Origin: Caulobacterales bacterium
GTDB lineage: Bacteria > Pseudomonadota > Alphaproteobacteria > Caulobacterales > Caulobacteraceae
Assembly: GCA_019510435.1 (NCBI GenBank)
Contig: JAEKKJ010000016.1
Span: 124,001-188,000, forward strand
Direction of reading: 5' to 3'
DNA: 64,000 nt
The notes under the pieces are model-generated. The model saw only the letters and a list, made by a program, of their open reading frames with translations, ran no database searches and was not told the DNA's origin. Made by a program: the position numbers and the translations under genes. This document shows positions 1 to 64,000 of the stretch, one piece after another (the stretch's first letter is position 1; each line of letters opens with the position of its first letter).

Positions 1-627
1 GGGATGGATGTGCTGGGCGCGGCCGTGGAGACGGCCACCGGCAAGATGCTGCCCCAGGTGGTCTCCGAGCGGGTCACCGCCAAGCTCGGCCTCAGCGACA
101 CCGGCTTCTCGGTCGGCGACCGCGGCCGGCTCGCGGCGCCCTATGCCGACGGCCCGCCACCGGTGCGGATGGGCGACACCCACGTCGTGCCGTTCGCCGA
201 GCTCTCGGGCCTGCGTTTCGCCCCCGACCGCATCTTCGACCAGAGCTCGTTCCCCTCCGGCGGCGCCGGCATGGCCATGAGCGCGCCCGATTTCCTCAAG
301 TTCCTGGAGGCGATCCGCACCGGCGGCGGCCCGCTGGTCAGCCCGGCCACCGCGCGCGAGATGATGACCAACCAGACCGGCGACAAGGCCATCGTCACCA
401 GCGGTCCCGGCTGGGGCTTCGGCTATGGCGGCGCGGTGATGCTGGACCCGGCGGCGGCCGCCTCGGCCCTGCCCGTCGGCGCCTGGATGTGGGGCGGGGT
501 CTACGGCCACAGCTGGTTCGTCGATCCCAAGGGCCAGACCAGCTTCGTGCTGATGACCAACACCTCCACCGAGGGCATGAGCGGTCGGCTGTCGCAGGAA
601 CTGATCGCGGCCGCCGCCACCGCTTGA
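1..627 (+). CDS. Serine beta-lactamase-fold hydrolase, C-terminal part (cut by window edge)
   Basis: The frame is open from base 1, so the gene begins before the window and about 208 residues remain. The segment 'GGAGMAMSAPDFLKFLEA' is the helix typical of the class C beta-lactamase / DD-peptidase-like serine hydrolase family, and 'YGHSWFVDP' followed by 'FVLMTNT' matches the strand and terminal helix that close its active site. The SxxK nucleophile motif lies outside the window, so activity cannot be judged. Relatives include esterases, DD-peptidases and EstB-type enzymes, and the substrate cannot be named. The stop is 63 bases before a peptidase gene on the same strand. Confidence 0.8.
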   Translation, partial: GMDVLGAAVETATGKMLPQVVSERVTAKLGLSDTGFSVGDRGRLAAPYADGPPPVRMGDTHVVPFAELSGLRFAPDRIFDQSSFPSGGAGMAMSAPDFLKFLEAIRTGGGPLVSPATAREMMTNQTGDKAIVTSGPGWGFGYGGAVMLDPAAAASALPVGAWMWGGVYGHSWFVDPKGQTSFVLMTNTSTEGMSGRLSQELIAAAATA

Positions 628-690
628 CGCATCGCGCTTGAAGCCTCCAGGGGCGCGGTGGAATAGTCCGCCGCTTTCGGGGAGAGGCTC

Positions 691-2124
691 ATGTCCAAGT
701 TCACCGCGGCGCTGGCCGTGTCTTTGGCCGCCGCATCGCTGGCCACCGCCGCCCGCGCGCAGGCGCCCAAGACCGCGCCCGACACCGGCGAGGCGGGCTT
801 CCGCGCCCTCTACAAGGAGCTGGTGGAGACCAATACGACCTTCTCGGCCGGCAACTGCACGACCGCCGCCGAACAGGTCGCCGCCCGCCTCAAGGCCGCC
901 GGATTCGCCGACAGCGACCTGACGCTGTTCACCCCGCCCGACCATCCGAAGGACGGCGGCCTGGTTGCTGTCTATGCGGGCAAGGACCCCAAGGCCAAGG
1001 CGGTCCTGCTGCTGGCCCACATCGACGTCGTGGAGGCCAAGCGCGAGGACTGGGTGCGCGACCCCTTCAAGCTGGTGGAGGAGGACGGCTATTTCTACGC
1101 CCGCGGCTCGTCCGACGACAAAGCCCAGGCCGCCATCTGGGCCGACCTGCTGATCCGCCTGAAGAAGGAAGGCTACAAGCCACGCCGCACGATCAAGATG
1201 GCGCTGACCTGCGGCGAGGAAGGCGGCGGCCAGGTCAACGGCGCCATGTGGCTGTCGCAGAACAAGAAGGACCTGATCGACGCCGGGATCGCCCTCAACG
1301 AAGGCGCGGGCGGCGAGCTGGACGCCGCGGGCAAGCCGGTCTCCCACACCATCCTGGCGGCCGAGAAGACTTCGCAGGGCTATCGCCTCGAGGTGACCAA
1401 CCCCGGCGGACACTCCTCGCGCCCGGTCCCCGACAACGCCATCTACCGCCTCGCCCACGCCCTCACCGCCATCGAGGGCTATGAGTTCCCGGTCCAGCTG
1501 AACGACGCCAACAAGGGCTACTTCAGCGCCATGTCCAAGATCGTGGGCGGCGAGACCGGCGCGGCCATGGCCGCCATCCTCGCCAACCCGCAGGACAAGG
1601 CGGCTGACGCCCTGCTCAGCAAGGACCCCAACTACCACGCCACCCTGCGCTCCACCTGCGTCGCCACTATGCTCGACGCCGGCCATGCGCCCAACGCCCT
1701 GCCCCAGCGGGCGCGCGCCACGATCAACTGCCGCATCTTTCCCGGGACCAGCCCCGAGGCGGTGCGCGGGACTCTGGAGAAGCTGGTCAATGACCCCAAG
1801 GTGGCGGTCACCATGAACGACGTGCGCCACGCTCCGGTCTCCCCGACGCCGCCGCTCTCCAAGGCCGTGCTGGATCCGATCCAGAAGGTCTCCCAGGCCA
1901 TGTGGCCCGGCGTGCCGGTCGTGCCGATCCTGCAGGCGGGCGCGACGGACGCGGTGTTCACCAACGCCGTCGGCATCCCGACCTACGGTGTCTCCGGCAT
2001 CTTCTACGACCCCGATCTCGGCCACATCCACGGCCTCAACGAGCGCGTGCGCGTGAAGTCGGTGCTGGAGGGTCGCGAGTTCAGCTACACGCTGATCAAG
2101 CTCTACGCCGACGCCAAGGACTGA
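691..2124 (+). CDS. Secreted M20-family zinc peptidase / deacylase
   Basis: This 477-residue protein has a signal peptide of about 24 residues ending 'AARAQA', so it should act in the periplasm. The M20 metal centre is readable: 'AHIDVV' (H110, D112), 'SSDDK' near 142, the Glu pair in 'CGEEGGG' (176-177), and a late His in 'GHIHGLNERV'. 'GGHSSRP' marks the inserted dimerisation domain. Members hydrolyse dipeptides or N-acyl amino acids with two zinc ions; the substrate here is unknown. The start is an ATG behind GGGGAGAGG. The next gene begins 6 bases after the stop, suggesting co-transcription. Confidence 0.9.
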   Translation: MSKFTAALAVSLAAASLATAARAQAPKTAPDTGEAGFRALYKELVETNTTFSAGNCTTAAEQVAARLKAAGFADSDLTLFTPPDHPKDGGLVAVYAGKDPKAKAVLLLAHIDVVEAKREDWVRDPFKLVEEDGYFYARGSSDDKAQAAIWADLLIRLKKEGYKPRRTIKMALTCGEEGGGQVNGAMWLSQNKKDLIDAGIALNEGAGGELDAAGKPVSHTILAAEKTSQGYRLEVTNPGGHSSRPVPDNAIYRLAHALTAIEGYEFPVQLNDANKGYFSAMSKIVGGETGAAMAAILANPQDKAADALLSKDPNYHATLRSTCVATMLDAGHAPNALPQRARATINCRIFPGTSPEAVRGTLEKLVNDPKVAVTMNDVRHAPVSPTPPLSKAVLDPIQKVSQAMWPGVPVVPILQAGATDAVFTNAVGIPTYGVSGIFYDPDLGHIHGLNERVRVKSVLEGREFSYTLIKLYADAKD

Positions 2125-2130
2125 GGCGCC

Positions 2131-2583
2131 TTGCGGATCTGGATCGCGGCTGCGCGTGACGCAGGGTTGGGGACCGGCGGCTGGGCCGTGGTGCGGGACG
2201 GCGCCGAGCCTGCGGGCTGGGCCGGCGGAGAGCGGCGCACCACCCGGCCGCGGATGGCCCTGGCGGCCTTCGTGGCGGCGTTGAAGGACGTCGCCTCGGG
2301 GGAGGCGCTCAGCGTCGTAGCGCCCGAGGCCGACGCGCGGGTGCTGCACGCCCTCCTGAAGCCGCCGGCGACGCCGCCGCTGGACGACCTCGACCTGCGC
2401 GCGCTCCTGGCCAAGGCGCTGGCCGGCCGAACGTGGAAGCTGGCGGTGGGCGATCCGGCCGGGGCCACCCCGGTCGCCTTCGCCGCGGCCTGGGCCGACC
2501 TCGCCCGCGACAAGGCCCGCTCCGGCGGCGCCTTCGCCGCCACGATCCCCAAGGCCAACCTGGCGAAGGTGAAGGGGCTCTGA
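2131..2583 (+). CDS. RNase HI-like protein lacking the catalytic site
   Basis: This 150-residue protein uses a TTG start just after the peptidase stop. By eye it aligns along its length with the RNase HI encoded 1.5 kb away: 'GTGGWAVV' matches 'GPGGWGAI', 'GGERRTTRPRMAL' matches '[13 protein letters not shown]', and 'AAAWADLARDK' matches '[10 protein letters not shown]'. The residues that bind magnesium are mostly gone: D5 becomes Ala6, E43 becomes Ala43, and D65 becomes Pro65; only the last Asp (D123) survives. I infer a pseudoenzyme with an RNase H fold that may still bind nucleic acid or protein. The frame is intact and codon use is normal, so it does not look like a decaying pseudogene. 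Confidence 0.65.
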   Translation: MRIWIAAARDAGLGTGGWAVVRDGAEPAGWAGGERRTTRPRMALAAFVAALKDVASGEALSVVAPEADARVLHALLKPPATPPLDDLDLRALLAKALAGRTWKLAVGDPAGATPVAFAAAWADLARDKARSGGAFAATIPKANLAKVKGL

Positions 2584-3071
2584 TCGTCGGACCGCCTTCG
2601 CCGTTCGCCGTCCAGCCGGTCGGCGGCCCGGACGACCTCGCGGCCGTGGCCGGGCTGTTCCGCGCTTATGCCGCCTCGCTGCCCGTCGATCTCGGCTATC
2701 AGGATTTCGCGGCCGAGCTGGCGGCGCTGCCGGGCAAGTATGCCCCGCCTCAGGGCGCGCTGCTGCTCGCGCGGACGCCGGCCGGCGAGGCCCTGGGCTG
2801 CGTCGCCCTGCGGCCGCTGGAGACCGCCGGGGTGTGCGAGATGAAGCGCCTGTTCCTGCGGCCGGCCGCCCGGGGCCTGGGCGTCGGCCGCGGCCTCGCC
2901 GAAGCGATCGTGGCCCAGGCGCGTGCGTTGGGCTATCGCGAGATCCGCCTCGACACCCTGCCCAGCATGACCACCGCCGTGGCCCTCTACGAGGCCCTGG
3001 GCTTTGTCCGCACCGGCGCCTACTACGCCCCGACCCCGCCGGGTACGATCTTCATGGCGCTGGAGCTGTAG
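2580..3071 (+). CDS. GNAT-family N-acetyltransferase
   Basis: About 163 residues. The acetyl-CoA binding motif A is clear in 'RPAARGLGVGRGLAEAIV', followed by 'LDTLPSMTTAVALYEALGF' and 'FMALEL', the usual end of small GNAT enzymes. No ATG, GTG or TTG lies in frame near the natural N terminus. The best start is CTG at 2580, which overlaps the previous stop as CTGA and follows the purine-rich AAGGTGAAGGGG. The track's longer ORF runs back through the upstream gene and gives an arginine-rich shadow N terminus. The acetyl acceptor is not predictable. The call is sure; the start is not. Confidence 0.8.
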   Translation: MIVGPPSPFAVQPVGGPDDLAAVAGLFRAYAASLPVDLGYQDFAAELAALPGKYAPPQGALLLARTPAGEALGCVALRPLETAGVCEMKRLFLRPAARGLGVGRGLAEAIVAQARALGYREIRLDTLPSMTTAVALYEALGFVRTGAYYAPTPPGTIFMALEL

Positions 3072-3089
3072 GCGCGGCCGGGGCGCGGC

Positions 3090-3536
3090 TCAGTGGATGT
3101 CGCTCATCCACACGCGAAGGGCCCGCAGGAACGGCAGGGCCTCGCGGAATTCCTTCTGGGTGAAGCCGTCGCGCAGGCGCTCCACCTTGGGCCGGATCGC
3201 CGCCATGGCGCGGCCATAGGCCTCCCGACCGCCCGGCGTCAGGCTCACCCGCTTCTTGCGCCGGTCGGCGCCGCACACCTCCACGCCAACCAGGCCCGTG
3301 GCCTCCAGCCGCTGCAGCGTGTTGGTGATGGCGCCCGGCGTCATGCGCAGGGCGGTGGCGATGGCGTTCGGCGCAAGGTCCTCGCCGCGCCGGGCGATGA
3401 GGTTCAGCACCTCGTACTGGGGGTAGGTGAGGCCCACCGGCAGCGCGCGGGTGATGGCCATGCGCACATGGTGTTCGATGAGGCTGATCTCGTCGAAGAC
3501 CTGGACCTCCGGGTGTTCCTCGATCACTGCGGCCAT
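3090..3536 (-). CDS. MarR-family transcriptional regulator
   Basis: This 148-residue protein has the MarR winged helix: 'LTYPQYEVLNLIARR', recognition region 'NAIATALRMTPGAITNTLQRLEATGLV', and wing 'DRRKKRVSLTPGG'. MarR proteins are dimers that release DNA when they bind small aromatic or oxidant ligands. A 26-bp perfect palindrome 40 bases upstream of the start is its likely operator, implying autoregulation. No divergent partner is present: the next gene upstream is rnhA on the same strand. Its 3' end converges with the acetyltransferase gene, 18 bases away. Confidence 0.9.
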   Translation of the reverse strand: MAAVIEEHPEVQVFDEISLIEHHVRMAITRALPVGLTYPQYEVLNLIARRGEDLAPNAIATALRMTPGAITNTLQRLEATGLVGVEVCGADRRKKRVSLTPGGREAYGRAMAAIRPKVERLRDGFTQKEFREALPFLRALRVWMSDIH

Positions 3537-3575
3537 GGAGCCTCCCTGCGAATCCCGGCAGGTGAAGCGATATCA

Positions 3576-3601
3576 TTCAATCTTGAACGTTCAAGATTGA
3601 A
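3576..3601. promoter_or_regulatory. Perfect 26-bp palindrome, likely MarR operator
   Basis: The half site TTCAATCTTGAAC is followed directly by its exact reverse complement. The core TTGAACGTTCAA resembles known MarR-family operators. It lies between the rnhA stop and the marR start, in a locally AT-rich patch, where a bound dimer would block the marR promoter. Confidence 0.8.
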
Positions 3602-3603
3602 AT

Positions 3604-4038
3604 TTAGACCGCGCCGTCGCGCGCCTGCACCAGGCCCTTGCGGGCGAGCGCATCGGCCCGCTCGTTGAGCTCGTGTCCGGCGTGCCCCTTCACCCATCGC
3701 CAGCTCACGTCGTGACGCGACCGGGCTTCGTCAAGGCGCCGCCACAGGTCGTCGTTCTTCACGGGCTTGCCGTCGGCGGTGCGCCAGCCGCGGCGCTTCC
3801 AGGAATGGATCCATTCGTGGATGCCCTTCTGGACGTACTGGCTGTCGGTGTGCAGCTCCACCTTGCAGGGCTTCTTGAGCGTTTCCAGCGCCTGGATCGC
3901 GGCCATCAGCTCCATGCGGTTGTTGGTGGTCCCCGGCTCGCCGCCGCAGATTTCCTTCTGTGTCTCCCCGTGGATGAGGATCGCGCCCCAGCCGCCCGGC
4001 CCCGGGTTCCCGGAACACGCGCCGTCGGTGAAGATCAT
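3604..4038 (-). CDS. rnhA: Ribonuclease HI
   Basis: This 144-residue enzyme cleaves the RNA strand of RNA-DNA hybrids. All catalytic residues are present: D5 in 'FTDGACSGN', E43 in 'NNRMEL', D65 in 'HTDSQ', H119 in 'KGHAGH' and D129 in 'ERADALA'. The ATG chosen gives the family's usual length; a GTG one codon upstream is also possible. It begins 11 bases after the thrB stop, so the two are co-transcribed, as in the ispH-thrB-rnhA order of many alphaproteobacteria. The track's longer ORF overlaps thrB and is not real upstream of 4041. Confidence 0.95.
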
Positions 4039-4049
4039 CACGTGCGGGA

Positions 4050-5015
4050 TCAAGCCGCCGCCCCGAACAGCACCAGGTCCGGCGAGGCGCGGTGGATGGC
4101 GAGCTTGCGCTCGTATTCCAGCGGGTCCTTGGGCTTCACCAGGGCGCCGGCGGGGGTCGCCCCCCAGTCGTGCAGCCGGGTCAGGAAGAACCGCATCGCC
4201 GCGCCGTGCGCCAGCACCGGCAGCGCCGCGCGCTCCGCGCCGGACAGCGGCCGCACGCTCTCGTAGCCCGCCACCAGCGCCCGGGCCGCGGTGATGTTGA
4301 AGCTGCCGTCGGGCTCGAAGCACCAGGCGTTCAGCGCCACCGCGACGTCGTAGGCCAGGGCGTCCGTGCAGGCGAAGTAGAAGTCGAAGGCGGCCGCGAA
4401 CTTGCCGCCCTGGAAGAAGACGTTGTCCGGGAAATAGTCCGCGTGGATCACGCCCTCCGGGAGGCCCTTTGGCCAGGCCGCCCCCAGGTGGTCGAGGTCC
4501 CGGCCGATCACCGCGGCGAGGCCGGGCTTCAAGGCGTCGGCCTGGGCCTGCAGCCCGGCGAACATCGGCGCCCAGTGCGGCTGCCCCAGGTCGTTCTCCC
4601 GCCGCATGGGAAAGCCGGCGCCGGCCAGGTGCAGCTGCGCCAGGCTCATGCCGGCCTCGCGGCAGTGGGCCACGCCCGGACGGCGCACCGACAGACCGCT
4701 CAGGAAGCTCACCAGGGCGCAGGGCTTGCCGCGCACCCGCTTCAGGATCTCGCCCCGGCGATCGGCGATCGGCGTGGCGCTCGGAAAGCCGTGCTCCCCC
4801 AGCCAGCGCATCAGGCCCAGGAAGAACGGCAGGTCTTCCTCCCGCACCCGCTTTTCATAGACGGTCAGGAAATAGCGCCCGGTCTCGGTCTCGAGCAGGA
4901 AGTTGGAGTTCTCCACGCCCTCGGCGATGCCCTTGAACGACAGCGGCGCGCCCAGGTCGAAGTCGGCCAGGAGGGCGGCCAGCTCGTCGTCGGTGATGTC
5001 GGTGTAGACCGCCAT
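4050..5015 (-). CDS. thrB: Homoserine kinase (ThrB, APH-fold type)
   Basis: A 321-residue cytosolic enzyme that phosphorylates homoserine in threonine synthesis. The N terminus '[22 protein letters not shown]' and the segment '[13 protein letters not shown]' are hallmarks of the alphaproteobacterial ThrB related to aminoglycoside phosphotransferases. The catalytic loop reads '[12 protein letters not shown]', with the metal-binding 'AAFDFYFA' after it. I chose the ATG at 5015 because it gives the family N terminus; the track ORF extends about 84 residues further upstream without homology. It precedes rnhA on the same strand. Confidence 0.93.
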
Positions 5016-5099
5016 GGGCGCCCAGTGCGGTACGTCGGCGAGACGGTCAACCCTCCCGGCGAGTTGTGCTAGAACCGAAAGGCTCTTGGGAGGACTTCC

Positions 5100-5327
5100 A
5101 TGATTGCGCTGAAGGTCGAGAAGGTCGGCGACCGCGTGGCGGTCGTGCTCACGGAGGAGGCCCAGCAGGCGCTGCACCTGAGCGTCGGCGACACCCTGTG
5201 CCTGGAGCCCTCGGGCGACGGCGCCTTCAACGCCCTCACCCGCGAAGGCTGGGTGGACGATCCCCACGCCCGCGGCCGCGCCTTCCTGCGCCGCTACAAC
5301 AAGAGCTTCACCCAGCTGGAGGGGTGA
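5100..5327 (+). CDS. Orphan AbrB/MazE-like DNA-binding protein
   Basis: A 75-residue protein whose first 45 residues resemble the swapped-hairpin AbrB/MazE domain: 'VEKVGDRVAVVLTEEAQQALHLSVGDTLCL'. The acidic tail 'ARGRAFLRRYNKSFTQLEG' resembles the toxin-binding helix of type II antitoxins. No toxin gene lies on either side, so it is an orphan, either a small regulator or a retained antitoxin. The gene sits on the plus strand between thrB and ispH, which are both on the minus strand and normally adjacent. Its start follows the SD-like GGGAGG. Confidence 0.7.
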   Translation: MIALKVEKVGDRVAVVLTEEAQQALHLSVGDTLCLEPSGDGAFNALTREGWVDDPHARGRAFLRRYNKSFTQLEG

Positions 5328-5349
5328 GGCGCCCTTCCAGGCCGATCGC

Positions 5350-6291
5350 CTAAGCCACCGCCCGCGGCAGCTTGAAGGTCACGGTCTCGCGGGCGGCGTC
5401 GGACTCCTCGACGGTCACCTCGAAGCGCTCAGCGAGGCGGGCGATCACGCCCTGCACCAGCACCTCCGGCGCAGAAGCCCCCGCCGTGACGCCGATCGTA
5501 CGCACGCCCGCCACCCAGGCCCAGTCCAGCCCGTCGGCGTCGTCGATCAGGTAGGCCCGCGCTCCGGACCTGCGGCCCACCTCCGCGAGGCGCACGGAGT
5601 TCGAGGAATTGGCGCTGCCCAGCACCAGCAGCACCTCGGCCCGCGCCGCCGCGGCCTTCACCGCGTCCTGGCGATTGGTGGTGGCGTAGCAGATGTCTTC
5701 CTTGTGCGGCGCGGCGATGGCCGGGAACCGCTGGCGCAGGGCGGCCACGATCTCGGCCGTGTCGTCGACCGACAGGGTCGTCTGGGTGACGAAGGCGACG
5801 TTGGCGGGGTCGCGCGGGGCGAAGGCGCGCGCGTCCTCCACCGTCTCGATCAGCGCCACCGCGCCGTCCGGCAGCTGGCCCATGGTGCCCACCACCTCGG
5901 GGTGGCCGGCGTGGCCGATGAGCACGATCTCCCGGCCGGCCTCGAAATGGCGTTGGGCCTCCACGTGCACCTTGGAGACCAGCGGACAGGTGGCGTCCAG
6001 GTAGAGCATCTGGCGTGACTTGGCCTCCGCGGGGACCGACTTCGGCACCCCGTGGGCGGAGAACACCACCGGCCGGTCGGCGGGCGCCTCGGCCAGCTCC
6101 TCCACGAACACCGCCCCCAGCGCCTTCAGCCGGTCGACGACGTGGCGGTTGTGGACGATCTCGTGGCGCACATAGACGGGGGCGCCATACTTGGCGATCG
6201 CCCGCTCGACGATCTGGATCGCCCGGTCCACCCCGGCGCAGAAGCCGCGCGGGCTGGCGAGCAGGACGGTGAGCGGCGGCCGGGACGACAT
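5350..6291 (-). CDS. ispH: 4-hydroxy-3-methylbut-2-enyl diphosphate reductase (IspH/LytB)
   Basis: This 313-residue iron-sulfur enzyme makes the isoprenoid precursors IPP and DMAPP in the last step of the MEP pathway. The three cluster cysteines are visible in '[12 protein letters not shown]', '[11 protein letters not shown]' and '[11 protein letters not shown]', and the substrate loop in '[10 protein letters not shown]'. The ATG at 6291 gives the conserved N terminus '[14 protein letters not shown]'; the track's longer start runs into an intergenic repeat. Gene order suggests it once headed an operon with thrB and rnhA. Confidence 0.95.
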
Positions 6292-6385
6292 TCGCCGGAA
6301 CCTAAGCGCCCGCAGCCAGAAGGGAACCCGCAAAGCAGCAATAATCTGTGCAGATGCCGCGAAGCGGCGGCGTCCCACTGGAGAA

Positions 6386-6444
6386 CCACGGACCATCACG
6401 GACGGACAGGCCGCGAGTCCGTGCTGGTCCGTGATGGTCCGTGG
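6386..6444. repeat. 18-bp inverted repeat built from GTCCGTGNTG decamers
   Basis: The arms at 6386-6403 (CCACGGACCATCACGGAC) and 6427-6444 are perfect reverse complements around a 23-base loop. The right side holds three tandem ten-base units of form GTCCGTGNTG. The element lies in the 326-base gap between the divergent ispH and the secreted-protein gene, and fills the part of that gap nearest neither promoter. It looks like a dispersed intergenic repeat; no second copy is in the window. The rest of the gap shows no gene. Confidence 0.75.
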
Positions 6445-6617
6445 TGAAAACAGGAAGCCTCCGCCGGCGCGAAGGCTCGTGGGGACCTCCGTCACGGTTC
6501 AGCGGCCACGCGCCGCGTGGTGCAATCGTCGGGCCGCGTTGCGGCCGCATTCCTCAGGCTGTACTAGGCACAAGACCCCGCGACGTCCTCGCGGCCCTTC
6601 CAGTTGGACGCCTTTCC

Positions 6618-7307
6618 ATGCGCCGCCAGATGCTCCTCGCCGCCGCCCTGTTGGCGGCCGTGACCTGCGTTCCCACCTTCTCGCACGCCCAGATCGGCGG
6701 CGGGGGCGGCGGCGCGGACCAGCAGAAGAAGGACGAGGAAGACGCCGCCAAGCGCAAGAAGCGCCAGGAGGAGTGGGGCGACAACCAGGCGCCGCTGCCG
6801 CAGCTGCGCAACGCCGGCCCCTGCCCCTTCGTGAAGACGCTGTACGACGCGGCCCGCTATGTGGAGTTCAAGGACAACCGGGAAGCCTCGGCCAATGTCG
6901 GCTACACCGGCGAGATCCAGGGCGTCTCCGCCGGCTGCCAGTACAAGGACGACCAGCCGATCCAGGTGACCATGCAGGTCCTGTTCGAGCTGGGCCGCGG
7001 GCCGACGTCGGCTGGCCGCGAGAAGACCTTCCGCTACTGGATCGCCGTGACCGACCGCAACAAGATGGTGCTGGCCAAGGAGAGCTTCGACCTGCCGGTG
7101 AAGTTCCCGGAGGGCAAGGACCGGGTCTACCTGACCGAGAACATCGACAAGATCGTGATCCCCCGCGCATCGGTGGCCACGTCGGGCTCGAACTTCGAGG
7201 TGCTTGTGGGCTTCGAGGTGACGCCGCAGATGGCGGAGTTCAACCGCGCCGGTAAGCGCTTCCGCCTCAACGTCGGCCAGACCGCGAGCAACGCGCCGAA
7301 CCCATGA
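6618..7307 (+). CDS. Exported protein of unknown function, upstream of argS
   Basis: This 229-residue protein begins with a signal peptide ending 'TFSHAQ', then a glycine run and a charged Lys/Glu stretch '[19 protein letters not shown]', then a globular region with cysteines in 'GPCPFV' and 'SAGCQY'. I do not recognise a catalytic motif; the pattern suggests a periplasmic beta-rich protein. The ATG at 6618 is the only start giving a signal peptide; the track ORF's extra 59 residues cover the intergenic repeat region. Its stop overlaps the argS start as ATGA, so the two are translationally coupled. Confidence 0.8.
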
Positions 7308-9085
7308 GCGATCTGAAACGGGCGCTGGGCGAGGCGGTCGAAGCCGCCTTCGCCGCCGTCGGCGCGCCTCCCGAACTGGGCCGGGTGACGCCCTCGGACC
7401 GGCCTGACCTGGCCGATTTCCAGTCCAACGGCGCCCTGGCCGCCGCCAAGCGCCTGGGCAAGAACCCCCGCGAGATCGCCGCGGCCGTGGTCGAAGCCTT
7501 GGCCGGCGACCCGCGGCTGAGCGCGGTCGAGATCGCCGGGCCGGGGTTCATCAACCTAAAGGTGGCGGATGCGACGCTGGCGAGCCGCGCCGACGAGGTG
7601 GCCGACGATCCGCGGGCGGGCGCCGAGACGGTGGCCCAGCCGCGGCGGGTCATCGTCGACTACGGCGGCCCCAACGTGGCCAAGCCCATGCACGTGGGCC
7701 ACCTGCGCGCCTCGATCATCGGCGAGAGCGTCAAACGCATCTATCGCTTCCGCGGGGACACCGTGGCCGGCGACGCCCACTTCGGCGACTGGGGCTACCA
7801 GATGGGCCTCCTGATCGGCGCGGTCATGGACGAGGACGCCGAGATCGCCGCCGAGGTGGAGGCGCTGAACGCCGCCGGCGGCGTGGACGATCCGATCCCG
7901 GCGGCCTTCGCCAAGGTCACGCTGGCCGACCTCGACCGGCTCTATCCGCTGGCCGCCGCCAAGGGCAAGGAAGACCCCGCCTACCGCGACCGCGCCCGCA
8001 AGCTCACGGCCGACCTGCAGGGCCACAGGGCCGGCTGCTACATCCTGTGGCGGCAGTTCCGGGCGGTGACCCAGGTGGCGCTGGAGCGCGACTTCCACGC
8101 CCTGGGCGTCGACTTCGACTGGTGGAAGGGCGAAAGCGACGTCGACCAGCTGATCGAGCCGATGGTGGCCGAACTCGACGCCAAGGGCCTCCTGGTCGAC
8201 GACCAGGGCGCGCGAATCATCCGGGTGGCGCGCGAGGGCGACAAGCGCGAGTTGCCGCCGCTGCTGGTGGTCTCGTCCGAAGGCTCGGCGATGTACGGCA
8301 CCACCGACCTGGCCACGATCCTGGACCGCAAGCAGGTCTTCGATCCCGACCTTGTCATCTACTGCGTGGACCAGCGCCAGGCGGACCACTTCGAGATCGT
8401 CTTCCGCGCCGCCTACCTCGCCGGCTATGCCCACGAGGGCCAGCTGGAGCACATCGGCTTCGGCACCATGAACGGGACCGACGGCAAGCCCTTCAAGACC
8501 CGCGAAGGCGGGGTCCTGAAGCTGAACGACCTCATCGAGATGGCCCGGGCCAAGGCCCGCGAGCGGCTGCACGAGGCCGGGCTCGGCGAGGACCTGCCCG
8601 AGGCGGAGTTCGAGGACATCGCCGGCAAGGTCGCGGTCGCGGCGCTGAAGTTCGCCGATCTCTCCAACTTCCGCGGCACCTCCTACGTCTTCGATCTGGA
8701 CCGGTTCACCAGCTTCGAGGGCCGCACCGGCCCCTACCTGCTGTACCAGGCCGTCCGGGTGAAGAGCCTGCTGCGCCGGGCCGAGGGCGAAGGCGCGACG
8801 GCCGGCCCCGTGATCGTGGCGGAGAGCGCCGAGCGCGACCTGGTGCTGACCCTGGACGCCTTCGATGCGGCGCTGACCGAGGCCTACGACAAGAAGGCCC
8901 CCAACGCCCTGGCCGAGCACGCCTATCGCCTGAGCCAGGCCTTCTCCAAGTTCTACGCCGCCTGCCCGATCCTGCAGGCCGAGCCGGCGATCCGGGCCTC
9001 GCGCCTCACCCTGGCCGGCGCGACCCTGCGGCAGCTGGAGCTGGCGCTCGACCTGCTGGGCATCAGCGTCCCCGAGCGCATGTAA
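7304..9085 (+). CDS. argS: Arginyl-tRNA synthetase
   Basis: A 593-residue class I aminoacyl-tRNA synthetase that charges tRNA-Arg. The ATP-binding HIGH motif appears as 'HVGHLR' in '[16 protein letters not shown]'. The arginine-type active-site segments '[11 protein letters not shown]' and '[16 protein letters not shown]' follow; ArgRS often lacks a canonical KMSKS. The C terminus is the DALR anticodon domain, '[19 protein letters not shown]'. The start overlaps the upstream stop by four bases (ATGA). Length is normal for alphaproteobacteria. Confidence 0.97.
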
Positions 9086-9170
9086 GGCGGGCCAAGCTTA
9101 GCCCTAGGTCAGCCGCGGTTCATTCGCCTCGCGCCAGGCTCCCGTTCGTCGGGGTTTGCGGAGGTAGCGT

Positions 9171-9539
9171 ATGAAAGTCCCGATCCTTGTGTGCACGGCC
9201 GCGGCGGCCCTCATGGCCTCATCGGGCGCGGCCCAGGCCTGCCGGCCGCACCACCACCGCGCGGTCTATTACGGCGAGTACCGCCATCCCTACGCGCGCC
9301 GCGTCGTCTATGTCCGAGAGCGCGTCTGGCGGCCCGCCCCTCGTCGCGTGGTCTATGTCTCGCCCGAGCCGGTGCGCGTCTATCGGTACGCCTCGTACGC
9401 GCCACGGGTGGTGGCCTACGACGACGACGACGCCGGCTATGGCTATGGCTACGGCGCCCGCTACGTGACGGTCCGCAGCGACGGCTGGCGACACGAACGG
9501 TACGAGCGCCGCTGCCACCACCGCCACTGGGACGACTAG
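9171..9539 (+). CDS. Small secreted Tyr/Arg/His-rich protein
   Basis: This 122-residue protein has a signal peptide ending 'GAAQAC', then low-complexity sequence with 'RRVVYVRERVW' and 'RRVVYVSPEPV' as a loose internal repeat, an acidic 'DDDDAGYGYGYG' patch, and a His-rich tail. The Cys right after the cleavage region could be lipidated, but the lipobox is poor. Such proteins are common in Caulobacterales and have no assigned function. The stop codon TAG lies inside the left boundary CTAG of a dispersed repeat. Confidence 0.7.
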   Translation: MKVPILVCTAAAALMASSGAAQACRPHHHRAVYYGEYRHPYARRVVYVRERVWRPAPRRVVYVSPEPVRVYRYASYAPRVVAYDDDDAGYGYGYGARYVTVRSDGWRHERYERRCHHRHWDD

Positions 9540-9652
9540 AGCCTGTCCCGCTTTGATGGAACCATCAAAGCGGGAGGAACAGGCTCGCCACTTTTGGTCG
9601 ACGAGCACGATTCAGGCACTTGTCGACTCCGACAAAAGTCATCGTGCTCTAG
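9536..9652. repeat. Composite two-hairpin repeat, copy 1 (117 bp)
   Basis: The element is bounded by CTAG at both ends and contains two hairpins. The first has arms around 'CCCGCTTTGATG' with loop GAAC and flanks GAGCCTGT / ACAGGCTC. The second pairs GAGCACGAT with ATCGTGCTC. Reverse-complemented, it matches copy 3 at about nine bases in ten. It lies between the 3' ends of two convergent genes and the plus-strand gene's TAG is part of its end. A bidirectional terminator role is plausible. Confidence 0.9.
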
Positions 9653-9667
9653 CGGCGCCGTCGGCTG

Positions 9668-9916
9668 TCAGCCCTCCGGCTTGCCCAGTTCCCGCCAGCT
9701 TCGCTCTTCCAGCTTGACGTCGAACTTCTTGGCCGCGGCCCGGATACGCTTCCAGGCCTCGTCGCGCTCCGCGTCGGTGACGCCCTCCACCTGGTCGAAG
9801 CGGGCGACGGCGTTGCGGACGTGGCTGGCGTCCTCCAGCGGCTCCTTGCGCTGTTTGGGGAAGGCGAATTGCCGGTCGCTCAGGTGGTCGCGGTCGGCTT
9901 CGTCGAGCCTGCTCAT
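9668..9916 (-). CDS. DUF6582-like small protein
   Basis: An 82-residue protein with the pattern 'LSDRQFAFPKQRKEPLEDASHVRNAVARF' and 'AWKRIRAAAKKF', matching a family of small proteins (DUF6582-like) found singly and in phage or conjugative contexts. The pattern describes a helical protein with a conserved 'HVRNA.ARF' core. The function is unknown. I chose the ATG at 9916 because it gives the family N terminus. Its 3' end abuts the composite repeat, and its 5' end faces the glycine riboswitch promoter region. Confidence 0.75.
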   Translation of the reverse strand: MSRLDEADRDHLSDRQFAFPKQRKEPLEDASHVRNAVARFDQVEGVTDAERDEAWKRIRAAAKKFDVKLEERSWRELGKPEG

Positions 9917-9963
9917 GATCAGGCCTCCGCTGCGCCGCCGCGATGCCGGCGGCGCGCCTGGAA

Positions 9964-9994
9964 CGTGCAGGGCGGTCGCTGGGCTCCCTGCACG
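9964..9994. promoter_or_regulatory. 9-bp inverted repeat between divergent units
   Basis: CGTGCAGGG is followed after 13 bases by its exact complement CCCTGCACG. It lies between the start of the DUF6582-like gene and a TTGAC element at 10006 that may be the -35 box of the gcv transcript. It could be an operator or a short hairpin; nothing distinguishes these. Confidence 0.45.
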
Positions 9995-10045
9995 CCCATG
10001 CCCCGTTGACTCGCGCCCCGGCCTCCACGACAACCCCTCCAACTC

Positions 10046-10240
10046 TCGCGGGAGAGGCCGGGCCATCGCGTCCGGCGCCGAAGGCGCAACCGCCCCGGAA
10101 ACGCTCAGGCAAAAGGACCGCGACGGGCTGATGAACGCTGGAAAGTTCCCTCCCTAGCCTTGGCGATGGAGGGGCGCCGAAGGAGCAGGGGATCGCCAGG
10201 CAAGCGGCGGTCCGAAATCTCTCAGGCTCTAGGGACAGCG
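10046..10240 (+). promoter_or_regulatory. Tandem glycine riboswitch controlling gcvT operon
   Basis: Two glycine aptamers are visible. Aptamer 1 (about 10046-10123) closes with TCGCGG / CCGCGA and contains GCCGAAGGCGCAAC and CTCAGGCAAAAGGAC. Aptamer 2 (about 10136-10240) closes with CGCTG / CAGCG and contains GCCGAAGGAGCA and CTCTCAGGCTCTAGGGAC. Only a 12-base linker separates them. This class senses glycine and usually switches the glycine cleavage genes on. About 80 bases of expression platform follow before the TTG start of gcvT. A candidate -35 TTGAC is at 10006. Confidence 0.95.
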
Positions 10241-10322
10241 GGGGCGTGCGAGGCCAGGGTCCTATCCCGCGAGGGATGATCGCCCGGGCGCGCGCCGGAT
10301 CGTCAGCTCAGGGTCGCCCAAC

Positions 10323-11453
10323 TTGTCCGAGACCGCCCTCAAGACCACCCCGCTCACCGAGGCGCACGTCGCGCTCGGGGCCCGCATGGTGCCGTTCGCC
10401 GGCTATTCCATGCCGGTGCAGTACCCGATGGGGGTGATGGCCGAGCACCTGTGGACCCGCGAGCATTGCGGGATCTTCGACGTCTCCCACATGGGCCAGG
10501 CCCGCCTCACCGGCGTCTCGCCGCTCTCGGCCTTCGAGGAGGTGGTCCCCGGCGACTACATCGGGCTGAAGGCGGGCAAGCAGAAGTATTCCGTGCTGCT
10601 GAACCGCCAGGGCGGGATCATCGACGACCTGATGGCGGGGCGGCCGACCTCCGCCGACGGGACGCCCGACGATGGCCTGTTCGTGGTGGTCAACGGCGCC
10701 TGCAAGGACAACGACTTCAAGGTGATCGACGACGAACTGGCCGGCCAGGTGGAGAGCCGTCGGCTGGAGGACCGCGCCCTGATCGCCGTCCAGGGTCCGG
10801 AAGCCGCAGCGGTGGTCAACGGCCTGGTCCCCGAGACCACGTCCATGGTGTTCATGGACATCCGCTCGCTGAAGGGCCTCGAGACCGACCTGATCGTCTC
10901 GCGGTCCGGCTACACCGGCGAGGACGGCTACGAGATCTCCGTACCGGCCGGCGAGGCCGCGCGGGTCTGGACCCTGCTGCTGGCCGATGAGCGTGTGCGG
11001 CCGATCGGGCTGGGCGCGCGCGATTCGCTGCGCCTGGAGGCCGGCCTGCCGCTCTATGGCCACGACCTGGACGAGACCGTCTCGCCGGTGGAGGCGGGCC
11101 TCACCTTCGCCATCAACAAGAACCGCCGCGAACAGCGCGACTTCCCCGGCGCGGCCCGGATCGTCAAGGAGCTGGCCGAGGGGCCGGCGCGGACGAAGGT
11201 TTGCCTGCGCGTGCTGGAAGGCGCCCCGGCCCGCGAGGGCGCCGAGGTGGCTGACGAGGCGGGAGCCGTGATCGGCGTCGTGACGTCCGGCGGCTATTCC
11301 CCCTGCCTCAAGGCCGGCATCGCCCTCGCCTTCGTGCCGCCCGCCTTCAAGGCCGAGGGGACGAAGCTGAAAGTCATCGTCCGCGGCAAGGCCCAGGCCT
11401 GCGAGGTCGTGGCCTCGCCGTTCGTCCCCCATCGCTACGTTCGCAAAGTCTAG
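10323..11453 (+). CDS. gcvT: Glycine cleavage system T protein (aminomethyltransferase)
   Basis: This 376-residue enzyme moves the aminomethyl group's methylene from lipoyl-GcvH to tetrahydrofolate, releasing ammonia. The N terminus '[28 protein letters not shown]' and '[10 protein letters not shown]' are diagnostic, and the folate-site segment '[20 protein letters not shown]' is intact. Translation starts at TTG, which may keep expression dependent on the riboswitch upstream. It is the first gene of a five-gene operon; gcvH follows after 11 bases. Confidence 0.97.
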
Positions 11454-11464
11454 GAGAGAGACCG

Positions 11465-11830
11465 ATGCGCTTCACCAAGGATCACGAGTGGGTCGAGCTG
11501 GAGGGCGATGTCGCCACCATCGGCGTCACCGCCCACGCCGCCGAGCAGCTGGGCGACGTGGTGTTCGTCGAGACTCCGGAGGTGGGCAAGACGGTGAAGG
11601 CCGGCGACGCCTTCGCCGTGGTCGAGAGCGTCAAGGCGGCCTCCGACGTCTACGCCCCGCTGTCCGGCGAGGTGGTCGAGGCCAACGCCGTGCTGGGCGA
11701 CGCCCCCGAGACCGTCAACGCCGACCCGGAGCGCGGCGGCTGGTTCGCCAAGCTGAAGGTCGCCAATCCTGCCGAGTACGAGGCGCTGATGGATCGCGCT
11801 GCGTACGAAGCCTTCCTGCAGACGCAGTAG
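11465..11830 (+). CDS. gcvH: Glycine cleavage system H protein
   Basis: This 121-residue lipoyl carrier shuttles the aminomethyl intermediate between the P and T proteins. The lipoylated lysine is K57 in '[15 protein letters not shown]', and the N terminus '[20 protein letters not shown]' is canonical. The SD GGAGAG precedes the ATG. It lies 11 bases after gcvT and only 3 bases before an unrelated 172-residue gene. Confidence 0.97.
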
Positions 11831-11833
11831 GTC

Positions 11834-12352
11834 GTGAGCTTCGACGTCTTTCTGATTTCGTCCAGCGCCTCGCCGAGCGGCGCGGAGGCGGACATGGCCC
11901 TGGATCGGGCGCTTGCGCTTTGCGGGGCACGGCGCGGCGCGACCGCCGACGCCGATATCGTGTTGCCTAGCGGTGACGATGTCGAATTCTTTGGCGCAGG
12001 GCCGGGCGAGGTCGGGGGAATGTTCGCTCTGCGCAGCCTCGACCAGGAGCTGGCCAACCTGATCTTCGAAGTCGCTGACGCGACGCGCTGCCTGGTCATC
12101 TTCCCAGGTGATGAACCGGCCTTCTTGCGCACGCCGGGACATGAGGGGGTGGCGCTCGACCCGGATGCTCCCGAGATCGTCGAGGTCGAAGACGCCGCCG
12201 CCCTGTTCCGGCGCTTGCACGGTCCTGCCGAGAGCTGGGCCGACTATGCCGGCAGCGTGACCGGGGCGCCTCCGCCCGACGCTCCGGAGGCGACCAACAG
12301 CGATCCCACGCTTCTCGACCGGTTCTTCAAGCGGTCGAACAAGAAAGACTGA
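11834..12352 (+). CDS. Unknown 172-residue protein inserted in the gcv operon
   Basis: A GTG-started gene between gcvH (3 bases upstream) and gcvPA (4 bases downstream). The protein opens '[16 protein letters not shown]', has a central '[22 protein letters not shown]' helix and an acidic middle, then a Pro-rich linker and a basic tail '[10 protein letters not shown]'. No signal peptide or membrane segment is seen. The opening loosely recalls small 'FDVFL' proteins that turn up as orphan immunity-like or hypothetical genes, but I cannot assign it. Third codon positions are visibly less GC-rich than in gcvH or gcvPA, which hints at later arrival. Confidence 0.75.
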
Positions 12353-12356
12353 CCCG

Positions 12357-13691
12357 ATGCGATACCTCCCCCTCACGCCCGATGATCGCGCCCAGATGCT
12401 GGGGGTGATCGGTGCGCCGGATATCGACGCCCTGTTCGCGCACGTGCCGGCCGCCGCGCGCCGCCGCGAGCTGTTCGACCTGCCGCTGCATGCGGGCGAG
12501 ATGGAGGTGGAGCGGGAGCTGGCGGGCCTGGCCGCCCTGAACCGCGCCGCCGGCGCCGGACCCTTCTTCTGCGGGGCGGGGGCGTATCGCCACCACGTGC
12601 CGGCCACCGTCGACCACGTGATCCAGCGCTCGGAATTCCTGACCAGCTACACGCCGTACCAGCCCGAGATCGCCCAGGGCACGCTGCAGGTGCTGTTCGA
12701 ATTCCAGACCCAGGTCGCCGCGCTCACCGGCCTCGATGTGGCCAACGCCTCCATGTACGACGGCTCCAGCGCCTGCGCGGAAGCCGTGATGATGGCCCAG
12801 CGCGTCACGCGCCGGGAGAAGGCCATCCTCTCCGGTGGGGTGCACCCGCACTATGCCGCCGTCACCCAGACCATCGCTCACGCCGAGGGCATGGAGATCG
12901 TGCGCCAGCCCGCGGCCATCGACGCCGAGGCCGCCGTGATCGCCGCGATCGACGCGGAGACCGCCTGCGTGGTGGTCCAGACGCCCAACGTCTTCGGCGT
13001 GGTCACCGACGTGAGCCGGATCGCCGAGGCCGCGCACGCCGCCGGCGCGCTGCTGATCGTGGTGACGACCGAGGCCGTCTCCTTTGGCCTGCTGAAGTCC
13101 CCGGGCCAGATGGGCGCCGACATCGCCGTGGCCGAGGGCCAGTCGATCGGCAACGCCCTGAACTATGGCGGCCCCTACGTAGGGCTCTTCGCCTGCCGCG
13201 AGAAGTTCGTGCGCCAGATGCCCGGCCGGCTGTGCGGCGAGACGGTCGATGCGGAGGGCCGGCGCGGCTACGTCCTGACCCTGTCGACGCGCGAGCAGCA
13301 CATTCGCCGCGACAAGGCCACGTCCAACATCTGCACCAACTCCGGCCTCTGCGCCCTGGCGTTCACGATCCACATGACGCTGCTGGGCGGCGCCGGGCTG
13401 CAGCAGCTGGCGCGGCTCAACCATAGCCGGGCGCGAGAGCTGAAGGCGGCGGTCGAAGGTGCGGGGCTGCAGGTGCTGACGCCGCGGTTCTTCAACGAGA
13501 TCGCGGTGCGGACGAAGGGGCCCGCCACGGCCCTGGTCGAGAAGCTGGCGGGCGAGGGCATCCTCGCCGGCGTGCCCTACGCCCGGCTCGACCCCCACGC
13601 CGGGCTGGACGACGTGCTGCTGGTCGCGGCCACCGAAACCACCACCTCCGACGACATCGCGGCCCTAGCCGCGGCCCTGAACGCAGGCTGA
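12357..13691 (+). CDS. gcvPA: Glycine dehydrogenase (decarboxylating) subunit 1
   Basis: This 444-residue protein is the N-terminal half of the split P protein, which decarboxylates glycine and loads GcvH. The opening '[19 protein letters not shown]' and segments '[16 protein letters not shown]', '[14 protein letters not shown]' and '[14 protein letters not shown]' are typical of GcvPA. This half carries no PLP lysine; it pairs with GcvPB as a heterotetramer. Its stop overlaps the gcvPB start (TGATG), fitting equimolar synthesis. Confidence 0.96.
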
Positions 13692-15271
13692 TGACCATGC
13701 AGACCATCGGACGCCCGACCCGCCCCGACAGCGACGCCGCCGCCGGCGGCTTCGCCTCCCTGACTGGCGGCCGCGGCCTGGTCCAGAGCGAGCCGCTGAT
13801 CTTCGAACTGGGCGGCTGGAACAAGACCGGTGTCGACCTCGAGCCGCCCGCGCAGGACGCGGCCGACCTCGACGGGCTGACCCGGGACGAGCTGGCGCTG
13901 CCCGGCCTCTCCGAGCCCGAGACGATGCGCCACTATGTGCGCCTGTCGCAGCTGAACCACGCCATCGACCTGGCGCTCTATCCGCTGGGCTCGTGCACGA
14001 TGAAGCACAACCCGCGGCTCAACGAGAAGGCCGCGCGCATGGCCGGCTTTGCCGACCTTCACCCGCTGCAGCCGGTCTCCACCACCCAGGGCGCGCTCGC
14101 GCTAATGGACCGCCTGGCCCACTGGCTGAAGACCCTCACCGGCATGCCGGCGGTCGCGCTGTCGCCCAAGGCCGGCGCCCACGGCGAGCTCTGCGGCCTG
14201 CTCTGCATCAAGGCCGCCCACGAGGCCGCCGGCCAGGGCCACCGCAAGGTCGTCCTGGTCCCCACCTCGGCCCACGGCACCAATCCGGCCACCGCGGCCT
14301 TCGTCGGCTACACCGTCACCGAGATCGCCCAGACCGCCGACGGGCGGGTCGACCTCGCGGACCTGGAGGCCAAGCTCGGCCCCGACGTGGCCGCGATCAT
14401 GGTCACCAACCCCAACACCTGTGGGCTCTTCGAGCGCGACATCGTCGAGATCAGCCGGCTCACCCATGCGGCCGGCGCCTACTTCTATTGCGACGGCGCC
14501 AATTTCAACGCCATCGTCGGGCGCGTGAAGCCGGGCGATCTCGGCGTCGACGCCATGCACATCAACCTGCACAAGACCTTCTCCACGCCGCACGGCGGCG
14601 GCGGGCCCGGCGCAGGTCCGGTGGTGTTGTCGCAGGCCCTGGCGCCCTTTGCGCCGGCGCCCTGGCTGGTCAGCGGGCCGGAGGGCCTGGCGCTGGTGGA
14701 GGAAGCCCGTGGCGAAGCGGCCCAGGCGTTCGGCCGGATGTGCGCCTTCCAGGGCCAGATGGGCATGTTCGTACGCGCCTACGCCTATATGCGCAGCCAC
14801 GGCGCCGACGGCCTGCGCCAGGTGGCCGAGGACGCGGTGCTCAACGCCAACTACATCAAGGCGCGGCTTTCCGACGTGATGAGCCCGGCCTTCCCCGAGG
14901 GGCCGTGCATGCACGAGGCCCTGTTCGACGACGCCTGGCTGGAGGGTACGGGAGTCACCACCCTCGATTTCGCCAAGGCGATGATCGACGAGGGCTTCCA
15001 CCCGATGACCATGTACTTCCCGCTCGTGGTGCATGGCGCGATGCTGATCGAGCCGACGGAGACGGAGTCCCGGCGCGAACTGGACCGGTTCTGCGAGGCC
15101 CTGCGTGCTTTGGCCGCAACGGCCAAGCTTGGGGAGGTCGAACGGTTCAAGGGCGCCCCCTTCCTCGCCCCCCTCCGCCGCCTTGACGAGACCCTGGCGG
15201 CGCGGAAGCCGAAACTGGCGTGGCGCCCAGAACCCGGCACTGTGGCGCCGGCGCCATTAGCGGCCGAATAG
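13691..15271 (+). CDS. gcvPB: Glycine dehydrogenase (decarboxylating) subunit 2
   Basis: This 526-residue subunit holds the pyridoxal-phosphate site: the lysine is in 'HINLHKTFSTPHGGGGPG'. 'YPLGSCTMKHNPRLNE' and 'PTSAHGTNPATAAF' are further P-protein signatures. The ATG at 13691 shares a base with the gcvPA stop; a second ATG two codons on is also possible. It ends the riboswitch-controlled operon. No lpdA is nearby, so the L protein must come from elsewhere on the chromosome. Confidence 0.96.
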   Translation: MTMQTIGRPTRPDSDAAAGGFASLTGGRGLVQSEPLIFELGGWNKTGVDLEPPAQDAADLDGLTRDELALPGLSEPETMRHYVRLSQLNHAIDLALYPLGSCTMKHNPRLNEKAARMAGFADLHPLQPVSTTQGALALMDRLAHWLKTLTGMPAVALSPKAGAHGELCGLLCIKAAHEAAGQGHRKVVLVPTSAHGTNPATAAFVGYTVTEIAQTADGRVDLADLEAKLGPDVAAIMVTNPNTCGLFERDIVEISRLTHAAGAYFYCDGANFNAIVGRVKPGDLGVDAMHINLHKTFSTPHGGGGPGAGPVVLSQALAPFAPAPWLVSGPEGLALVEEARGEAAQAFGRMCAFQGQMGMFVRAYAYMRSHGADGLRQVAEDAVLNANYIKARLSDVMSPAFPEGPCMHEALFDDAWLEGTGVTTLDFAKAMIDEGFHPMTMYFPLVVHGAMLIEPTETESRRELDRFCEALRALAATAKLGEVERFKGAPFLAPLRRLDETLAARKPKLAWRPEPGTVAPAPLAAE

Positions 15272-15274
15272 GCG

Positions 15275-15296
15275 CGCGTTAGGAAAATTTAACGCG
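15275..15296. other. 7-bp inverted repeat after gcvPB
   Basis: CGCGTTA and TAACGCG flank an eight-base AT-rich loop directly after the gcvPB stop. There is no T-tract, so a Rho-independent terminator is only weakly supported. The rest of the 120-base gap to the next gene shows nothing recognisable. Confidence 0.3.
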
Positions 15297-15391
15297 GCTG
15301 CGCCTTTACGATCTCTGCGGACGTACGCATATCAGGTGCGTGATCGGTGGGACCTCCCCGCCCCGCCGCGCGCCCCCCAGGACTAATCTAA

Positions 15392-15802
15392 GTGTCTTTC
15401 GCCATGCCCTCTTTGCGCGTCTATCGCGCCACGGACGATCTCGCGCGCGAGATCGCGGGCCGCGTCGTGCGGTTCGGCCTGCTGATCATCGGCGGGCTGA
15501 TCATGCTCGTGGGTCTGGGCCTGGCCTTCCTGCCGGGGCACCTGGGCCTGCCGCTGCTGGTGGTCGGGCTGATGATCGTGCTGCGCAACTCCTTCAAGGC
15601 GCGGCGCCAGTTCGTGCGCATGCAGCGCGCCCACCCGAAGATGGTCTTCCCGCTCCGCCGCCTGATGCGCCGCGACCCCGAGATCGTGCCGGTCTTCTGG
15701 CAGCAGACGCTGCGGGTGGAACGCGTGATCCTGAAGCGCCGCTGGCGGGTGCTGGGCAAGGCGCGCCGCCGCTGGCTGCGCCGTCGGCCGGCCGCGGCCT
15801 GA
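15392..15802 (+). CDS. Small PGPGW-like transmembrane protein
   Basis: A 136-residue protein with a GTG start, two hydrophobic segments (about residues 25-45 and 50-66) joined by 'FLPGHLGLP', and a long Arg/Lys-rich cytoplasmic tail. The pattern resembles the PGPGW putative transmembrane family, whose members have 'PGPG' in the loop; here it reads 'LPGHLGLPLLVVGL'. The function is unknown. An extremely basic C terminus, 'KARRRWLRRRPAAA', suggests contact with lipid head groups or nucleic acid. Confidence 0.65.
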   Translation: MSFAMPSLRVYRATDDLAREIAGRVVRFGLLIIGGLIMLVGLGLAFLPGHLGLPLLVVGLMIVLRNSFKARRQFVRMQRAHPKMVFPLRRLMRRDPEIVPVFWQQTLRVERVILKRRWRVLGKARRRWLRRRPAAA

Positions 15803-15928
15803 GCGGTCGGGCGACGCGGCAATAGTCCGCGCGCCGATCGATAGGTCCAAGAGCGCCGCAATCCGAGAGAGCTGAACTGAGAAGGCCGCTGTCAGGCCCG
15901 GTGTTGGTGCGGCCTATGTGTTCTTGTT

Positions 15929-16255
15929 TTGTTCTTTACAAATGAGCTGACCTCCCATATTCTCGCCTTGGTGGTGATCGGGACGCGCTCCCGGCAGGGA
16001 CGAGGGGCTGCACGGGTGTGGGATCCACGACACGAACTCCTGGAGGCCAAAGGGCAGGGTTACGCATCACTCTTCGGCACGCGCTTCGGCCACTTGGTCA
16101 TGGGGTCGATTGAAGGACAGGCAGACCGACAACGTAATGTCGCTCGGGGTCGACCGATCGAGTGGCATGTCGCCGAGCGACCAGCCAGCGACGCGATACG
16201 GGAAAACATCTGGAAGTCCGTCCCTGATGTCCTGTTTGATCCGCCGAGGTGGTGA
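15929..16255 (+). pseudogene. C-terminal remnant of a Tox-REase-5 polymorphic toxin
   Basis: The translated tail 'DPRHELLEAKGQGYASLF' followed by 'QADRQRNVARGRPIEWHVAE' is the core of the Tox-REase-5 restriction-endonuclease-fold toxin domain, with the D...ExK catalytic pattern intact. Full toxins carry long N-terminal delivery regions (T6SS, Rhs or similar); here the open frame begins after a stop at 15878 and the best start is a TTG. The first 25 residues look unrelated to the domain, so the front has been lost. GC is lower than in neighbours. The stop overlaps the immunity gene's ATG (TGATG), preserving the original toxin-immunity junction. Confidence 0.65.
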
Positions 16256-17019
16256 TGGCGCCAGCAGATCTGGATGTCGAATTCCACCTGAGCCTCGGTC
16301 GGAAGATCGCGGTCGGCTGGAATGGCAATCGCCCGCAATCCGCCGAGGACATCGCCGGTCGCCTCAAGGCGATGGTGGAATGGCTGACCGCGATGCGAGT
16401 GCTTAAGACGTCGGTCTGGCCCCTCTTCGACCGCGTGCCACGGGCGAGCGACCCCACGGTCGCTTTGCTCCCCACCGCCGATCTGGCGCAGCTTATTGAC
16501 CGCAAGGCGAGGTTCGATCCTCCACCGTTGCCTCGGCCCGTCGGCCCTACGGGCTATCATTTCGTGGTGGCCTCGAACGAGCTTCCCCGCGAGCCCACGC
16601 GCGCCAGCATCTGGTTGAAGGTGGGCATGAGCCGTCCCAGCGATGAGAATACCGTCTTGCTCAACCTTCACGGTCGCCATCCGCTCTGGGCCGATGAGGC
16701 CGGCTGCCGCGAAGCATTGCGGTTCCTGATCGCGCTTTGGGGTGCGGAATGGGGCTTGATTGGGAGCGCTCTGCGGTCGGAGTTCAGCGGAGGCGACAGG
16801 CCCCCGCCCAGCTACGCCTTGGGGGATTTCGTCTGGATGAATTGGGCAAGACCCGGGGTGAGGCGCCAATGGAAGGCCGGGTTCTGGACCCCGCCTGCGC
16901 CCGCGGACGCCGTCGAGCCGTGGCTCAATGGACAGCTGTCGGTCTGGTCGGACGGGGCTGTTTCGAACGTTCCGGGGGCCGGCGACGTGCAACGCCAGCC
17001 GCCGAGATCCGACGGCTAG
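16255..17019 (+). CDS. Imm52-like immunity protein
   Basis: A 254-residue cytosolic protein that follows the toxin remnant with a TGATG overlap (GTG starts at 16249 and 16252 are alternatives). Position, size, lack of signal peptide and features such as 'AEDIAGRLKAMVEWL', 'LNLHGRHPLWADEAG' and 'VWMNWARPG' fit the Imm52 family, known as neighbours of Tox-REase-5 toxins (for example TsiT next to TseT in Pseudomonas aeruginosa). It would bind and block the nuclease. Retention beside a broken toxin suggests protection against toxins from competitors. Its TAG stop is part of a dispersed repeat boundary. Confidence 0.65.
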   Translation: MAPADLDVEFHLSLGRKIAVGWNGNRPQSAEDIAGRLKAMVEWLTAMRVLKTSVWPLFDRVPRASDPTVALLPTADLAQLIDRKARFDPPPLPRPVGPTGYHFVVASNELPREPTRASIWLKVGMSRPSDENTVLLNLHGRHPLWADEAGCREALRFLIALWGAEWGLIGSALRSEFSGGDRPPPSYALGDFVWMNWARPGVRRQWKAGFWTPPAPADAVEPWLNGQLSVWSDGAVSNVPGAGDVQRQPPRSDG

Positions 17020-17127
17020 CACGATCACGTTTGTCGGAATCGACAAAGTCTGACTCGTGCTCGTCGATCTAAAATGCCGAGCCCGTTCTTCCCGTTTTGA
17101 TGTTCGAGCAGACGGGACAGGCTCTAG
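17016..17127. repeat. Composite two-hairpin repeat, copy 2 (112 bp)
   Basis: The same unit as at 9536 and 52836, in the orientation of copy 3 and more diverged. CTAG bounds both ends. The first hairpin pairs GTTTGTCG with CGACAAAG around GAAT; the second pairs CCCGTTTTGATG with the degraded CGAGCAGACGGG. The Imm52-like gene's stop is in its left CTAG. The atpF 3' end faces it across about 240 bases. Confidence 0.88.
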
Positions 17128-17369
17128 CGGATCGCAGATCTAAGCTTGCCAGCGCGCCGCGGGCCGTTGCGGGAGTCGAAGAGGCCCACGGACACCCGCC
17201 TCGCCGGTCGGCGCCGGATCCCAGCCTCCCCAGGCGGAGGGATCCTTGCGGTTTCGATCGGAGAGGGGACGGGGGTCCGTGGGCCGGTCGACGGCGCCGG
17301 CGTTCCCCAACGCCTGCGCCTGACCATTGACGCCGCCCGCGAGCCCGGGGGCGGCGCCGATCTTGAGGA
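17128..17369. other. Gene-free stretch before atpF with an inverted repeat
   Basis: No convincing gene lies here; the small ORFs have shadow-like composition. GGCCCACGGAC at 17183-17193 is matched by its exact complement GTCCGTGGGCC at 17275-17285. A smaller GGATCC-bounded hairpin with a CCTCC / GGAGG stem lies between them. The GTCCGTGG word is shared with the repeat at 6386-6444, so these may be related intergenic elements. It could end the atp transcript. Confidence 0.5.
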
Positions 17370-17861
17370 CTACTGCAGCTTGCCCGCCAGCTGGCCGATG
17401 GCCTGATCGATCAGCGGGTCGGACTTGGCGCCGGCCAGGCGCTGGACCAGCACCTGTTCGGCCATCTGGGCCGCGAGTTCGGCGGCGGCCGCGCGGACCT
17501 CGGCTTCGGCCTGAGCCTCGGCCTGGGCGATCTTGCGCTCAGCCATCAGGCCGCGGCGCTCCAGCTGTTCGGCCAGCTTCACCTGGGCCTCGGCCTGCAG
17601 GCGCTGGGCCTCGTCCTTGGCGTTGGCCAGCATCTCGGCGGCCAGCTTCTCGGAGGCGTCCTTCTGCGACTTCACCTGGGCCAGCAGGGCTTCAGCCTCC
17701 CGGCGCAGGGCCGCGGCCTCGTCCAGCTGGGCCTGCACCTTGGCGCCGGCGTCGCCCAGGGCCTTCCAGGCGAACCTGTGGACTCCGGCCATCACCAGGA
17801 TGCCCAGGAAGACCACGAAGGCGGCGCCCACCCAGAAGTGGGCGTCCAACAACAGTTCCAT
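17370..17861 (-). CDS. atpF: ATP synthase Fo subunit b
   Basis: A 163-residue protein with one N-terminal membrane helix, 'FVVFLGILVMAGVHRFAW', followed by a long charged coiled coil rich in Ala, Glu and Gln. It forms half of the peripheral stalk that holds F1 to the membrane sector. It is the last gene of the atpI-B-E-F'-F cluster and lies 3 bases after b'. The F1 genes are not in the window, which is usual for alphaproteobacteria. Confidence 0.92.
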   Translation of the reverse strand: MELLLDAHFWVGAAFVVFLGILVMAGVHRFAWKALGDAGAKVQAQLDEAAALRREAEALLAQVKSQKDASEKLAAEMLANAKDEAQRLQAEAQVKLAEQLERRGLMAERKIAQAEAQAEAEVRAAAAELAAQMAEQVLVQRLAGAKSDPLIDQAIGQLAGKLQ

Positions 17862-17864
17862 CGC

Positions 17865-18389
17865 TTATCCCTTCGCCGCCGCGGAGAGCTCCGCCGCGGA
17901 CGCCGTCTTGCCGGTCAGCTTGGTGACGATCGCCTGGGCCGTGTCGGCGGCGATGCCGGCGACATTGGCCATGGCGGCCTCGCGGGCCTTGGCGATACGC
18001 GCCTCGGCCTCGGCGCCGGTGGCGGCCAGCTTGGCCTCCTCCTGCGCCAGGCGGGCGGCGATCTCGGCCTGGGCTTTCGCCCGGGCCTCGGCCGCCACCT
18101 TCTGAGCCCCGGCGCGGGCCTTGGCGGCCTCGACCGCTGCGGCCTGGGCCTGGGCGTCGGCCTCGTCCTTCATCCGGCGCGCATCGGCGATGTCGCCCGC
18201 GATCTTGCCTTCACGCGCCTCGATCGTCCCGCCCACCTTCGGAACGGCGAAGAAGCGCATGAACGCCATCACGCCGAAGAAGATGATCAGGAACCAGGCG
18301 ATCTGGCCTGGCCACCAGTGGAAGTCGAACTGCGGCAGGCCTCCCGAGGCGCCCTCGGCGGCAGTGCCAGCTTGGGTCTCGGCCGCCAT
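17865..18389 (-). CDS. atpF': ATP synthase Fo subunit b'
   Basis: This 174-residue paralogue of b has an Ala/Gly-rich N terminus, a membrane helix 'GQIAWFLIIFFGVMAFMRFF' near residues 28-48, then 'VPKVGGTIEAREGKIAGDIADA', a signature of the b' subunit, and a long Ala/Glu coiled coil. It pairs with b in the peripheral stalk. It lies 7 bases after atpE. Confidence 0.92.
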   Translation of the reverse strand: MAAETQAGTAAEGASGGLPQFDFHWWPGQIAWFLIIFFGVMAFMRFFAVPKVGGTIEAREGKIAGDIADARRMKDEADAQAQAAAVEAAKARAGAQKVAAEARAKAQAEIAARLAQEEAKLAATGAEAEARIAKAREAAMANVAGIAADTAQAIVTKLTGKTASAAELSAAAKG

Positions 18390-18396
18390 CGGTGGA

Positions 18397-18630
18397 TTAC
18401 GCGCCGGCGCCGAACAGGATGATCAGCGACACCACGAAGGCGAACAGGCCCATGGTTTCGGTCAGGGCCATGCCGAGGAACAGCATGGTCTGCTGGCTGG
18501 CGGCCGCCGACGGGTTGCGGATGGCGGCTTGCAGGTAGTTGCCGAACAGCACGCCGAGACCGACACCGGCCCCGATCATACCGGAGGTGGCGAGACCCGC
18601 GCCGATCAGCTTGGCGGCATGAGCGTCCAT
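18397..18630 (-). CDS. atpE: ATP synthase Fo subunit c
   Basis: This 77-residue hairpin of two membrane helices forms the rotor ring. Helix 1 has the glycine-rich 'GAGLATSGMIGAGVGLG' and helix 2 carries the proton-binding Glu in 'MALTETMGLFAFVVSLI'. The polar loop is 'RNPSA'. There is no sodium-type ligand pattern, so protons are the expected coupling ion. Confidence 0.97.
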   Translation of the reverse strand: MDAHAAKLIGAGLATSGMIGAGVGLGVLFGNYLQAAIRNPSAAASQQTMLFLGMALTETMGLFAFVVSLIILFGAGA

Positions 18631-18663
18631 TGGAATTAGTCCTCTCTGGAAATCTAGGTTGGG

Positions 18664-19491
18664 TTAGTGGCCGTGACCGAAGTTCACGACCTCGTTGAGG
18701 TACACCGTGGCCAGGGCCACGAAGACGAAGGCCTGCAGCACCGCCACCACCAGCTCGAGGCCGGAGAGGGCCACGATCATGCCGAAGGAGAGCGCGCTGG
18801 GGACGATGGCGAGCGAGGCGATGCCGCCGGTCAGGGCCATGAGGCCCAGGGCCACCACGAAGGAGCCGAACAGGTTCATCACCACGTGGCCGCCCAGCAT
18901 GTTGCCGAACAGTCGCATGGCCAGGGTGATCGGCCGCACGAAGTAGGAGATCATCTCGATCGGGGCCATCAGGGTGGCGCCGATGACGCCCATGCCCGAG
19001 GGGAAGAACAGGCCGAGGAACTTCGGCCCGTGCTTGATGAAGCCCAGGAAGAAGATGCTGAAGAAGGTGAGCACGGCCAGGGTGGCGGTGATCGCCAGCT
19101 GCGAGGTGACCGTGAAGCTCCAGGTCTGGCCGAACAGGTGGCCGAACGAGAGCAGCACGCCCATCAGGTTCAGCACCAGGATCACGCTGAACAGCGTGAA
19201 GAGATAGGGGATATAGGGCCGCCCGTGCGGGCCGATGATCGGCGTCACCAGCACCCGGTCGACGATATTATAGAGGCTCTCGGCCAGGGCCTGGCCCCGG
19301 TTCGGCACGATCTGGCCACGCGCGGTCAGGGCGAAGAACGCCATGAGGATAATGGCGCCGGCGATCATGCTGGCCACTGAGTTGGTGATCGACATGTCGA
19401 AATGGACGCCGCCCAGGTCGAAGGACGGCCCCGGAATCCACTTGTGGATCAGGAACTGCTCCATCGGTTCGATGGGAGGCGCCTTGGCCAT
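18664..19491 (-). CDS. atpB: ATP synthase Fo subunit a
   Basis: This 275-residue integral membrane protein forms the proton channel. The essential Arg is in 'PITLAMRLFGNMLGGHVV', and the last helix contains 'GLELVVAVLQAFVFVALATVYLNEV'. Five to six hydrophobic segments are visible. It follows atpI by 8 bases and precedes atpE by 33. Confidence 0.97.
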   Translation of the reverse strand: MAKAPPIEPMEQFLIHKWIPGPSFDLGGVHFDMSITNSVASMIAGAIILMAFFALTARGQIVPNRGQALAESLYNIVDRVLVTPIIGPHGRPYIPYLFTLFSVILVLNLMGVLLSFGHLFGQTWSFTVTSQLAITATLAVLTFFSIFFLGFIKHGPKFLGLFFPSGMGVIGATLMAPIEMISYFVRPITLAMRLFGNMLGGHVVMNLFGSFVVALGLMALTGGIASLAIVPSALSFGMIVALSGLELVVAVLQAFVFVALATVYLNEVVNFGHGH

Positions 19492-19499
19492 CTGGTCCT

Positions 19500-19847
19500 C
19501 TAGTCCTCGTCCTCGTTGCCGCGACTGCCGGGCGGGGGCCCGGCCTTCGCCGATTCTTCTTTTGTCGTCCGCGCCGCGGTTCGCACCGCGACGAAGATCG
19601 AAAGCCCGCTGCCGCCCAGGAGCCCGATGATCAGGCCCAACGGCGTCGTGCCGATGAAGCGATCGAACAGCCAGCCCAGGCCGGCTCCCATCAGCACCCC
19701 ACCCACCACTTCACCGAGGAAGCGGTAACCCTGCGCCATGGCCCGGTGCGAGTCGCCGCTCGTCCGCCGGACCTGCGCCGCCTCAGCCGCAGCGAGCCGT
19801 TTGTCGAGGCTTTGGGCCTCGGCGTTCGGCTCGTTGTTCCGGCGCAT
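19500..19847 (-). CDS. atpI: ATP synthase assembly protein AtpI
   Basis: A 115-residue protein with two membrane segments: 'EVVGGVLMGAGLGWLFDRFIG' and 'GLIIGLLGGSGLSIFVAVRTA'. This is the AtpI/AtpQ family that helps assemble the c-ring. It is the first gene of the atp Fo cluster. A good vegetative promoter lies about 65-90 bases upstream of its ATG. Confidence 0.88.
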   Translation of the reverse strand: MRRNNEPNAEAQSLDKRLAAAEAAQVRRTSGDSHRAMAQGYRFLGEVVGGVLMGAGLGWLFDRFIGTTPLGLIIGLLGGSGLSIFVAVRTAARTTKEESAKAGPPPGSRGNEDED

Positions 19848-19909
19848 TCGTGGGATGGCCTTGCGACCGCCACGTCGCCGCCACGGCGGGGGCTTCAGGT
19901 CGCGCGGAA

Positions 19910-19936
19910 CCTATAGACCGTGCTGCGGCGCGTCAA
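19910..19936 (-). promoter_or_regulatory. Likely vegetative promoter of the atp Fo operon
   Basis: Read on the minus strand, TTGACG is followed after 15 bases by TATAGG in the context GTCTATAGG. This fits the short-spaced Caulobacter vegetative consensus TTGACGS...GCTANAWC. It lies 63 bases upstream of the atpI ATG in an otherwise gene-free gap of 169 bases. Confidence 0.55.
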
Positions 19937-20016
19937 GACAAGTCAGGTACCTCGTAACCGTTTGAATTTGCTTACGTTTACAGAGGCCGCGACAGTCCGC
20001 CCGCCCCTCGACGCCG

Positions 20017-23000
20017 CTATTGCGCAGCCATCGCCTCGGCTTGCCTAAGGTCAACCGAGACCAGTTGCGAGACCCCGCGCTCAGCCATGGTCACCCCGAA
20101 CAGGCGGTCGGTGCGGGCCATGGTGACCGGGTTGTGGGTGATCACGATGAAGCGGGTCTCGGTGCGCCGGCACATCTCGTCCAGCAGGTTGCAGAAGCGG
20201 TCGACGTTGGCGTCGTCCAACGGCGCGTCCACCTCGTCCAGCACGCAGATCGGCGCCGGCTGGGCCAGGAAGACCGCGAAGATCAGGGCCGCGGCAGTCA
20301 GGGCCTGCTCCCCGCCGCTCATTAGGCTCATGGTGGCCATGCGCTTGCCGGGGGGGCAGGCGTAGATCTCCAGGCCCGCTTCCAGCGGGTCGTCCGATTC
20401 CACCAGTCGCAGCTCGGCCTGGCCGCCCTGGAACAGGGTGGCGAACAGGGCCTTGAAGTGCTCGTTGATCACGCCGAACGCGGCGGTCAGCCGCTCGCGC
20501 CCCTCCCCGTTCAGCTCGTCAATGCCCTGGCGCAGGCGCGCGATGGCCCCGGTCAGGTCGGCCCGCTCGACGTTCATGGTCTCCAGGCGCTGGGCGAGCT
20601 CGGTGGCCTCTTCCTCCGCCCGCAGGTTCACCGGCCCGATCGCCTCGCGCTGGCGCTCCAGGTTGAAGAGGTGGGCCTCGGTCCCTTCAGCGTCGGTGGG
20701 AATCGCCACCGCCTCGTCAGCGAGCTTGCGGGCCAGTTCCTCCGGCTCCATGCGCGCGGCCTCGCGGATGTTGGCGGAGACCTCGGTGAGCCGCTGGACC
20801 GCGGCCTCGGCGTGGGCGGAGAGGCTGGCGCGCACCTCGCGGGCCTCGCCGGCCGCCGCTTCGGCGGCGCGCAGGCCGCGCTCGGACTCGGCGCGCTCGT
20901 GCTCGCCCGCGGCCAGGGCGTCCGACGTCTTCTCCCGCCGCGCCTCGGCGACCGCCAGCTCGTCCAGCAGCGTGATCTTGCGCGCCTCCAGCGTGCTCGG
21001 CGCGTCGTGGGCGGCGTCCAGGGCGGCCTTGGCCTTGGCGCGGGCGGCGTCCAGCTGTTCGGCGCGCTTGGCGGCGCTCGCGGCGCGGCGGGTCCAATCC
21101 TCGTGTTCGCGGGTCAGGGCCTCCAGGCGGCGGGCGCGGCCGTCCCGCTCGCGGATCTCCATCTCATAGGCCGCGCGGGCGTGGGCGGCGGTGTCGCGGG
21201 CCGGCCCCGCCGCGGCGCGGGCGGCGGCCAGGCGCTCGGCCAGCTCGCGGTCGTCGCCGGCGTCGGCCTCGCCCAGCACGGCGGCCAGAGCCGCCTCATG
21301 CTCGGCAAGCTCGACCTCGAAGCGGCCGATCAGGTCGTCCAGCGACGCGGCGCGCGCTTCCTTGAGGGCCGCCTCGCGCTCGAAGCGCTCCAGGGCGGCG
21401 CGCGCCTGGACGGCCTTCTGCTCCAGGCCCGGGGGCTCGCGGCGCGCGGTCCGGAGCATCTCCTCCGCCTGGCGCAGGCGCGTGGCGGCGGCGTCGGCGG
21501 CGGTGCGGGCCGCCAGGGCCCGTGGCTCCAGGGCCTCGATCTCGGTCTCGAGCTCGGCGAGGCGGGTCTTCTGCTCCAGGCGCACGGCGGCCGGCTTCGG
21601 CGCCTCGGCCCGCGCGACGAAGCCGTCCCAGCGCCACAGGTCGCCCTCGCGCGACACCAGCCGGGCGCCGGGCGGCAGGGCCTTGGCCAGCCGGTCCCCG
21701 TCGGCGCGGTCCACCAGCGCGACGAAGGCGAGGCGCGCCGCCAGGGCCGCAGGCGCGCGCACCAGCGGCGCCAGGGGCTTCGCGCCCTCCGGCCAGACGG
21801 GCGGTTCGGCGTCGCGGCCGCCCCAGTGCGACGGCGCCGCGGCGTCCAGGGAGGCGTCCAGGTCGTCGCCCAGGGCGGCGGCCAGGGCGACCTCATAGCC
21901 GCGGTCGGGGGAGACGGAGTCGAGGGCCGGCGTGAAGCCGCCGCGCTTGGCCTGGGCGACCAGGCCCGCCAAGGCGCGCGCTTCGGCGGTCAGCCGCCCC
22001 AGCTGCTCGTCCAGCTTGCGGCGCGCCTCCCGGGTCCCTGCCTCGGCCTCGATGGCGCGGGTGCGCTCGTCCTCGGCGGCGTCCAGCGCGGCGCGGGCGG
22101 CGGTCAGGGCGGTCTCGGCGGCGGCCAGGTCGGCGCGGGCCTGGGCGGCCTGCGGATGGACGGCGGGGCCGAGCGCGGCGCGCTCCTGCTTGGCCTGGTC
22201 CAGGGCGCGGCGGGTGCGCGAGACGCGGGTCTGAGCCTCTTCCACCCGGGCGCGGGCCGCGCGGCGGTGGGCCTCCAGCGCGGCGGCTTCGGCGGCCAGG
22301 CGCTCGACCTCCGCGTCGGCGGCGGCGCGGGCGGCTTCGGCGGCGCGGGCGGCGGCCTCCAGTTCCGGCCCGCGCTCGGGCGCGGCGGCGATCTGCCCCT
22401 GCAGCGCCTCCAGGTCCTGGGCCAGGCGCGCCAGGGCCGCCTCGGCGTCCTCGCCGATGTGCGCCTCGCGGGCCCGGTCGGCGTCGATTCGCTCCAGGTC
22501 GCCGGTGAGGCGGGCCAGTTCGGCGGCGTGCGCCTCGGCCTCGCGGTCCAGCCGGTCCTTGTCGATGGCCAGCTTGTGCAGGATCGCGGCGGCCACGGTC
22601 TCGGCCTCGCGCAGGGGCTTCAGCGCCGCATCCGCCTCGGCGGCGCGGGTGGTCGCGGCCGCGGCGGCGCGCGCGGTCTCCTCCACCGCCCGGACGGCGG
22701 CGCTGGCCTCGGCCTGCAGGCGCTCGGCAGCCGACCTGGCCTCGGCCCACTTGGCGTAGAGCACCGCGCCTTGCAGCGCCCGGATCTCGGCGGAGAGCTT
22801 GCGGTAGCGCTCGGCGGCGCGGGCCTCGCGCTTCAGGCGGCCGAGGTTGGCCTCCAGCTCGCGGGCCACATCGTCCAGCCGCGTGAGGTTGGCGTCCGCC
22901 GCGCGCAGCCGCAGCTCCGCCTCGTGCCGGCGCGAATGCAGCCCGCTGACGCCGGCCGCCTCTTCCAGGATCAGCCGCCGGTTCTGCGGCTTGGCGGCGA

Positions 23001-23457
23001 TCAGCTCGGAGATCTGCCCTTGGCGCACCAGGGCCGGCGAGCTCGCGCCTGTCGAGGCGTCGGCGAACAGCAGCTGCACGTCGCGCGCGCGCACCTCGCG
23101 GCCGTTGATCCGGTAGGTGGACCCGGCGCCCTTGTCGATCCGGCGCACCACCTCCAGGACCGGGTGGTCGTTGAACGCCGCCGGTGCGCGGCGCTCGGAA
23201 TTGTCGATGGTGAGCGAGACCTCGGCGTGGCTGCGGCCCGGGCGGTTGGAGGCGCCGGCGAAGATGACGTCGTCCATGCCGCCGGCGCGCATGGCCTTGG
23301 CGGAATTGGCGCCCATCACCCAGCGGAGCGCCTCCAGCAGGTTCGACTTGCCGCAGCCGTTCGGCCCGACGATGCCCGTGAGTCCAGGCTCGATCCGGAA
23401 CTCGGTCGGATCGACGAAGGACTTGAAGCCCGCGAGCCTGAGCCGCTGGAAGTGCAC
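20017..23457 (-). CDS. smc: Chromosome segregation SMC protein
   Basis: A 1146-residue ATPase that, with ScpA and ScpB, organises and separates sister chromosomes. The N-terminal head has Walker A '[19 protein letters not shown]'; the C-terminal head has the signature '[17 protein letters not shown]' and Walker B '[16 protein letters not shown]'. Two Ala/Arg/Glu-rich coiled-coil arms flank a hinge around residues 500-640. The arms are extremely alanine-rich, which produces the very long antisense ORFs in the track. It starts 4 bases after the DsbA-like gene. Confidence 0.97.
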
Positions 23458-23461
23458 CGTG

Positions 23462-24133
23462 CTAGCGCCTCCCGGCTTTCTGCGCCTTGGCGACCGCGGC
23501 TTCGAGGTCGGCCAGCTCGGGCACGCTGGCGTTGGGCAGCTGCTCGCCGTTGACGAAGAACGTCGGCGTGCCGGTCACGTGGTCGGTCTCCACCGCGTAC
23601 TGGATGCGTTTTTCCAGCGCGTCCTGCGCCTTCTCGTCGGTGAGGCAGGCGTTGAACTGGGCCTCGGTCAGGCCGTTGGCCTTGGCGATCTCCAGGAAGA
23701 TCGGCTTGATCTGACCCGACTGCCACTTGGGCTGGCTGCGGAACACCTGATCGACGATGGCGAAGTAGTGGCTGCCGTCGCCGCAGCGGGCCATCAGGAA
23801 GCCCGCCGCCGCCACCTGGGGCGGGGCCGTCAGCAGCTCGCGGATCGTGTAGTAGACGCGCCCGGTGTCCACGTACTTGGCCCTGAAGGCCGGGAAGGTC
23901 GTCTCGTTGAAGTGGGCGCAGTGCGGGCAGGTCAGCGAAAGGTACTCGACGACGTGCACCGGCGCGGCCGGATTGCCGAGGCTCATGTCGCCGGGGGCGC
24001 TGGGCCAGGTCGACGCCTTGGCCGCGGCGGCGGGCTTGGCTTTCGCCGCCGGCGCAGCCTGGCCGGGCGCCGCCACCAGCAGTCCCGCGGCGAGGGCGGC
24101 GGCGGCCATCGAGAGGCGGGAAAGGCTCGGCAT
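23462..24133 (-). CDS. DsbA-family thiol oxidoreductase
   Basis: This 223-residue exported protein has a signal peptide ending 'GQAAPA', an Ala/Lys-rich linker, and a thioredoxin-like domain with active site 'CPHC' in '[11 protein letters not shown]'. A cis-Pro loop appears as '[14 protein letters not shown]', which places it in the DsbA/DsbG-type group with an inserted helical domain. It probably makes or reshuffles disulfides in the periplasm. I chose the ATG at 24133; the track start adds 19 residues that lack signal-peptide character. Confidence 0.88.
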
Positions 24134-24245
24134 CAGGGCGTCCGCAAGATCTGAACGAAGGATTAAAGCCCGATTCCCGCCTCGGCGCACAAACCGCGCG
24201 GTAGAACCGGGTCCGCACCGGCCATGCGGCCGCGGCGGATGTGTG

Positions 24246-24794
24246 TCAACGCGACGTTCCGCGCCGCAGGACCGCCCGCCCGAGCGCCGCCAGGGAGTCC
24301 TTCAGCCGCCCGTCCGGCGCCTCGGCCAGGCTGCGGGCCAGCTCGGCCTCCGCGGCCGCGTCCAGCGGGACCGCGCGGCGCTTGGCGAGCGCCGGTGGCG
24401 CCGTCTCGGCCCGCTGCAGCGGGCCCTGCACGATCCGCAGCTTCTGCACGGCGTCCGCCCCCAGGAACAGGTTCACCCGCGCCAGGATCTCGTGCGCCTG
24501 GTGCTGGATGATCGCCGCCGCTGGCCCCGCTACCCGGATCTCCAGCGACGATGGCCCGCCGCCCCGAGCACGGGTCAGTTTCACCGGCTCGGTGCGGCGG
24601 GCGATTTCGGGGCCCACGACCTCCCGCCAGCGCGCCATCAGGCCGTTGGCGCCCTGGCCGAACCTGCCGTCCAGCTCCTTGAGGTAGGCGGTCAGCTTGC
24701 GACCGACCGGCGGCGGCGGGCGGCGCTGGGGCCGGGTCCGCTTGGCGGTGAGGATCCGCAGCGCGTCCTCGGTGGATGGCAGGGGCCTGCGCAT
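24246..24794 (-). CDS. dciA: DciA-like helicase loader (DUF721)
   Basis: A 182-residue protein with the DUF721/DciA core: 'ANGLMARWREVVGPEIARRT' followed by 'SSLEIRVAGPAAAIIQHQAHEILARVNLFLG'. DciA is the ancestral loader of the replicative helicase DnaB in bacteria lacking DnaC. The remaining C-terminal third is low-complexity. It is transcribed away from mutY and lies upstream of the DsbA-like gene and smc. Confidence 0.85.
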   Translation of the reverse strand: MRRPLPSTEDALRILTAKRTRPQRRPPPPVGRKLTAYLKELDGRFGQGANGLMARWREVVGPEIARRTEPVKLTRARGGGPSSLEIRVAGPAAAIIQHQAHEILARVNLFLGADAVQKLRIVQGPLQRAETAPPALAKRRAVPLDAAAEAELARSLAEAPDGRLKDSLAALGRAVLRRGTSR

Positions 24795-24841
24795 GGTCCG
24801 AACCCTACCGCGCGAGGCCCGGCGGTGGTAGGCGGCAAAGT

Positions 24842-25888
24842 GTGAGCCCCGAAGCCCTGCGCGCCCGCCTCTTGTCCTGGTACGACGCTCACGCCCGCGA
24901 CCTGCCGTGGCGTGTGCGGCCGGCCGACCGCGCGCGGGGCGTCCGGGCCGATCCCTACCGGGTGTGGCTCTCCGAGGTGATGCTGCAGCAGACCACGGTG
25001 CCGCACGCCACGCCCTATTTCCTGGCCTTCACCGCGCGCTGGCCGACGGTGGGCGACCTGGCGGCCGCGCCGGACGCCGACGTCATGGCCGCCTGGGCCG
25101 GGCTCGGCTACTACGCCCGCGCCCGCAACCTGCTCGCCTGCGCCCGCGCCGTGGCGCGCGACCACGCCGGCGTCTTCCCCGACACCGAGGCGGGCCTGCG
25201 CGACCTGCCGGGCCTCGGGCCCTACACCGCCGCCGCGGTGGCGGCCATCGCCTTCGACCGCCCCGCCAATGTGGTAGACGGCAACGTAGAGCGCGTCATG
25301 GCGCGGCTGTTCGCCGTGGAAGCCCCGCTGCCGGACGCCAAGCCGGAGCTGAAGCGCCTGGCCGCCACCCTGGTGCGCGACGATCGCCCCGGCGACTGGG
25401 CCCAGGCGCTGATGGACCTGGGGGCCACCGTCTGCCGGCCCAAGGCGCCGCTGTGCGAGCGCTGCCCCGTGGCCGAGGCCTGCGCCGGCCGCGCCGCCGG
25501 CGCCCCGGAAAGCTACCCTCGCCGCAGCGCCAAGGCCGAACGACCGCATCGTCATGGCGTGGCCTATGTGCTGACCCGCGGCGAGCAGGTGGCCCTGGTG
25601 CGGCGGCCGCCCAAGGGCCTCTTGGGCGGGATGCTCGCCCTGCCCACCAGCGACTGGCGCACGGCCCGCTGGAGCGACGCCGAGGCCCTGGCCCATGCGC
25701 CCGCGGCCGCCGACTGGCGAGGCGTGGGCGAGGTGGAGCACGGCTTCACCCACTTCACCCTGACCCTGCGCCTGCTGCGGGCCGAGGGCGACGCCGAGGG
25801 CGTGATCTGGAGCCCTCGCCGCGACCTGGCCGCCCTGCCCAGCGTCTTCCTCAAGGCCGCGCGGGCGGGGCTCGCCAACCTGCTGTAG
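24842..25888 (+). CDS. mutY: A/G-specific adenine glycosylase
   Basis: A 348-residue repair enzyme that removes adenine mispaired with 8-oxoguanine. 'SEVMLQQTTV' holds the catalytic Glu, the helix-hairpin-helix is 'LPGLGPYTAAAVAAIAF', and the Asp follows in 'VVDGNVERV'. The iron-sulfur cysteines are in 'VCRPKAPLCERCPVAEAC'. A NUDIX-like domain recognising 8-oxoG forms the C terminus. I prefer the GTG at 24842 to the track's ATG at 24776, which would overlap dciA and add 22 non-conserved residues. Confidence 0.95.
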   Translation: MSPEALRARLLSWYDAHARDLPWRVRPADRARGVRADPYRVWLSEVMLQQTTVPHATPYFLAFTARWPTVGDLAAAPDADVMAAWAGLGYYARARNLLACARAVARDHAGVFPDTEAGLRDLPGLGPYTAAAVAAIAFDRPANVVDGNVERVMARLFAVEAPLPDAKPELKRLAATLVRDDRPGDWAQALMDLGATVCRPKAPLCERCPVAEACAGRAAGAPESYPRRSAKAERPHRHGVAYVLTRGEQVALVRRPPKGLLGGMLALPTSDWRTARWSDAEALAHAPAAADWRGVGEVEHGFTHFTLTLRLLRAEGDAEGVIWSPRRDLAALPSVFLKAARAGLANLL

Positions 25889-25895
25889 CGAGGAT

Positions 25896-25924
25896 GTTCC
25901 TCTCCCACTTCGTGGGAAAGGAAC
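25896..25924. terminator. Bidirectional hairpin between convergent mutY and HTH gene
   Basis: GTTCC and CCCAC on the left pair with GTGGG and GGAAC on the right around a TTC loop. The hairpin occupies most of the 44 bases between the two stops. No long T-tract follows on either strand. Confidence 0.55.
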
Positions 25925-25932
25925 AGCCGCGC

Positions 25933-26229
25933 TCACCGCCGCCAGGGCGCGAAGACCTCGTACACCGGCGGGCTCGTCGGTCCGTCCCGCTCAGCCGCGA
26001 TCAGCCGCCGCCGGTCGCGCAGGTAGCGGACCGCGTTCTGCACCGCGGACTTCGACAGTCCGGTTTCCCGCGCGATGGTCTGCAGGCTGGCGGCATGGCG
26101 CCGCCGTCCGCCATCGGTCTTCGCCCACAGCCAGAGGAAGACCAAATAGCCGGACGGATTGCGGTCGTGGCCCACCATGTCGCGCATCAGTGTCTCGACC
26201 ACATAGCGGTCCACGGCGAGCTGCGTCAT
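25933..26229 (-). CDS. Small winged-helix protein
   Basis: A 98-residue protein with a clear helix-turn-helix, 'SLQTIARETGLSKSAVQNAVRYLRDRRRL', and a wing strand 'PVYEVFAPWRR'. The first helix 'GYLVFLWLWAKT' may be a dimerisation helix. The arrangement recalls small MarR/replication-initiator-like DNA-binding proteins. The ATG at 26229 is chosen; ATG at 26250 would add 7 residues. Its target is unknown. Confidence 0.75.
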   Translation of the reverse strand: MTQLAVDRYVVETLMRDMVGHDRNPSGYLVFLWLWAKTDGGRRRHAASLQTIARETGLSKSAVQNAVRYLRDRRRLIAAERDGPTSPPVYEVFAPWRR

Positions 26230-26311
26230 GCCAGCTACTATAGCATCCATTGGACCGATTGCGCGCGCAGTCGAGCCCGCGGCATAGGCTGGGCCTCCTA
26301 CGGAGGGCCCC

Positions 26312-26674
26312 ATGATCACCCACCTGAAATTCGCCAGCGTCCCCTGCCGCGACCAGGACGCGGCGCTGAAGTTCTGGACCGAGAAGATCGGCTTCCACGT
26401 GGTGACCGACCAGCCCATGGGCGACCAGCGCTGGATCGAACTGGCCATCGGCGACGCGGACACCCAGCTGGTGCTGTTCACCCCGCCCGGCCACGCCGAC
26501 CGGGTCGGGAGCTTCTTCAACGGCTCCTTCGCCTGCGACGATGTGGAGGCGACCTACCGCCAGCTCTCCGCCCGCGGCGTGAAGTTCCGCGGCCCGCCCG
26601 AGAAGCAGCCGTGGGGGACCTTCTGCGTCTTCTACGACGAAGAGGGCAACGAGTTCGTCATGGGCTCGCGCTGA
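26312..26674 (+). CDS. VOC (glyoxalase/dioxygenase-fold) protein
   Basis: This 120-residue protein has the paired beta-alpha-beta-beta-beta pattern of the vicinal oxygen chelate superfamily: 'DQDAALKFWTEKIGFHVVTDQPM' then 'FACDDVEATYRQLSARGVKF' and 'FYDEEGNEFVM'. Metal ligands can be His5 and Glu115 but cannot be confirmed. Members include glyoxalase-like, resistance and dioxygenase proteins. It converges with the next gene, with 3 bases between stops. Confidence 0.85.
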   Translation: MITHLKFASVPCRDQDAALKFWTEKIGFHVVTDQPMGDQRWIELAIGDADTQLVLFTPPGHADRVGSFFNGSFACDDVEATYRQLSARGVKFRGPPEKQPWGTFCVFYDEEGNEFVMGSR

Positions 26675-26677
26675 CGG

Positions 26678-27103
26678 TCAGTGTGGCACGGCCTTCTCCA
26701 GGCCCTCCAGCATCGTGGCCCAGGTCTTCTCGTAGTCAGCCTTGTGCTGGCGGTCGGCCTCGGTGACCTGGCCGTCGGTGTTGGACTGGACGATCCTGAC
26801 CTCCGTGCCGCCCTCGCGCGGCTCCAGCTCGATGGTCACCAGGTGCTCCGGCCCAGGCGCCGCGCCGCTGGCGTGGGTATAGCTCAGCCGGCGTTGCGGC
26901 TCGTAGCTGCGCACCTCGCCCCGGTCCTCGTACGGCTTGCCGCCATATTCGCCGCGCATGACGATCGGGCCGCCGACGCGCCAGTCGGTCTCCACGTCGG
27001 CGCCCAGCATATAGGCCTTCATCCCCTCGCGGGAGGTCAGCGTCTCCCACACGGTCAGGGGATCGGCCGGGATCAGGCGCGAGGCCTGGGCTGTGGCGGT
27101 CAT
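26678..27103 (-). CDS. SRPBCC/AHSA1-domain protein
   Basis: A 141-residue START-like ligand-binding protein: 'LIPADPLTVWETLTSREGMKAYMLGADVETDWRVGGPI' is the typical AHSA1 opening and 'YEKTWATMLEGLEKAV' its final helix. Such proteins bind hydrophobic ligands or act with Hsp90-like partners; the role here is unknown. The ATG at 27103 gives the conserved N terminus. Confidence 0.85.
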   Translation of the reverse strand: MTATAQASRLIPADPLTVWETLTSREGMKAYMLGADVETDWRVGGPIVMRGEYGGKPYEDRGEVRSYEPQRRLSYTHASGAAPGPEHLVTIELEPREGGTEVRIVQSNTDGQVTEADRQHKADYEKTWATMLEGLEKAVPH

Positions 27104-27176
27104 GGTCGCCTCCTTCGCTGCAGCCACAACGCGCAGGCGCAAGGCCCAGGTTCAGAGACGGAGCTTCAGAGCGGCC

Positions 27177-28304
<1,128 letters not shown>

Positions 28305-28345
28305 TTATGGTGAAGGCCGTGTTTACGGCCATGGTCAATGAAACC

Positions 28346-30595
28346 TTAAGCCGCCAGTTTCGCGGCCGCGTGGGGTTCCAGGGCGCCGACCAGCTGGGCG
28401 ACGGAGACGGGCTTGGAGATGTGGCCGTCGGCGCCGGCGGCGATACCGGCGTCCACATGCTCCTGCAGGCAGTTGGCCGAGACGATGTAGATCGGCATGC
28501 GGGGCCGGCCCGCGTCCTTCTCCCAGCCGCGGATGCGGCGGGTGGCCTCGAAGCCGTCCATCACCGGCATCTGGATGTCCATCAGCACCGCGTCGAAGCC
28601 GCCGGCCGTCGCCGCCTCCACGCCGTCGCGGCCGTTCTCGACCTCGGCGTGCTCGATCCCCACCGAGTCCAGGATCAGGCCCAGCACCTGGCGATTGACC
28701 GCATTGTCGTCGACCACCAGCACGCGGAACTGGCCCGGCGCCCCCGGCGCGACCCCGGGCCCAACGGCTGCCGGCGTCTCGGCCAGGGCCGGCAGGTCCA
28801 GGCTGAAGGCGAAGGCCGACCCCTGGCCGAGCGCGCTCACGCAATCCAGCTCGCCCCCCATCAGGCGCACATATTCCTGGCAGATCGCCAGGCCCAGGCC
28901 GGCGCCGCCGTGCTTGCGCGTGGCGCTGTCGTCGCCCAGCTGGAAGCGACCGAACAGCTGCGCCTTGGCGGCGGCGTCGAAGCCGAGGCCGGTATCCCGC
29001 ACCTGGAACGTCAGGCGATCGCCGTCGCGCAGGACCGAGAGCACCACTTCGCCGGCTTCGGTGAACTTCACCGCATTGCTCACCAGGTTGCCCAGCACCT
29101 GGCGCAGGCGGATGGCATCGCAGGCCGCCCAGCCCATGGCGTCCGCATCCACCTCGACCCGCAGCTCGAGGCCCTTCTGCTCGGCGCGGGCCGCGAACAG
29201 GCGGCCGACGGCGCTCACCAGGGCGGCGATGTCGGTCGCCTCGGGGCGCAGCTCGGCCACGCCGGCCTCCACGCGCGCCAGGTCCAGGAGATCGGTCAGC
29301 AGGGCGTTCAGCAGGCCGCCGGAGGTCTGGATCACGTCCACCAGCTCGCGCTGGCGGCCGCTGAGCTCGGTGACGGCGAGGAGGTCGGCCACGCCGAGGA
29401 CGCCGTTCAGCGGGGTGCGGATCTCGTGGCTCATATTGGCCAGGAAGTGGCTCTTGGCGCGGTTGGCGGCCTCGGCGGCGTCGCGCGCCTCGGCCAGGGC
29501 GCGGGCCGCCTCATGTTGCTGGGTGATGTCGATCAGCACCGTCACGGCGCCGCCGTCGGAGGTGACGAAGGCCTCGTGCTGCATCCAGCGGCCATCGGGC
29601 AGGCATACCTGGATCGGCGGCGCAGCCTCGCCGTGGTAGTAGGCGCTCTGGCGCTCGATCTCGGCGTCCTGCGTCACCCAGCCCGCGCGGATGCAGGCGT
29701 CTCCGATGGCCTGGCGACGCATGCCCTCCTCCACCGTCAGGCCGAACTGGGTCAGAAGCACCGCGTAGGCGCGGTTCCAGGAGACCAGCCGGCCCTGCGC
29801 GTCGAAGAAGCCCAGCGCGGCGGAGAGCACGTCCAGCGCGCCCCGCAGGCCGCTGAGCGTTGCGCGGCGCCCCACCCGTTCCATCCAGATCAGGGCCGCC
29901 GCCGAGGTCAGGATCACAGCGGCGAGGCCGACGGTGGCGATGGCCAAGGCCCCGCGCTGGACCAGCTCCGGCGGCAGCGCCAGCCGCGGATCCGGCGTCA
30001 GCCTCACGGCCGCCATGGCGGTGAAGTGCAGCGCGACGATGGCCAGCACCAGCAGGCCGGCGGCCACGGTCCACTGCCGCCGGCCGGTCAGGCGGTGGCA
30101 GGCGAAGAAGCTGGCGGCCGCCCCAACGGCGCCCAGCACGATCGCCGCCCAGACATAGGGGTAGTCCCATCCGATCAGGGCCTGCGCGCGCACCGCGGCG
30201 ATGCCCATGAAGTGCATGGCGCCGACCGAAAGGCCGGTGATCGCGCCGCCAGCAACGACCACGCCCCGGCGCGGCTGCAGCACCGGCAGGGCGAAGCCGG
30301 CGCCCATGCCGATGATGGCGGTGGCGAGCGAGGCGGCGGTGCCCGCGAGGTCGTAGCCCATCGGCAGGCTCGGCCGGTACGCCAGCATGGCGATGAAGTG
30401 GGTGGCCCATACGCCGGAGCCGGCCACCAGGCCGGTGAGCGCGATCCACGCCCAGCGCATGGCCGAGGGGCCGGCGCGCTGGGCCCGCAGGTGGAACCCG
30501 AAGGCGGCGCTGCAGGCGATGGCGCAGATCAGCGCCGCCACCACGACCAGCCGCAGGTCATGCTCCTGCGTGATGCACATTAGGACGGCGAACAT
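28346..30595 (-). CDS. MHYT-domain hybrid histidine kinase
   Basis: This 749-residue membrane kinase has an N-terminal MHYT sensor of about seven helices with repeats 'ATHFIAML', 'AMHFMGIAA' and 'ALHFTAMAA', thought to bind copper and sense diatomic gases. A PAS domain follows (about 235-345), then HisKA with phospho-His in 'MSHEIRTPLNG', an HATPase with 'LGFD' and 'GAGLGLAICQ', and a receiver with Asp in 'VLMDIQMPVMDG'. It ends 90 bases upstream of ccrM on the same strand. ATG at 30595 is chosen over the track's 30658 because the extra residues look like leader. Confidence 0.92.
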   Translation of the reverse strand: MFAVLMCITQEHDLRLVVVAALICAIACSAAFGFHLRAQRAGPSAMRWAWIALTGLVAGSGVWATHFIAMLAYRPSLPMGYDLAGTAASLATAIIGMGAGFALPVLQPRRGVVVAGGAITGLSVGAMHFMGIAAVRAQALIGWDYPYVWAAIVLGAVGAAASFFACHRLTGRRQWTVAAGLLVLAIVALHFTAMAAVRLTPDPRLALPPELVQRGALAIATVGLAAVILTSAAALIWMERVGRRATLSGLRGALDVLSAALGFFDAQGRLVSWNRAYAVLLTQFGLTVEEGMRRQAIGDACIRAGWVTQDAEIERQSAYYHGEAAPPIQVCLPDGRWMQHEAFVTSDGGAVTVLIDITQQHEAARALAEARDAAEAANRAKSHFLANMSHEIRTPLNGVLGVADLLAVTELSGRQRELVDVIQTSGGLLNALLTDLLDLARVEAGVAELRPEATDIAALVSAVGRLFAARAEQKGLELRVEVDADAMGWAACDAIRLRQVLGNLVSNAVKFTEAGEVVLSVLRDGDRLTFQVRDTGLGFDAAAKAQLFGRFQLGDDSATRKHGGAGLGLAICQEYVRLMGGELDCVSALGQGSAFAFSLDLPALAETPAAVGPGVAPGAPGQFRVLVVDDNAVNRQVLGLILDSVGIEHAEVENGRDGVEAATAGGFDAVLMDIQMPVMDGFEATRRIRGWEKDAGRPRMPIYIVSANCLQEHVDAGIAAGADGHISKPVSVAQLVGALEPHAAAKLAA

Positions 30596-30691
30596 GGACG
30601 GCTCAGTCGAAATTCCGAGCCTCGACCCTAGGCGGGGATCGTTAACATCGAGGCGCACAAGCTCGCCCCTCGCGTGGGGTGGCGGCGGCCG

Positions 30692-31759
30692 CTACTCCTG
30701 GTCGGCCTCCCAGGCGACGGTGGCGCCGTGGGGATGCACCAGGGCCAGCCGCCGGTCCTCGCCGCTGGGCCACAGCGTCAGGCGCAGCTCCACCACCGCG
30801 AGGTTGTCCATGGGCGGCTCCATCCGCAACCAGGCGAAGGGCGCGCTGGCGCTGGCGCGGGCGCCGATGTCCTGGATCGCAGCCTCAAGCCCGGCGCGCG
30901 TTTCGGCCGGCAGGTACTGCCAGAAGATCGAATGATAGAGCACGGTCGCCGTCCCGGACCGCGGCGCCACGCGCTCGCGCGTCCAGGCCAGGGCGTCGGC
31001 GGCGTCGACCTGAACGCCGCGGGCCAGGGCCAGGTCGATGGCGGCGCGGCTGCGGGCCAGGCGGTCGAACTGGTCGGGCCAGATGCAGGCGATCAGGCGT
31101 CGCCGCTGGGCGGGATCGGCCAGGTCGGTGGGCCGCCGGTCGCAGGCATGGCGCTCGACGACCTGCACCTCGGCGCCCAGGGGCGGGAGGGGGCCGGTCC
31201 AGTCGACCGGGATCTCCACCGGCGAGGCCGGATCGCCCCACTCGGCCTCGCCCAGGCGGTAGTGGAACCGGTCCCAGTAGAGGTTCAGGCCCGCGCTGGC
31301 CCCCAGCTCGAAGGTGCGCAGCGGCAGGCCGGTCTCCGCCGCGACGGTGAGGAAGCCGCCCAGCAGGCAGCCGGCCCGGCGCACCTCGTTGGTCTGGGGC
31401 TCATGGCCCATAAAGGCGGCGAGATGCTCAAGGTGCGGCCCGATCGCGGCGCGGGCGATGGGCCAGGCGGCGTCGGGATCGGCCGGCCGGTCCGGCGCGG
31501 GATAGGCCGCCGTAAGCTCGGCCGCCTCGCCGCTCAGGGCCAGGTGGTTGAAGGCGTTGATCAGCCGGAGCGGCACGGCCTCGTCGAACAACTGGCGCGC
31601 GCCCACACCCGCCCACGGCGACAGCAGCTGGCGCACCGGACCGCCGGCCTCGTAGTCGCCCGCCATGTGCTGCAACATCCCGCCGTTGAAGGGCGAGCCG
31701 AAGCTGGTGCAGACGCCGGCCTGCAGCCGCAGCGCACCGGGGATGGGATCGTCGCTCAT
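30692..31759 (-). CDS. DUF2332 protein
   Basis: A 355-residue cytosolic protein matching the DUF2332 pattern: 'LVVAAETGLPLRTFELGASAGLNL' type core (here 'FELGASAGLNLYWDRF'), 'VVERHACDRRPTDL', 'IWPDQFDRLAR' and a C-terminal 'LVHPHGATVAW'. The 'ELGASAGLNL' motif resembles an S-adenosylmethionine-binding glycine loop, so a methyltransferase-like fold is possible. Function is unproven. It is followed at its 5' side by a multi-hairpin intergenic element. Confidence 0.85.
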   Translation of the reverse strand: MSDDPIPGALRLQAGVCTSFGSPFNGGMLQHMAGDYEAGGPVRQLLSPWAGVGARQLFDEAVPLRLINAFNHLALSGEAAELTAAYPAPDRPADPDAAWPIARAAIGPHLEHLAAFMGHEPQTNEVRRAGCLLGGFLTVAAETGLPLRTFELGASAGLNLYWDRFHYRLGEAEWGDPASPVEIPVDWTGPLPPLGAEVQVVERHACDRRPTDLADPAQRRRLIACIWPDQFDRLARSRAAIDLALARGVQVDAADALAWTRERVAPRSGTATVLYHSIFWQYLPAETRAGLEAAIQDIGARASASAPFAWLRMEPPMDNLAVVELRLTLWPSGEDRRLALVHPHGATVAWEADQE

Positions 31760-31810
31760 GGCGTCACCGGGCCGCGCAGAGGCGTCCGGGTCAATCTTGA
31801 TTCAGCCGAT

Positions 31811-31955
31811 CAATTCCCCTTCCCCCGTTTGCGGGGGAAATGTCGCCTATGTCCCGCAGGGACGGGCGACAATGGGGGAGGTTTCCTTAGGCCACTTCCC
31901 CCATCGACCCTCGCCTTCGGCGTCGGGGATGGTTTCCCCTTGCAGGGGGAAGATA
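31811..31955. repeat. Multi-hairpin intergenic element with inverted ends
   Basis: The 217-base gap between rnhB and the DUF2332 gene holds at least four hairpins. The outer ones are alike: TTCCCCCGTTTGCGGGGGAA at 31820-31839 and TTTCCCCTTGCAGGGGGAA at 31933-31951. Between them are a nested TGTCGCC...GGGCGACA stem and a GGGGGA...TCCCCC stem. It probably ends the tag-rnhB transcript and may be a dispersed repeat family. Confidence 0.65.
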
Positions 31956-31976
31956 GAGGCCCAGCGGGCCCCACCC

Positions 31977-32639
31977 TTAGCAATCCTCGAACGGCAGCTC
32001 GTCCTGCAGGTCGGCGACCAGCCGGGGGTCCTGGCCGGCGAGCACCAGCTTCACCGGCCGCCACGCCAGGCGGTGGATCTCGCACGGGCCCAGGCTGACC
32101 AGGGCCTCGATGTGGCTGGGGGCGTTGTAGCCCTTGTGGCTGGCGAAGCCGTACCCCGGGTAGAGCCCATCCAGCTCGATCATCAGCCGGTCGCGCGCCA
32201 CCTTGGCCAGGATCGAGGCCGCCGCGATCGACTTCGACTTGCCGTCGCCGCCCACCACGGTCTTCACCTCGCACGGCAGCTGGAAGCGGTAGTTGCCGTC
32301 GACCAGGGCGTAGGCCGGCGCGGGGCTCAGCGCCTCCACCGCCCGGCGCATGGCCAGGCCCGTGGCGTGCAGGATGTTGAGCTCGGCGATCTCGGCCACG
32401 CTGGCCGAGGCCACGCCCCAGGCGAGGGCCTTGTCCATGATCTCCACCTCCAGCGCCTCGCGCGCCTTGGCGGTGAGCTTCTTGGAGTCGTCGAGCCCCT
32501 TGGGGACCTTCCGCGGATTGAGGATTACCGCGGCGGCATAGACCGGTCCCGCCCACGGCCCCCGCCCGGCCTCGTCCACGCCGCAGACGTGGCCGCCAAC
32601 GAAGGCCTTCTCGAGCAGGAGGGTGGGACCCTTAGGCAT
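31977..32639 (-). CDS. rnhB: Ribonuclease HII
   Basis: A 220-residue enzyme that removes single ribonucleotides from DNA. Catalytic residues are in '[16 protein letters not shown]' (Asp-Glu), with further signature in '[17 protein letters not shown]' and '[11 protein letters not shown]'. Its ATG shares a base with the tag stop (TGATG), so it is translated with that DNA-repair gene. Confidence 0.96.
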
Positions 32640-33232
32640 CAGCGGACCAGGGTCTTCACGTGCTCGTGCCGGAAGCAGCCGGTCACGTGGTCATTGACCA
32701 GGCCCACCGCCTGCATCCAGGCGTAGACGATCACCGGGCCCACGAACTTGAAGCCCTTGGCCTTCAGGGCCTTGGAGACCTCCACCGCCAGGGGCGTCTG
32801 GGCCGGGACCTCGGCCTTGGCGGTCCAGCTGTTCTGCACCGGCTTGCCGTCCACGAAGCTCCAGCAGAAGGCGGAGAAGTCCTCGCCGCGCTCGCGCATG
32901 TCGAGGAACACCTGGGCTCCCGAGATCGCCGCGTCGATCTTGGCGTTGGAGCGCACGATGCCGGCGTCGGCCATCAGGCGCGCGCGGTCCGCCTCGCCAT
33001 AGCGGGCCACCTTTTCGGGGTCGAAGCCGTCGAAGGCCGCGCGGAAGGCGTCGCGTTTCCGCAGGATGGTGATCCAGGCCAGCCCGGCCTGGAAGCCGTC
33101 CAGCACCAGCTTTTCCCAGAGCGCGCGGGAATCGTATTCCGGCACGCCCCATTCGGTGTCGTGATAGGCCTCGTAGAGGTCGTTTCCGGCCATGCCCGGC
33201 CATTCGCACCGGATGATCTGAGTCCCCGCCAT
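32639..33232 (-). CDS. tag: DNA-3-methyladenine glycosylase I
   Basis: This 197-residue base-excision enzyme removes 3-methyladenine. The family pattern is 'RCEWPG' then '[21 protein letters not shown]', '[20 protein letters not shown]' and a C-terminal zinc site with '[11 protein letters not shown]'. The ATG at 33232 gives the normal N terminus; the track's 283-residue version reads into the divergent hydrolase gene. It forms a two-gene operon with rnhB. Confidence 0.95.
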
Positions 33233-33282
33233 TCCGGCACTCAGAGCCCAGGCGCGGCCGCGAGACAAGGGGGGTGGTTTCG

Positions 33283-34164
33283 ATGGCCTTCGAAGGCTTC
33301 CAGTTGTCGCAGGTGGAGGTCGGCGAGGTCTCGCTGCGCGTCCGCCACGGCGGGTCCGGGCCGCCCGTGTTGCTGCTGCACGGCTATCCGCAGACTCACA
33401 TGATGTGGGCCCATGTGGCTGAGGGCCTGGCTCGAGATCACACGGTGATCTGTCCCGACCTGCGCGGCTACGGCGGCTCGAGCCTGCCACCTAGTCAGCC
33501 CGACCATTCGCAGTCGTCGAAGCGGGCCATGGCGCGCGATGCGGTGGCGCTGATGCAGCATTTCGGGTTCGAGCGGTTCGCGGTGGCCGGGCACGACCGC
33601 GGTGGGCGGGTCGCCTACCGCCTGGCGCTGGACCACCCGCAGGCGGTGTCGCGGGTCGCGATCCTGGACATCATCCCGACCGGCGAGATCTGGGCCCGGG
33701 CGGACCGGCGTTTCGCCCTGGGCTACTGGCACTGGCCGTTCCTGGCCCAGCCGGCGCCCCTGCCCGAGCGGCTGATCGGGGCGGACCCGGAATGGTTCTT
33801 CTTCGACGGCGAGTTTCCCGATGCGCGGCGGACCTTCCGCGGCGAGGCCCTGGCCGACTATGTGGCGGCGGCGAAGAAGGCGTCCGTCATCCACGCCATG
33901 TGCGAGGACTACCGCGCCGGCGCCGGCCACGACCGCAAGCTCGACGAGGAGGACAAGGCGGCCAGCCGCAAGATCGCCTGCCCGGTGCTGGTGCTCTGGG
34001 GCGGCAAGGGCGCCGTGGCCGCCTGGTACGATCCGCTCGAGGTGTGGCGCGGCTGGGCGAGCAACCTCACCGGCCAGGCCCTGGACTGCGGCCACTTCAT
34101 TCCCGAAGAAAAGCCGGCCGAGACCCTGGCGCTGCTAGGCGGCTTCTTCGCCGAGGGCCTCTAG
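33283..34164 (+). CDS. Haloacetate dehalogenase-like alpha/beta hydrolase
   Basis: A 293-residue hydrolase with nucleophile Asp in 'AGHDRGGRVAYRLALDHP', the motif of fluoroacetate dehalogenases rather than serine esterases. The two Arg that hold the carboxylate are present in that motif, the halide-site His-Trp appear in 'GYWHWPFLAQ', a Tyr in 'CEDYRAGA', and the catalytic His in 'CGHFIPEEKP'. 'LHGYPQTHMMW' forms the oxyanion region. All active-site residues known from this group seem present, so a 2-haloacid substrate is plausible. ATG at 33283 follows AAGGGGGG. Confidence 0.85.
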   Translation: MAFEGFQLSQVEVGEVSLRVRHGGSGPPVLLLHGYPQTHMMWAHVAEGLARDHTVICPDLRGYGGSSLPPSQPDHSQSSKRAMARDAVALMQHFGFERFAVAGHDRGGRVAYRLALDHPQAVSRVAILDIIPTGEIWARADRRFALGYWHWPFLAQPAPLPERLIGADPEWFFFDGEFPDARRTFRGEALADYVAAAKKASVIHAMCEDYRAGAGHDRKLDEEDKAASRKIACPVLVLWGGKGAVAAWYDPLEVWRGWASNLTGQALDCGHFIPEEKPAETLALLGGFFAEGL

Positions 34165-34983
34165 GAACCACGCCGGACGCTCCAGCCGCACGGGGCGGCC
34201 CTCCACGGTGAGGCTCGCGCCCTCCGCCCGGTCCAGCCGCAGCAGCGCGATGGCCCCGCCATCGCCGGACGACGTCACCACGCCGGCGCGCAGATCGCCG
34301 GCCAGCACCTCGGCGCCCGGCGCGGGCGGCGGGCCCTCGAAGCGCAGCGGCAACATGCGGCTCTTCACCTGCCCGCGGCGCTTCATGCGCGAGGTGGTCT
34401 CCTGGCCGACAAAACAGCCCTTCTTGAAGTCGATCCCGTTCAGCAGGTCGAAATTGGCCTCGATCGGATAGGTCTTGTCGGAGCCCCAATCGGCCGGACC
34501 AGGCACGCCCAGGCGCAGCTTCTGGGCCTCGCGGGCGGCCTCGTCGACGGTCGCCTTCGCCTCGCCGTAGATCCGCCAGCCCAGGGCCAGCAGCCGAGGA
34601 TCGCGGGCGGCCAGGGCTTCGCCGAGCGGCGGGGACGCAGCCGGCGCCTCGCCGGAGTGGGGATCGAAGGCCGCGAAGACCGGCGTCTCATCCGGGGCGA
34701 TCTCCACCTTGGCCCGCAGCCGATACATCGAAAGCCGCTGGACGATCGCCTCGCGATGCGCCGCCTCCACGTCCAGCCAGGCGCCCTCGGCGCGTCCCAC
34801 CACGAACAGGTCGTAGAGCAGCCGCCCCTGCGGCGTCAGCAGGGCGCCGAACCGCGCCTCGCCCACGGCCAGGGTCTCCACGTCCTGGGTGATCAGCCCC
34901 TGCAGGAAGCTGCGCCAGTCCGGCCCGGCCAGGGCGATCAGGGCGCGGCTCTTCAGGTGCGCGACGGCCACAGTGTTGCTCAT
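34135..34983 (-). CDS. ygfZ: YgfZ/GcvT-like folate-binding protein
   Basis: A 282-residue protein with the invariant YgfZ motif 'KKGCFVGQETTSRMKRRG' and an N-terminal folate-binding domain 'ALIALAGPDWRSFLQGLITQDV'. YgfZ helps build or repair iron-sulfur clusters in enzymes such as MiaB. The ATG at 34983 gives the usual start. Its 3' end overlaps the convergent hydrolase gene by 30 bases. Confidence 0.93.
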   Translation of the reverse strand: MSNTVAVAHLKSRALIALAGPDWRSFLQGLITQDVETLAVGEARFGALLTPQGRLLYDLFVVGRAEGAWLDVEAAHREAIVQRLSMYRLRAKVEIAPDETPVFAAFDPHSGEAPAASPPLGEALAARDPRLLALGWRIYGEAKATVDEAAREAQKLRLGVPGPADWGSDKTYPIEANFDLLNGIDFKKGCFVGQETTSRMKRRGQVKSRMLPLRFEGPPPAPGAEVLAGDLRAGVVTSSGDGGAIALLRLDRAEGASLTVEGRPVRLERPAWFLEALGEEAA

Positions 34984-35044
34984 GCCGACAATTTGGGGCC
35001 GGCGGCGGTGGAGCGCCATCCCCGCCTTGCCTATAGAGACGACG

Positions 35045-36007
35045 ATGTCCGCCGCCTTCCCCATCCTCTTCATCACCGCCACCCGGATCGGGGACGCCGT
35101 CCTCTCCTCGGGGCTGATCAAGCGGCTGGCGGACGAGATCCCCAACGCCGCCTTCACCATCGTCGCCGGGCCCGACGCCGCGCCGCTGTTCGCGGGCGTG
35201 CCCAACCTCAAGCAGGTGATCGTCTTCGAGAAGTCGCGGACCGGCAGCCACTGGTTCGAGCTGTGGCGCCAGGTGCGCGCCACCCGCTGGGGCCTGATCG
35301 TCGATCTGCGCGGCTCCGGCATCTCCCGGTTCCTCAGCGCCAAGAAGCGGGCGGTGCATCGGCGATCGACCCAGCCGACCCACAAGGTGCTGGAGGCCGC
35401 GCGACTGCTGCGGATCGAGGACGAGCCGGCCGCGCCGCACATTTTCGTCAACGCTGACGTCGAGGCCTACGCCGAGGAACTGACCGTCGGCAAGGGCCCG
35501 ATCCTGGCCATGGCGCCGGCCGCCAACTGGATCGGCAAGACCTGGCCGGTTGAGCGCTTCAGCCAGGTGGCCATGCGCCTGCTGCGCGAGCCGGGGCCGC
35601 TGCAGGGCGGCCGGCTGATGGTGCTGGGCGGGCCGGGCGACGAGAAGCTGACGCGGCAGCTGCGCGACGTGGCCCTGCACCGCTTCATCGACCTGGCGGG
35701 GACAGTGGACCTGCCCACGGCCTACGCCTGCCTGAAGCGGGCGCGCCTCTTCATCGGCAACGATTCGGGCGCCATGCACCTGGCCGCGGCGGCGGGTTGC
35801 CCGACGATCGGCCTCTTCGGCCCGTCCGACGAGCGGCTCTATGCCCCGTGGGGCGAGCACACCCGGGTCGTACGCGGCGCGCGCAGCTTCGAGGAGGTCC
35901 GCGCCGCCGACCCCTCGCTGTCCCAGGCCCTGTGCCACATGATGGACCTGCCGGTGGACAAGGTGCTGGCCGCGGCGCACGAGCTCCTGAAAGTCACCGA
36001 ACCATAA
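35045..36007 (+). CDS. Glycosyltransferase family 9 (heptosyltransferase-like)
   Basis: A 320-residue enzyme of the ADP-heptose:LPS heptosyltransferase family. 'PILFITATRIGDAVLSSGLIKRL' is the N-terminal GT9 signature, and 'RLFIGNDSGAMHLAAAAGCPTIGLFGPSD' is the nucleotide-sugar site. It likely adds a sugar to lipopolysaccharide core at the inner membrane. The ATG at 35045 gives the family start; the track version has 52 extra shadow residues. A dihydroorotase homologue follows 17 bases later. Confidence 0.9.
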   Translation: MSAAFPILFITATRIGDAVLSSGLIKRLADEIPNAAFTIVAGPDAAPLFAGVPNLKQVIVFEKSRTGSHWFELWRQVRATRWGLIVDLRGSGISRFLSAKKRAVHRRSTQPTHKVLEAARLLRIEDEPAAPHIFVNADVEAYAEELTVGKGPILAMAPAANWIGKTWPVERFSQVAMRLLREPGPLQGGRLMVLGGPGDEKLTRQLRDVALHRFIDLAGTVDLPTAYACLKRARLFIGNDSGAMHLAAAAGCPTIGLFGPSDERLYAPWGEHTRVVRGARSFEEVRAADPSLSQALCHMMDLPVDKVLAAAHELLKVTEP

Positions 36008-36024
36008 GAAGGCGTGAGACCCCG

Positions 36025-37359
36025 ATGCCCGAAACCTACGACCTGATCGTCCGCGGCGGCGAGGTGATCAACCACGCGGGGCGGGGCGCGGCGGACGTGG
36101 GCGTGCGCGGGGGCAAGGTCGCCGCGATTGGCGACCTCGGCCAGGCTTCGGCCGGCGAGGTGTTCGATGCGGCGGGGCTGACGGTCATGCCGGGGGTCAT
36201 CGACACCCAGGTCCACTTCCGCGAGCCGGGCCTGGAGTGGAAGGAGGACTTGGAGAGCGGGTCGCGCTGCGCCGTGCTGGGCGGCGTGGTGGCCGTGTTC
36301 GAGATGCCCAACACCGAGCCCACCACCACCGACGCCGACGCCCTGGCCGACAAGCTCGCCCGCGCCAAGGACCGCATGCATTGCGACCACGCCTTCTACG
36401 TGGGCGGCACCCACGAGAACGCCGCCTTCCTGGGCGAGCTGGAGCGCCTGCCCGGCTGCTGCGGGGTGAAGGTGTTCATGGGCGCCTCGACCGGCACCCT
36501 CTTGGTGCAGGACGACGAGGGCGTGGAGCAGGTGCTGCGCCACATCCACCGCCGCGCCGCCTTCCACTCCGAAGACGAATACCGCCTGGCCGACCGCCGG
36601 CCCTTGGCCCGCACCGGCGACTGGACCAGCCACCCCGAGGTGCGCGACGCCCAGTCGGCGATCCAGTCCACCGAGCGGCTGGTGCGGCTGGCCCGGGCCA
36701 CCGGCAAGCGCATCCACGTGCTGCACGTGACCACCAGGGAAGAGATCGAGTACCTGGCCCACCACAAGGACGTGGCCTCGGTGGAGGTGACGCCCCAGCA
36801 CCTGACCCTGGCGGGTCCGGAGGCCTATGAGCGGCTGAAGGGCTTCGCCCAGATGAACCCGCCGATCCGTGACGCCGCCCACCGCGCAGGCGTCTGGGCC
36901 GGCGTGGCCAACGGGGTGGCCGACGTGCTGGGCTCGGACCACGCGCCGCACACCCGCGAGGAGAAGGCCCGGCCCTATCCCGCCTCGCCGTCCGGCATGC
37001 CCGGCGTGCAAACCCTGCTGCCGGTGATGCTGACCCATGTGGCCGAAGGGCGGCTGACGCTGGAACGGCTGGTGGACCTCACCAGCCATGGCGCCAACCG
37101 CATCTTCGACCTGGCCGACAAGGGCCGCCTGGCGGTGGGCTACGACGCCGACCTCACCATCGTGGACCTGAAGGCGCGGCGCACCATCACCCACGACCAG
37201 ATGGCCACCCGCTCCGGCTGGACCCCGTTCGACGGCATGGAGGCCAAGGGCTGGCCCATCGCCACCATCATCCGCGGCCGCGTGGTCATGCGCGACGACG
37301 AGATCGTGGCGCCCGGCCTGGGCCAGCCGGTGCGGTTCCGGGAAACGCTGGCGGCCTAA
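36025..37359 (+). CDS. pyrC: Dihydroorotase-family amidohydrolase
   Basis: This 444-residue enzyme belongs to the class I dihydroorotases (RHO type; PyrC/allantoinase-like). The opening metal motif reads 'VIDTQVHFREPG', so the first His of the normal HxH pair is Gln62, as in a known alphaproteobacterial subgroup. Other ligands remain: the carboxylated Lys149 in 'GVKVFMGAST', His181 in 'FHSED', a His in 'IHVLHVTT' and Asp in 'GSDHAPHT'. It may close the pyrimidine ring with one metal, or act on another cyclic amide. It forms an operon with the GT9 gene. Confidence 0.85.
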   Translation: MPETYDLIVRGGEVINHAGRGAADVGVRGGKVAAIGDLGQASAGEVFDAAGLTVMPGVIDTQVHFREPGLEWKEDLESGSRCAVLGGVVAVFEMPNTEPTTTDADALADKLARAKDRMHCDHAFYVGGTHENAAFLGELERLPGCCGVKVFMGASTGTLLVQDDEGVEQVLRHIHRRAAFHSEDEYRLADRRPLARTGDWTSHPEVRDAQSAIQSTERLVRLARATGKRIHVLHVTTREEIEYLAHHKDVASVEVTPQHLTLAGPEAYERLKGFAQMNPPIRDAAHRAGVWAGVANGVADVLGSDHAPHTREEKARPYPASPSGMPGVQTLLPVMLTHVAEGRLTLERLVDLTSHGANRIFDLADKGRLAVGYDADLTIVDLKARRTITHDQMATRSGWTPFDGMEAKGWPIATIIRGRVVMRDDEIVAPGLGQPVRFRETLAA

Positions 37360-37368
37360 GGTCGGCCG

Positions 37369-37644
37369 CTACTTCTTCTTGGCGCTCGCGGCCGGCAACG
37401 GCTCGCTGTTGGCGACGCCGCACTTGGCGAACTTCTTGGTGGTCTTGTCGCGGCACTTGCCGGCGGTGGAGGCGGTGCTGGCCGCCCCTGCGGCCGACGG
37501 CGCGCCCTGGCAGACCTCCATCTTGGCGAACTTGCCGTTGGCGTCGTGGCACTTGCCCTTGGCGTCCAGCTTCTGGGCGGCGACGGGGCCGGAAAGGCCC
37601 ACGGCCAGCACCATGGCCGCTACAAATGAGAGTGCGCGCTGCAT
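37369..37644 (-). CDS. Small secreted two-repeat cysteine protein
   Basis: A 91-residue protein with a signal peptide ending 'GPVAAQ' and two related segments: 'KGKCHDANGKFAKMEVCQ' and 'AGKCRDKTTKKFAKCGVAN', each with two cysteines, separated by an Ala/Ser/Thr linker. A Lys-rich tail follows. I know no function. It is preceded by AGGAGA at good spacing and by an 18-bp inverted repeat that could be an operator. Its 3' end is 9 bases from the convergent dihydroorotase gene. Confidence 0.75.
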   Translation of the reverse strand: MQRALSFVAAMVLAVGLSGPVAAQKLDAKGKCHDANGKFAKMEVCQGAPSAAGAASTASTAGKCRDKTTKKFAKCGVANSEPLPAASAKKK

Positions 37645-38042
37645 CGAGATCTCCTGTTGAAGAGATATTCAACACTGCGTTGTGTGACCGAGACCATGAG
37701 CAAGGTCACGTACAAATAAAGCTTCACCATTCGAAACCCCCACTACGTGCAGTTTTTCGAAATGCAACTTGGAACAATTTGGCAACTGTTGAGAATCCGT
37801 CATAGACGGCCAAGCTTGACCTTGGAGATCCATTTGAACTGCTGAAGTCCGGTGCGACGACCGGAATTCGCCCGGCCAATCTGCCGCCCGCCGAACGGCT
37901 CTACCCGGAGGCCAGCTGCGCCGCGTGCGCGGCTGATTTTCCACAGGCTGGAGCGCCGCCGTAAGGCCTCCGCTAACCAGCCGCCCCTAGCGTGAGGAAC
38001 CGCTGGCGCGGGCAAGGAAGGACCCGCTCCGCGGAGTGGGTC
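37645..38042. promoter_or_regulatory. 398-base gene-free region with several inverted repeats
   Basis: This divergent gap is unusually AT-rich. GTTGAA / TTCAAC arms at 37656-37673 flank the first bases before the small cysteine-protein gene; GTGACC / GGTCAC arms lie at 37684-37709; and TTCGAAA / TTTCGAA words lie near 37735-37762. A GANTC site (GAATC) is near 37794. The 91-residue minus ORF in the track has no family signature and I do not accept it. The region probably holds promoters for both neighbours. Confidence 0.5.
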
Positions 38043-38429
38043 ATGCTTTTCCTGTTGAACGCCGTCGTCGTGAAGATCAGCGAGAGCGTCGCCCTGCCGC
38101 GCGGCCTCGAGCCCCTGGCGCAGATGACGCCGGCGGGCGTGCTCAAGGCCGGCGGCGAGATCTACGCCCGTCATCCGCGCCTGGAATACGACCGGCCGGA
38201 CATCGCCGAGTGGTACTGCAGCCTGCTGGCGGCCAAGCATCCCGCCGCGGGCGCCGCCCGCTTCCGCAAAGACGCCGGCGGCTATGCCGGCCAGCTGGCG
38301 GCCGTCCCATTCCCTCTGCTCGCGCGCCTCTGGACGATGCAGCGCGACGGCCTGCCCATCGACGACGAGGTGCGCCGCACCGTCTGGGAGCCCGAGGCCT
38401 CGCGCCTCAAGGCCCTGCTCGCGAGCTAG
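38043..38429 (+). CDS. Conserved hypothetical cytosolic protein
   Basis: A 128-residue protein opening 'MLFLLNAVVVKISESVALP' with later 'AEWYCSLLAAKHPAAGAARF' and 'LLARLWTMQRDGLP'. Similar short proteins with an 'FLLN..VVK' start occur singly in Caulobacterales. No signal peptide or known domain is seen; the first hydrophobic stretch is probably a buried strand. ATG at 38043 is chosen over the upstream track start for composition reasons. A CoA ligase gene follows 43 bases later. Confidence 0.65.
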   Translation: MLFLLNAVVVKISESVALPRGLEPLAQMTPAGVLKAGGEIYARHPRLEYDRPDIAEWYCSLLAAKHPAAGAARFRKDAGGYAGQLAAVPFPLLARLWTMQRDGLPIDDEVRRTVWEPEASRLKALLAS

Positions 38430-38472
38430 GGGCCTCTTCCCTTTCGCGCCGGGGGCCCGTAACCCTCCCCCC

Positions 38473-40251
38473 ATGCACGCCGAGCTGCGCACCGCCGACG
38501 CCCCCTTCCGGGATCCGCGCTATGCCCCGCGCCGCCTGGAGGTGGAGCAGCGGCCGGGCGGGGAGATGGTGCTCACCAACCCGACGCCCTATTCGACCGC
38601 CTACCTGACCACCACGGCGCCCCTCGCGCGGTGGGCCACCGAGGCGCCGGACCGCATCTGGCTGGCGGAGCGTTCGGGCGAGGGCTGGCGCACCGTGACC
38701 TTCGCCGAGGCCTGGCAGCGGATCGCGGCCCTGGCCGGCTGCCTGCGCGAGCTTGGCGTGGTGGGTGAGCGGCCGCTGCTGATCCTGGCGCGCAACACCA
38801 TCGACCACGCCCTGATCGCCTACGCCGCCATGGGCCAGGGCCTGCCGGTGGCGCCGGTCTCGCCGCAGTACGGCCTGCCGGGCGCGAACCTGGCCCGCCT
38901 GGCCCACGCCTGCCAGGTGCTGAACCCGGCCGCGGTGTTCACCGAGGACGCGGCCCTGTTCGCGGAGGGCCTCGGCGCTGACGTCCTGGCCGGCCTGCCG
39001 GTGATCGCCTCGGCCAATCCGCGGCCCGGCGACGTCGACATCCAGCAGCTTTATCGCGCCAACCCGACCCCGCCGGCCGCCACCCCGGACCAGCACGCCA
39101 AGTACCTGCTGACCTCCGGCTCCACCGGCCTGCCCAAGGCGGTGATCTGCACCCACCGCAACATGAGCCTGAATGCGGCCCAGCTGACCGCCTGCTTCGA
39201 CGATCCGGACCCGCCGGTGATGGTCCACTCCGCGCCCTGGAGCCACAGCCTGGGCGCCAATGCGATCCTGAACTGGTCGGCCTATCGCGGCGGCACGCTC
39301 TACATCGACGCCGGCCAGCCGACGGCGGCCCGCTTCGGCGAGACCCTGCGCAACCTCAAGGACGTCGCGCCCACCTACCAGAACATGGTGCCGGCGGCCT
39401 GGATGCTGTTCGCCGACGCCCTGGAGCGCGACGAGGCCCTGGCGCGCCACTTCTTCTCGCGCGTGCGGCTGATGCAGTACGGCGGCGCGGCGCTGGGCCA
39501 GGCCACCGCCGACCGCATCCAGGCCGTGGCCGTGCGCACGGTGGGCGAGCGGATCAGCTTCGGCTCCGGCTATGGCGCCACCGAGACCGGGCCCACCGCC
39601 TGCAACGTGCACTGGCCGAACGCGCGCATGGGCATGATCGGCCTGCCGCTGCCGGGCACCTCGGTGCGGCTGGTCCCCGAGGCCGGCAAGCTGGATTTCC
39701 GGGTGAAGGGCCCGCAGGTGACGCCTGGATACCTGGGCCAGCCGGAGCGCTCCGCCGCCGCCTTCGACGAGGAGGGCTTCTATCGCCTGGGCGATGCCGC
39801 GCGCTTCGTGGAGCCGGGCAATCCGCAGGCCGGCATGGTCTTCGACGGCCGGCTGTCGGAGAATTTCAAGCTGGTCTCCGGAACCTTCGTCACCGTCGGC
39901 GACCTGCGCATCCGCGCCATCGGGGCCATCGGCGATGCGGTGACCGACGCGGTGGTCTGCGGCGAAGGCCAGGCGCATGTGGGCCTGCTGCTCTATCCCA
40001 ACCCGACGATGGACCGGGCTGAGATCGAGGCGGCGGTGCGCCGCGGCCTGACGGCGTTCAACGCCGGGTCGAAGGGCGCCGGCGGCCAGATCGCCCGCGC
40101 GCTGGTCCTGCCGGATCCGCCGGACGCCGCCGCCGGCGAGATCACCGACAAGGGCTACATCGCCCAGAGCCTGGCGCGCACCCGCCGCGCCGCCGACGCC
40201 GCCCGCCTGTTCGCGGACCCCGCCCCTCCAGACGTGATGGTATTCGCATGA
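38473..40251 (+). CDS. Feruloyl-CoA synthetase-like acyl-CoA ligase
   Basis: A 592-residue adenylate-forming enzyme. The P-loop is 'YLLTSGSTGLPKAVICTHRNM', followed by 'GSGYGATETGPTA' and the hinge 'YRLGDAARFV'. Features such as 'YLTTTAPLARWATEAPDRIWLAER' and 'SAPWSHSLGANAILNW' match feruloyl-CoA synthetases, which activate ferulic, coumaric or caffeic acid during lignin-monomer breakdown. No enoyl-CoA hydratase/aldolase (ech) is beside it. Instead its stop overlaps a TPP enzyme gene (ATGA), forming a tight pair. Confidence 0.88.
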   Translation: MHAELRTADAPFRDPRYAPRRLEVEQRPGGEMVLTNPTPYSTAYLTTTAPLARWATEAPDRIWLAERSGEGWRTVTFAEAWQRIAALAGCLRELGVVGERPLLILARNTIDHALIAYAAMGQGLPVAPVSPQYGLPGANLARLAHACQVLNPAAVFTEDAALFAEGLGADVLAGLPVIASANPRPGDVDIQQLYRANPTPPAATPDQHAKYLLTSGSTGLPKAVICTHRNMSLNAAQLTACFDDPDPPVMVHSAPWSHSLGANAILNWSAYRGGTLYIDAGQPTAARFGETLRNLKDVAPTYQNMVPAAWMLFADALERDEALARHFFSRVRLMQYGGAALGQATADRIQAVAVRTVGERISFGSGYGATETGPTACNVHWPNARMGMIGLPLPGTSVRLVPEAGKLDFRVKGPQVTPGYLGQPERSAAAFDEEGFYRLGDAARFVEPGNPQAGMVFDGRLSENFKLVSGTFVTVGDLRIRAIGAIGDAVTDAVVCGEGQAHVGLLLYPNPTMDRAEIEAAVRRGLTAFNAGSKGAGGQIARALVLPDPPDAAAGEITDKGYIAQSLARTRRAADAARLFADPAPPDVMVFA

Positions 40252-41789
40252 ACGGCGCCCACGCCCTGATCTCGACCCTGGTGGCCAACGAGGTCACCGC
40301 CTGCTTCGCCAATCCCGGCACCAGCGAGATGCAGTTCGTGGCGGCCCTGGACGGCGTGCCGGCGATGCGCCCGGTGCTCTGCCAGTTCGAGGGCGTGGCC
40401 ACCGGCGCGGCCGACGGCTATGGCCGCATTGCCGACAAGCCGGCCTGCACCCTGCTGCACCTGGGCCCCGGCTACGGCAACGGCGTCGCCAACCTGCACA
40501 ATGCCCGGCGCGCTTTCACGCCGATCGTCAACGTCATCGGCGACCACGCCACCTACCACCGCCAGTACGACGCGCCGCTGAACTCCGACATCGCGACCCT
40601 GGTGAAGCCCAATTCGATCTGGGCGAAGTCGGCCGACAGTCCGGACGCCGTGGCCGGCCTCGCCGCCGAGGCCGTGGCCGCCAGCTTTGGCCCGCCCGGC
40701 GGCCCGGTCAGCTTCATCCTGCCGGCGGACTCGGCCTGGCTGCCCGCCAAGGGCGAGCCGGTGATCGCCCAGCGCCCGGTGCGCCCGGCGCCGGCTGGCG
40801 AGGCGGTCGAGGCGGCGGCGCGAGCGATCAAGGCGGCCAGGAAGCCGGTGGTGCTGCTGGGCGGCCAGGCCTGCCGGGCCGAGGCCCTCAAGGAGGCGGC
40901 CCGCCTCCAGGCGGCCGGGGCCACGGTCTTCACCGACACCTTCGTGGCGCGCCAGCCGCGCGGCGCCGGCGGCTTCGCGCCCAAGAAGATGCCGTACTTC
41001 GGCGAGCTGGCCCTGGCCGAGCTGGAGGGCGTGGACCTGATGGTCTTCGTCGGCACGACGATGCCGGTGGCGTTCTTCGCCTATCCCGACCGGCCCAGCG
41101 TGCTGGTCCCGGAGGGCTGCGCGACCCTGAAGCTGTGCGAGCGCAGCGAGGACGCCGTGGCTGGCCTGGCGGCGCTGGCCGACGCCCTGGGCGCGCCGAA
41201 ACAGGGGCCGGTCCAGGCGCTGGCCCTGCCGGAGGCCGCCCCGGCCGGCAAGCTCACCGCCTATGCCGTGGGCGCCTCAATCGCGCGACACATGCCCGAC
41301 CACGCGATCATCTGCGACGACGCGGTGACCTCGGGCGCGGGCGTGGCGGCCGGCACGGCGGCGGCGCGGCCGCACGAGGTGCTGGCCCTGACCGGCGGCG
41401 CCATCGGCATCGGCCTACCGCTGGCCATCGGCGCAGCGGTGGCGGCGCCCGACCGCAAGGTGCTGAGCCTGAACGGCGACGGGGCGGCGATGTACACGAT
41501 CCAGTCGCTCTGGACGATGGCGCGCGAGAACCTGGACGTCACCGTGGTGGTGTTCGCCAACTACACCTATCGCATCCTGAACGTGGAGATGGACCGCACC
41601 GGCGCCGGACAGGCCGGGCCGTCGGCGCGCAAGCTGCTGGACCTGGGCGATCCCAACATCGACTTCGTGTCCGTGGCCAAGGGGCTGGGCCTGCCCGCGG
41701 TGCGCTGCGAGAGCGCCGAAGCCTTCGAGAAAGCCTTCGCCGACGCCATGGCCCAGCGCGGCCCGATGTTCATCGAGGCGGCGATCTAA
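40248..41789 (+). CDS. TPP-dependent enzyme (acetolactate synthase / benzoylformate decarboxylase-like)
   Basis: A 513-residue thiamine-diphosphate enzyme. The catalytic Glu is in 'CQFEGVATGAADGYGR' and the cofactor motif is 'LNGDGAAMYTIQSLWTMARENLDVTVVVFAN'. Family features place it with the short acetolactate-synthase-like group annotated as large subunit, which often has no small subunit and may decarboxylate 2-oxo acids such as benzoylformate. Coupling by ATGA to the feruloyl-CoA synthetase suggests an aromatic-acid pathway role. The exact substrate is unknown. Confidence 0.85.
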   Translation: MNGAHALISTLVANEVTACFANPGTSEMQFVAALDGVPAMRPVLCQFEGVATGAADGYGRIADKPACTLLHLGPGYGNGVANLHNARRAFTPIVNVIGDHATYHRQYDAPLNSDIATLVKPNSIWAKSADSPDAVAGLAAEAVAASFGPPGGPVSFILPADSAWLPAKGEPVIAQRPVRPAPAGEAVEAAARAIKAARKPVVLLGGQACRAEALKEAARLQAAGATVFTDTFVARQPRGAGGFAPKKMPYFGELALAELEGVDLMVFVGTTMPVAFFAYPDRPSVLVPEGCATLKLCERSEDAVAGLAALADALGAPKQGPVQALALPEAAPAGKLTAYAVGASIARHMPDHAIICDDAVTSGAGVAAGTAAARPHEVLALTGGAIGIGLPLAIGAAVAAPDRKVLSLNGDGAAMYTIQSLWTMARENLDVTVVVFANYTYRILNVEMDRTGAGQAGPSARKLLDLGDPNIDFVSVAKGLGLPAVRCESAEAFEKAFADAMAQRGPMFIEAAI

Positions 41790-41839
41790 GCAGTCTCCAG
41801 CGCCCTGCCCCGACAGCGCCGCCACAGCACAAAAGCAAA

Positions 41840-41864
41840 AGGCCCGCGGATCGCTCCGCGGGCC
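41840..41864 (-). terminator. Rho-independent terminator of the cysteine-repeat gene
   Basis: GGCCCGCGGA and TCCGCGGGCC pair around TCGC. On the minus strand the hairpin is followed by CCTTTTGCTTTT, a good T-tract. It sits about 25 bases past the stop of the minus-strand gene, and only the minus direction has a T-tract. Confidence 0.8.
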
Positions 41865-41889
41865 TCGCTGTCCGATCGGGATCGGAACC

Positions 41890-43209
41890 CTAGACGTTAC
41901 CCGGCAGCTTGCAGCCGCCGGCCAGGGCGCAGCCCGGCGCGTTGATCGCCGTGATCTTCGGGGTGGTCTGGTACTCGATCACATAGCCCTTCAGCTTGTC
42001 GGCGCAGGCCACTTCCACATAGGTCGTGCCCTTGTCCGTCTTGCCGACGATGCGGCTGTTGGACACCTCGCAGGTGGTGTCAGGGTGCAGCTTCTTCAGG
42101 TCCGCCGTCAGGTTGGCGAAGCCCGTGTCCTTGCTCAGCGAGCACTTGAAGCCCGCGATCGGGGCATGGCCGCAGTCCAGCACCTGGCTGCCCGCGCCGC
42201 CCGGCTTGAAGACGCCGATGGCGCCCGAGCCGTCCTTGCAGACCATCTCCACGTCCTCTTCGCCCGGCTTCGGCGGGAACAGGGCGTAGTGGTCGACGTC
42301 GCAGTTCGAGCCCGCGGCCTTGGAGAGCTTGGTGTAGAGCGCCGCCTGCTCCGAGAGCGCCTGGCGCGCGTCGGTCAGGGTGCAGCCGCCCAGGATCTGG
42401 GTGGCCTTGGCGCAGTCGTAGGTCTCCTTGAGCGCGCCGGCGGGGTCGGTCTTGTAGATGTAGCCCTTACCGTCCTGGCACGAGGCTTCGTAGAAGCTGG
42501 AGTTGTCCTTGGCCATGCCGACGAAGCGGCGGTCCTTGACCACGCAGCCGTTGTTGGCGCCCGCCACGTACTTGTCGACGATGGCCAGGCGCGCGGCCTT
42601 GTCCGCCAGCGTGCACTTAATGTTGGTGTCGGCCTCGTCGTACATCAGGCAGTTCTGCGCCTGCAGCGGCTTGGCGCCGTCGAACGGGGCGCTGGCCAAG
42701 AGGATGTAGCCGGCGCCGCCCTGGCAGGCGACCTCGATGTAGGTGTTGGTCTTGGTCTGGCCGATGCCGCGCGCGGAGGTCGGGATGCAGTCGACCCCGG
42801 CGGTCTTCAGCAGCGGCTGCAGCGCCAGCTTCGGATCCAGGTTGGTGGGCAGCATGCAGGGCGCGGACGGCGCCTGGCCCGGGGCCGGCGGCGTGTCGGC
42901 CTCGACGCAGCTGTAGGCGATCGGCGGCGCGCCGGCGGGAGCCTGCAGCACATAGCCCATGGCGCCCGGGCCGCATGCGACCTCGTAGTAGCTGGCCTTG
43001 CTCTTGGTGTCCTGGCCGATCAGGCGCGCGTCGGAAACCTGGCAGCTCAGGCCGGCGGCCTGGGCGACGGCGGGGGCCGCGGCCATGCCTTTCTTGCGCG
43101 AGTCCTCGGAAATGGGGGCCGGCTTCTTGGCCTGCGAGATCGCCGCCGCAGGGACGAAGAACATCGCCAACAGCGCCATCGCCAGCCCGAATGCCTTGGG
43201 CGTCTTCAC
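41890..43209 (-). CDS. Secreted protein of five cysteine-rich repeats
   Basis: A 439-residue exported protein with a GTG start, signal peptide 'KAFGLAMALLAMFFVPAAA', and five tandem repeats of about 65-85 residues. Each repeat has four cysteines in a fixed pattern: one after 'AG..C.V', one in 'YYEVAC', one mid-repeat and one near 'C.L'. Examples of the second are 'SYYEVACGPG', 'TYIEVACQGG', 'SFYEASCQDG' and 'TYVEVACADK'. Repeat 4 is the most diverged ('DVEMVCKDG'). Two disulfides per repeat and a small beta domain are likely. I cannot match it to a named family. It has its own terminator. Confidence 0.8.
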   Translation of the reverse strand: MKTPKAFGLAMALLAMFFVPAAAISQAKKPAPISEDSRKKGMAAAPAVAQAAGLSCQVSDARLIGQDTKSKASYYEVACGPGAMGYVLQAPAGAPPIAYSCVEADTPPAPGQAPSAPCMLPTNLDPKLALQPLLKTAGVDCIPTSARGIGQTKTNTYIEVACQGGAGYILLASAPFDGAKPLQAQNCLMYDEADTNIKCTLADKAARLAIVDKYVAGANNGCVVKDRRFVGMAKDNSSFYEASCQDGKGYIYKTDPAGALKETYDCAKATQILGGCTLTDARQALSEQAALYTKLSKAAGSNCDVDHYALFPPKPGEEDVEMVCKDGSGAIGVFKPGGAGSQVLDCGHAPIAGFKCSLSKDTGFANLTADLKKLHPDTTCEVSNSRIVGKTDKGTTYVEVACADKLKGYVIEYQTTPKITAINAPGCALAGGCKLPGNV

Positions 43210-43319
43210 CGTTATTCTCTCCTGGGTCGTGACCTTGGGTCGGTTCTTGGGGGTCGTGATTTTGCGGGCACATAAGCGCCGCGAGCCCCCCGGGGTCAAG
43301 CTGCCCGGCGATCTCGGCC

Positions 43320-43336
43320 GAACTGTGGCGCAGTTC
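43320..43336. promoter_or_regulatory. Inverted repeat in a divergent promoter region
   Basis: GAACTG and CAGTTC flank TGGCG midway in the 280-base gap between the cysteine-repeat gene and the YbjN-like gene. It could be an operator. Nothing else is recognisable in the gap. Confidence 0.4.
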
Positions 43337-43489
43337 CAAGCACTTAGCGTGACTGTATGATGTTGCGAGGCGCCTGGAGGCGCGAGTCGCCCAAGCACTG
43401 GGCGCCGCCGCTATGCGCCACCGACCTGCGGCAACTTCGATATCGCGCGCCGGCTCGCCTCGGGCCGCCTGGTCTGTTAGCCAGCCGCC

Positions 43490-44092
43490 ATGGTCCGCGC
43501 TCGCCCCGCCCTGCTCGCCGCCCTCCTGGCGCCCGCCGCCGCCCTCTGCCTCGCCGCGGTCCACGCGCCCAAGGCCGCGCCCGCCAAGCCCGCTGCGCCG
43601 AAGCCGGCGGCTGCTCCGGCCACGGCCAGGCCGGCTGTCCCCACCACCGGCCCGTTCGACATGACCAATCCGCAGGGCCTCATGAGCGTGCTCGATGCGG
43701 CCGGCGCCAAGGTCCAGACCAGCAAGCGCGACGCCGACTCGGTGTTCGTGGCGGTGACCTCGCCGGCCGCCAACTTCTCCATGCAGTTCGCCGGCTGCAA
43801 CGAGCAGGGGCGGGCCTGCAAGGCGGTGCTGCTGGACAGCGCCCTGGACTCGCTGAGCAAGGCCGGAACCCCGGTGCGCCTCGAGCAGGTCAACGCCTTC
43901 AACCAGACGTCGGTCCTGTGCCGGATCTACCAGGCTAAGGATGGGACGCCGCACGTGCTGTTCTCGGCGGTGCTGTCCGCCAGCGCCACCCGCGAGGACG
44001 GCCAGGGCTATATGATCGCCTGGCAGGGTTGCCTCGCCGACGGCCGTGACTTCGTCCACGACCCGGTGAGCTACCTCGCCAACGCCGCCTGA
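43490..44092 (+). CDS. Exported YbjN-like domain protein
   Basis: A 200-residue protein with a signal peptide, an Ala/Pro/Lys linker ('AAPAKPAAPKPAAAPA'), and a domain with 'GLMSVLDAAGAKVQ', 'FSMQFAGCNEQGRACKAVLLD' and 'VNAFNQTSVLCRIYQ'. This is the YbjN pattern, a fold like type III secretion chaperones, often with a conserved Cys pair as here. Exported versions are frequent in Caulobacter. Function unknown. It converges with the nitronate monooxygenase gene, 6 bases away. Confidence 0.8.
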   Translation: MVRARPALLAALLAPAAALCLAAVHAPKAAPAKPAAPKPAAAPATARPAVPTTGPFDMTNPQGLMSVLDAAGAKVQTSKRDADSVFVAVTSPAANFSMQFAGCNEQGRACKAVLLDSALDSLSKAGTPVRLEQVNAFNQTSVLCRIYQAKDGTPHVLFSAVLSASATREDGQGYMIAWQGCLADGRDFVHDPVSYLANAA

Positions 44093-44098
44093 CGCGGC

Positions 44099-45082
44099 TC
44101 AGGCCGGCGCCAGCGTCTTGCCGCGGAGCGCCGCCAGGCGGTCGATGGACGCCTCGGCCTCGGCCATGATCCGCGCCACGATCTCGCCGGCCGGCAGCAC
44201 CTCGCGGACCCCGCCCGCCGACTGGCCCATGGCGAAGGCGGAGCGGTCGATGTCCAGCCCCTCCACCTGGCCGCCGATGCCGCCCATCACCCCGGCGCGG
44301 CTGGACAGCATGGCCTGCTGCGGGAAGGGCTGGATGTCCTGAGGCCGCCGCTCCCAGTCCTCCACGTAGGGGTTCTTCTTCACCCGCATCGGCTTGCCGG
44401 AGTAGCTCTTGGTGCGGACCGTATCCTCGTCGGTCGCCTCGACGATCACGTCCCGGTACATCTGGCCGGCGTGGGCCTCCACCGACGCGATGAAGCGCGT
44501 GCCCATCCAGACGCCGACCGCGCCCAGGCTCAGCGCCGCGGCCAGTCCCCGGCCGTCGTAGAGCCCGCCGGCGGCCACCACCGGGATCTTCACCTGCTCC
44601 ACGGCCTGGGCCACCAGCGGCAGGGTGCCGACGAGGCCCGTGTGGCCCCCGCCCTCGCCGCCCTGACAGATGACCGCATCGCAGCCGGCCTGCTCGGCCT
44701 TCACTGCATGCTTCACCGCGCCGCAGACCACCATCACCTTCAGGCCCGCCGCCTTGAGCTTCTCCAGGATCGGCATCGGGACGCCCAGGCCGGCGACAAA
44801 GCTGGACGCGCCCTCCCCGATGATCACGTCCACGGAGGCCGTCAGGCTCTCCGGCGAGGCCGCCAGCAGGTCGACGCCGAACGGCTTGTCGGTGAGCTTT
44901 TTCACCAGCCGCATCTGCTCGGCGATGAAGTCCGGGCCGCGCCCGGCCATGCCCAGCACGCCATAGCCGCCGGCGTTGGAGACCGCCGCCACCAGCTCGG
45001 CGTAGGAGACCCCGCCCATGCCCGCCAGCATGATCGGATGCTTCACGCCCAGCATGTCGCAGAGCTTGGTGTGCAGGGCCAT
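44099..45082 (-). CDS. Nitronate monooxygenase-family flavoprotein
   Basis: A 327-residue TIM-barrel FMN enzyme. 'HPIMLAGMGGVSYAELVAAVSNAGGYGVLG' opens the barrel; 'GCDAVICQGGEGGGHTG' and 'IPVVAAGGLYDGRGLAAALSLGAVGVWMGTRF' bind the phosphate. These enzymes oxidise propionate-3-nitronate and nitroalkanes. The ATG at 45082 is preferred because GGGAGG lies 6 bases before it; an ATG at 45088 touches that SD directly. The SD lies inside a perfect 11-bp hairpin. Confidence 0.9.
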   Translation of the reverse strand: MALHTKLCDMLGVKHPIMLAGMGGVSYAELVAAVSNAGGYGVLGMAGRGPDFIAEQMRLVKKLTDKPFGVDLLAASPESLTASVDVIIGEGASSFVAGLGVPMPILEKLKAAGLKVMVVCGAVKHAVKAEQAGCDAVICQGGEGGGHTGLVGTLPLVAQAVEQVKIPVVAAGGLYDGRGLAAALSLGAVGVWMGTRFIASVEAHAGQMYRDVIVEATDEDTVRTKSYSGKPMRVKKNPYVEDWERRPQDIQPFPQQAMLSSRAGVMGGIGGQVEGLDIDRSAFAMGQSAGGVREVLPAGEIVARIMAEAEASIDRLAALRGKTLAPA

Positions 45083-45083
45083 G

Positions 45084-45117
45084 GCCATCCTCCCGAACTG
45101 TTTCGTGGGAGGATGGC
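45084..45117 (-). promoter_or_regulatory. Hairpin that sequesters the ribosome-binding site
   Basis: GCCATCCTCCC and GGGAGGATGGC are perfect complements around a 12-base loop. On the minus-strand transcript the GGGAGG of the downstream arm is the Shine-Dalgarno of the nitronate monooxygenase gene, and it ends two bases before the AUG. Folding would hide it. No T-tract follows, so it is not a terminator. A thermometer or other translational switch is possible. Confidence 0.65.
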
Positions 45118-45151
45118 GCCGTAGGTTATCGTTGGAAACCGTGACGCGAGG

Positions 45152-45901
45152 TCAGGCGGCGACCTGCGCCTGCGCCTTGGCGTCCTCGAAGGTGTAGGCC
45201 CGGTCGATCAGGCCGTCGCCGTCCAGCAGCAAAAGGCCCGAGCCGGTCAGCGCCGCGTCGCCCTCGCCGGCCGCCCAGTCGAAGCGGACGGCGCCGTGGT
45301 GGCCATCGGGAGCGCCCGTCAGCCGGAACGGTCGGCCGCGCGCCGCATAGGCAGCGGCGGTCTGGGCGGCCGCGGCCAGGATCGCCGGATGGCCCTGCTC
45401 CACGCCATGGCCGTCCGCATGGCCGCCGCCCCGCGCCCAGAGCCCGGCCACGGTGGCGGCCAGCCGCCCCGGATCCGTCTCGTTCCAGAACGCGAGATAG
45501 GTTTCGACCAGGCCCAGGCGGATGGGCTCGTCGTCGGCCGCCTGGAGCGGGAACTGGTAATCGCACAGGACCCGCCCCGCCGCGTCGAGCACGAGGTAGC
45601 TCTGCGCGCGCGAGTCCACCTCGCCCGTCGCTCGCGAAGCCATCACCCAGACCAGGCGCACGGCCTCGCCGAAGGCGCTCACCCGCGCGGGCCGGAATTC
45701 GAAGCCGCCGTCGCGCACCCACCGGTCGTTGGCGCCGGTCACACGCTCCACGATGGCGTCATAGCCCCGCGCCTCCAGCATCCGGTTGAAGGTGGCGCCG
45801 CCCGGCGCCCACAGCGCCCCGATCCGCCGACGGCGCCGGGCCGGATCGGTCTCGTTCCAGACGGCGAGGTAGTCGTCGACGAGGGCCTGATGCTGGGTCA
45901 T
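45152..45901 (-). CDS. Tandem SnoaL/NTF2-like protein
   Basis: A 249-residue protein of two homologous halves: 'LVDDYLAVWNETDPARRRRRIGALWAPGG' and 'LVETYLAFWNETDPGRLAATVAGLWARGG', each with the SnoaL/NTF2-like cone fold. Single-domain relatives bind or isomerise small molecules. The duplication within one chain mimics the usual dimer. It is divergent from an MmyB-type regulator with a shared operator, so the regulator probably controls it and the SnoaL gene may be co-transcribed with the nitronate monooxygenase 69 bases downstream. Confidence 0.8.
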   Translation of the reverse strand: MTQHQALVDDYLAVWNETDPARRRRRIGALWAPGGATFNRMLEARGYDAIVERVTGANDRWVRDGGFEFRPARVSAFGEAVRLVWVMASRATGEVDSRAQSYLVLDAAGRVLCDYQFPLQAADDEPIRLGLVETYLAFWNETDPGRLAATVAGLWARGGGHADGHGVEQGHPAILAAAAQTAAAYAARGRPFRLTGAPDGHHGAVRFDWAAGEGDAALTGSGLLLLDGDGLIDRAYTFEDAKAQAQVAA

Positions 45902-45960
45902 GACGGAGGCTCCGGGGAGGAAGGGGAACCCCAGCCTGGCGTGTCGGCCGCGCGTCCGCG

Positions 45961-45976
45961 ATTACCTTGAGGTAAT
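45961..45976. promoter_or_regulatory. ATTACC-TTGA-GGTAAT operator of the MmyB-type regulator
   Basis: ATTACC and GGTAAT are perfect complements around TTGA, 48 bases before the regulator's ATG and 60 bases from the divergent SnoaL start. This is the operator shape expected for a dimeric XRE regulator of this type. Confidence 0.75.
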
Positions 45977-46023
45977 GGCCCCGACCCTGGCGGCCCGGCA
46001 GCATCGTCACTAGCTTTCAGGCC

Positions 46024-46821
46024 ATGCTCGACAAGCCCACACCCCTCGGCGAGACGCTGAAGCGCTGGCGCGAGCAGCGGGCGCTGAGCCAGCTGGAGCT
46101 GTCGCTGCGGGCCGAGGTCTCCACCCGGCACCTGAGTTTCGTGGAGACCGGCCGGGCCGCGCCGGGCCGCGACCTGCTGCTGCGCCTGGCCGACGAGCTG
46201 GCCATCCCCTTGCGCGAGCGCAACACGATCCTGGTGGCCGCCGGTTTCGCCCCGGTCTTCGCCCACCGCCGCTTCTCCGATCCGGAGTTCGACGCGGTCC
46301 GCACCATCATCGACCGCACCCTGGCCAACGCCTGGCCGTTCCCCGCCTACGTCATCGACCGGCACTGGAACGTGGTGGCCTCCAACGCCGCGATCCCGGA
46401 GCTCTTCGAGGGTGCGCGCGCGGACCTGGCGGAGCGTCCCGTCAACGTCGTGCGCCTGATGCTGCACCCCGAAGGGATGGCCCCGCGCATCCGCAACCTG
46501 GCGGTCTGGCGCGCCCACTACCTGCACGCCCTGCACCGCCAGCTGCAGTTCTCGACCGACCCGGTGCTGGAACGGCTGCTGGCCGAGGTGCTGGCCTATC
46601 CGGACGCCTCGCCCGCCGACGACACGCCGCAGGGCGGGGGTCTGGCCGTGCCGCTGGAGGTGGAGACCCGGCTGGGGCGGCTGTCGTTCCTGTCGGCCAC
46701 CACCGTCTTCGGCGAGCCGCTGGACGTGACGCTGGAGGAGATCGCTGTCGAGCAGCTCTATCCGGCCGACGACGCCACCGACCGGGCGGTCAGGGCCGCA
46801 GCGCCGCCTCGGGCCGGATAA
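46024..46821 (+). CDS. XRE-family regulator with MmyB-type ligand domain
   Basis: A 265-residue regulator. The N-terminal helix-turn-helix is 'LGETLKRWREQRALSQLELSLRAEVSTRHLSFVETGRAAPG'. The rest is the MmyB-like domain, 'FPAYVIDRHWNVVASNAAIPELF', a PAS-like fold thought to bind fatty acids or small ligands. Such genes normally stand divergent from the one enzyme gene they repress; here that is the SnoaL pair. Its 3' end overlaps the LysR gene by 32 bases. Confidence 0.92.
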   Translation: MLDKPTPLGETLKRWREQRALSQLELSLRAEVSTRHLSFVETGRAAPGRDLLLRLADELAIPLRERNTILVAAGFAPVFAHRRFSDPEFDAVRTIIDRTLANAWPFPAYVIDRHWNVVASNAAIPELFEGARADLAERPVNVVRLMLHPEGMAPRIRNLAVWRAHYLHALHRQLQFSTDPVLERLLAEVLAYPDASPADDTPQGGGLAVPLEVETRLGRLSFLSATTVFGEPLDVTLEEIAVEQLYPADDATDRAVRAAAPPRAG

Positions 46822-47704
46822 CGCCCAGCCGCGACAGCTCGGCCGCGGCGAAGTCCAGGAAGGCGCGCACGCGGGCCGGGGTGAGGCGCACGCTGGGCGT
46901 CACCAGCTGCACCGGGATCGGCGGCGGCTCGAAGCCCGCCAGCAGCCGCACCAGCCGCCCGTCCGCCAGCTCCTCGGCGATCTGGTAGGAGAAGACCCGG
47001 ATGACGCCCCGCCCGGCGACGGCGGCCTCCACCACGGGCTCGATGGCATTGATTGTGAGCCGTGGGCGCAGCCGCACCGTCACCGGCCCGCGGCGGCCGT
47101 CGAACCGCCACTCCACCGGGCCCGGCTGGGTGCTGGAGAAGACCACCTCATGGTCCGCCAGGTCGGCCGGAGTCGCTGGGACGCCGCGGCGGTCCAGATA
47201 GGCCGGCGCGGCCACCAGCACGCGCTTTACTTCGCCGACCCGCCGCGCCACCAGGCTGGAGTCAGCCAGGGCGCCGATGCGCAGGGCGACGTCCAGGCCC
47301 TCGTCCACCGTGTCGAGGTTGCGGTCGTTCAGCACCAGCTCGGCGGCTACCCCCGGGTGCAGGTCGAGGAAGCGCGCCAGCAGCGGGACCACGTGCCGGC
47401 GGCCGAACACCAGGGGCGCGCTGATCCGGACGCCGCCGCGCAGGGGGCCGGCCTCCTCGCGCGCCATCGCCCGGGCGTAGCCGGCCAGCAGCGGCCGCGC
47501 CTCCTCCGCCAGCCGCCGCCCCGCCTCGGTGACCGAGAGCCGCCGCGTGGTGCGCTCCACCAGCCGCGCGCCGATCCGGGCCTCCAGGGCGGTCAGGGTC
47601 CGCGTCACCGCCGGCGGCGAGCGCCGCAGCCGCCGCGCCGCCGCCGCGAGGCTGCCGGTCTCCAGCACGGCCAGGAAGGTCTCGAGCTCGTCCAGCCGGT
47701 CCAC
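46790..47704 (-). CDS. LysR-family transcriptional regulator
   Basis: A 304-residue regulator with N-terminal winged helix 'LDELETFLAVLETGSLAAAARRLRRSPPAVTRTLTALE' and a substrate-binding-like effector domain. I choose GTG at 47704 (VDRLDELETF) because the track's ATG at 47740 would place coding sequence over the operator-like repeat. It is divergent from a glutathione S-transferase gene, the normal layout for LysR control of a neighbour. The subclade resembles regulators of quinone and electrophile responses (inference). Confidence 0.9.
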   Translation of the reverse strand: MDRLDELETFLAVLETGSLAAAARRLRRSPPAVTRTLTALEARIGARLVERTTRRLSVTEAGRRLAEEARPLLAGYARAMAREEAGPLRGGVRISAPLVFGRRHVVPLLARFLDLHPGVAAELVLNDRNLDTVDEGLDVALRIGALADSSLVARRVGEVKRVLVAAPAYLDRRGVPATPADLADHEVVFSSTQPGPVEWRFDGRRGPVTVRLRPRLTINAIEPVVEAAVAGRGVIRVFSYQIAEELADGRLVRLLAGFEPPPIPVQLVTPSVRLTPARVRAFLDFAAAELSRLGVIRPEAALRP

Positions 47705-47717
47705 GTCCAACCTTCCG

Positions 47718-47732
47718 CAGAATGGAATTCTG
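47718..47732. promoter_or_regulatory. LysR operator-like inverted repeat
   Basis: CAGAAT and ATTCTG are perfect complements around GGA, 13 bases before the GTG start of the LysR gene and about 75 bases upstream of the divergent GST gene. It fits the symmetric recognition site of LysR dimers and would control both genes. Confidence 0.7.
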
Positions 47733-47805
47733 ACTTGCAAGGATGCCGACTTCTGGACGGCCGGTGCAAGACCTAGCTTGAGCAGGCCGCAGGGAGAGAC
47801 CGACC

Positions 47806-48420
47806 ATGACCGCCAAGATCCGCCTCCACGGGATCCCGCTTTCCGGACACGCCCACAAGGTGGAGCTGTTCCTCCGCCTGCTCGGCCTCCCGTTCGACTA
47901 TGTCGAGGCGCCGGCCGAGGCGCGGGCGAGCGACGCCTTCGCCGCGCTCAATCCCCTGCGCCAGATCCCCGTGCTGGAAGACGGCGGCGTGGTGCTGACC
48001 GACTCCAACGCCATCCTGGTCTATCTGGCCAAGCGCTACGACCCGACCGGCCCCTGGCTCCCGGACGATCCGGCCGCCGCCGCCCAGGTCCAGCGCTGGC
48101 TGTCGATCTCGGCCGGGGAGATCAAGTTCGGGCCCGCGGCCGCACGGGTGATCCAGCTGTTCGGCCGCACCGGCGACCTGGCCGAGGCCCAGGCGATCGC
48201 CGCGCGCCTGCTCGGCTTCATGGAGGGCCATCTGGCCCGGCACGCCTGGCTGGCCGGCGACAGCGTCACGCTCGCCGACATCGCCTGCTATCCGTACCTG
48301 GCCTGCGCGGCGGAAGGCGGCGTCAGCCTGGAGGCCTATCCGAAGGTGCGCGCCTGGATCGCCCGGGTGGAGGCCCTGCCAGGCGTCAAGGCGATGCCGC
48401 GCGCAGCCGTACCCGCGTGA
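47806..48420 (+). CDS. Glutathione S-transferase
   Basis: A 204-residue protein with the N-terminal thioredoxin-like domain 'LHGIPLSGHAHKVELFLRLLGLPFDYVE' and the cis-Pro glutathione site 'LRQIPVLEDGGVVLTDSNAILVYLAKRY', then the helical domain with 'SVTLADIACYPYL'. The catalytic residue is probably Ser14 of 'PLSGHAHKV' (inference). It detoxifies electrophiles by adding glutathione. Its stop overlaps the next gene's GTG (GTGA), and the divergent LysR regulator likely controls the pair. Confidence 0.93.
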   Translation: MTAKIRLHGIPLSGHAHKVELFLRLLGLPFDYVEAPAEARASDAFAALNPLRQIPVLEDGGVVLTDSNAILVYLAKRYDPTGPWLPDDPAAAAQVQRWLSISAGEIKFGPAAARVIQLFGRTGDLAEAQAIAARLLGFMEGHLARHAWLAGDSVTLADIACYPYLACAAEGGVSLEAYPKVRAWIARVEALPGVKAMPRAAVPA

Positions 48421-49349
48421 CCGCCGTGGACGCCCCCGACGCCGAGCCCTGGCACGAAGGCGAGCTGCTGGCGCAGCGGCTGGCGGGGATCGAGCACGGC
48501 TCCAGCGGCGCGGGCATCCGCAGCTTCATGCCCGACCAGCACCGCCTGTTCTTCGCCCAGCTGCCGTTCATGGTGGCGGGCGGCGTGGATGGGTCGGGCG
48601 CCCCGGTGGCGACCTTGCTGGTGGGCGGCGAAGGCTTCGTGGCCAGTCCGGACCCGCGGGTGCTGGCCATCGCCGCGACCAGCCCCTCGCCGGCGGGCCG
48701 GTGGCTGGCGTCCGGCGCGCCCATCGGGCTGCTCGGCATCCAGCCGCACACCCGCCGCCGCAACCGTGCGAATGGCCGGATCAGCTACGCCGGCGAGGAG
48801 GGCCTGATCGTCGAGGTGGCCCAGAGCTTCGGCAACTGCCCGCAGTACATCCACCCCCGCGGGCTGGAGCTGGCGGCAAGCGACGCGCCGTTTGAGAGCT
48901 TCACCGGGCTGGACCAGGCCGCCCGGGCGCAGATCGCCGCGGCCGACACCTTCTTCGTGGTCACCACCAGCGGCCGGGCGATCGCCAACGGCGGCGTGGA
49001 CGTCTCCCACCGCGGCGGGCCCGCCGGCTTCGTGCAGGTGGACGGCGAGACGCTGACCATCCCCGACTACCGCGGCAACCGCTACTTCAACACCCTGGGC
49101 AACCTGGTGCTGGAGCCGCGCGCGGCCCTGCTGTTCGTGGACTTCGCGGCGGGCCGGATGCTGCAGCTGCAGGGCGTTGCCGAGGTGGCCTGGGACGAAC
49201 GCGCGCTGCCGGGCGCCGAGCGCACCTGGCGCTTCAGCGTCCTGCGCGGTTGGCGCGGCCCGGCGGGCCTGCGTCAGGTGGCGGTCCAGCCCCCGTCCAC
49301 CGAGAGCGCCGCCCCGGTGGCCGCCGATCCCATGTCCGAGACCAGGTAG
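48417..49349 (+). CDS. PPOX-fold flavin-binding protein
   Basis: A 310-residue protein beginning at a GTG inside the GST stop (GTGA). The split-barrel pattern of pyridoxamine-phosphate-oxidase-like proteins is visible in 'FFAQLPFMVAGGVDGSGAPVATLL', 'IAATSPSPAGRWLASGAPIGLLGI' and 'LTIPDYRGNRYFNTLGNLVLEPRAALLFVDF'. Related proteins reduce or detoxify small organics with FMN. The pairing with GST suggests an electrophile or xenobiotic response. Its 3' end overlaps the convergent bdhA by 76 bases, the longest overlap in the window. Confidence 0.85.
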   Translation: MTAVDAPDAEPWHEGELLAQRLAGIEHGSSGAGIRSFMPDQHRLFFAQLPFMVAGGVDGSGAPVATLLVGGEGFVASPDPRVLAIAATSPSPAGRWLASGAPIGLLGIQPHTRRRNRANGRISYAGEEGLIVEVAQSFGNCPQYIHPRGLELAASDAPFESFTGLDQAARAQIAAADTFFVVTTSGRAIANGGVDVSHRGGPAGFVQVDGETLTIPDYRGNRYFNTLGNLVLEPRAALLFVDFAAGRMLQLQGVAEVAWDERALPGAERTWRFSVLRGWRGPAGLRQVAVQPPSTESAAPVAADPMSETR

Positions 49350-50071
49350 AGCAGCATCCCCGCCAGGTTCTGGTACTCGACGAAGGTCTTGGTGGGCTGG
49401 GCGGCGAGGATCACATCCTCCACCACCCGCTCTGGCGTGATGCCACGCGTCTTGGCCTGGTCGACGATCTGGCCCTCGATCAGCGGGGTCTTCACATAGC
49501 CGGGGCAGATGGCGTTGACCGTGATCCCGGTGCGGGCCAGCTCCACGGCGCAGGACTTGGTGAAGCCCACCACGCCGAACTTCGCCGCGCAGTAGGGGGC
49601 CTTGAATGCTGACGCCACCAGCCCGTGGGCCGAGGCGATGTTGACGATCCGGCCGCGCCCCTGGGCCTTCATGATCGGTATGGCCGCCTTGCTGGCGTGG
49701 AAGGTCGACGACAGGATCACCGCGATCAGGGCGTCCCACTTGTCTTCCGGATAGTCGTCCACCGCCGCCACGTGCTGGATCCCGGCGTTGTTGACCAGGA
49801 TGTCGAGGCGCCCCAGCTCGCGGTGGGCGTAGGCCACCAGGTCGCGGATCTCCTCCGGCTTGGTCATGTCGGCCGCGTGATAGAGCACCCGCGCATTGGT
49901 CTTCTGCTGAATCGCCTGGCGGTCGGCCTCGATCTTGGCCGGGTCGCCGAAGCCATTGAGGACGACGTTGACGCCCTGCTCCGCCAGGGCCGTGGCCAGC
50001 GCCTGGCCAATGCCGGAGGTCGAGCCGGTGATCACGGCCACATGGCCTTCCAGATGGTAGTCCACGGCCAT
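49274..50071 (-). CDS. bdhA: 3-hydroxybutyrate dehydrogenase
   Basis: A 265-residue short-chain dehydrogenase. NAD binding is at 'VAVITGSTSGIGQALATALAEQG', and the catalytic Ser-Tyr-Lys are in 'IVNIASAHGLVAS' and 'APYCAAKFGVVGFTK'. The segment 'ICPGYVKTPLIEGQI' and tail 'LSVDGGWTAT' match bacterial D-3-hydroxybutyrate dehydrogenases, which use PHB-derived 3-hydroxybutyrate. The ATG follows GGGAGG six bases upstream. Confidence 0.92.
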   Translation of the reverse strand: MAVDYHLEGHVAVITGSTSGIGQALATALAEQGVNVVLNGFGDPAKIEADRQAIQQKTNARVLYHAADMTKPEEIRDLVAYAHRELGRLDILVNNAGIQHVAAVDDYPEDKWDALIAVILSSTFHASKAAIPIMKAQGRGRIVNIASAHGLVASAFKAPYCAAKFGVVGFTKSCAVELARTGITVNAICPGYVKTPLIEGQIVDQAKTRGITPERVVEDVILAAQPTKTFVEYQNLAGMLLYLVSDMGSAATGAALSVDGGWTAT

Positions 50072-50082
50072 GGTCGGCCTCC

Positions 50083-50889
50083 CTAGCTCTTGGTGGCAGC
50101 CTTGCGCTGTTGGGCGACCGGCGGCGGCTGGGGCCGCAGGAACACCATCTCGTCCTCGGACGACAGCTGCGGCTGGTAGGCGTAGCCGTCGGCGTCGAAG
50201 GCCTTGAGGTCCGCCGCCCGTTCGATCCGGTTGTCGATGGCGAAGCGCGCCATGCGGCCGCGCGCCCGCTTGGCGAAGAACGAGATGACCCGGGCCTCGC
50301 CGTCCTTGGCCTCCAGGAACCGGGTGGCGACCACCGGCGCCTTCAGCGCCTTGCGGTCCACGGCGGCGAAATATTCCTCGCTGGCGCAGTTCACCACCGC
50401 GCGCTCCTTGTGGCCCACCAGGGCCATGTCGAGAGTCTCGGCCACACGCGGCCCCCAGAAGTCGTAGAGGCTTGCGCCGCGCCGGGTCTTCAGCCGCGTT
50501 CCCATCTCCAGCCGGTACGGCTGGATGGCGTCGAGCGGGCGCAGCACGCCGTAGAGGCCGGAGAGGATCCGCACCCGCGCCTGCGCCCAGGCCAGCGCCC
50601 GCTTGTCCAGCTCACGCGCCCGCAGGCCGAGGTAGACATCGCCGTTGAAGGCGAAGGCCGCCTGCAGCCCCTCCTCGGAGTCCGGATCGAAGGCCTGGAA
50701 GCGCTCCCGGTTCAGCTGGGCCAGGCCGTCGGACAGCGCCATCAGCCGCTTGAGGTCCCGCGCGGTCAGCTTGCGGGTGGTCTTGGCCAGCTCCGCCGTC
50801 TGGTCGCGCAGCTCCGGCAGGGTCAGCGGGGTCCGGACCGGCGCGGCCGTGAAATCGAGCGCCTTGGCCGGGGAGAGGACGATCAGCAT
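50083..50889 (-). CDS. yaaA: Peroxide stress protein YaaA (DUF328)
   Basis: A 268-residue protein opening 'MLIVLSPAKALDFTAAP', with 'LSGLYGVLRPLDAIQPYRLEMGT' and 'VVNCASEEYFAAVD', all YaaA hallmarks. YaaA protects against peroxide by limiting free iron and binds DNA through a helix-hairpin-helix. The start is ATG 50889; the 885-residue track ORF runs far upstream through the kinase gene and is not real. The C-terminal 'VAQQRKAATKS' is an added basic tail. Confidence 0.95.
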   Translation of the reverse strand: MLIVLSPAKALDFTAAPVRTPLTLPELRDQTAELAKTTRKLTARDLKRLMALSDGLAQLNRERFQAFDPDSEEGLQAAFAFNGDVYLGLRARELDKRALAWAQARVRILSGLYGVLRPLDAIQPYRLEMGTRLKTRRGASLYDFWGPRVAETLDMALVGHKERAVVNCASEEYFAAVDRKALKAPVVATRFLEAKDGEARVISFFAKRARGRMARFAIDNRIERAADLKAFDADGYAYQPQLSSEDEMVFLRPQPPPVAQQRKAATKS

Positions 50890-50979
50890 CGCCGCTCCTT
50901 TGCCGCGACTTGGGCCCGGCGCCAAGGCGCATAGATCACTACGGCTCAGCTTGCGTCGCGCCGGAGGCTCGGCAATGAG

Positions 50980-52839
50980 TTGCACATGGGGACTGTTCGC
51001 GGTGACAGGGCGCTCTACGCGCTGCTGGCGGGGTTTGTCGCGCTCGCGGCGGTGGTCCTGGCCACCGTGTGGTTCAGCGAGCAGGAGGCCGAGGCCTCGC
51101 GCTGGGTCGGCCATACGCTCCAGGCCGAGAGCCAGCTGAGCCGGGTGCGCGCCTCGATCCTCGAGGCCGAGGCCTCGCAGCGAGGCTACCTGCTCAGCGG
51201 CCGCGAAGACTTCCTGGTCCCCTACCACCAGGCCTCGGACGCCCTGCCGTCCGAGATTGACGAGCTGTCGCGGCTCACCGCTGACAACGACCGCCAGCGC
51301 GACAACATCCGGCGGCTGCGGGCGATCATCGAGGCCCGGCGCGTGCTGCTGGCTCAGAATGTGGAGATCCGCCGGAGTGGCGCGGCCGTGCCGGCCGAGC
51401 GGCTGGAGCGCGGGCGTCGACTGATGGACGACAGCGCCGCGGTGGTCGCCGACATGCGGGCCGTGGAGGAGCGCCTGTTCGCGCAGCGGACCGCGGCCGT
51501 CGCCGGCCAGCGCCTGGCGCTGCGGATCGCCCTGATCGCCACCACCCTGGTGGTCTTCGCCCTGGGCGCCTTTGCATTCGGCAATGCGCGGCGGCGCCTG
51601 GCCGAGGCGCTGCGGATCCGCGACGAGCTGGCGGCCGCGAACGAGCACCTGCGCGAGGAGGCCGCGAGCCGCGCGGCCGCGGAGGCCCAGGTCCGCCAGG
51701 TGCAGAAGATGCAGGCCATCGGCCAGCTCACCGGCGGCATCGCCCACGACTTCAACAACATGCTGGCCATCGTCATCGGCTCGCTGGACCTGGCCAAGCG
51801 GCGGCTGCGCACGGATGTCGACCGCGCCGAGGCCGGGATCACCAGCGCCCTGGAAGGCGCCGAACGCGCCGCCCAGCTGACGGCTCGCCTGCTGGCCTTC
51901 TCGCGGCTGCAGCCCCTGGAGCCGCGGGTGCTGGACGTCAACAAGCTGGTGGGCGGCATGTCGGAGCTGCTGCGCCGCACGATCGGCGAGCAGCTGCAGG
52001 TCGAGACCGTGCTGGCCGGCGGCCTCTGGCGCACCCAGGTCGACCCGGCCCAGCTGGAGAACGCACTGGTGAACCTGTGCGTCAACGCCCGCGACGCCAT
52101 GCCCGACGGCGGCAAGCTGACCATCGAGACGGCCAACAGCCACCTGGACGACGCCTACGCGGCCGGCCAGCCCGACGTGGAACCGGGGCAATATGTGATG
52201 ATCTCGGTGAGCGACACCGGCGTCGGCATGCCGCCGGACGTGGTCGAGCGGGCCTTTGAGCCCTTCTACACCACCAAGGGCGTCGGTCGCGGAACGGGCC
52301 TGGGGCTCAGCCAGGTGCACGGTTTCGTCAAGCAGAGCCGCGGGCACGTGAAGATCTATTCCGAGCCCGGCGTGGGCACGACGATCAAGATCTACCTGCG
52401 CCGCGCCACCGACGAGCCCGAGGCCGAGATTCCGGTGCGGCCGCCGGGAGACCTCCCGCGCGGCCTGCCAGGAGAGATCATCGTGGTGGTCGAGGACGAG
52501 GATCGCGTGCGCCATCTCAGCGTCGATGCGCTGCGCGAGCTGGGCTACACCGTCGTGCAAGCCTCCGATGCGGCCCAGGCGCTGGCGCTGCTGGCGCTGC
52601 AGCCGCGGGTGGACCTGCTGTTCACCGACGTGGTGATGCCGGGACTGGACGGCCGGCGGCTGGCCGACCGGGCCCGCGAACTGCGCCCCGACCTGAAGGT
52701 GCTCTACACCACCGGCTATACGAAGAACGCCATCGTCCACAACGGCATGCTGGACCCGGGCGTGGCGTTCCTGGCCAAGCCGTTCACGGTGGAGCAGCTG
52801 GCGGTGAAGGTGCGCCAGGTGCTGGACGCGGACGGCTAG
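50980..52839 (+). CDS. CHASE3-type hybrid histidine kinase
   Basis: A 619-residue membrane kinase. Two membrane helices (about 13-31 and 178-196) flank a periplasmic region like CHASE3 ('SILEAEASQRGYLLSGR'). Then come HisKA of the HWE-like phospho-His motif 'GGIAHDFNNMLAIVIGS', HATPase 'GVGRGTGLGLSQVHGF', and a C-terminal receiver with Asp in 'LLFTDVVMPGLDG'. This layout is typical of alphaproteobacterial orphan kinases. The start is TTG at 50980 (after GGAGG) or ATG at 50986. Its TAG stop is part of repeat copy 3. Confidence 0.9.
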   Translation: MHMGTVRGDRALYALLAGFVALAAVVLATVWFSEQEAEASRWVGHTLQAESQLSRVRASILEAEASQRGYLLSGREDFLVPYHQASDALPSEIDELSRLTADNDRQRDNIRRLRAIIEARRVLLAQNVEIRRSGAAVPAERLERGRRLMDDSAAVVADMRAVEERLFAQRTAAVAGQRLALRIALIATTLVVFALGAFAFGNARRRLAEALRIRDELAAANEHLREEAASRAAAEAQVRQVQKMQAIGQLTGGIAHDFNNMLAIVIGSLDLAKRRLRTDVDRAEAGITSALEGAERAAQLTARLLAFSRLQPLEPRVLDVNKLVGGMSELLRRTIGEQLQVETVLAGGLWRTQVDPAQLENALVNLCVNARDAMPDGGKLTIETANSHLDDAYAAGQPDVEPGQYVMISVSDTGVGMPPDVVERAFEPFYTTKGVGRGTGLGLSQVHGFVKQSRGHVKIYSEPGVGTTIKIYLRRATDEPEAEIPVRPPGDLPRGLPGEIIVVVEDEDRVRHLSVDALRELGYTVVQASDAAQALALLALQPRVDLLFTDVVMPGLDGRRLADRARELRPDLKVLYTTGYTKNAIVHNGMLDPGVAFLAKPFTVEQLAVKVRQVLDADG

Positions 52840-52951
52840 AGCACGATGACTTTTGTCGGAATCGACAAAAGTCTGAATCGTGCTCGTCGACTAAACGTGG
52901 CGAGCCTGTTCTTCCCGTCTTGATGTTCCATCAAAACGGGACAGGCTCTAG
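52836..52951. repeat. Composite two-hairpin repeat, copy 3 (116 bp)
   Basis: The best-preserved copy. One hairpin pairs GACTTTTGTCG with CGACAAAAGTC around GAAT, and the other pairs CCCGTCTTGATG with CATCAAAACGGG around TTC. CTAG bounds both ends. The plus-strand kinase stop (TAG 52837-52839) and the minus-strand oxidase stop (TAG 52950-52948) both fall in these CTAG ends. Thus the repeat occupies the entire space between the two genes. Confidence 0.92.
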
Positions 52952-54357
52952 AACAGCACCCGCGGGTTCAGGATGCGCTTCGGGTCGAGCGCCTGGCGGA
53001 CCGCCCGCTGGGCCGCCAGCTCGGTCGCGCTCTTGTAGCGCGCGCCCTCGGCGGTCTTCATGGCGCCCAGCCCGTGCTCGGCGCTGATCGAGCCGCCCAG
53101 GGCCGCCACGATGTCGTGCACGATGCGCGAGCCGGCGTCGCGGCGCGCGGCATGCTCGGCGTCCGAGCCGCCGTCCGGGCGCAGGACGTCGTAGTGGATG
53201 TTGCCGTCGCCCACGTGGCCGAAGGCGGCGATGCGCGCGCCGGGCGCAAAGGTGGCCATGGCGGCGGTCGCCTGCTCCAGGAACGCGGGAACCTGGCTCA
53301 CGGGCACGGCGATGTCGTGCTTCCAGGTGGCGCCCTCGGGCTTCTGGGCCGGCGACTGGTTCTCGCGGATGGCCCACAGCGCCTTGGCCTGGGCCTGGGT
53401 CTGCGCCACCACGGCGTCGGCGATCAGCCCGGCCTCCAGGCCCTGCGCCAGGAAGCGCTCCATGGCCGCCTCCGCCGCGCCTTCCTCGGCCGCCTCGAAT
53501 TCGGCCAGGACGTACCAGGGATGGCGCTCAGCCAGCGGATCGCGCGTGCCGGCGATGTTGCGCAGGGCGAAGTCGATCCCCAGCCGGCCCATCAGCTCGA
53601 AGGCCTCCACCGCCCCGCCGGCGGTCTCCTTGGCGCGGGCCAGCAGACGGATGGCGTCGCTGGGCGAGGCGATGCCCAGCAAGGCGACCGCGCGCGACGG
53701 CAGGATCGGGAACAGCTTCAGGCTGGCGGCCGTGACCACGCCCAGGGTCCCCTCGGCGCCGATCAGCAGCTGCTTGAGGTCATAGCCGGTGTTGTCCTTG
53801 CGCAGGCGCTTCAGGCCGTTCCAGACCTCGCCGTTGGGCAGCACCGCCTCCAGGCCCAGCACCAGGTTGCGCGTCGTCCCATAGCGCAGCACCTGGGTCC
53901 CGCCGGCGTTGGTGGAGACCACCCCGCCCACCGTGGCCGAACCCTCCGACGCCAGCCCCAGCGGGAACCGCCGGCGCACCGCCGCCGCCACCTCATGCAC
54001 CTGGGCCAGGGTCACGCCGGCCTCGGCGGTCAGGGCGTCGTCGAAACCGTCGACCTCGCGGATCGCCCTCAGGCGCTCAGTGGAGAGCAGCACCTCGCCC
54101 TGCGGGATCTGGCCGCCGACGAGGCCGGTGTTGCCGCCCTGGACGGTGATCGCCTGGCCGGCCTCGAAGCAGACGCCCACCACCGCGGCCACCGCGGCCG
54201 TGTCGCGCGGCAGGGCCAGGAACGGCGTCTGGCCCACCCAGCGGTCGCGCCATTCCACCAGCTTGGGGGCGATGCGGTCGGGATCCTCGCTCCAGCCGCC
54301 CTCGCCAAGGACGGCCTTCAGGCGGGAGATCACGTCGGCGGGCACGGGCGCGGTCAT
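52948..54357 (-). CDS. FAD-linked 2-hydroxyacid dehydrogenase
   Basis: A 469-residue flavoenzyme of the FAD_binding_4 / D-lactate and D-2-hydroxyglutarate dehydrogenase group. The FAD site is 'AITVQGGNTGLVGGQIPQGEVLLS' and 'LASEGSATVGGVVSTNAGGT', and the C-terminal domain contains 'AFGHVGDGNIHYDVL' and 'SAEHGLGAMK'. It likely oxidises a D-2-hydroxyacid to the 2-oxoacid. ATG at 54357 is chosen; the track ORF overlaps sua5. Its stop comes from the repeat boundary. Confidence 0.9.
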   Translation of the reverse strand: MTAPVPADVISRLKAVLGEGGWSEDPDRIAPKLVEWRDRWVGQTPFLALPRDTAAVAAVVGVCFEAGQAITVQGGNTGLVGGQIPQGEVLLSTERLRAIREVDGFDDALTAEAGVTLAQVHEVAAAVRRRFPLGLASEGSATVGGVVSTNAGGTQVLRYGTTRNLVLGLEAVLPNGEVWNGLKRLRKDNTGYDLKQLLIGAEGTLGVVTAASLKLFPILPSRAVALLGIASPSDAIRLLARAKETAGGAVEAFELMGRLGIDFALRNIAGTRDPLAERHPWYVLAEFEAAEEGAAEAAMERFLAQGLEAGLIADAVVAQTQAQAKALWAIRENQSPAQKPEGATWKHDIAVPVSQVPAFLEQATAAMATFAPGARIAAFGHVGDGNIHYDVLRPDGGSDAEHAARRDAGSRIVHDIVAALGGSISAEHGLGAMKTAEGARYKSATELAAQRAVRQALDPKRILNPRVLF

Positions 54358-54380
54358 GCCTCTAAGGTAGTCCCACCCGG

Positions 54381-55352
54381 CTAGCCCACAAACCCCGCCG
54401 CGCGGCGCAGCCGGTCGTTGATCGCCTCGCCCAGGCCCTCGCCCGGCACCGGCGCCACCGCGATGCCCTTCGCCTGCGACCGGTCCGCCGCCCGCAGGAA
54501 GGAGAACAGGTTCGCCGCCGCCTCCGCCAGATCGCCTCGCGGGCTGAGGTTGAAGGCGCCCGGCCACCGCGGCCCGAACCCCACCCAGACCTCGTCGTCG
54601 CGCGGCTCGGTGACGTTCAGGCGCACCGGCAGGTTCGGCGCGTAATGCCGGGTGAGCCGGCCCGGGGAGCGTTTCGCATCGGCCTCGGCCTCGGAGAGCG
54701 GCCCCACCACGGCCTCGATCTCGGCGCGCGTCACCGCGCCCGGGCGCAGCAGCCGCGGGGTGTCGAGCAGAGACACGACCGTAGATTCCAGGCCGATGGC
54801 GCAGGGTCCGCCGTCCAGCACCGCAGCGGCCGCCGCCCCGGTCTCGTCCATCGCGTCGGCGAGGGTCGTGGGGCTGGGCCGCCCCGACCGGTTCGCCGAG
54901 GGCGCCACCACCGGCCCGCCGAACGCCGCGATCAGGGCGTGCGCCAGAGGATGGGCGGGAGCCCGCACCGCCACGGTGTCCAGCCCGGCGCGCGCCAGGT
55001 CGCATACCGCCATGTCGTCGCTCGCCGGCAGCACCAGGGTCAGCGGGCCCGGCCAGAACCGCGCCGCCAGCGCCTCGGCCCGCGCCTCGAAGCCGGCGAT
55101 GCGCCGAGCCATGGCCAGGTCGGCCACATGGGCGATCAGCGGGTTGAAACTGGGCCGGCCCTTGGCGGCATAGACCGCGGCCACGGCGCGTGGGTTGGCG
55201 GCGTCGGCGGCGAGGCCGTAGACCGTCTCCGTCGGCATCAGCACCAGGCCGCCCGCGGCCAGGGCCCCCGCCGCGGCGGCTACGGCTGGCGCCTGGCCTT
55301 CAGCGAGACCGTCACGCTCACCTTCGCCGGGATCTGATCGGTGCTCTGCCAC
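54381..55352 (-). CDS. Threonylcarbamoyl-AMP synthase (Sua5/YrdC)
   Basis: The enzyme makes threonylcarbamoyl-AMP for the t6A modification of tRNAs. The YrdC domain is 'GGLVLMPTETVYGLAADAANPRAVAAVYAAKGRPSFNPL' with 'PLTLVLP' and 'GPVVAPSANRSGRPSPTT'; the C-terminal Sua5 domain follows linker 'SPGRLTRHYAPN'. The start is unclear: there is no ATG before the domain, and the best codon, GTG at 55352, lies 73 bases inside the upstream cytochrome-YceI gene. A non-AUG start nearer the domain is the alternative. The frame and domain are secure; the N terminus is not. Confidence 0.85.
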   Translation of the reverse strand: MAEHRSDPGEGERDGLAEGQAPAVAAAAGALAAGGLVLMPTETVYGLAADAANPRAVAAVYAAKGRPSFNPLIAHVADLAMARRIAGFEARAEALAARFWPGPLTLVLPASDDMAVCDLARAGLDTVAVRAPAHPLAHALIAAFGGPVVAPSANRSGRPSPTTLADAMDETGAAAAAVLDGGPCAIGLESTVVSLLDTPRLLRPGAVTRAEIEAVVGPLSEAEADAKRSPGRLTRHYAPNLPVRLNVTEPRDDEVWVGFGPRWPGAFNLSPRGDLAEAAANLFSFLRAADRSQAKGIAVAPVPGEGLGEAINDRLRRAAGFVG

Positions 55353-56602
55353 TCGCCCTGCCCAACGCCGAAGGCTGTCCGGTCGAGGCTGGTTACACCG
55401 CTGACCGTCGCTGTGTCGCCGTCGATCTTGAGCTTGAACGGCAGCTCCGCCGCCCGGCTGACGCCGCGCAGCTCCAGCTTGCCGTGGGCCACGAAGCGGC
55501 CCTCCGCGGTCTTGGTGAACTTGGTGGCCGTGAAGGTCGCCTTCGGATGCTCGGCGGTGTCGAACCAGTCGCCCGACGGCAGGCTGGCGTCGCGCTGCTG
55601 GTCGCCGGTGTTCACCGAGGCCAGGTCGATGGCGACGCTGACCTTGGAGCCCTCCAGGGCGTCGGGGCTGAACAGGATGTCGGCGGTCCATTTCTCGAAC
55701 CGCCCCTGGATCGGCGACCCGCCCCAGGCCGTGGCGAAGCCGAGGGTGGAGCCCGGCGCGATCTTCCAGGCGACCGGCTTGGCGATGGGCGCAGGCGGGG
55801 GCGCAGCCTCCGCCGTGGCGGCGGCTGCTGCGCCGGCTGATGGGGCCCCGACCGGAGGCGCGGCTTCGACGGGCTCAGCCGCGACCTGGGCGGCCGGCAG
55901 GGGCGCGGCGCGCGGCAGCGGCGGCTGGACCAGTTCGGCGAAGGCCACGACGCCGACGAAGGCCAGGGCGATGGCGATCAGCCGCGGCTCCAGCCAGCGC
56001 CCGCTCTTCGCACCGGGCGCCATGCGCGACAGGATCGGCTCGTCGACGTGGAACAGCTGGTGCTTGAGCGCGCCGGCCACGTGCAGGGCCAGCAGGACGT
56101 AGCCGAACTTGATGATCAGCCCGTGCCCGGTCACGCCGAACTTGTGCCAGGCCGCCTTGGCCGCCGGCGCCAGCTCCGCCAGGCCCGGGATGTGCGGCCA
56201 CGGGACCACGCCATAGAGCAGGGTCGGGATGGCGATGCGGCTGGTGGAGACCATGATCCAGCCGGTGAGCGGCATGCCGATCATGACCAGGTAGAACGAG
56301 CCGTGCACCACGCCGGACAGCCGCCGCTCCCAGGTCGAGAGGCTGGCGGGCTCCGGCGGCGGCGGATTGACCAGCCGCCAGGCCAGCCGCGCCAGACTGA
56401 GCAACAGGACCGTGATGCCGATCGACTTGTGCAGCTGGGTGACCGCGAAGTGCGCCGGCGTCGGCGGCCCCTCCATGCGGCCCGCCAGGATCACCTGGGT
56501 GACGATCAGCGCGGCGATGGTCCAGTGCAGGACGATGGCGACCGTGGAGTAGCGCTGGCGGGCCGCCGAGGTCGGCGCGCCGTGCGCGGGGACTTGCACC
56601 AT
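55280..56602 (-). CDS. Cytochrome b561-YceI fusion protein
   Basis: A 440-residue protein in two parts. The N-terminal part (about 1-200) is a four-helix cytochrome b561 with heme His in 'VLHWTIAAL', 'QLHKSIGIT' and 'LALHVAGALKHQLF'. An Ala/Pro-rich linker leads to a C-terminal YceI domain (about 275-440), 'PGSTLGFATAW' to 'KVSVTVSLK'. YceI binds isoprenoid quinones, so the pair could couple quinone handling with membrane electron transfer. A separate YceI gene lies just upstream on the same strand. Confidence 0.9.
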   Translation of the reverse strand: MVQVPAHGAPTSAARQRYSTVAIVLHWTIAALIVTQVILAGRMEGPPTPAHFAVTQLHKSIGITVLLLSLARLAWRLVNPPPPEPASLSTWERRLSGVVHGSFYLVMIGMPLTGWIMVSTSRIAIPTLLYGVVPWPHIPGLAELAPAAKAAWHKFGVTGHGLIIKFGYVLLALHVAGALKHQLFHVDEPILSRMAPGAKSGRWLEPRLIAIALAFVGVVAFAELVQPPLPRAAPLPAAQVAAEPVEAAPPVGAPSAGAAAAATAEAAPPPAPIAKPVAWKIAPGSTLGFATAWGGSPIQGRFEKWTADILFSPDALEGSKVSVAIDLASVNTGDQQRDASLPSGDWFDTAEHPKATFTATKFTKTAEGRFVAHGKLELRGVSRAAELPFKLKIDGDTATVSGVTSLDRTAFGVGQGEWQSTDQIPAKVSVTVSLKARRQP

Positions 56603-56732
56603 TCAGTTCGCTCCCAGGCCCAACACGAGGCGCTCCGCCCGCGGCGTCAGCGCTGCACATCTAACGGCGCCGCTCGCAAAAGGGCGCCCGCGGAAGCGGA
56701 AAGACACTGCCGCCGCCGACGAAACAGCGCCG

Positions 56733-57335
56733 CTATTTCTTGACGAACTCGACCTCGAACGAGAGGTCGACGGTGTCGCCGGCGAAGGGGCGCCCGCCCG
56801 TCACGCCGAACTCCGAGCGCTTGATCTTGCCGACGCCCGAGAACCCCATCCGGGTGCCCGCGCCCAGCAGGCCCGGCCCCACGCCGTTGAAATCCACATC
56901 CAGGGTCACCGGCTTGGTCACCCCGTGCAGGGTCAGGTCTCCGGTCAGCTGGCCATGGCCCTCGGCGTCGCTCACCAGCCCGGTCGAGGCGAACTGGATC
57001 AGCGGGTACTTGTCCGGCTCGAAGTAGCCGGCGACGGTCTTGTTGAAGATGTTGTCCTCTGTGTCGATCGACTTCGGATCCACCTTGATCAGCACCTTGG
57101 TGGCCTGCCAGCTGGTCGGGTCGTAGCTGAAGGCGCCCTCCAGCTTGTTGAAGCGCATGGTGTAGCGGGAGAAGCCTCCCATGTGCGGGATCTTCACGAT
57201 CAGGCTCGCGTGCCGCGGGTCCATGGCGTACTCGCCCGGCGGGACCTTGGCCGGATCCTTGGTCTGGGGATCGGCCGCGGCGGCGCCGGTGGCCACAAGG
57301 CCGGCCAGGAGGGCGATCGTGACGTGACGCAGCAT
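56733..57335 (-). CDS. Periplasmic YceI-family protein
   Basis: A 200-residue exported protein with signal peptide 'TIALLAGLVATGAAAA' and a complete YceI lipocalin-like domain: 'YAMDPRHASLIVKIPHMGGFSRYTMRF', 'VDPKSIDTEDN', 'LTGDLTLHGVTKPVTLDVDFNG' and 'FGVTGGRPFAGDTVDLSFEVEFVKK'. It probably carries an isoprenoid. It is likely co-transcribed with the fusion gene 130 bases downstream, which carries a second YceI domain. Confidence 0.93.
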   Translation of the reverse strand: MLRHVTIALLAGLVATGAAAADPQTKDPAKVPPGEYAMDPRHASLIVKIPHMGGFSRYTMRFNKLEGAFSYDPTSWQATKVLIKVDPKSIDTEDNIFNKTVAGYFEPDKYPLIQFASTGLVSDAEGHGQLTGDLTLHGVTKPVTLDVDFNGVGPGLLGAGTRMGFSGVGKIKRSEFGVTGGRPFAGDTVDLSFEVEFVKK

Positions 57336-57566
57336 TCAGAGCGTTCCTTCCGATCGGACGACGGATGATAGGGCCAAGCGGGGCGGCGCGCCGCCCGTAA
57401 AAACCCTGCCTGCCGCCGGCGCTGTCCGGGACGCCGTCGGCGCAGGTCAATGCCGCCTTCTGCAGTGAAGGATGCTGGGTCGGCGAATTTTATTCCGGCC
57501 GGCGCGGCCTTGACCCGCCGGGACCGTGGCCTAGAGAGCGGGAGACCTCTGTTCCGGAACCTGCCC

Positions 57567-59312
57567 ATGACCTTCCGCGCCCCTGCCCGCGACCTGGCGT
57601 TCGCGCTCAAGACGGTGGGCCACAGCGAGATGATCGCCCGGCTCTATCCGGACCTGGACGAGGACACTGTCCAGGCCGTGCTGGAGGCCGCCGCCGCCTT
57701 TGCGGACAACGAGCTGGCGCCGCTGAACCGCAAGGGCGACCTCGAGGGCGCCCGCTACGAGAACGGCAAGGTCACCGCCGCGCCGGGCTTCGCCGAGGCC
57801 TATCGCCACTTCGTCGAGCAGGGCTGGAACTCTCTCTCCGCCCCGCCCGAGCACGGCGGCCAGGGCCTCTCCAAGGCCATGGAGTTGGCGGTGTTCGAGA
57901 TGGTCCACGCGGCCAACATGGCCTTCGGCCTCTGCCCCATGCTGACCCAGGGCGCCATCGAGGCGCTGACCCTGCACGGCACGGAGCGCCAGAAGCGCCT
58001 GGTGCTGCCCAAGCTGGTCAGCGGCGAATGGACCGGCGCCATGTGCCTGACCGAGCCGCAGGCGGGCTCGGACCTCTCGGCCCTGACGTCCATGGCCCGG
58101 CCCGACGGCCAGGGCGGCTGGCGCCTGACCGGCCAGAAGATCTTCATCACCTGGGGCGACCACGACGCGGCGGACAACATCTGCCACTTGATCATCGCCC
58201 GCACGCCGGACGCCCCGCCCGGCGTCAAGGGCATCAGCCTGTTCCTGGCCAACAAGTTCGAGGTGAAGGACGACGGCTCGCTGGGCGGGCGCAACGGTTT
58301 CCGGCCGGCGTCGATCGAGCACAAGCTGGGCATCCATGGCTCGCCCACCTGCGTCATGCTCTACGAGGACGCCCAGGCCGAACTGGTCGGCGAGCTGGGC
58401 CAGGGCCTGGCCCACATGTTCGTCATGATGAACGCCGCGCGCCTGCAGGTGGGCGTCCAGGGCGTGGCCATCGCCGAGCGGGCGTTCCAACAGGCGCTGG
58501 AATTCAGCCAGGAGCGCAAGCAGGGCCGCACCGCCTGGGACGCCGACGGCTCGATCTACGGCCACCCCGACGTGCGCCGCACCCTGATGCTGATGAAGGC
58601 CCGGATCGAGGCGGCGCGCGGGATCTGCCTGCTGACCGGCGTCCTGGCCGACCTGGCGCACAAGGCCGGCACCGAGGCCGAGCAGGCGGCGGCCAAGGCG
58701 CGCCAGGAGCTGCTGACCCCCATCGCCAAGGCCTGGTCCACCGACCTCGGCGTCGACGCCGCCTCCCAGGGCCTCCAGGTCCATGGCGGGATGGGCTTCA
58801 TCGAGGAGACCGGGGCGGCCCAACACTACCGCGACGCCCGCATCGCCCCGATCTACGAAGGCACCAACGGCATCCAGGCCCTGGACCTGATCGGCCGCAA
58901 GCTGCGGTCCAACGGCGGCGAGACCCTGCGGGCGCTGTGCGGCGAGATGGCCATGACCGCCGAGGCGCTGACCGAAGCGCCCGGCCTGGCCGCGGTGGGC
59001 CGCCGGCTGGCCACCGGGATCATGGCGCTGGAGCGCGCGGCCGACGGCATCGTCGCCGCCGACAACGCCGTGGCCCTGACCGTGGCGACCCCGTTCCTGA
59101 AGCTGGCCGGCGATGTAGTGGGCGGCTGGATCCTGGGGCGCCAGGCGCTGGTGGCCGCGGGATCGGACGATCCCTGGCTGGTGGCCAAGGGCGGCCTCGC
59201 CCGCCTCTACGCCAGCCAGGTGCTGAGCCTCGCGCCCGGCCTGGCCGACGCTATCGCGGAGACCGATCCGGCCGAGCTGGAAGCGACGCCGGCAGCGGCG
59301 CTGGCGGGCTAA
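57567..59312 (+). CDS. Acyl-CoA dehydrogenase (long type, DmdC/FadE-like)
   Basis: A 581-residue flavoenzyme longer than typical 380-residue dehydrogenases because of a C-terminal extension. The catalytic base is the Glu in 'APIYEGTNGIQALDLIGRKL', with FAD contacts in 'MCLTEPQAGSDLSALTS' and 'QKIFITWGDHD'. This architecture is shared with methylthiopropanoyl-CoA dehydrogenase (DmdC) and some FadE enzymes, so the acyl chain cannot be stated. ATG at 57567 is chosen; the track's earlier start overlaps the YceI upstream region. Confidence 0.92.
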   Translation: MTFRAPARDLAFALKTVGHSEMIARLYPDLDEDTVQAVLEAAAAFADNELAPLNRKGDLEGARYENGKVTAAPGFAEAYRHFVEQGWNSLSAPPEHGGQGLSKAMELAVFEMVHAANMAFGLCPMLTQGAIEALTLHGTERQKRLVLPKLVSGEWTGAMCLTEPQAGSDLSALTSMARPDGQGGWRLTGQKIFITWGDHDAADNICHLIIARTPDAPPGVKGISLFLANKFEVKDDGSLGGRNGFRPASIEHKLGIHGSPTCVMLYEDAQAELVGELGQGLAHMFVMMNAARLQVGVQGVAIAERAFQQALEFSQERKQGRTAWDADGSIYGHPDVRRTLMLMKARIEAARGICLLTGVLADLAHKAGTEAEQAAAKARQELLTPIAKAWSTDLGVDAASQGLQVHGGMGFIEETGAAQHYRDARIAPIYEGTNGIQALDLIGRKLRSNGGETLRALCGEMAMTAEALTEAPGLAAVGRRLATGIMALERAADGIVAADNAVALTVATPFLKLAGDVVGGWILGRQALVAAGSDDPWLVAKGGLARLYASQVLSLAPGLADAIAETDPAELEATPAAALAG

Positions 59313-59388
59313 AACGGCGCCGGTAACACCGCGCGTTTTGGGCTGATTTACCTTTGGAAATTACCGTTCGGCCGGGGGGATCGAACGG

Positions 59389-61215
<1,827 letters not shown>

Positions 61216-61219
61216 GGTC

Positions 61220-62401
61220 CTACGCCGCCTGCAGCGACGGCAGGTCGTGCAGCGCCGGCTCCAGGCCCGCGCCCATCAGGTCGATGAAGTTGTCGCGGTA
61301 GAAGGCCCGCTTCGCCCGCTCCGAGGCGTCCGCCAGGCTGTCGTTGAAGCGCTTCAGCGGATTGCGCCCGCCCTCCACGTGCGGGAAATCGGACGAGAAC
61401 AGCACCATCTCCTCGCCGGAGTTGGCCATGATCCAGGCCACGTCCTCATGCGGATAGGGCGTCACCCGCAGCTGCCGTCGCAGGATGGCGCTGGGGGTGT
61501 CGGAGAGCTTCTGCAGGCGTTCTTCGCGCCCGAAGGCGGCGCAGCCGGAATCCAGGAACTTCATCAGGCTGGGCAGCCACGACCCGCCCAGCTCGATGGC
61601 CCCGAACTTCAGCCGTGGGAAGCGGTCGAACACGCCGTCGATCACCAGGGCCGAGAGCGTCTGCCAGACCGACAGCGGGATCGCCATGAAGGTCAGGGAG
61701 GTGAAGTTCTCGTCCCCGCCGTGGAAGTCCTTCACGAAGGGCAGGCCGTTTTCCAGATAGTCCTTGTGCATCTTCTCCTCGCCGCCGACGTGGAAGAGGA
61801 TCGGCAGCCCCGCCTCCTCAGCCAGCGCCCACAGCGGGTCCAGCTCCACATGGCTGGGCGAGAAGCCCGGCGGATGGCGCGACGGCACGACCAGGCCCTT
61901 GGCGCCCAGGGCGATGGCCTCGCGGGCGATCTGCGGCGCGCGCTGGCGGTCGACGAGCGGCACATAGCCGGTGGCCAGCAGGCGGCGGTCGACCGAGCAG
62001 AACTCGGTCATCATCCGGTTGTGGGCCCGCGCCGCCTCCAGGGCCAGCTCCACCTCGCCCATCTGCTCAAGCCCGAAGTTGGAGAGGCAGGCGGTGGTGA
62101 AGACCAGCTGGCTGGCGAAGCCCAGGCAATCCAGGGTCCGGGGCCGATCATCGGCCCGGAAGGCGCCCAGGGCCTCGTAGTTCTTGCGCAGCAGGATATT
62201 GGCCTCGGCGCCGGCGCGGAACTCGGGGTCCTGCTGGCGCTCGGCGGCCTTGGCGAACCACTCGGGCAGCACGTCCTTGCGGCCGGTCTTCTCCACGAAC
62301 GCCTCGCGGAATTTCGGGTCCAGGTAGCGGTTGATCGTGCCCGGCAGCTCCATGATGTGGCTGTCGGCGTCATGGACGGTCTGGCCTTCGACGTAAGCCA
62401 T
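61220..62401 (-). CDS. Amidohydrolase-2 family protein
   Basis: A 393-residue TIM-barrel enzyme of the amidohydrolase_2 / ACMSD-like group. Metal-site segments are '[12 protein letters not shown]' near the start, '[10 protein letters not shown]' and '[12 protein letters not shown]' near the end. The N-terminal 'DSHIME' replaces the usual HxH. Such proteins hydrolyse or decarboxylate aromatic acids or lactones; the substrate is unknown. The ATG at 62401 has GGGAGG six bases upstream; an alternative ATG at 62407 is less likely. It lies 15 bases from the divergent glycosylase start. Confidence 0.85.
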
Positions 62402-62416
62402 GGTCATCCTCCCTGG

Positions 62417-63067
62417 ATGCGCGGTTCTTTTGCCCCACATTCCGGACCTTCGAATCCCGGCCGTCAAGAGTCGGATCTTGCGTTCTGGGCGCGCCACCCC
62501 GTCGAGGTTGCCCGCGACCTGATCGGCTGGTCGGTGTTCGTGGACGGCGTCGGCGGGCGCATCGTGGAGACCGAGGCCTATCACCACGAGGACCCCGCCT
62601 CGCACAGCTACCCCGGTCCCACGCCCCGTAACGCCGTGATGTTCGGGCCCCAGGCGCACGTCTATGTCTACCGGTCCTACGGCATCCACTGGTGCATGAA
62701 CTTCGTCTGCTGGGGCGAGGCGCCGGGCGGGGCGGTGCTGATCCGCGCCCTGGAGCCCACCGCGGGTCTCGAGACCATGCACGAGCGTCGCGGCGTCGCC
62801 GATCCGCGGGCGCTCTGCTCCGGCCCAGGCAAGCTGTGCCAGGCGCTGGGCGTCACCTTCGCCCTGAACGGCCGCTCGGCCCTGGAGCCCCCGTTCGCGC
62901 TGGTCGAGGGGCCCGCCGCCGGGGTGGTCGTCGGCCCCCGCATCGGCATCACCAAGGCGGCCGAAAAGCCCTGGCGCTTCGGCGAGGCCGGCTCAAGGTT
63001 CGTGAGCCGGCCGTTTGCCATCACCTCTCCCCCGAGCGGCGCAGCCGCGAAGAGAGGGAGAGGGTAG
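62417..63067 (+). CDS. DNA-3-methyladenine glycosylase (AAG/MPG type)
   Basis: A 216-residue enzyme with the AAG fold: '[16 protein letters not shown]', catalytic '[29 protein letters not shown]', '[18 protein letters not shown]' and '[14 protein letters not shown]'. It removes alkylated and deaminated purines and overlaps in function with Tag, encoded 30 kb away. The start ATG at 62417 lies 15 bases from the divergent amidohydrolase start, leaving no separate promoter space. The last 13 or so residues, '[13 protein letters not shown]', are encoded by the left arm of an intergenic repeat and are not family sequence. Confidence 0.9.
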
Positions 63068-63193
63068 GGAGAGGGCTGGCACGGGACAGGCGGTTCCACC
63101 GGCGGGACACCGAGGGCCCTCGCCGTCCTGTCTCGGTCGCCCAGACAGCCCTCTCCCTACCCTCTCCCTCTCTCGCTACGCTTGGGGGAGAGG
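63024..63193. repeat. Large imperfect inverted repeat between glycosylase and peroxiredoxin genes
   Basis: A perfect 28-bp core (63051-63078 against 63146-63173) is extended outward by CCTCTCCCCC / GGGGGAGAGG arms with a gap of a few bases. The loop is about 67 bases. The left arm overlaps the last codons of the glycosylase gene and the right arm ends six bases before the convergent peroxiredoxin stop. It is a probable bidirectional terminator and a likely dispersed element. Confidence 0.88.
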
Positions 63194-63198
63194 AGATT

Positions 63199-63681
63199 TC
63201 AGAGTTGCGCCAGCATGTAGTCCGCCGAGGAGACGCGGAATTCGCCGCCCTGCTCGACGTTCAGCTCGCTCACCACGCCGTCCTTGACGATCACGGAGTA
63301 GCGCTGCGAGCGCAGGCCCATGCCGAAGCGGCTGCCGTCCATCTCCAGGCCCACGGCCTTGGTGAAGTCGCCGTTGCCGTCGGCCAGCATGACGATGTCC
63401 TCGCCCACCGCCTGGTCCTCGCCCCAGGCGCGCATGACGAAGCCGTCGTTGACCGAGAGGCATGCGATCACGTCGACGCCCTTGGCCTTCAGGTCCGGCG
63501 CGTGCTGCTTGAAGCCCGGCAGGTGCTTGGCCGAGCAGGTGGGCGTGAAGGCGCCCGGCAGGGCGAACAGGGCCACGGTCTTGCCCTTGAAGAACTCCTC
63601 GGTGGAGACCGGCTTGGGTCCCTCCGCGGTCGCCTGGGAGATGGTGACGTTGGGGATCTTGTCGCCGACTTTGATCGTCAT
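63199..63681 (-). CDS. Peroxiredoxin (Prx5 type)
   Basis: A 160-residue thiol peroxidase. The peroxidatic Cys49 is in 'LPGAFTPTCSAKHLPGF', the Prx5 signature, and the Arg is in 'LRSQRYSVIV'. The only other cysteine is Cys74 in 'DVIACLSVND', so it is probably a 1-Cys or atypical enzyme reduced by glutathione or thioredoxin. It ends six bases past the large inverted repeat and is preceded by the divergent AlgH gene. Confidence 0.93.
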   Translation of the reverse strand: MTIKVGDKIPNVTISQATAEGPKPVSTEEFFKGKTVALFALPGAFTPTCSAKHLPGFKQHAPDLKAKGVDVIACLSVNDGFVMRAWGEDQAVGEDIVMLADGNGDFTKAVGLEMDGSRFGMGLRSQRYSVIVKDGVVSELNVEQGGEFRVSSADYMLAQL

Positions 63682-63818
63682 GGGGAGCTCCTTCGAAGGT
63701 CCGGACGAGCCTGATAACCGAGAACCTAGGGGTGACGTAACCACGATTTCTGCGAGCGGCGCTCCGCGGGCGGCAGTTCTCCTTGAAGTCGTCACGATGC
63801 GGGGGGATTCTACGGGCG

Positions 63819-64000
63819 ATGGAAGGCGTCTTCTTGTCGGGCCAGCTCCTCATCGCCATGCCGGGGATCGGCGATCCGCGGTTCGAGCGTTCGCTCATCC
63901 TGATCTGTGCGCACGACGCCCAGCATGCCATGGGCGTGGCGCTCAACCGGCCGATCGAGGGCCTGACCATTCCCGAGCTGCTTGAGCGGCTGGAGATCCC
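63819..64000 (+). CDS. AlgH/YqgE family protein, 5' part (cut by window edge)
   Basis: About 60 residues remain, not listed in the track because the frame runs off the edge. 'SGQLLIAMPGIGDPRFERSLILICAHDAQHAMGVALNRPIEG' is the UPF0301 (YqgE/AlgH) signature. The function is unclear; AlgH has been linked to regulation of alginate in Pseudomonas. ATG at 63819 is the first in frame and gives the family N terminus. It is divergent from the peroxiredoxin gene across 137 bases. Confidence 0.9.
   Translation, partial: MEGVFLSGQLLIAMPGIGDPRFERSLILICAHDAQHAMGVALNRPIEGLTIPELLERLEI

Follow-up and report, generated by a model that had tools for sequence, protein, structure and literature searches.

The glycine cleavage system is ancient and nearly universal, and four proteins are generally taken to make up the whole of it. 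The locus described here lies in a window of 64,000 nucleotides (the whole stretch of DNA that was analysed) and has in common with the known gcvT-gcvH-gcvPA-gcvPB riboswitch operon its gene order, its tandem riboswitch and the tight spacing of the core genes. What sets it apart from the standard operon is a further gene, referred to as X, that lies between gcvH and gcvPA, encodes none of the T, H, P or L components and is absent from most relatives. Text searches of the literature found no paper on X. A comparable operon context was described in Neisseria gonorrhoeae, where a gene of unknown function is co-transcribed within a riboswitch-linked gcv operon, gcvT-NGFG_01513-gcvH (PMC13104608). 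The likeness between the two genes is one of operon context: NGFG_01513 occupies the gcvT-gcvH slot of a distant organism, whereas X occupies the gcvH-gcvPA slot. A lineage-specific, riboswitch-kept, expendable and fast-evolving extra gene in the same slot of three genera would indicate that the system is controlled or localised at a level so far overlooked.

The operon order is gcvT-gcvH-X-gcvPA-gcvPB, downstream of two tandem glycine aptamers (Table 1); the ORF at 10323..11453 is taken to be gcvT by its recognisable sequence. Relatives of gcvH at about 73-90% identity are present in 94 of the genus's 101 genomes. X has a GTG start and 172 codons. The gcvH stop codon ends at 11830, leaving a gap of 3 bp before X, and the gcvPA ATG at 12357 follows X after 4 bp. 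These coordinates agree with the first-pass annotation, which had placed a gene for an unassigned 172-residue protein 3 bases after gcvH and 4 bases before gcvPA, and its proposal of riboswitch control is supported by the position of X behind the tandem aptamers. Promoter-like and terminator-like sites were sought in 11400-12500 and none was found, which makes co-transcription of X with the gcv genes likely.

Table 1. Coordinates in the window of X, its parts and the surrounding operon.
Feature	Coordinates	Strand	Basis
Glycine riboswitch aptamer 1	10039..10130	+	RF00504, 65.6 bits (gathering 32)
Glycine riboswitch aptamer 2 (tandem)	10133..10244	+	RF00504, 31.0 bits, E=1.7e-4, one bit below gathering
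gcvT, aminomethyltransferase	10323..11453	+	ORF, TTG start per ORF listing, recognisable sequence
gcvH, lipoyl carrier protein	11465..11830	+	ORF
X, 172 aa, candidate accessory family of the gcvH-gcvPA slot	11834..12352	+	ORF, orthologues, profile homology
X, predicted folded part, residues 1-130, beta-alpha-beta-beta-alpha-beta core (ferredoxin-like)	11834..12223	+	AlphaFold2 pLDDT about 79-97 per block
X, low-confidence Pro/Ala/acid-rich linker, about residues 131-157	12224..12304	+	pLDDT about 60
X, conserved C-terminal tail, about residues 158-169	12305..12340	+	Near-identical in G113 and G063; counterpart of RLSDALFGK elsewhere
gcvPA, glycine decarboxylase subunit 1	12357..13691	+	ORF
gcvPB, glycine decarboxylase subunit 2	13691..15271	+	ORF

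Intact orthologues of X (184 and 187 aa, ∼51% identity) were found in the same slot of two other genomes of the genus, G113 and G063. The dN/dS ratios (NG86) of the three orthologue pairs were 0.41, 0.50, and 0.26, which are rough values due to the high dS of two of the three pairs (0.83 and 1.03); the corresponding ratios were 0.10-0.13 for gcvPA and 0.19-0.36 for gcvH. We concluded from these comparisons that X encodes a genuine protein, kept by purifying selection, whose rate of change is several times that of gcvPA. Its third codon positions are less GC-rich than those of its neighbours, as had been noted earlier: GC3 was 0.798, compared with 0.936 for gcvT, 0.934 for gcvH, 0.937 for gcvPA, and 0.920 for gcvPB (0.92-0.94 in all). 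The median over 50 coding-like ORFs in the window was 0.93, and X ranked near the bottom of them.

A profile was built from the three genus copies and recovered more copies in the taxonomic family; a wider profile was then made. The wider profile had matches in 22 of 390 genomes, including one (G122, E=0.008) that is probably due to chance. X was present in the gcvH-gcvPA slot of 18 out of 173 surveyed gcv operons, all within the taxonomic family of the window: three in the window's genus, 12 in genus g24 and three in genus g16. The spacing of these 18 copies ranged from -1 to 6 bp on the gcvH side and from -1 to 12 bp on the gcvPA side. Copies outside the gcv slot were detected in G142, G140 and G408, together with a second copy in G342; all of them lack the C-terminal tail described below, and three have a different C-terminal part. 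The freestanding relatives L125 (in G142) and L245:5117-5965 (in G140) lie near a putative glutathione S-transferase gene, a neighbourhood that suggests a second conserved niche in two genomes.

Other searches gave no further members. The sole match in a class-wide search of 289 alphaproteobacterial genomes was the window's own copy, so that about 285 other alphaproteobacteria were without one; tblastn against plasmid and phage records found no family member, and a contig scan with the single window protein as query gave no match. The wide-family profile contained no stretch with enough conservation for such a scan. The window protein had no match up to E=10 in Pfam and NCBIfam, core components T, H, P and L included, in line with the earlier statement that its domain is not recognisable. 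Searches of Pfam, NCBIfam, PADLOC, and PHROGs with the protein or the family returned nothing convincing, and 19 members had no match up to E=1 among the PADLOC defence families. Identity between family copies is only about 20-50%. The three subfamilies were found to be homologous by hhalign at 98.9, 98.7, and 97.8% probability (98.9 and 98.7% for the window-type profile against the others). The predicted ferredoxin-like core and the conserved C-terminal tail are also common to the subfamilies, which together with the profile comparison makes them one protein family. Judged from these database searches, the family is previously undescribed and restricted here to one bacterial family.

The first-pass annotation had left open whether X is a newcomer or a conserved helper of the P protein, and had taken broad absence from relatives with normal operons as a sign of chance insertion. 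Broad absence was indeed found, and X is not a helper of general conservation: only 3 of the 89 operons surveyed in the window's genus carry it (86 are without it), and it is missing from the majority of species that have gcvH and gcvPA. The repeated occurrence in the same slot excludes a single chance insertion, and the residence of X in this slot in 18 genomes of three genera indicates that it is old in the operon. Low GC3 is also family-wide (0.73-0.91 across the 18 slot copies) and is not a mark of recent import. By the operon survey (18 of 173, always the same slot), X is neither an insertion by chance nor a helper of the P protein in every species. Natural test pairs exist in the form of carriers and near relatives that lack X but have similar flanking genes.

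The tree of gcvH and gcvPA requires eight genus-label changes over nine sampled genera, which is the minimum, so the operon core is inherited vertically at the genus level. Presence or absence of X on this tree takes at least 13 state changes, a total in which gain and loss are not separately countable from the present data; a single basal gain would require 30 losses. Gene and operon distances among carriers were correlated (Mantel r 0.62, p 0.0002), indicating that X travels mostly with the operon. The window-type clade includes the G361 and G326 copies from g24 and the freestanding G142 copy. An AU test rejects grouping of the G326 copy with those of the carriers whose operons are closest to its own (p=0.0003), although a single clade holding all g24 copies was not rejected (p=0.07). 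The most economical reading of these trees is old residence with many losses, plus one or more replacements that were non-vertical or paralogous.

AlphaFold2 models were obtained for the window protein (pLDDT 83.8, pTM 0.73) and for a g24 copy, the latter from an alignment without window-type sequences (pLDDT 84.8, pTM 0.73). Both models show a beta-alpha-beta-beta-alpha-beta core, a low-confidence stretch and a short C-terminal helix; in the g24 model the low-confidence stretch comes after a long helix. The predicted architecture begins with a ferredoxin-like domain, continues with a flexible linker and closes with a short amphipathic or basic tail. Structure prediction, which had been proposed as a check, gave confident models with a predicted ferredoxin-like core but no confidently similar solved structure: there was no confident match in the PDB by sequence profile or by fold, or in a viral fold library.

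The tail is the best-conserved element in most slot copies. The window-type tail, LLDRFFKR followed by a few residues, is common to G113 and G063, and eleven copies that otherwise differ widely share the ending [RK]L[ST]D[AM]LFGKxx. The last residues are DLLFGKAV in the G264 copy and DFLFGKAV in the G201 copy, and hhalign aligns the LLDRFFKR tail with tails of this type; the correspondence between LLDRFFKR and RLSDALFGK rests on position and pattern only. Wobble bases at the Leu, Arg and Gly codons of the tail vary, which indicates conservation at the protein level. Overlap with the gcvPA ribosome-binding site was considered as the sole cause of tail conservation and was ruled out by the same varying wobble bases. 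Of 13 genomes searched with a DNA pattern for LSDALFGK, six contain it, each exactly once and within X; it is absent from the three gene-lacking genomes.

We tentatively favour the reading that X is an accessory factor which the cell can do without, which is induced by glycine and which docks through its tail on a conserved partner, either a cleavage-system protein or the membrane. X would be made together with GcvT, GcvH, GcvPA, and GcvPB when glycine is abundant, through the tandem riboswitch, and the tight junctions would probably allow translational coupling. The fast-evolving domain may be the variable working or regulatory part, and the tail would dock on a partner that is nearly invariant across the bacterial family (GcvP, GcvH or the inner membrane), X tuning or localising the complex at high glycine. 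The benefit would depend on lifestyle, so that X would often be lost. This reading is supported by the 18 tight slot copies in three genera, profile homology, purifying selection, the absence of the tail from outside-slot copies, the correlation of gene and operon distances, the restriction of LSDALFGK to X, and the agreement of the two AlphaFold2 cores. Against it stand the low count of carriers (18 of 173 operons), the 13 or more state changes, the lack of a confidently similar solved structure and the mixed hydrophobic-moment results for the tail.

Direct binding to GcvP or GcvH was weakened by a covariation test on gcvH and residues 1-300 of gcvPA. The raw association of alignment columns with X presence gave a best p=7e-6 of 592 tests. 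On phylogenetically independent pairs, no association of gcvH or gcvPA(1-300) columns with X presence was found; only nine pairs were usable, so the result is not decisive. It is doubtful that X is, more specifically, a fast-diversifying subunit that regulates or tethers the cleavage complex, under induction by the riboswitch and attached by its C-terminal peptide, with repeated losses and one or more exchanges between lineages.

Nearly as likely as the favoured accessory role is that X is an operon passenger with a function unrelated to glycine cleavage. The slot would then be a permissive, well-expressed landing place, and the presence pattern would result from gain, loss and recombination through conserved flanks. 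The patchy presence of X, with its many state changes, fits this explanation, as do the freestanding copies elsewhere and the wide distance between the G326 copy and those that its operon relatives carry. The content of the slot in other operons points the same way. Operons without X have a gcvH-gcvPA gap of 2-285 bp in the window's genus, the longer gaps consisting mostly of palindromic repeats, and a gap of 4-215 bp with similar repeat content in g24. Two g16 genomes hold other genes in the slot, an OsmC-like gene (E=1.7e-14; G208, L236) and an HTH_73 gene (E=2.2e-22; G286, L242); these unrelated genes suggest that the slot may be merely permissive, and it appears from the gap sequences to be an insertion hot spot within the operon. 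Pseudogene remnants of X were sought in gene-less slots, and none was convincing. However, random landing would not be expected to place one family in one slot of three genera with such tight junctions, nor to give the slot copies a tail of their own, and gene and operon distances correlate.

The palindromic repeats in the gcvH-gcvPA gaps are of several unrelated types (e.g., in L040, L192, L197, and L210). Examples are TGTCATCCCGG...CCGGGATGACA and CCACGAACCACACGAAC...GTTCGTGTGGTTCGTGG.

The C-terminal membrane-targeting tails of MinD and FtsA consist of a short hydrophobic and basic helix after a linker. The predicted X tail resembles them in this, and an amphipathic tail of the MinD/FtsA kind could put the ferredoxin-like domain on the inner membrane, with or without the cleavage complex, making X a peripheral membrane protein. 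The tail combines hydrophobic residues with K/R, is predicted to be helical and is located after the low-confidence linker. The G361 copy (L124:1498-1965) ends differently, and another frame reads GFLSRLFGRN, which shows the same combination of residues; this tail was probably disrupted by a frameshift or sequencing error in the draft genome. Amphipathicity is statistically clear in some copies only, the hydrophobic moment being at or below 5% of shuffles in 5 of 18 tails (including the three from the window's genus) and non-significant in many others, and the last 20 residues carry a net charge of no more than 0 to +3. We consider a peripheral membrane protein unlikely as an explanation of X.

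E. coli GcvR is a glycine regulator of the ACT-domain type, and X might similarly be an allosteric sensor of glycine or another amino acid, its ferredoxin-like domain acting like an ACT domain on the complex or on transcription. The predicted strand and helix order is compatible with that of ACT domains, and also of ribosomal protein S6 and the ZipA C-terminal domain; the ACT-containing proteins SerB2 and aspartate kinase were among the weak fold matches, and the riboswitch context would suit such a sensor. However, Foldseek gave only weak ferredoxin-like resemblances (no E below 0.01, TM by query at most about 0.36), X has no sequence match to these domains, ferredoxin-like folds are common, and no member had an ACT match in Pfam. 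A sensor of this kind is highly improbable.

A spurious or decaying ORF, which the low GC3, the absence of a known domain and the apparent frameshift behind the missing tail in at least one draft copy (G361) might suggest, is refuted in practice by intact orthologues in 18 genomes, dN/dS below 1 and synonymous wobble variation within the conserved tail.

The genes on both sides of the operon were also inspected. Just downstream, a short ORF at 15929-16255 shows a weak match to the final part of a Tox-REase-5 toxin domain, at an E of 0.031 that falls short of the cutoff. The ORF that comes after it, at 16249-17019, has low GC3 (0.789) and no family match, and its candidacy as an immunity gene is a guess. 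Upstream of the riboswitch, the divergent gene at 9668-10066 on the minus strand matches DUF6582 (E=1.6e-20).
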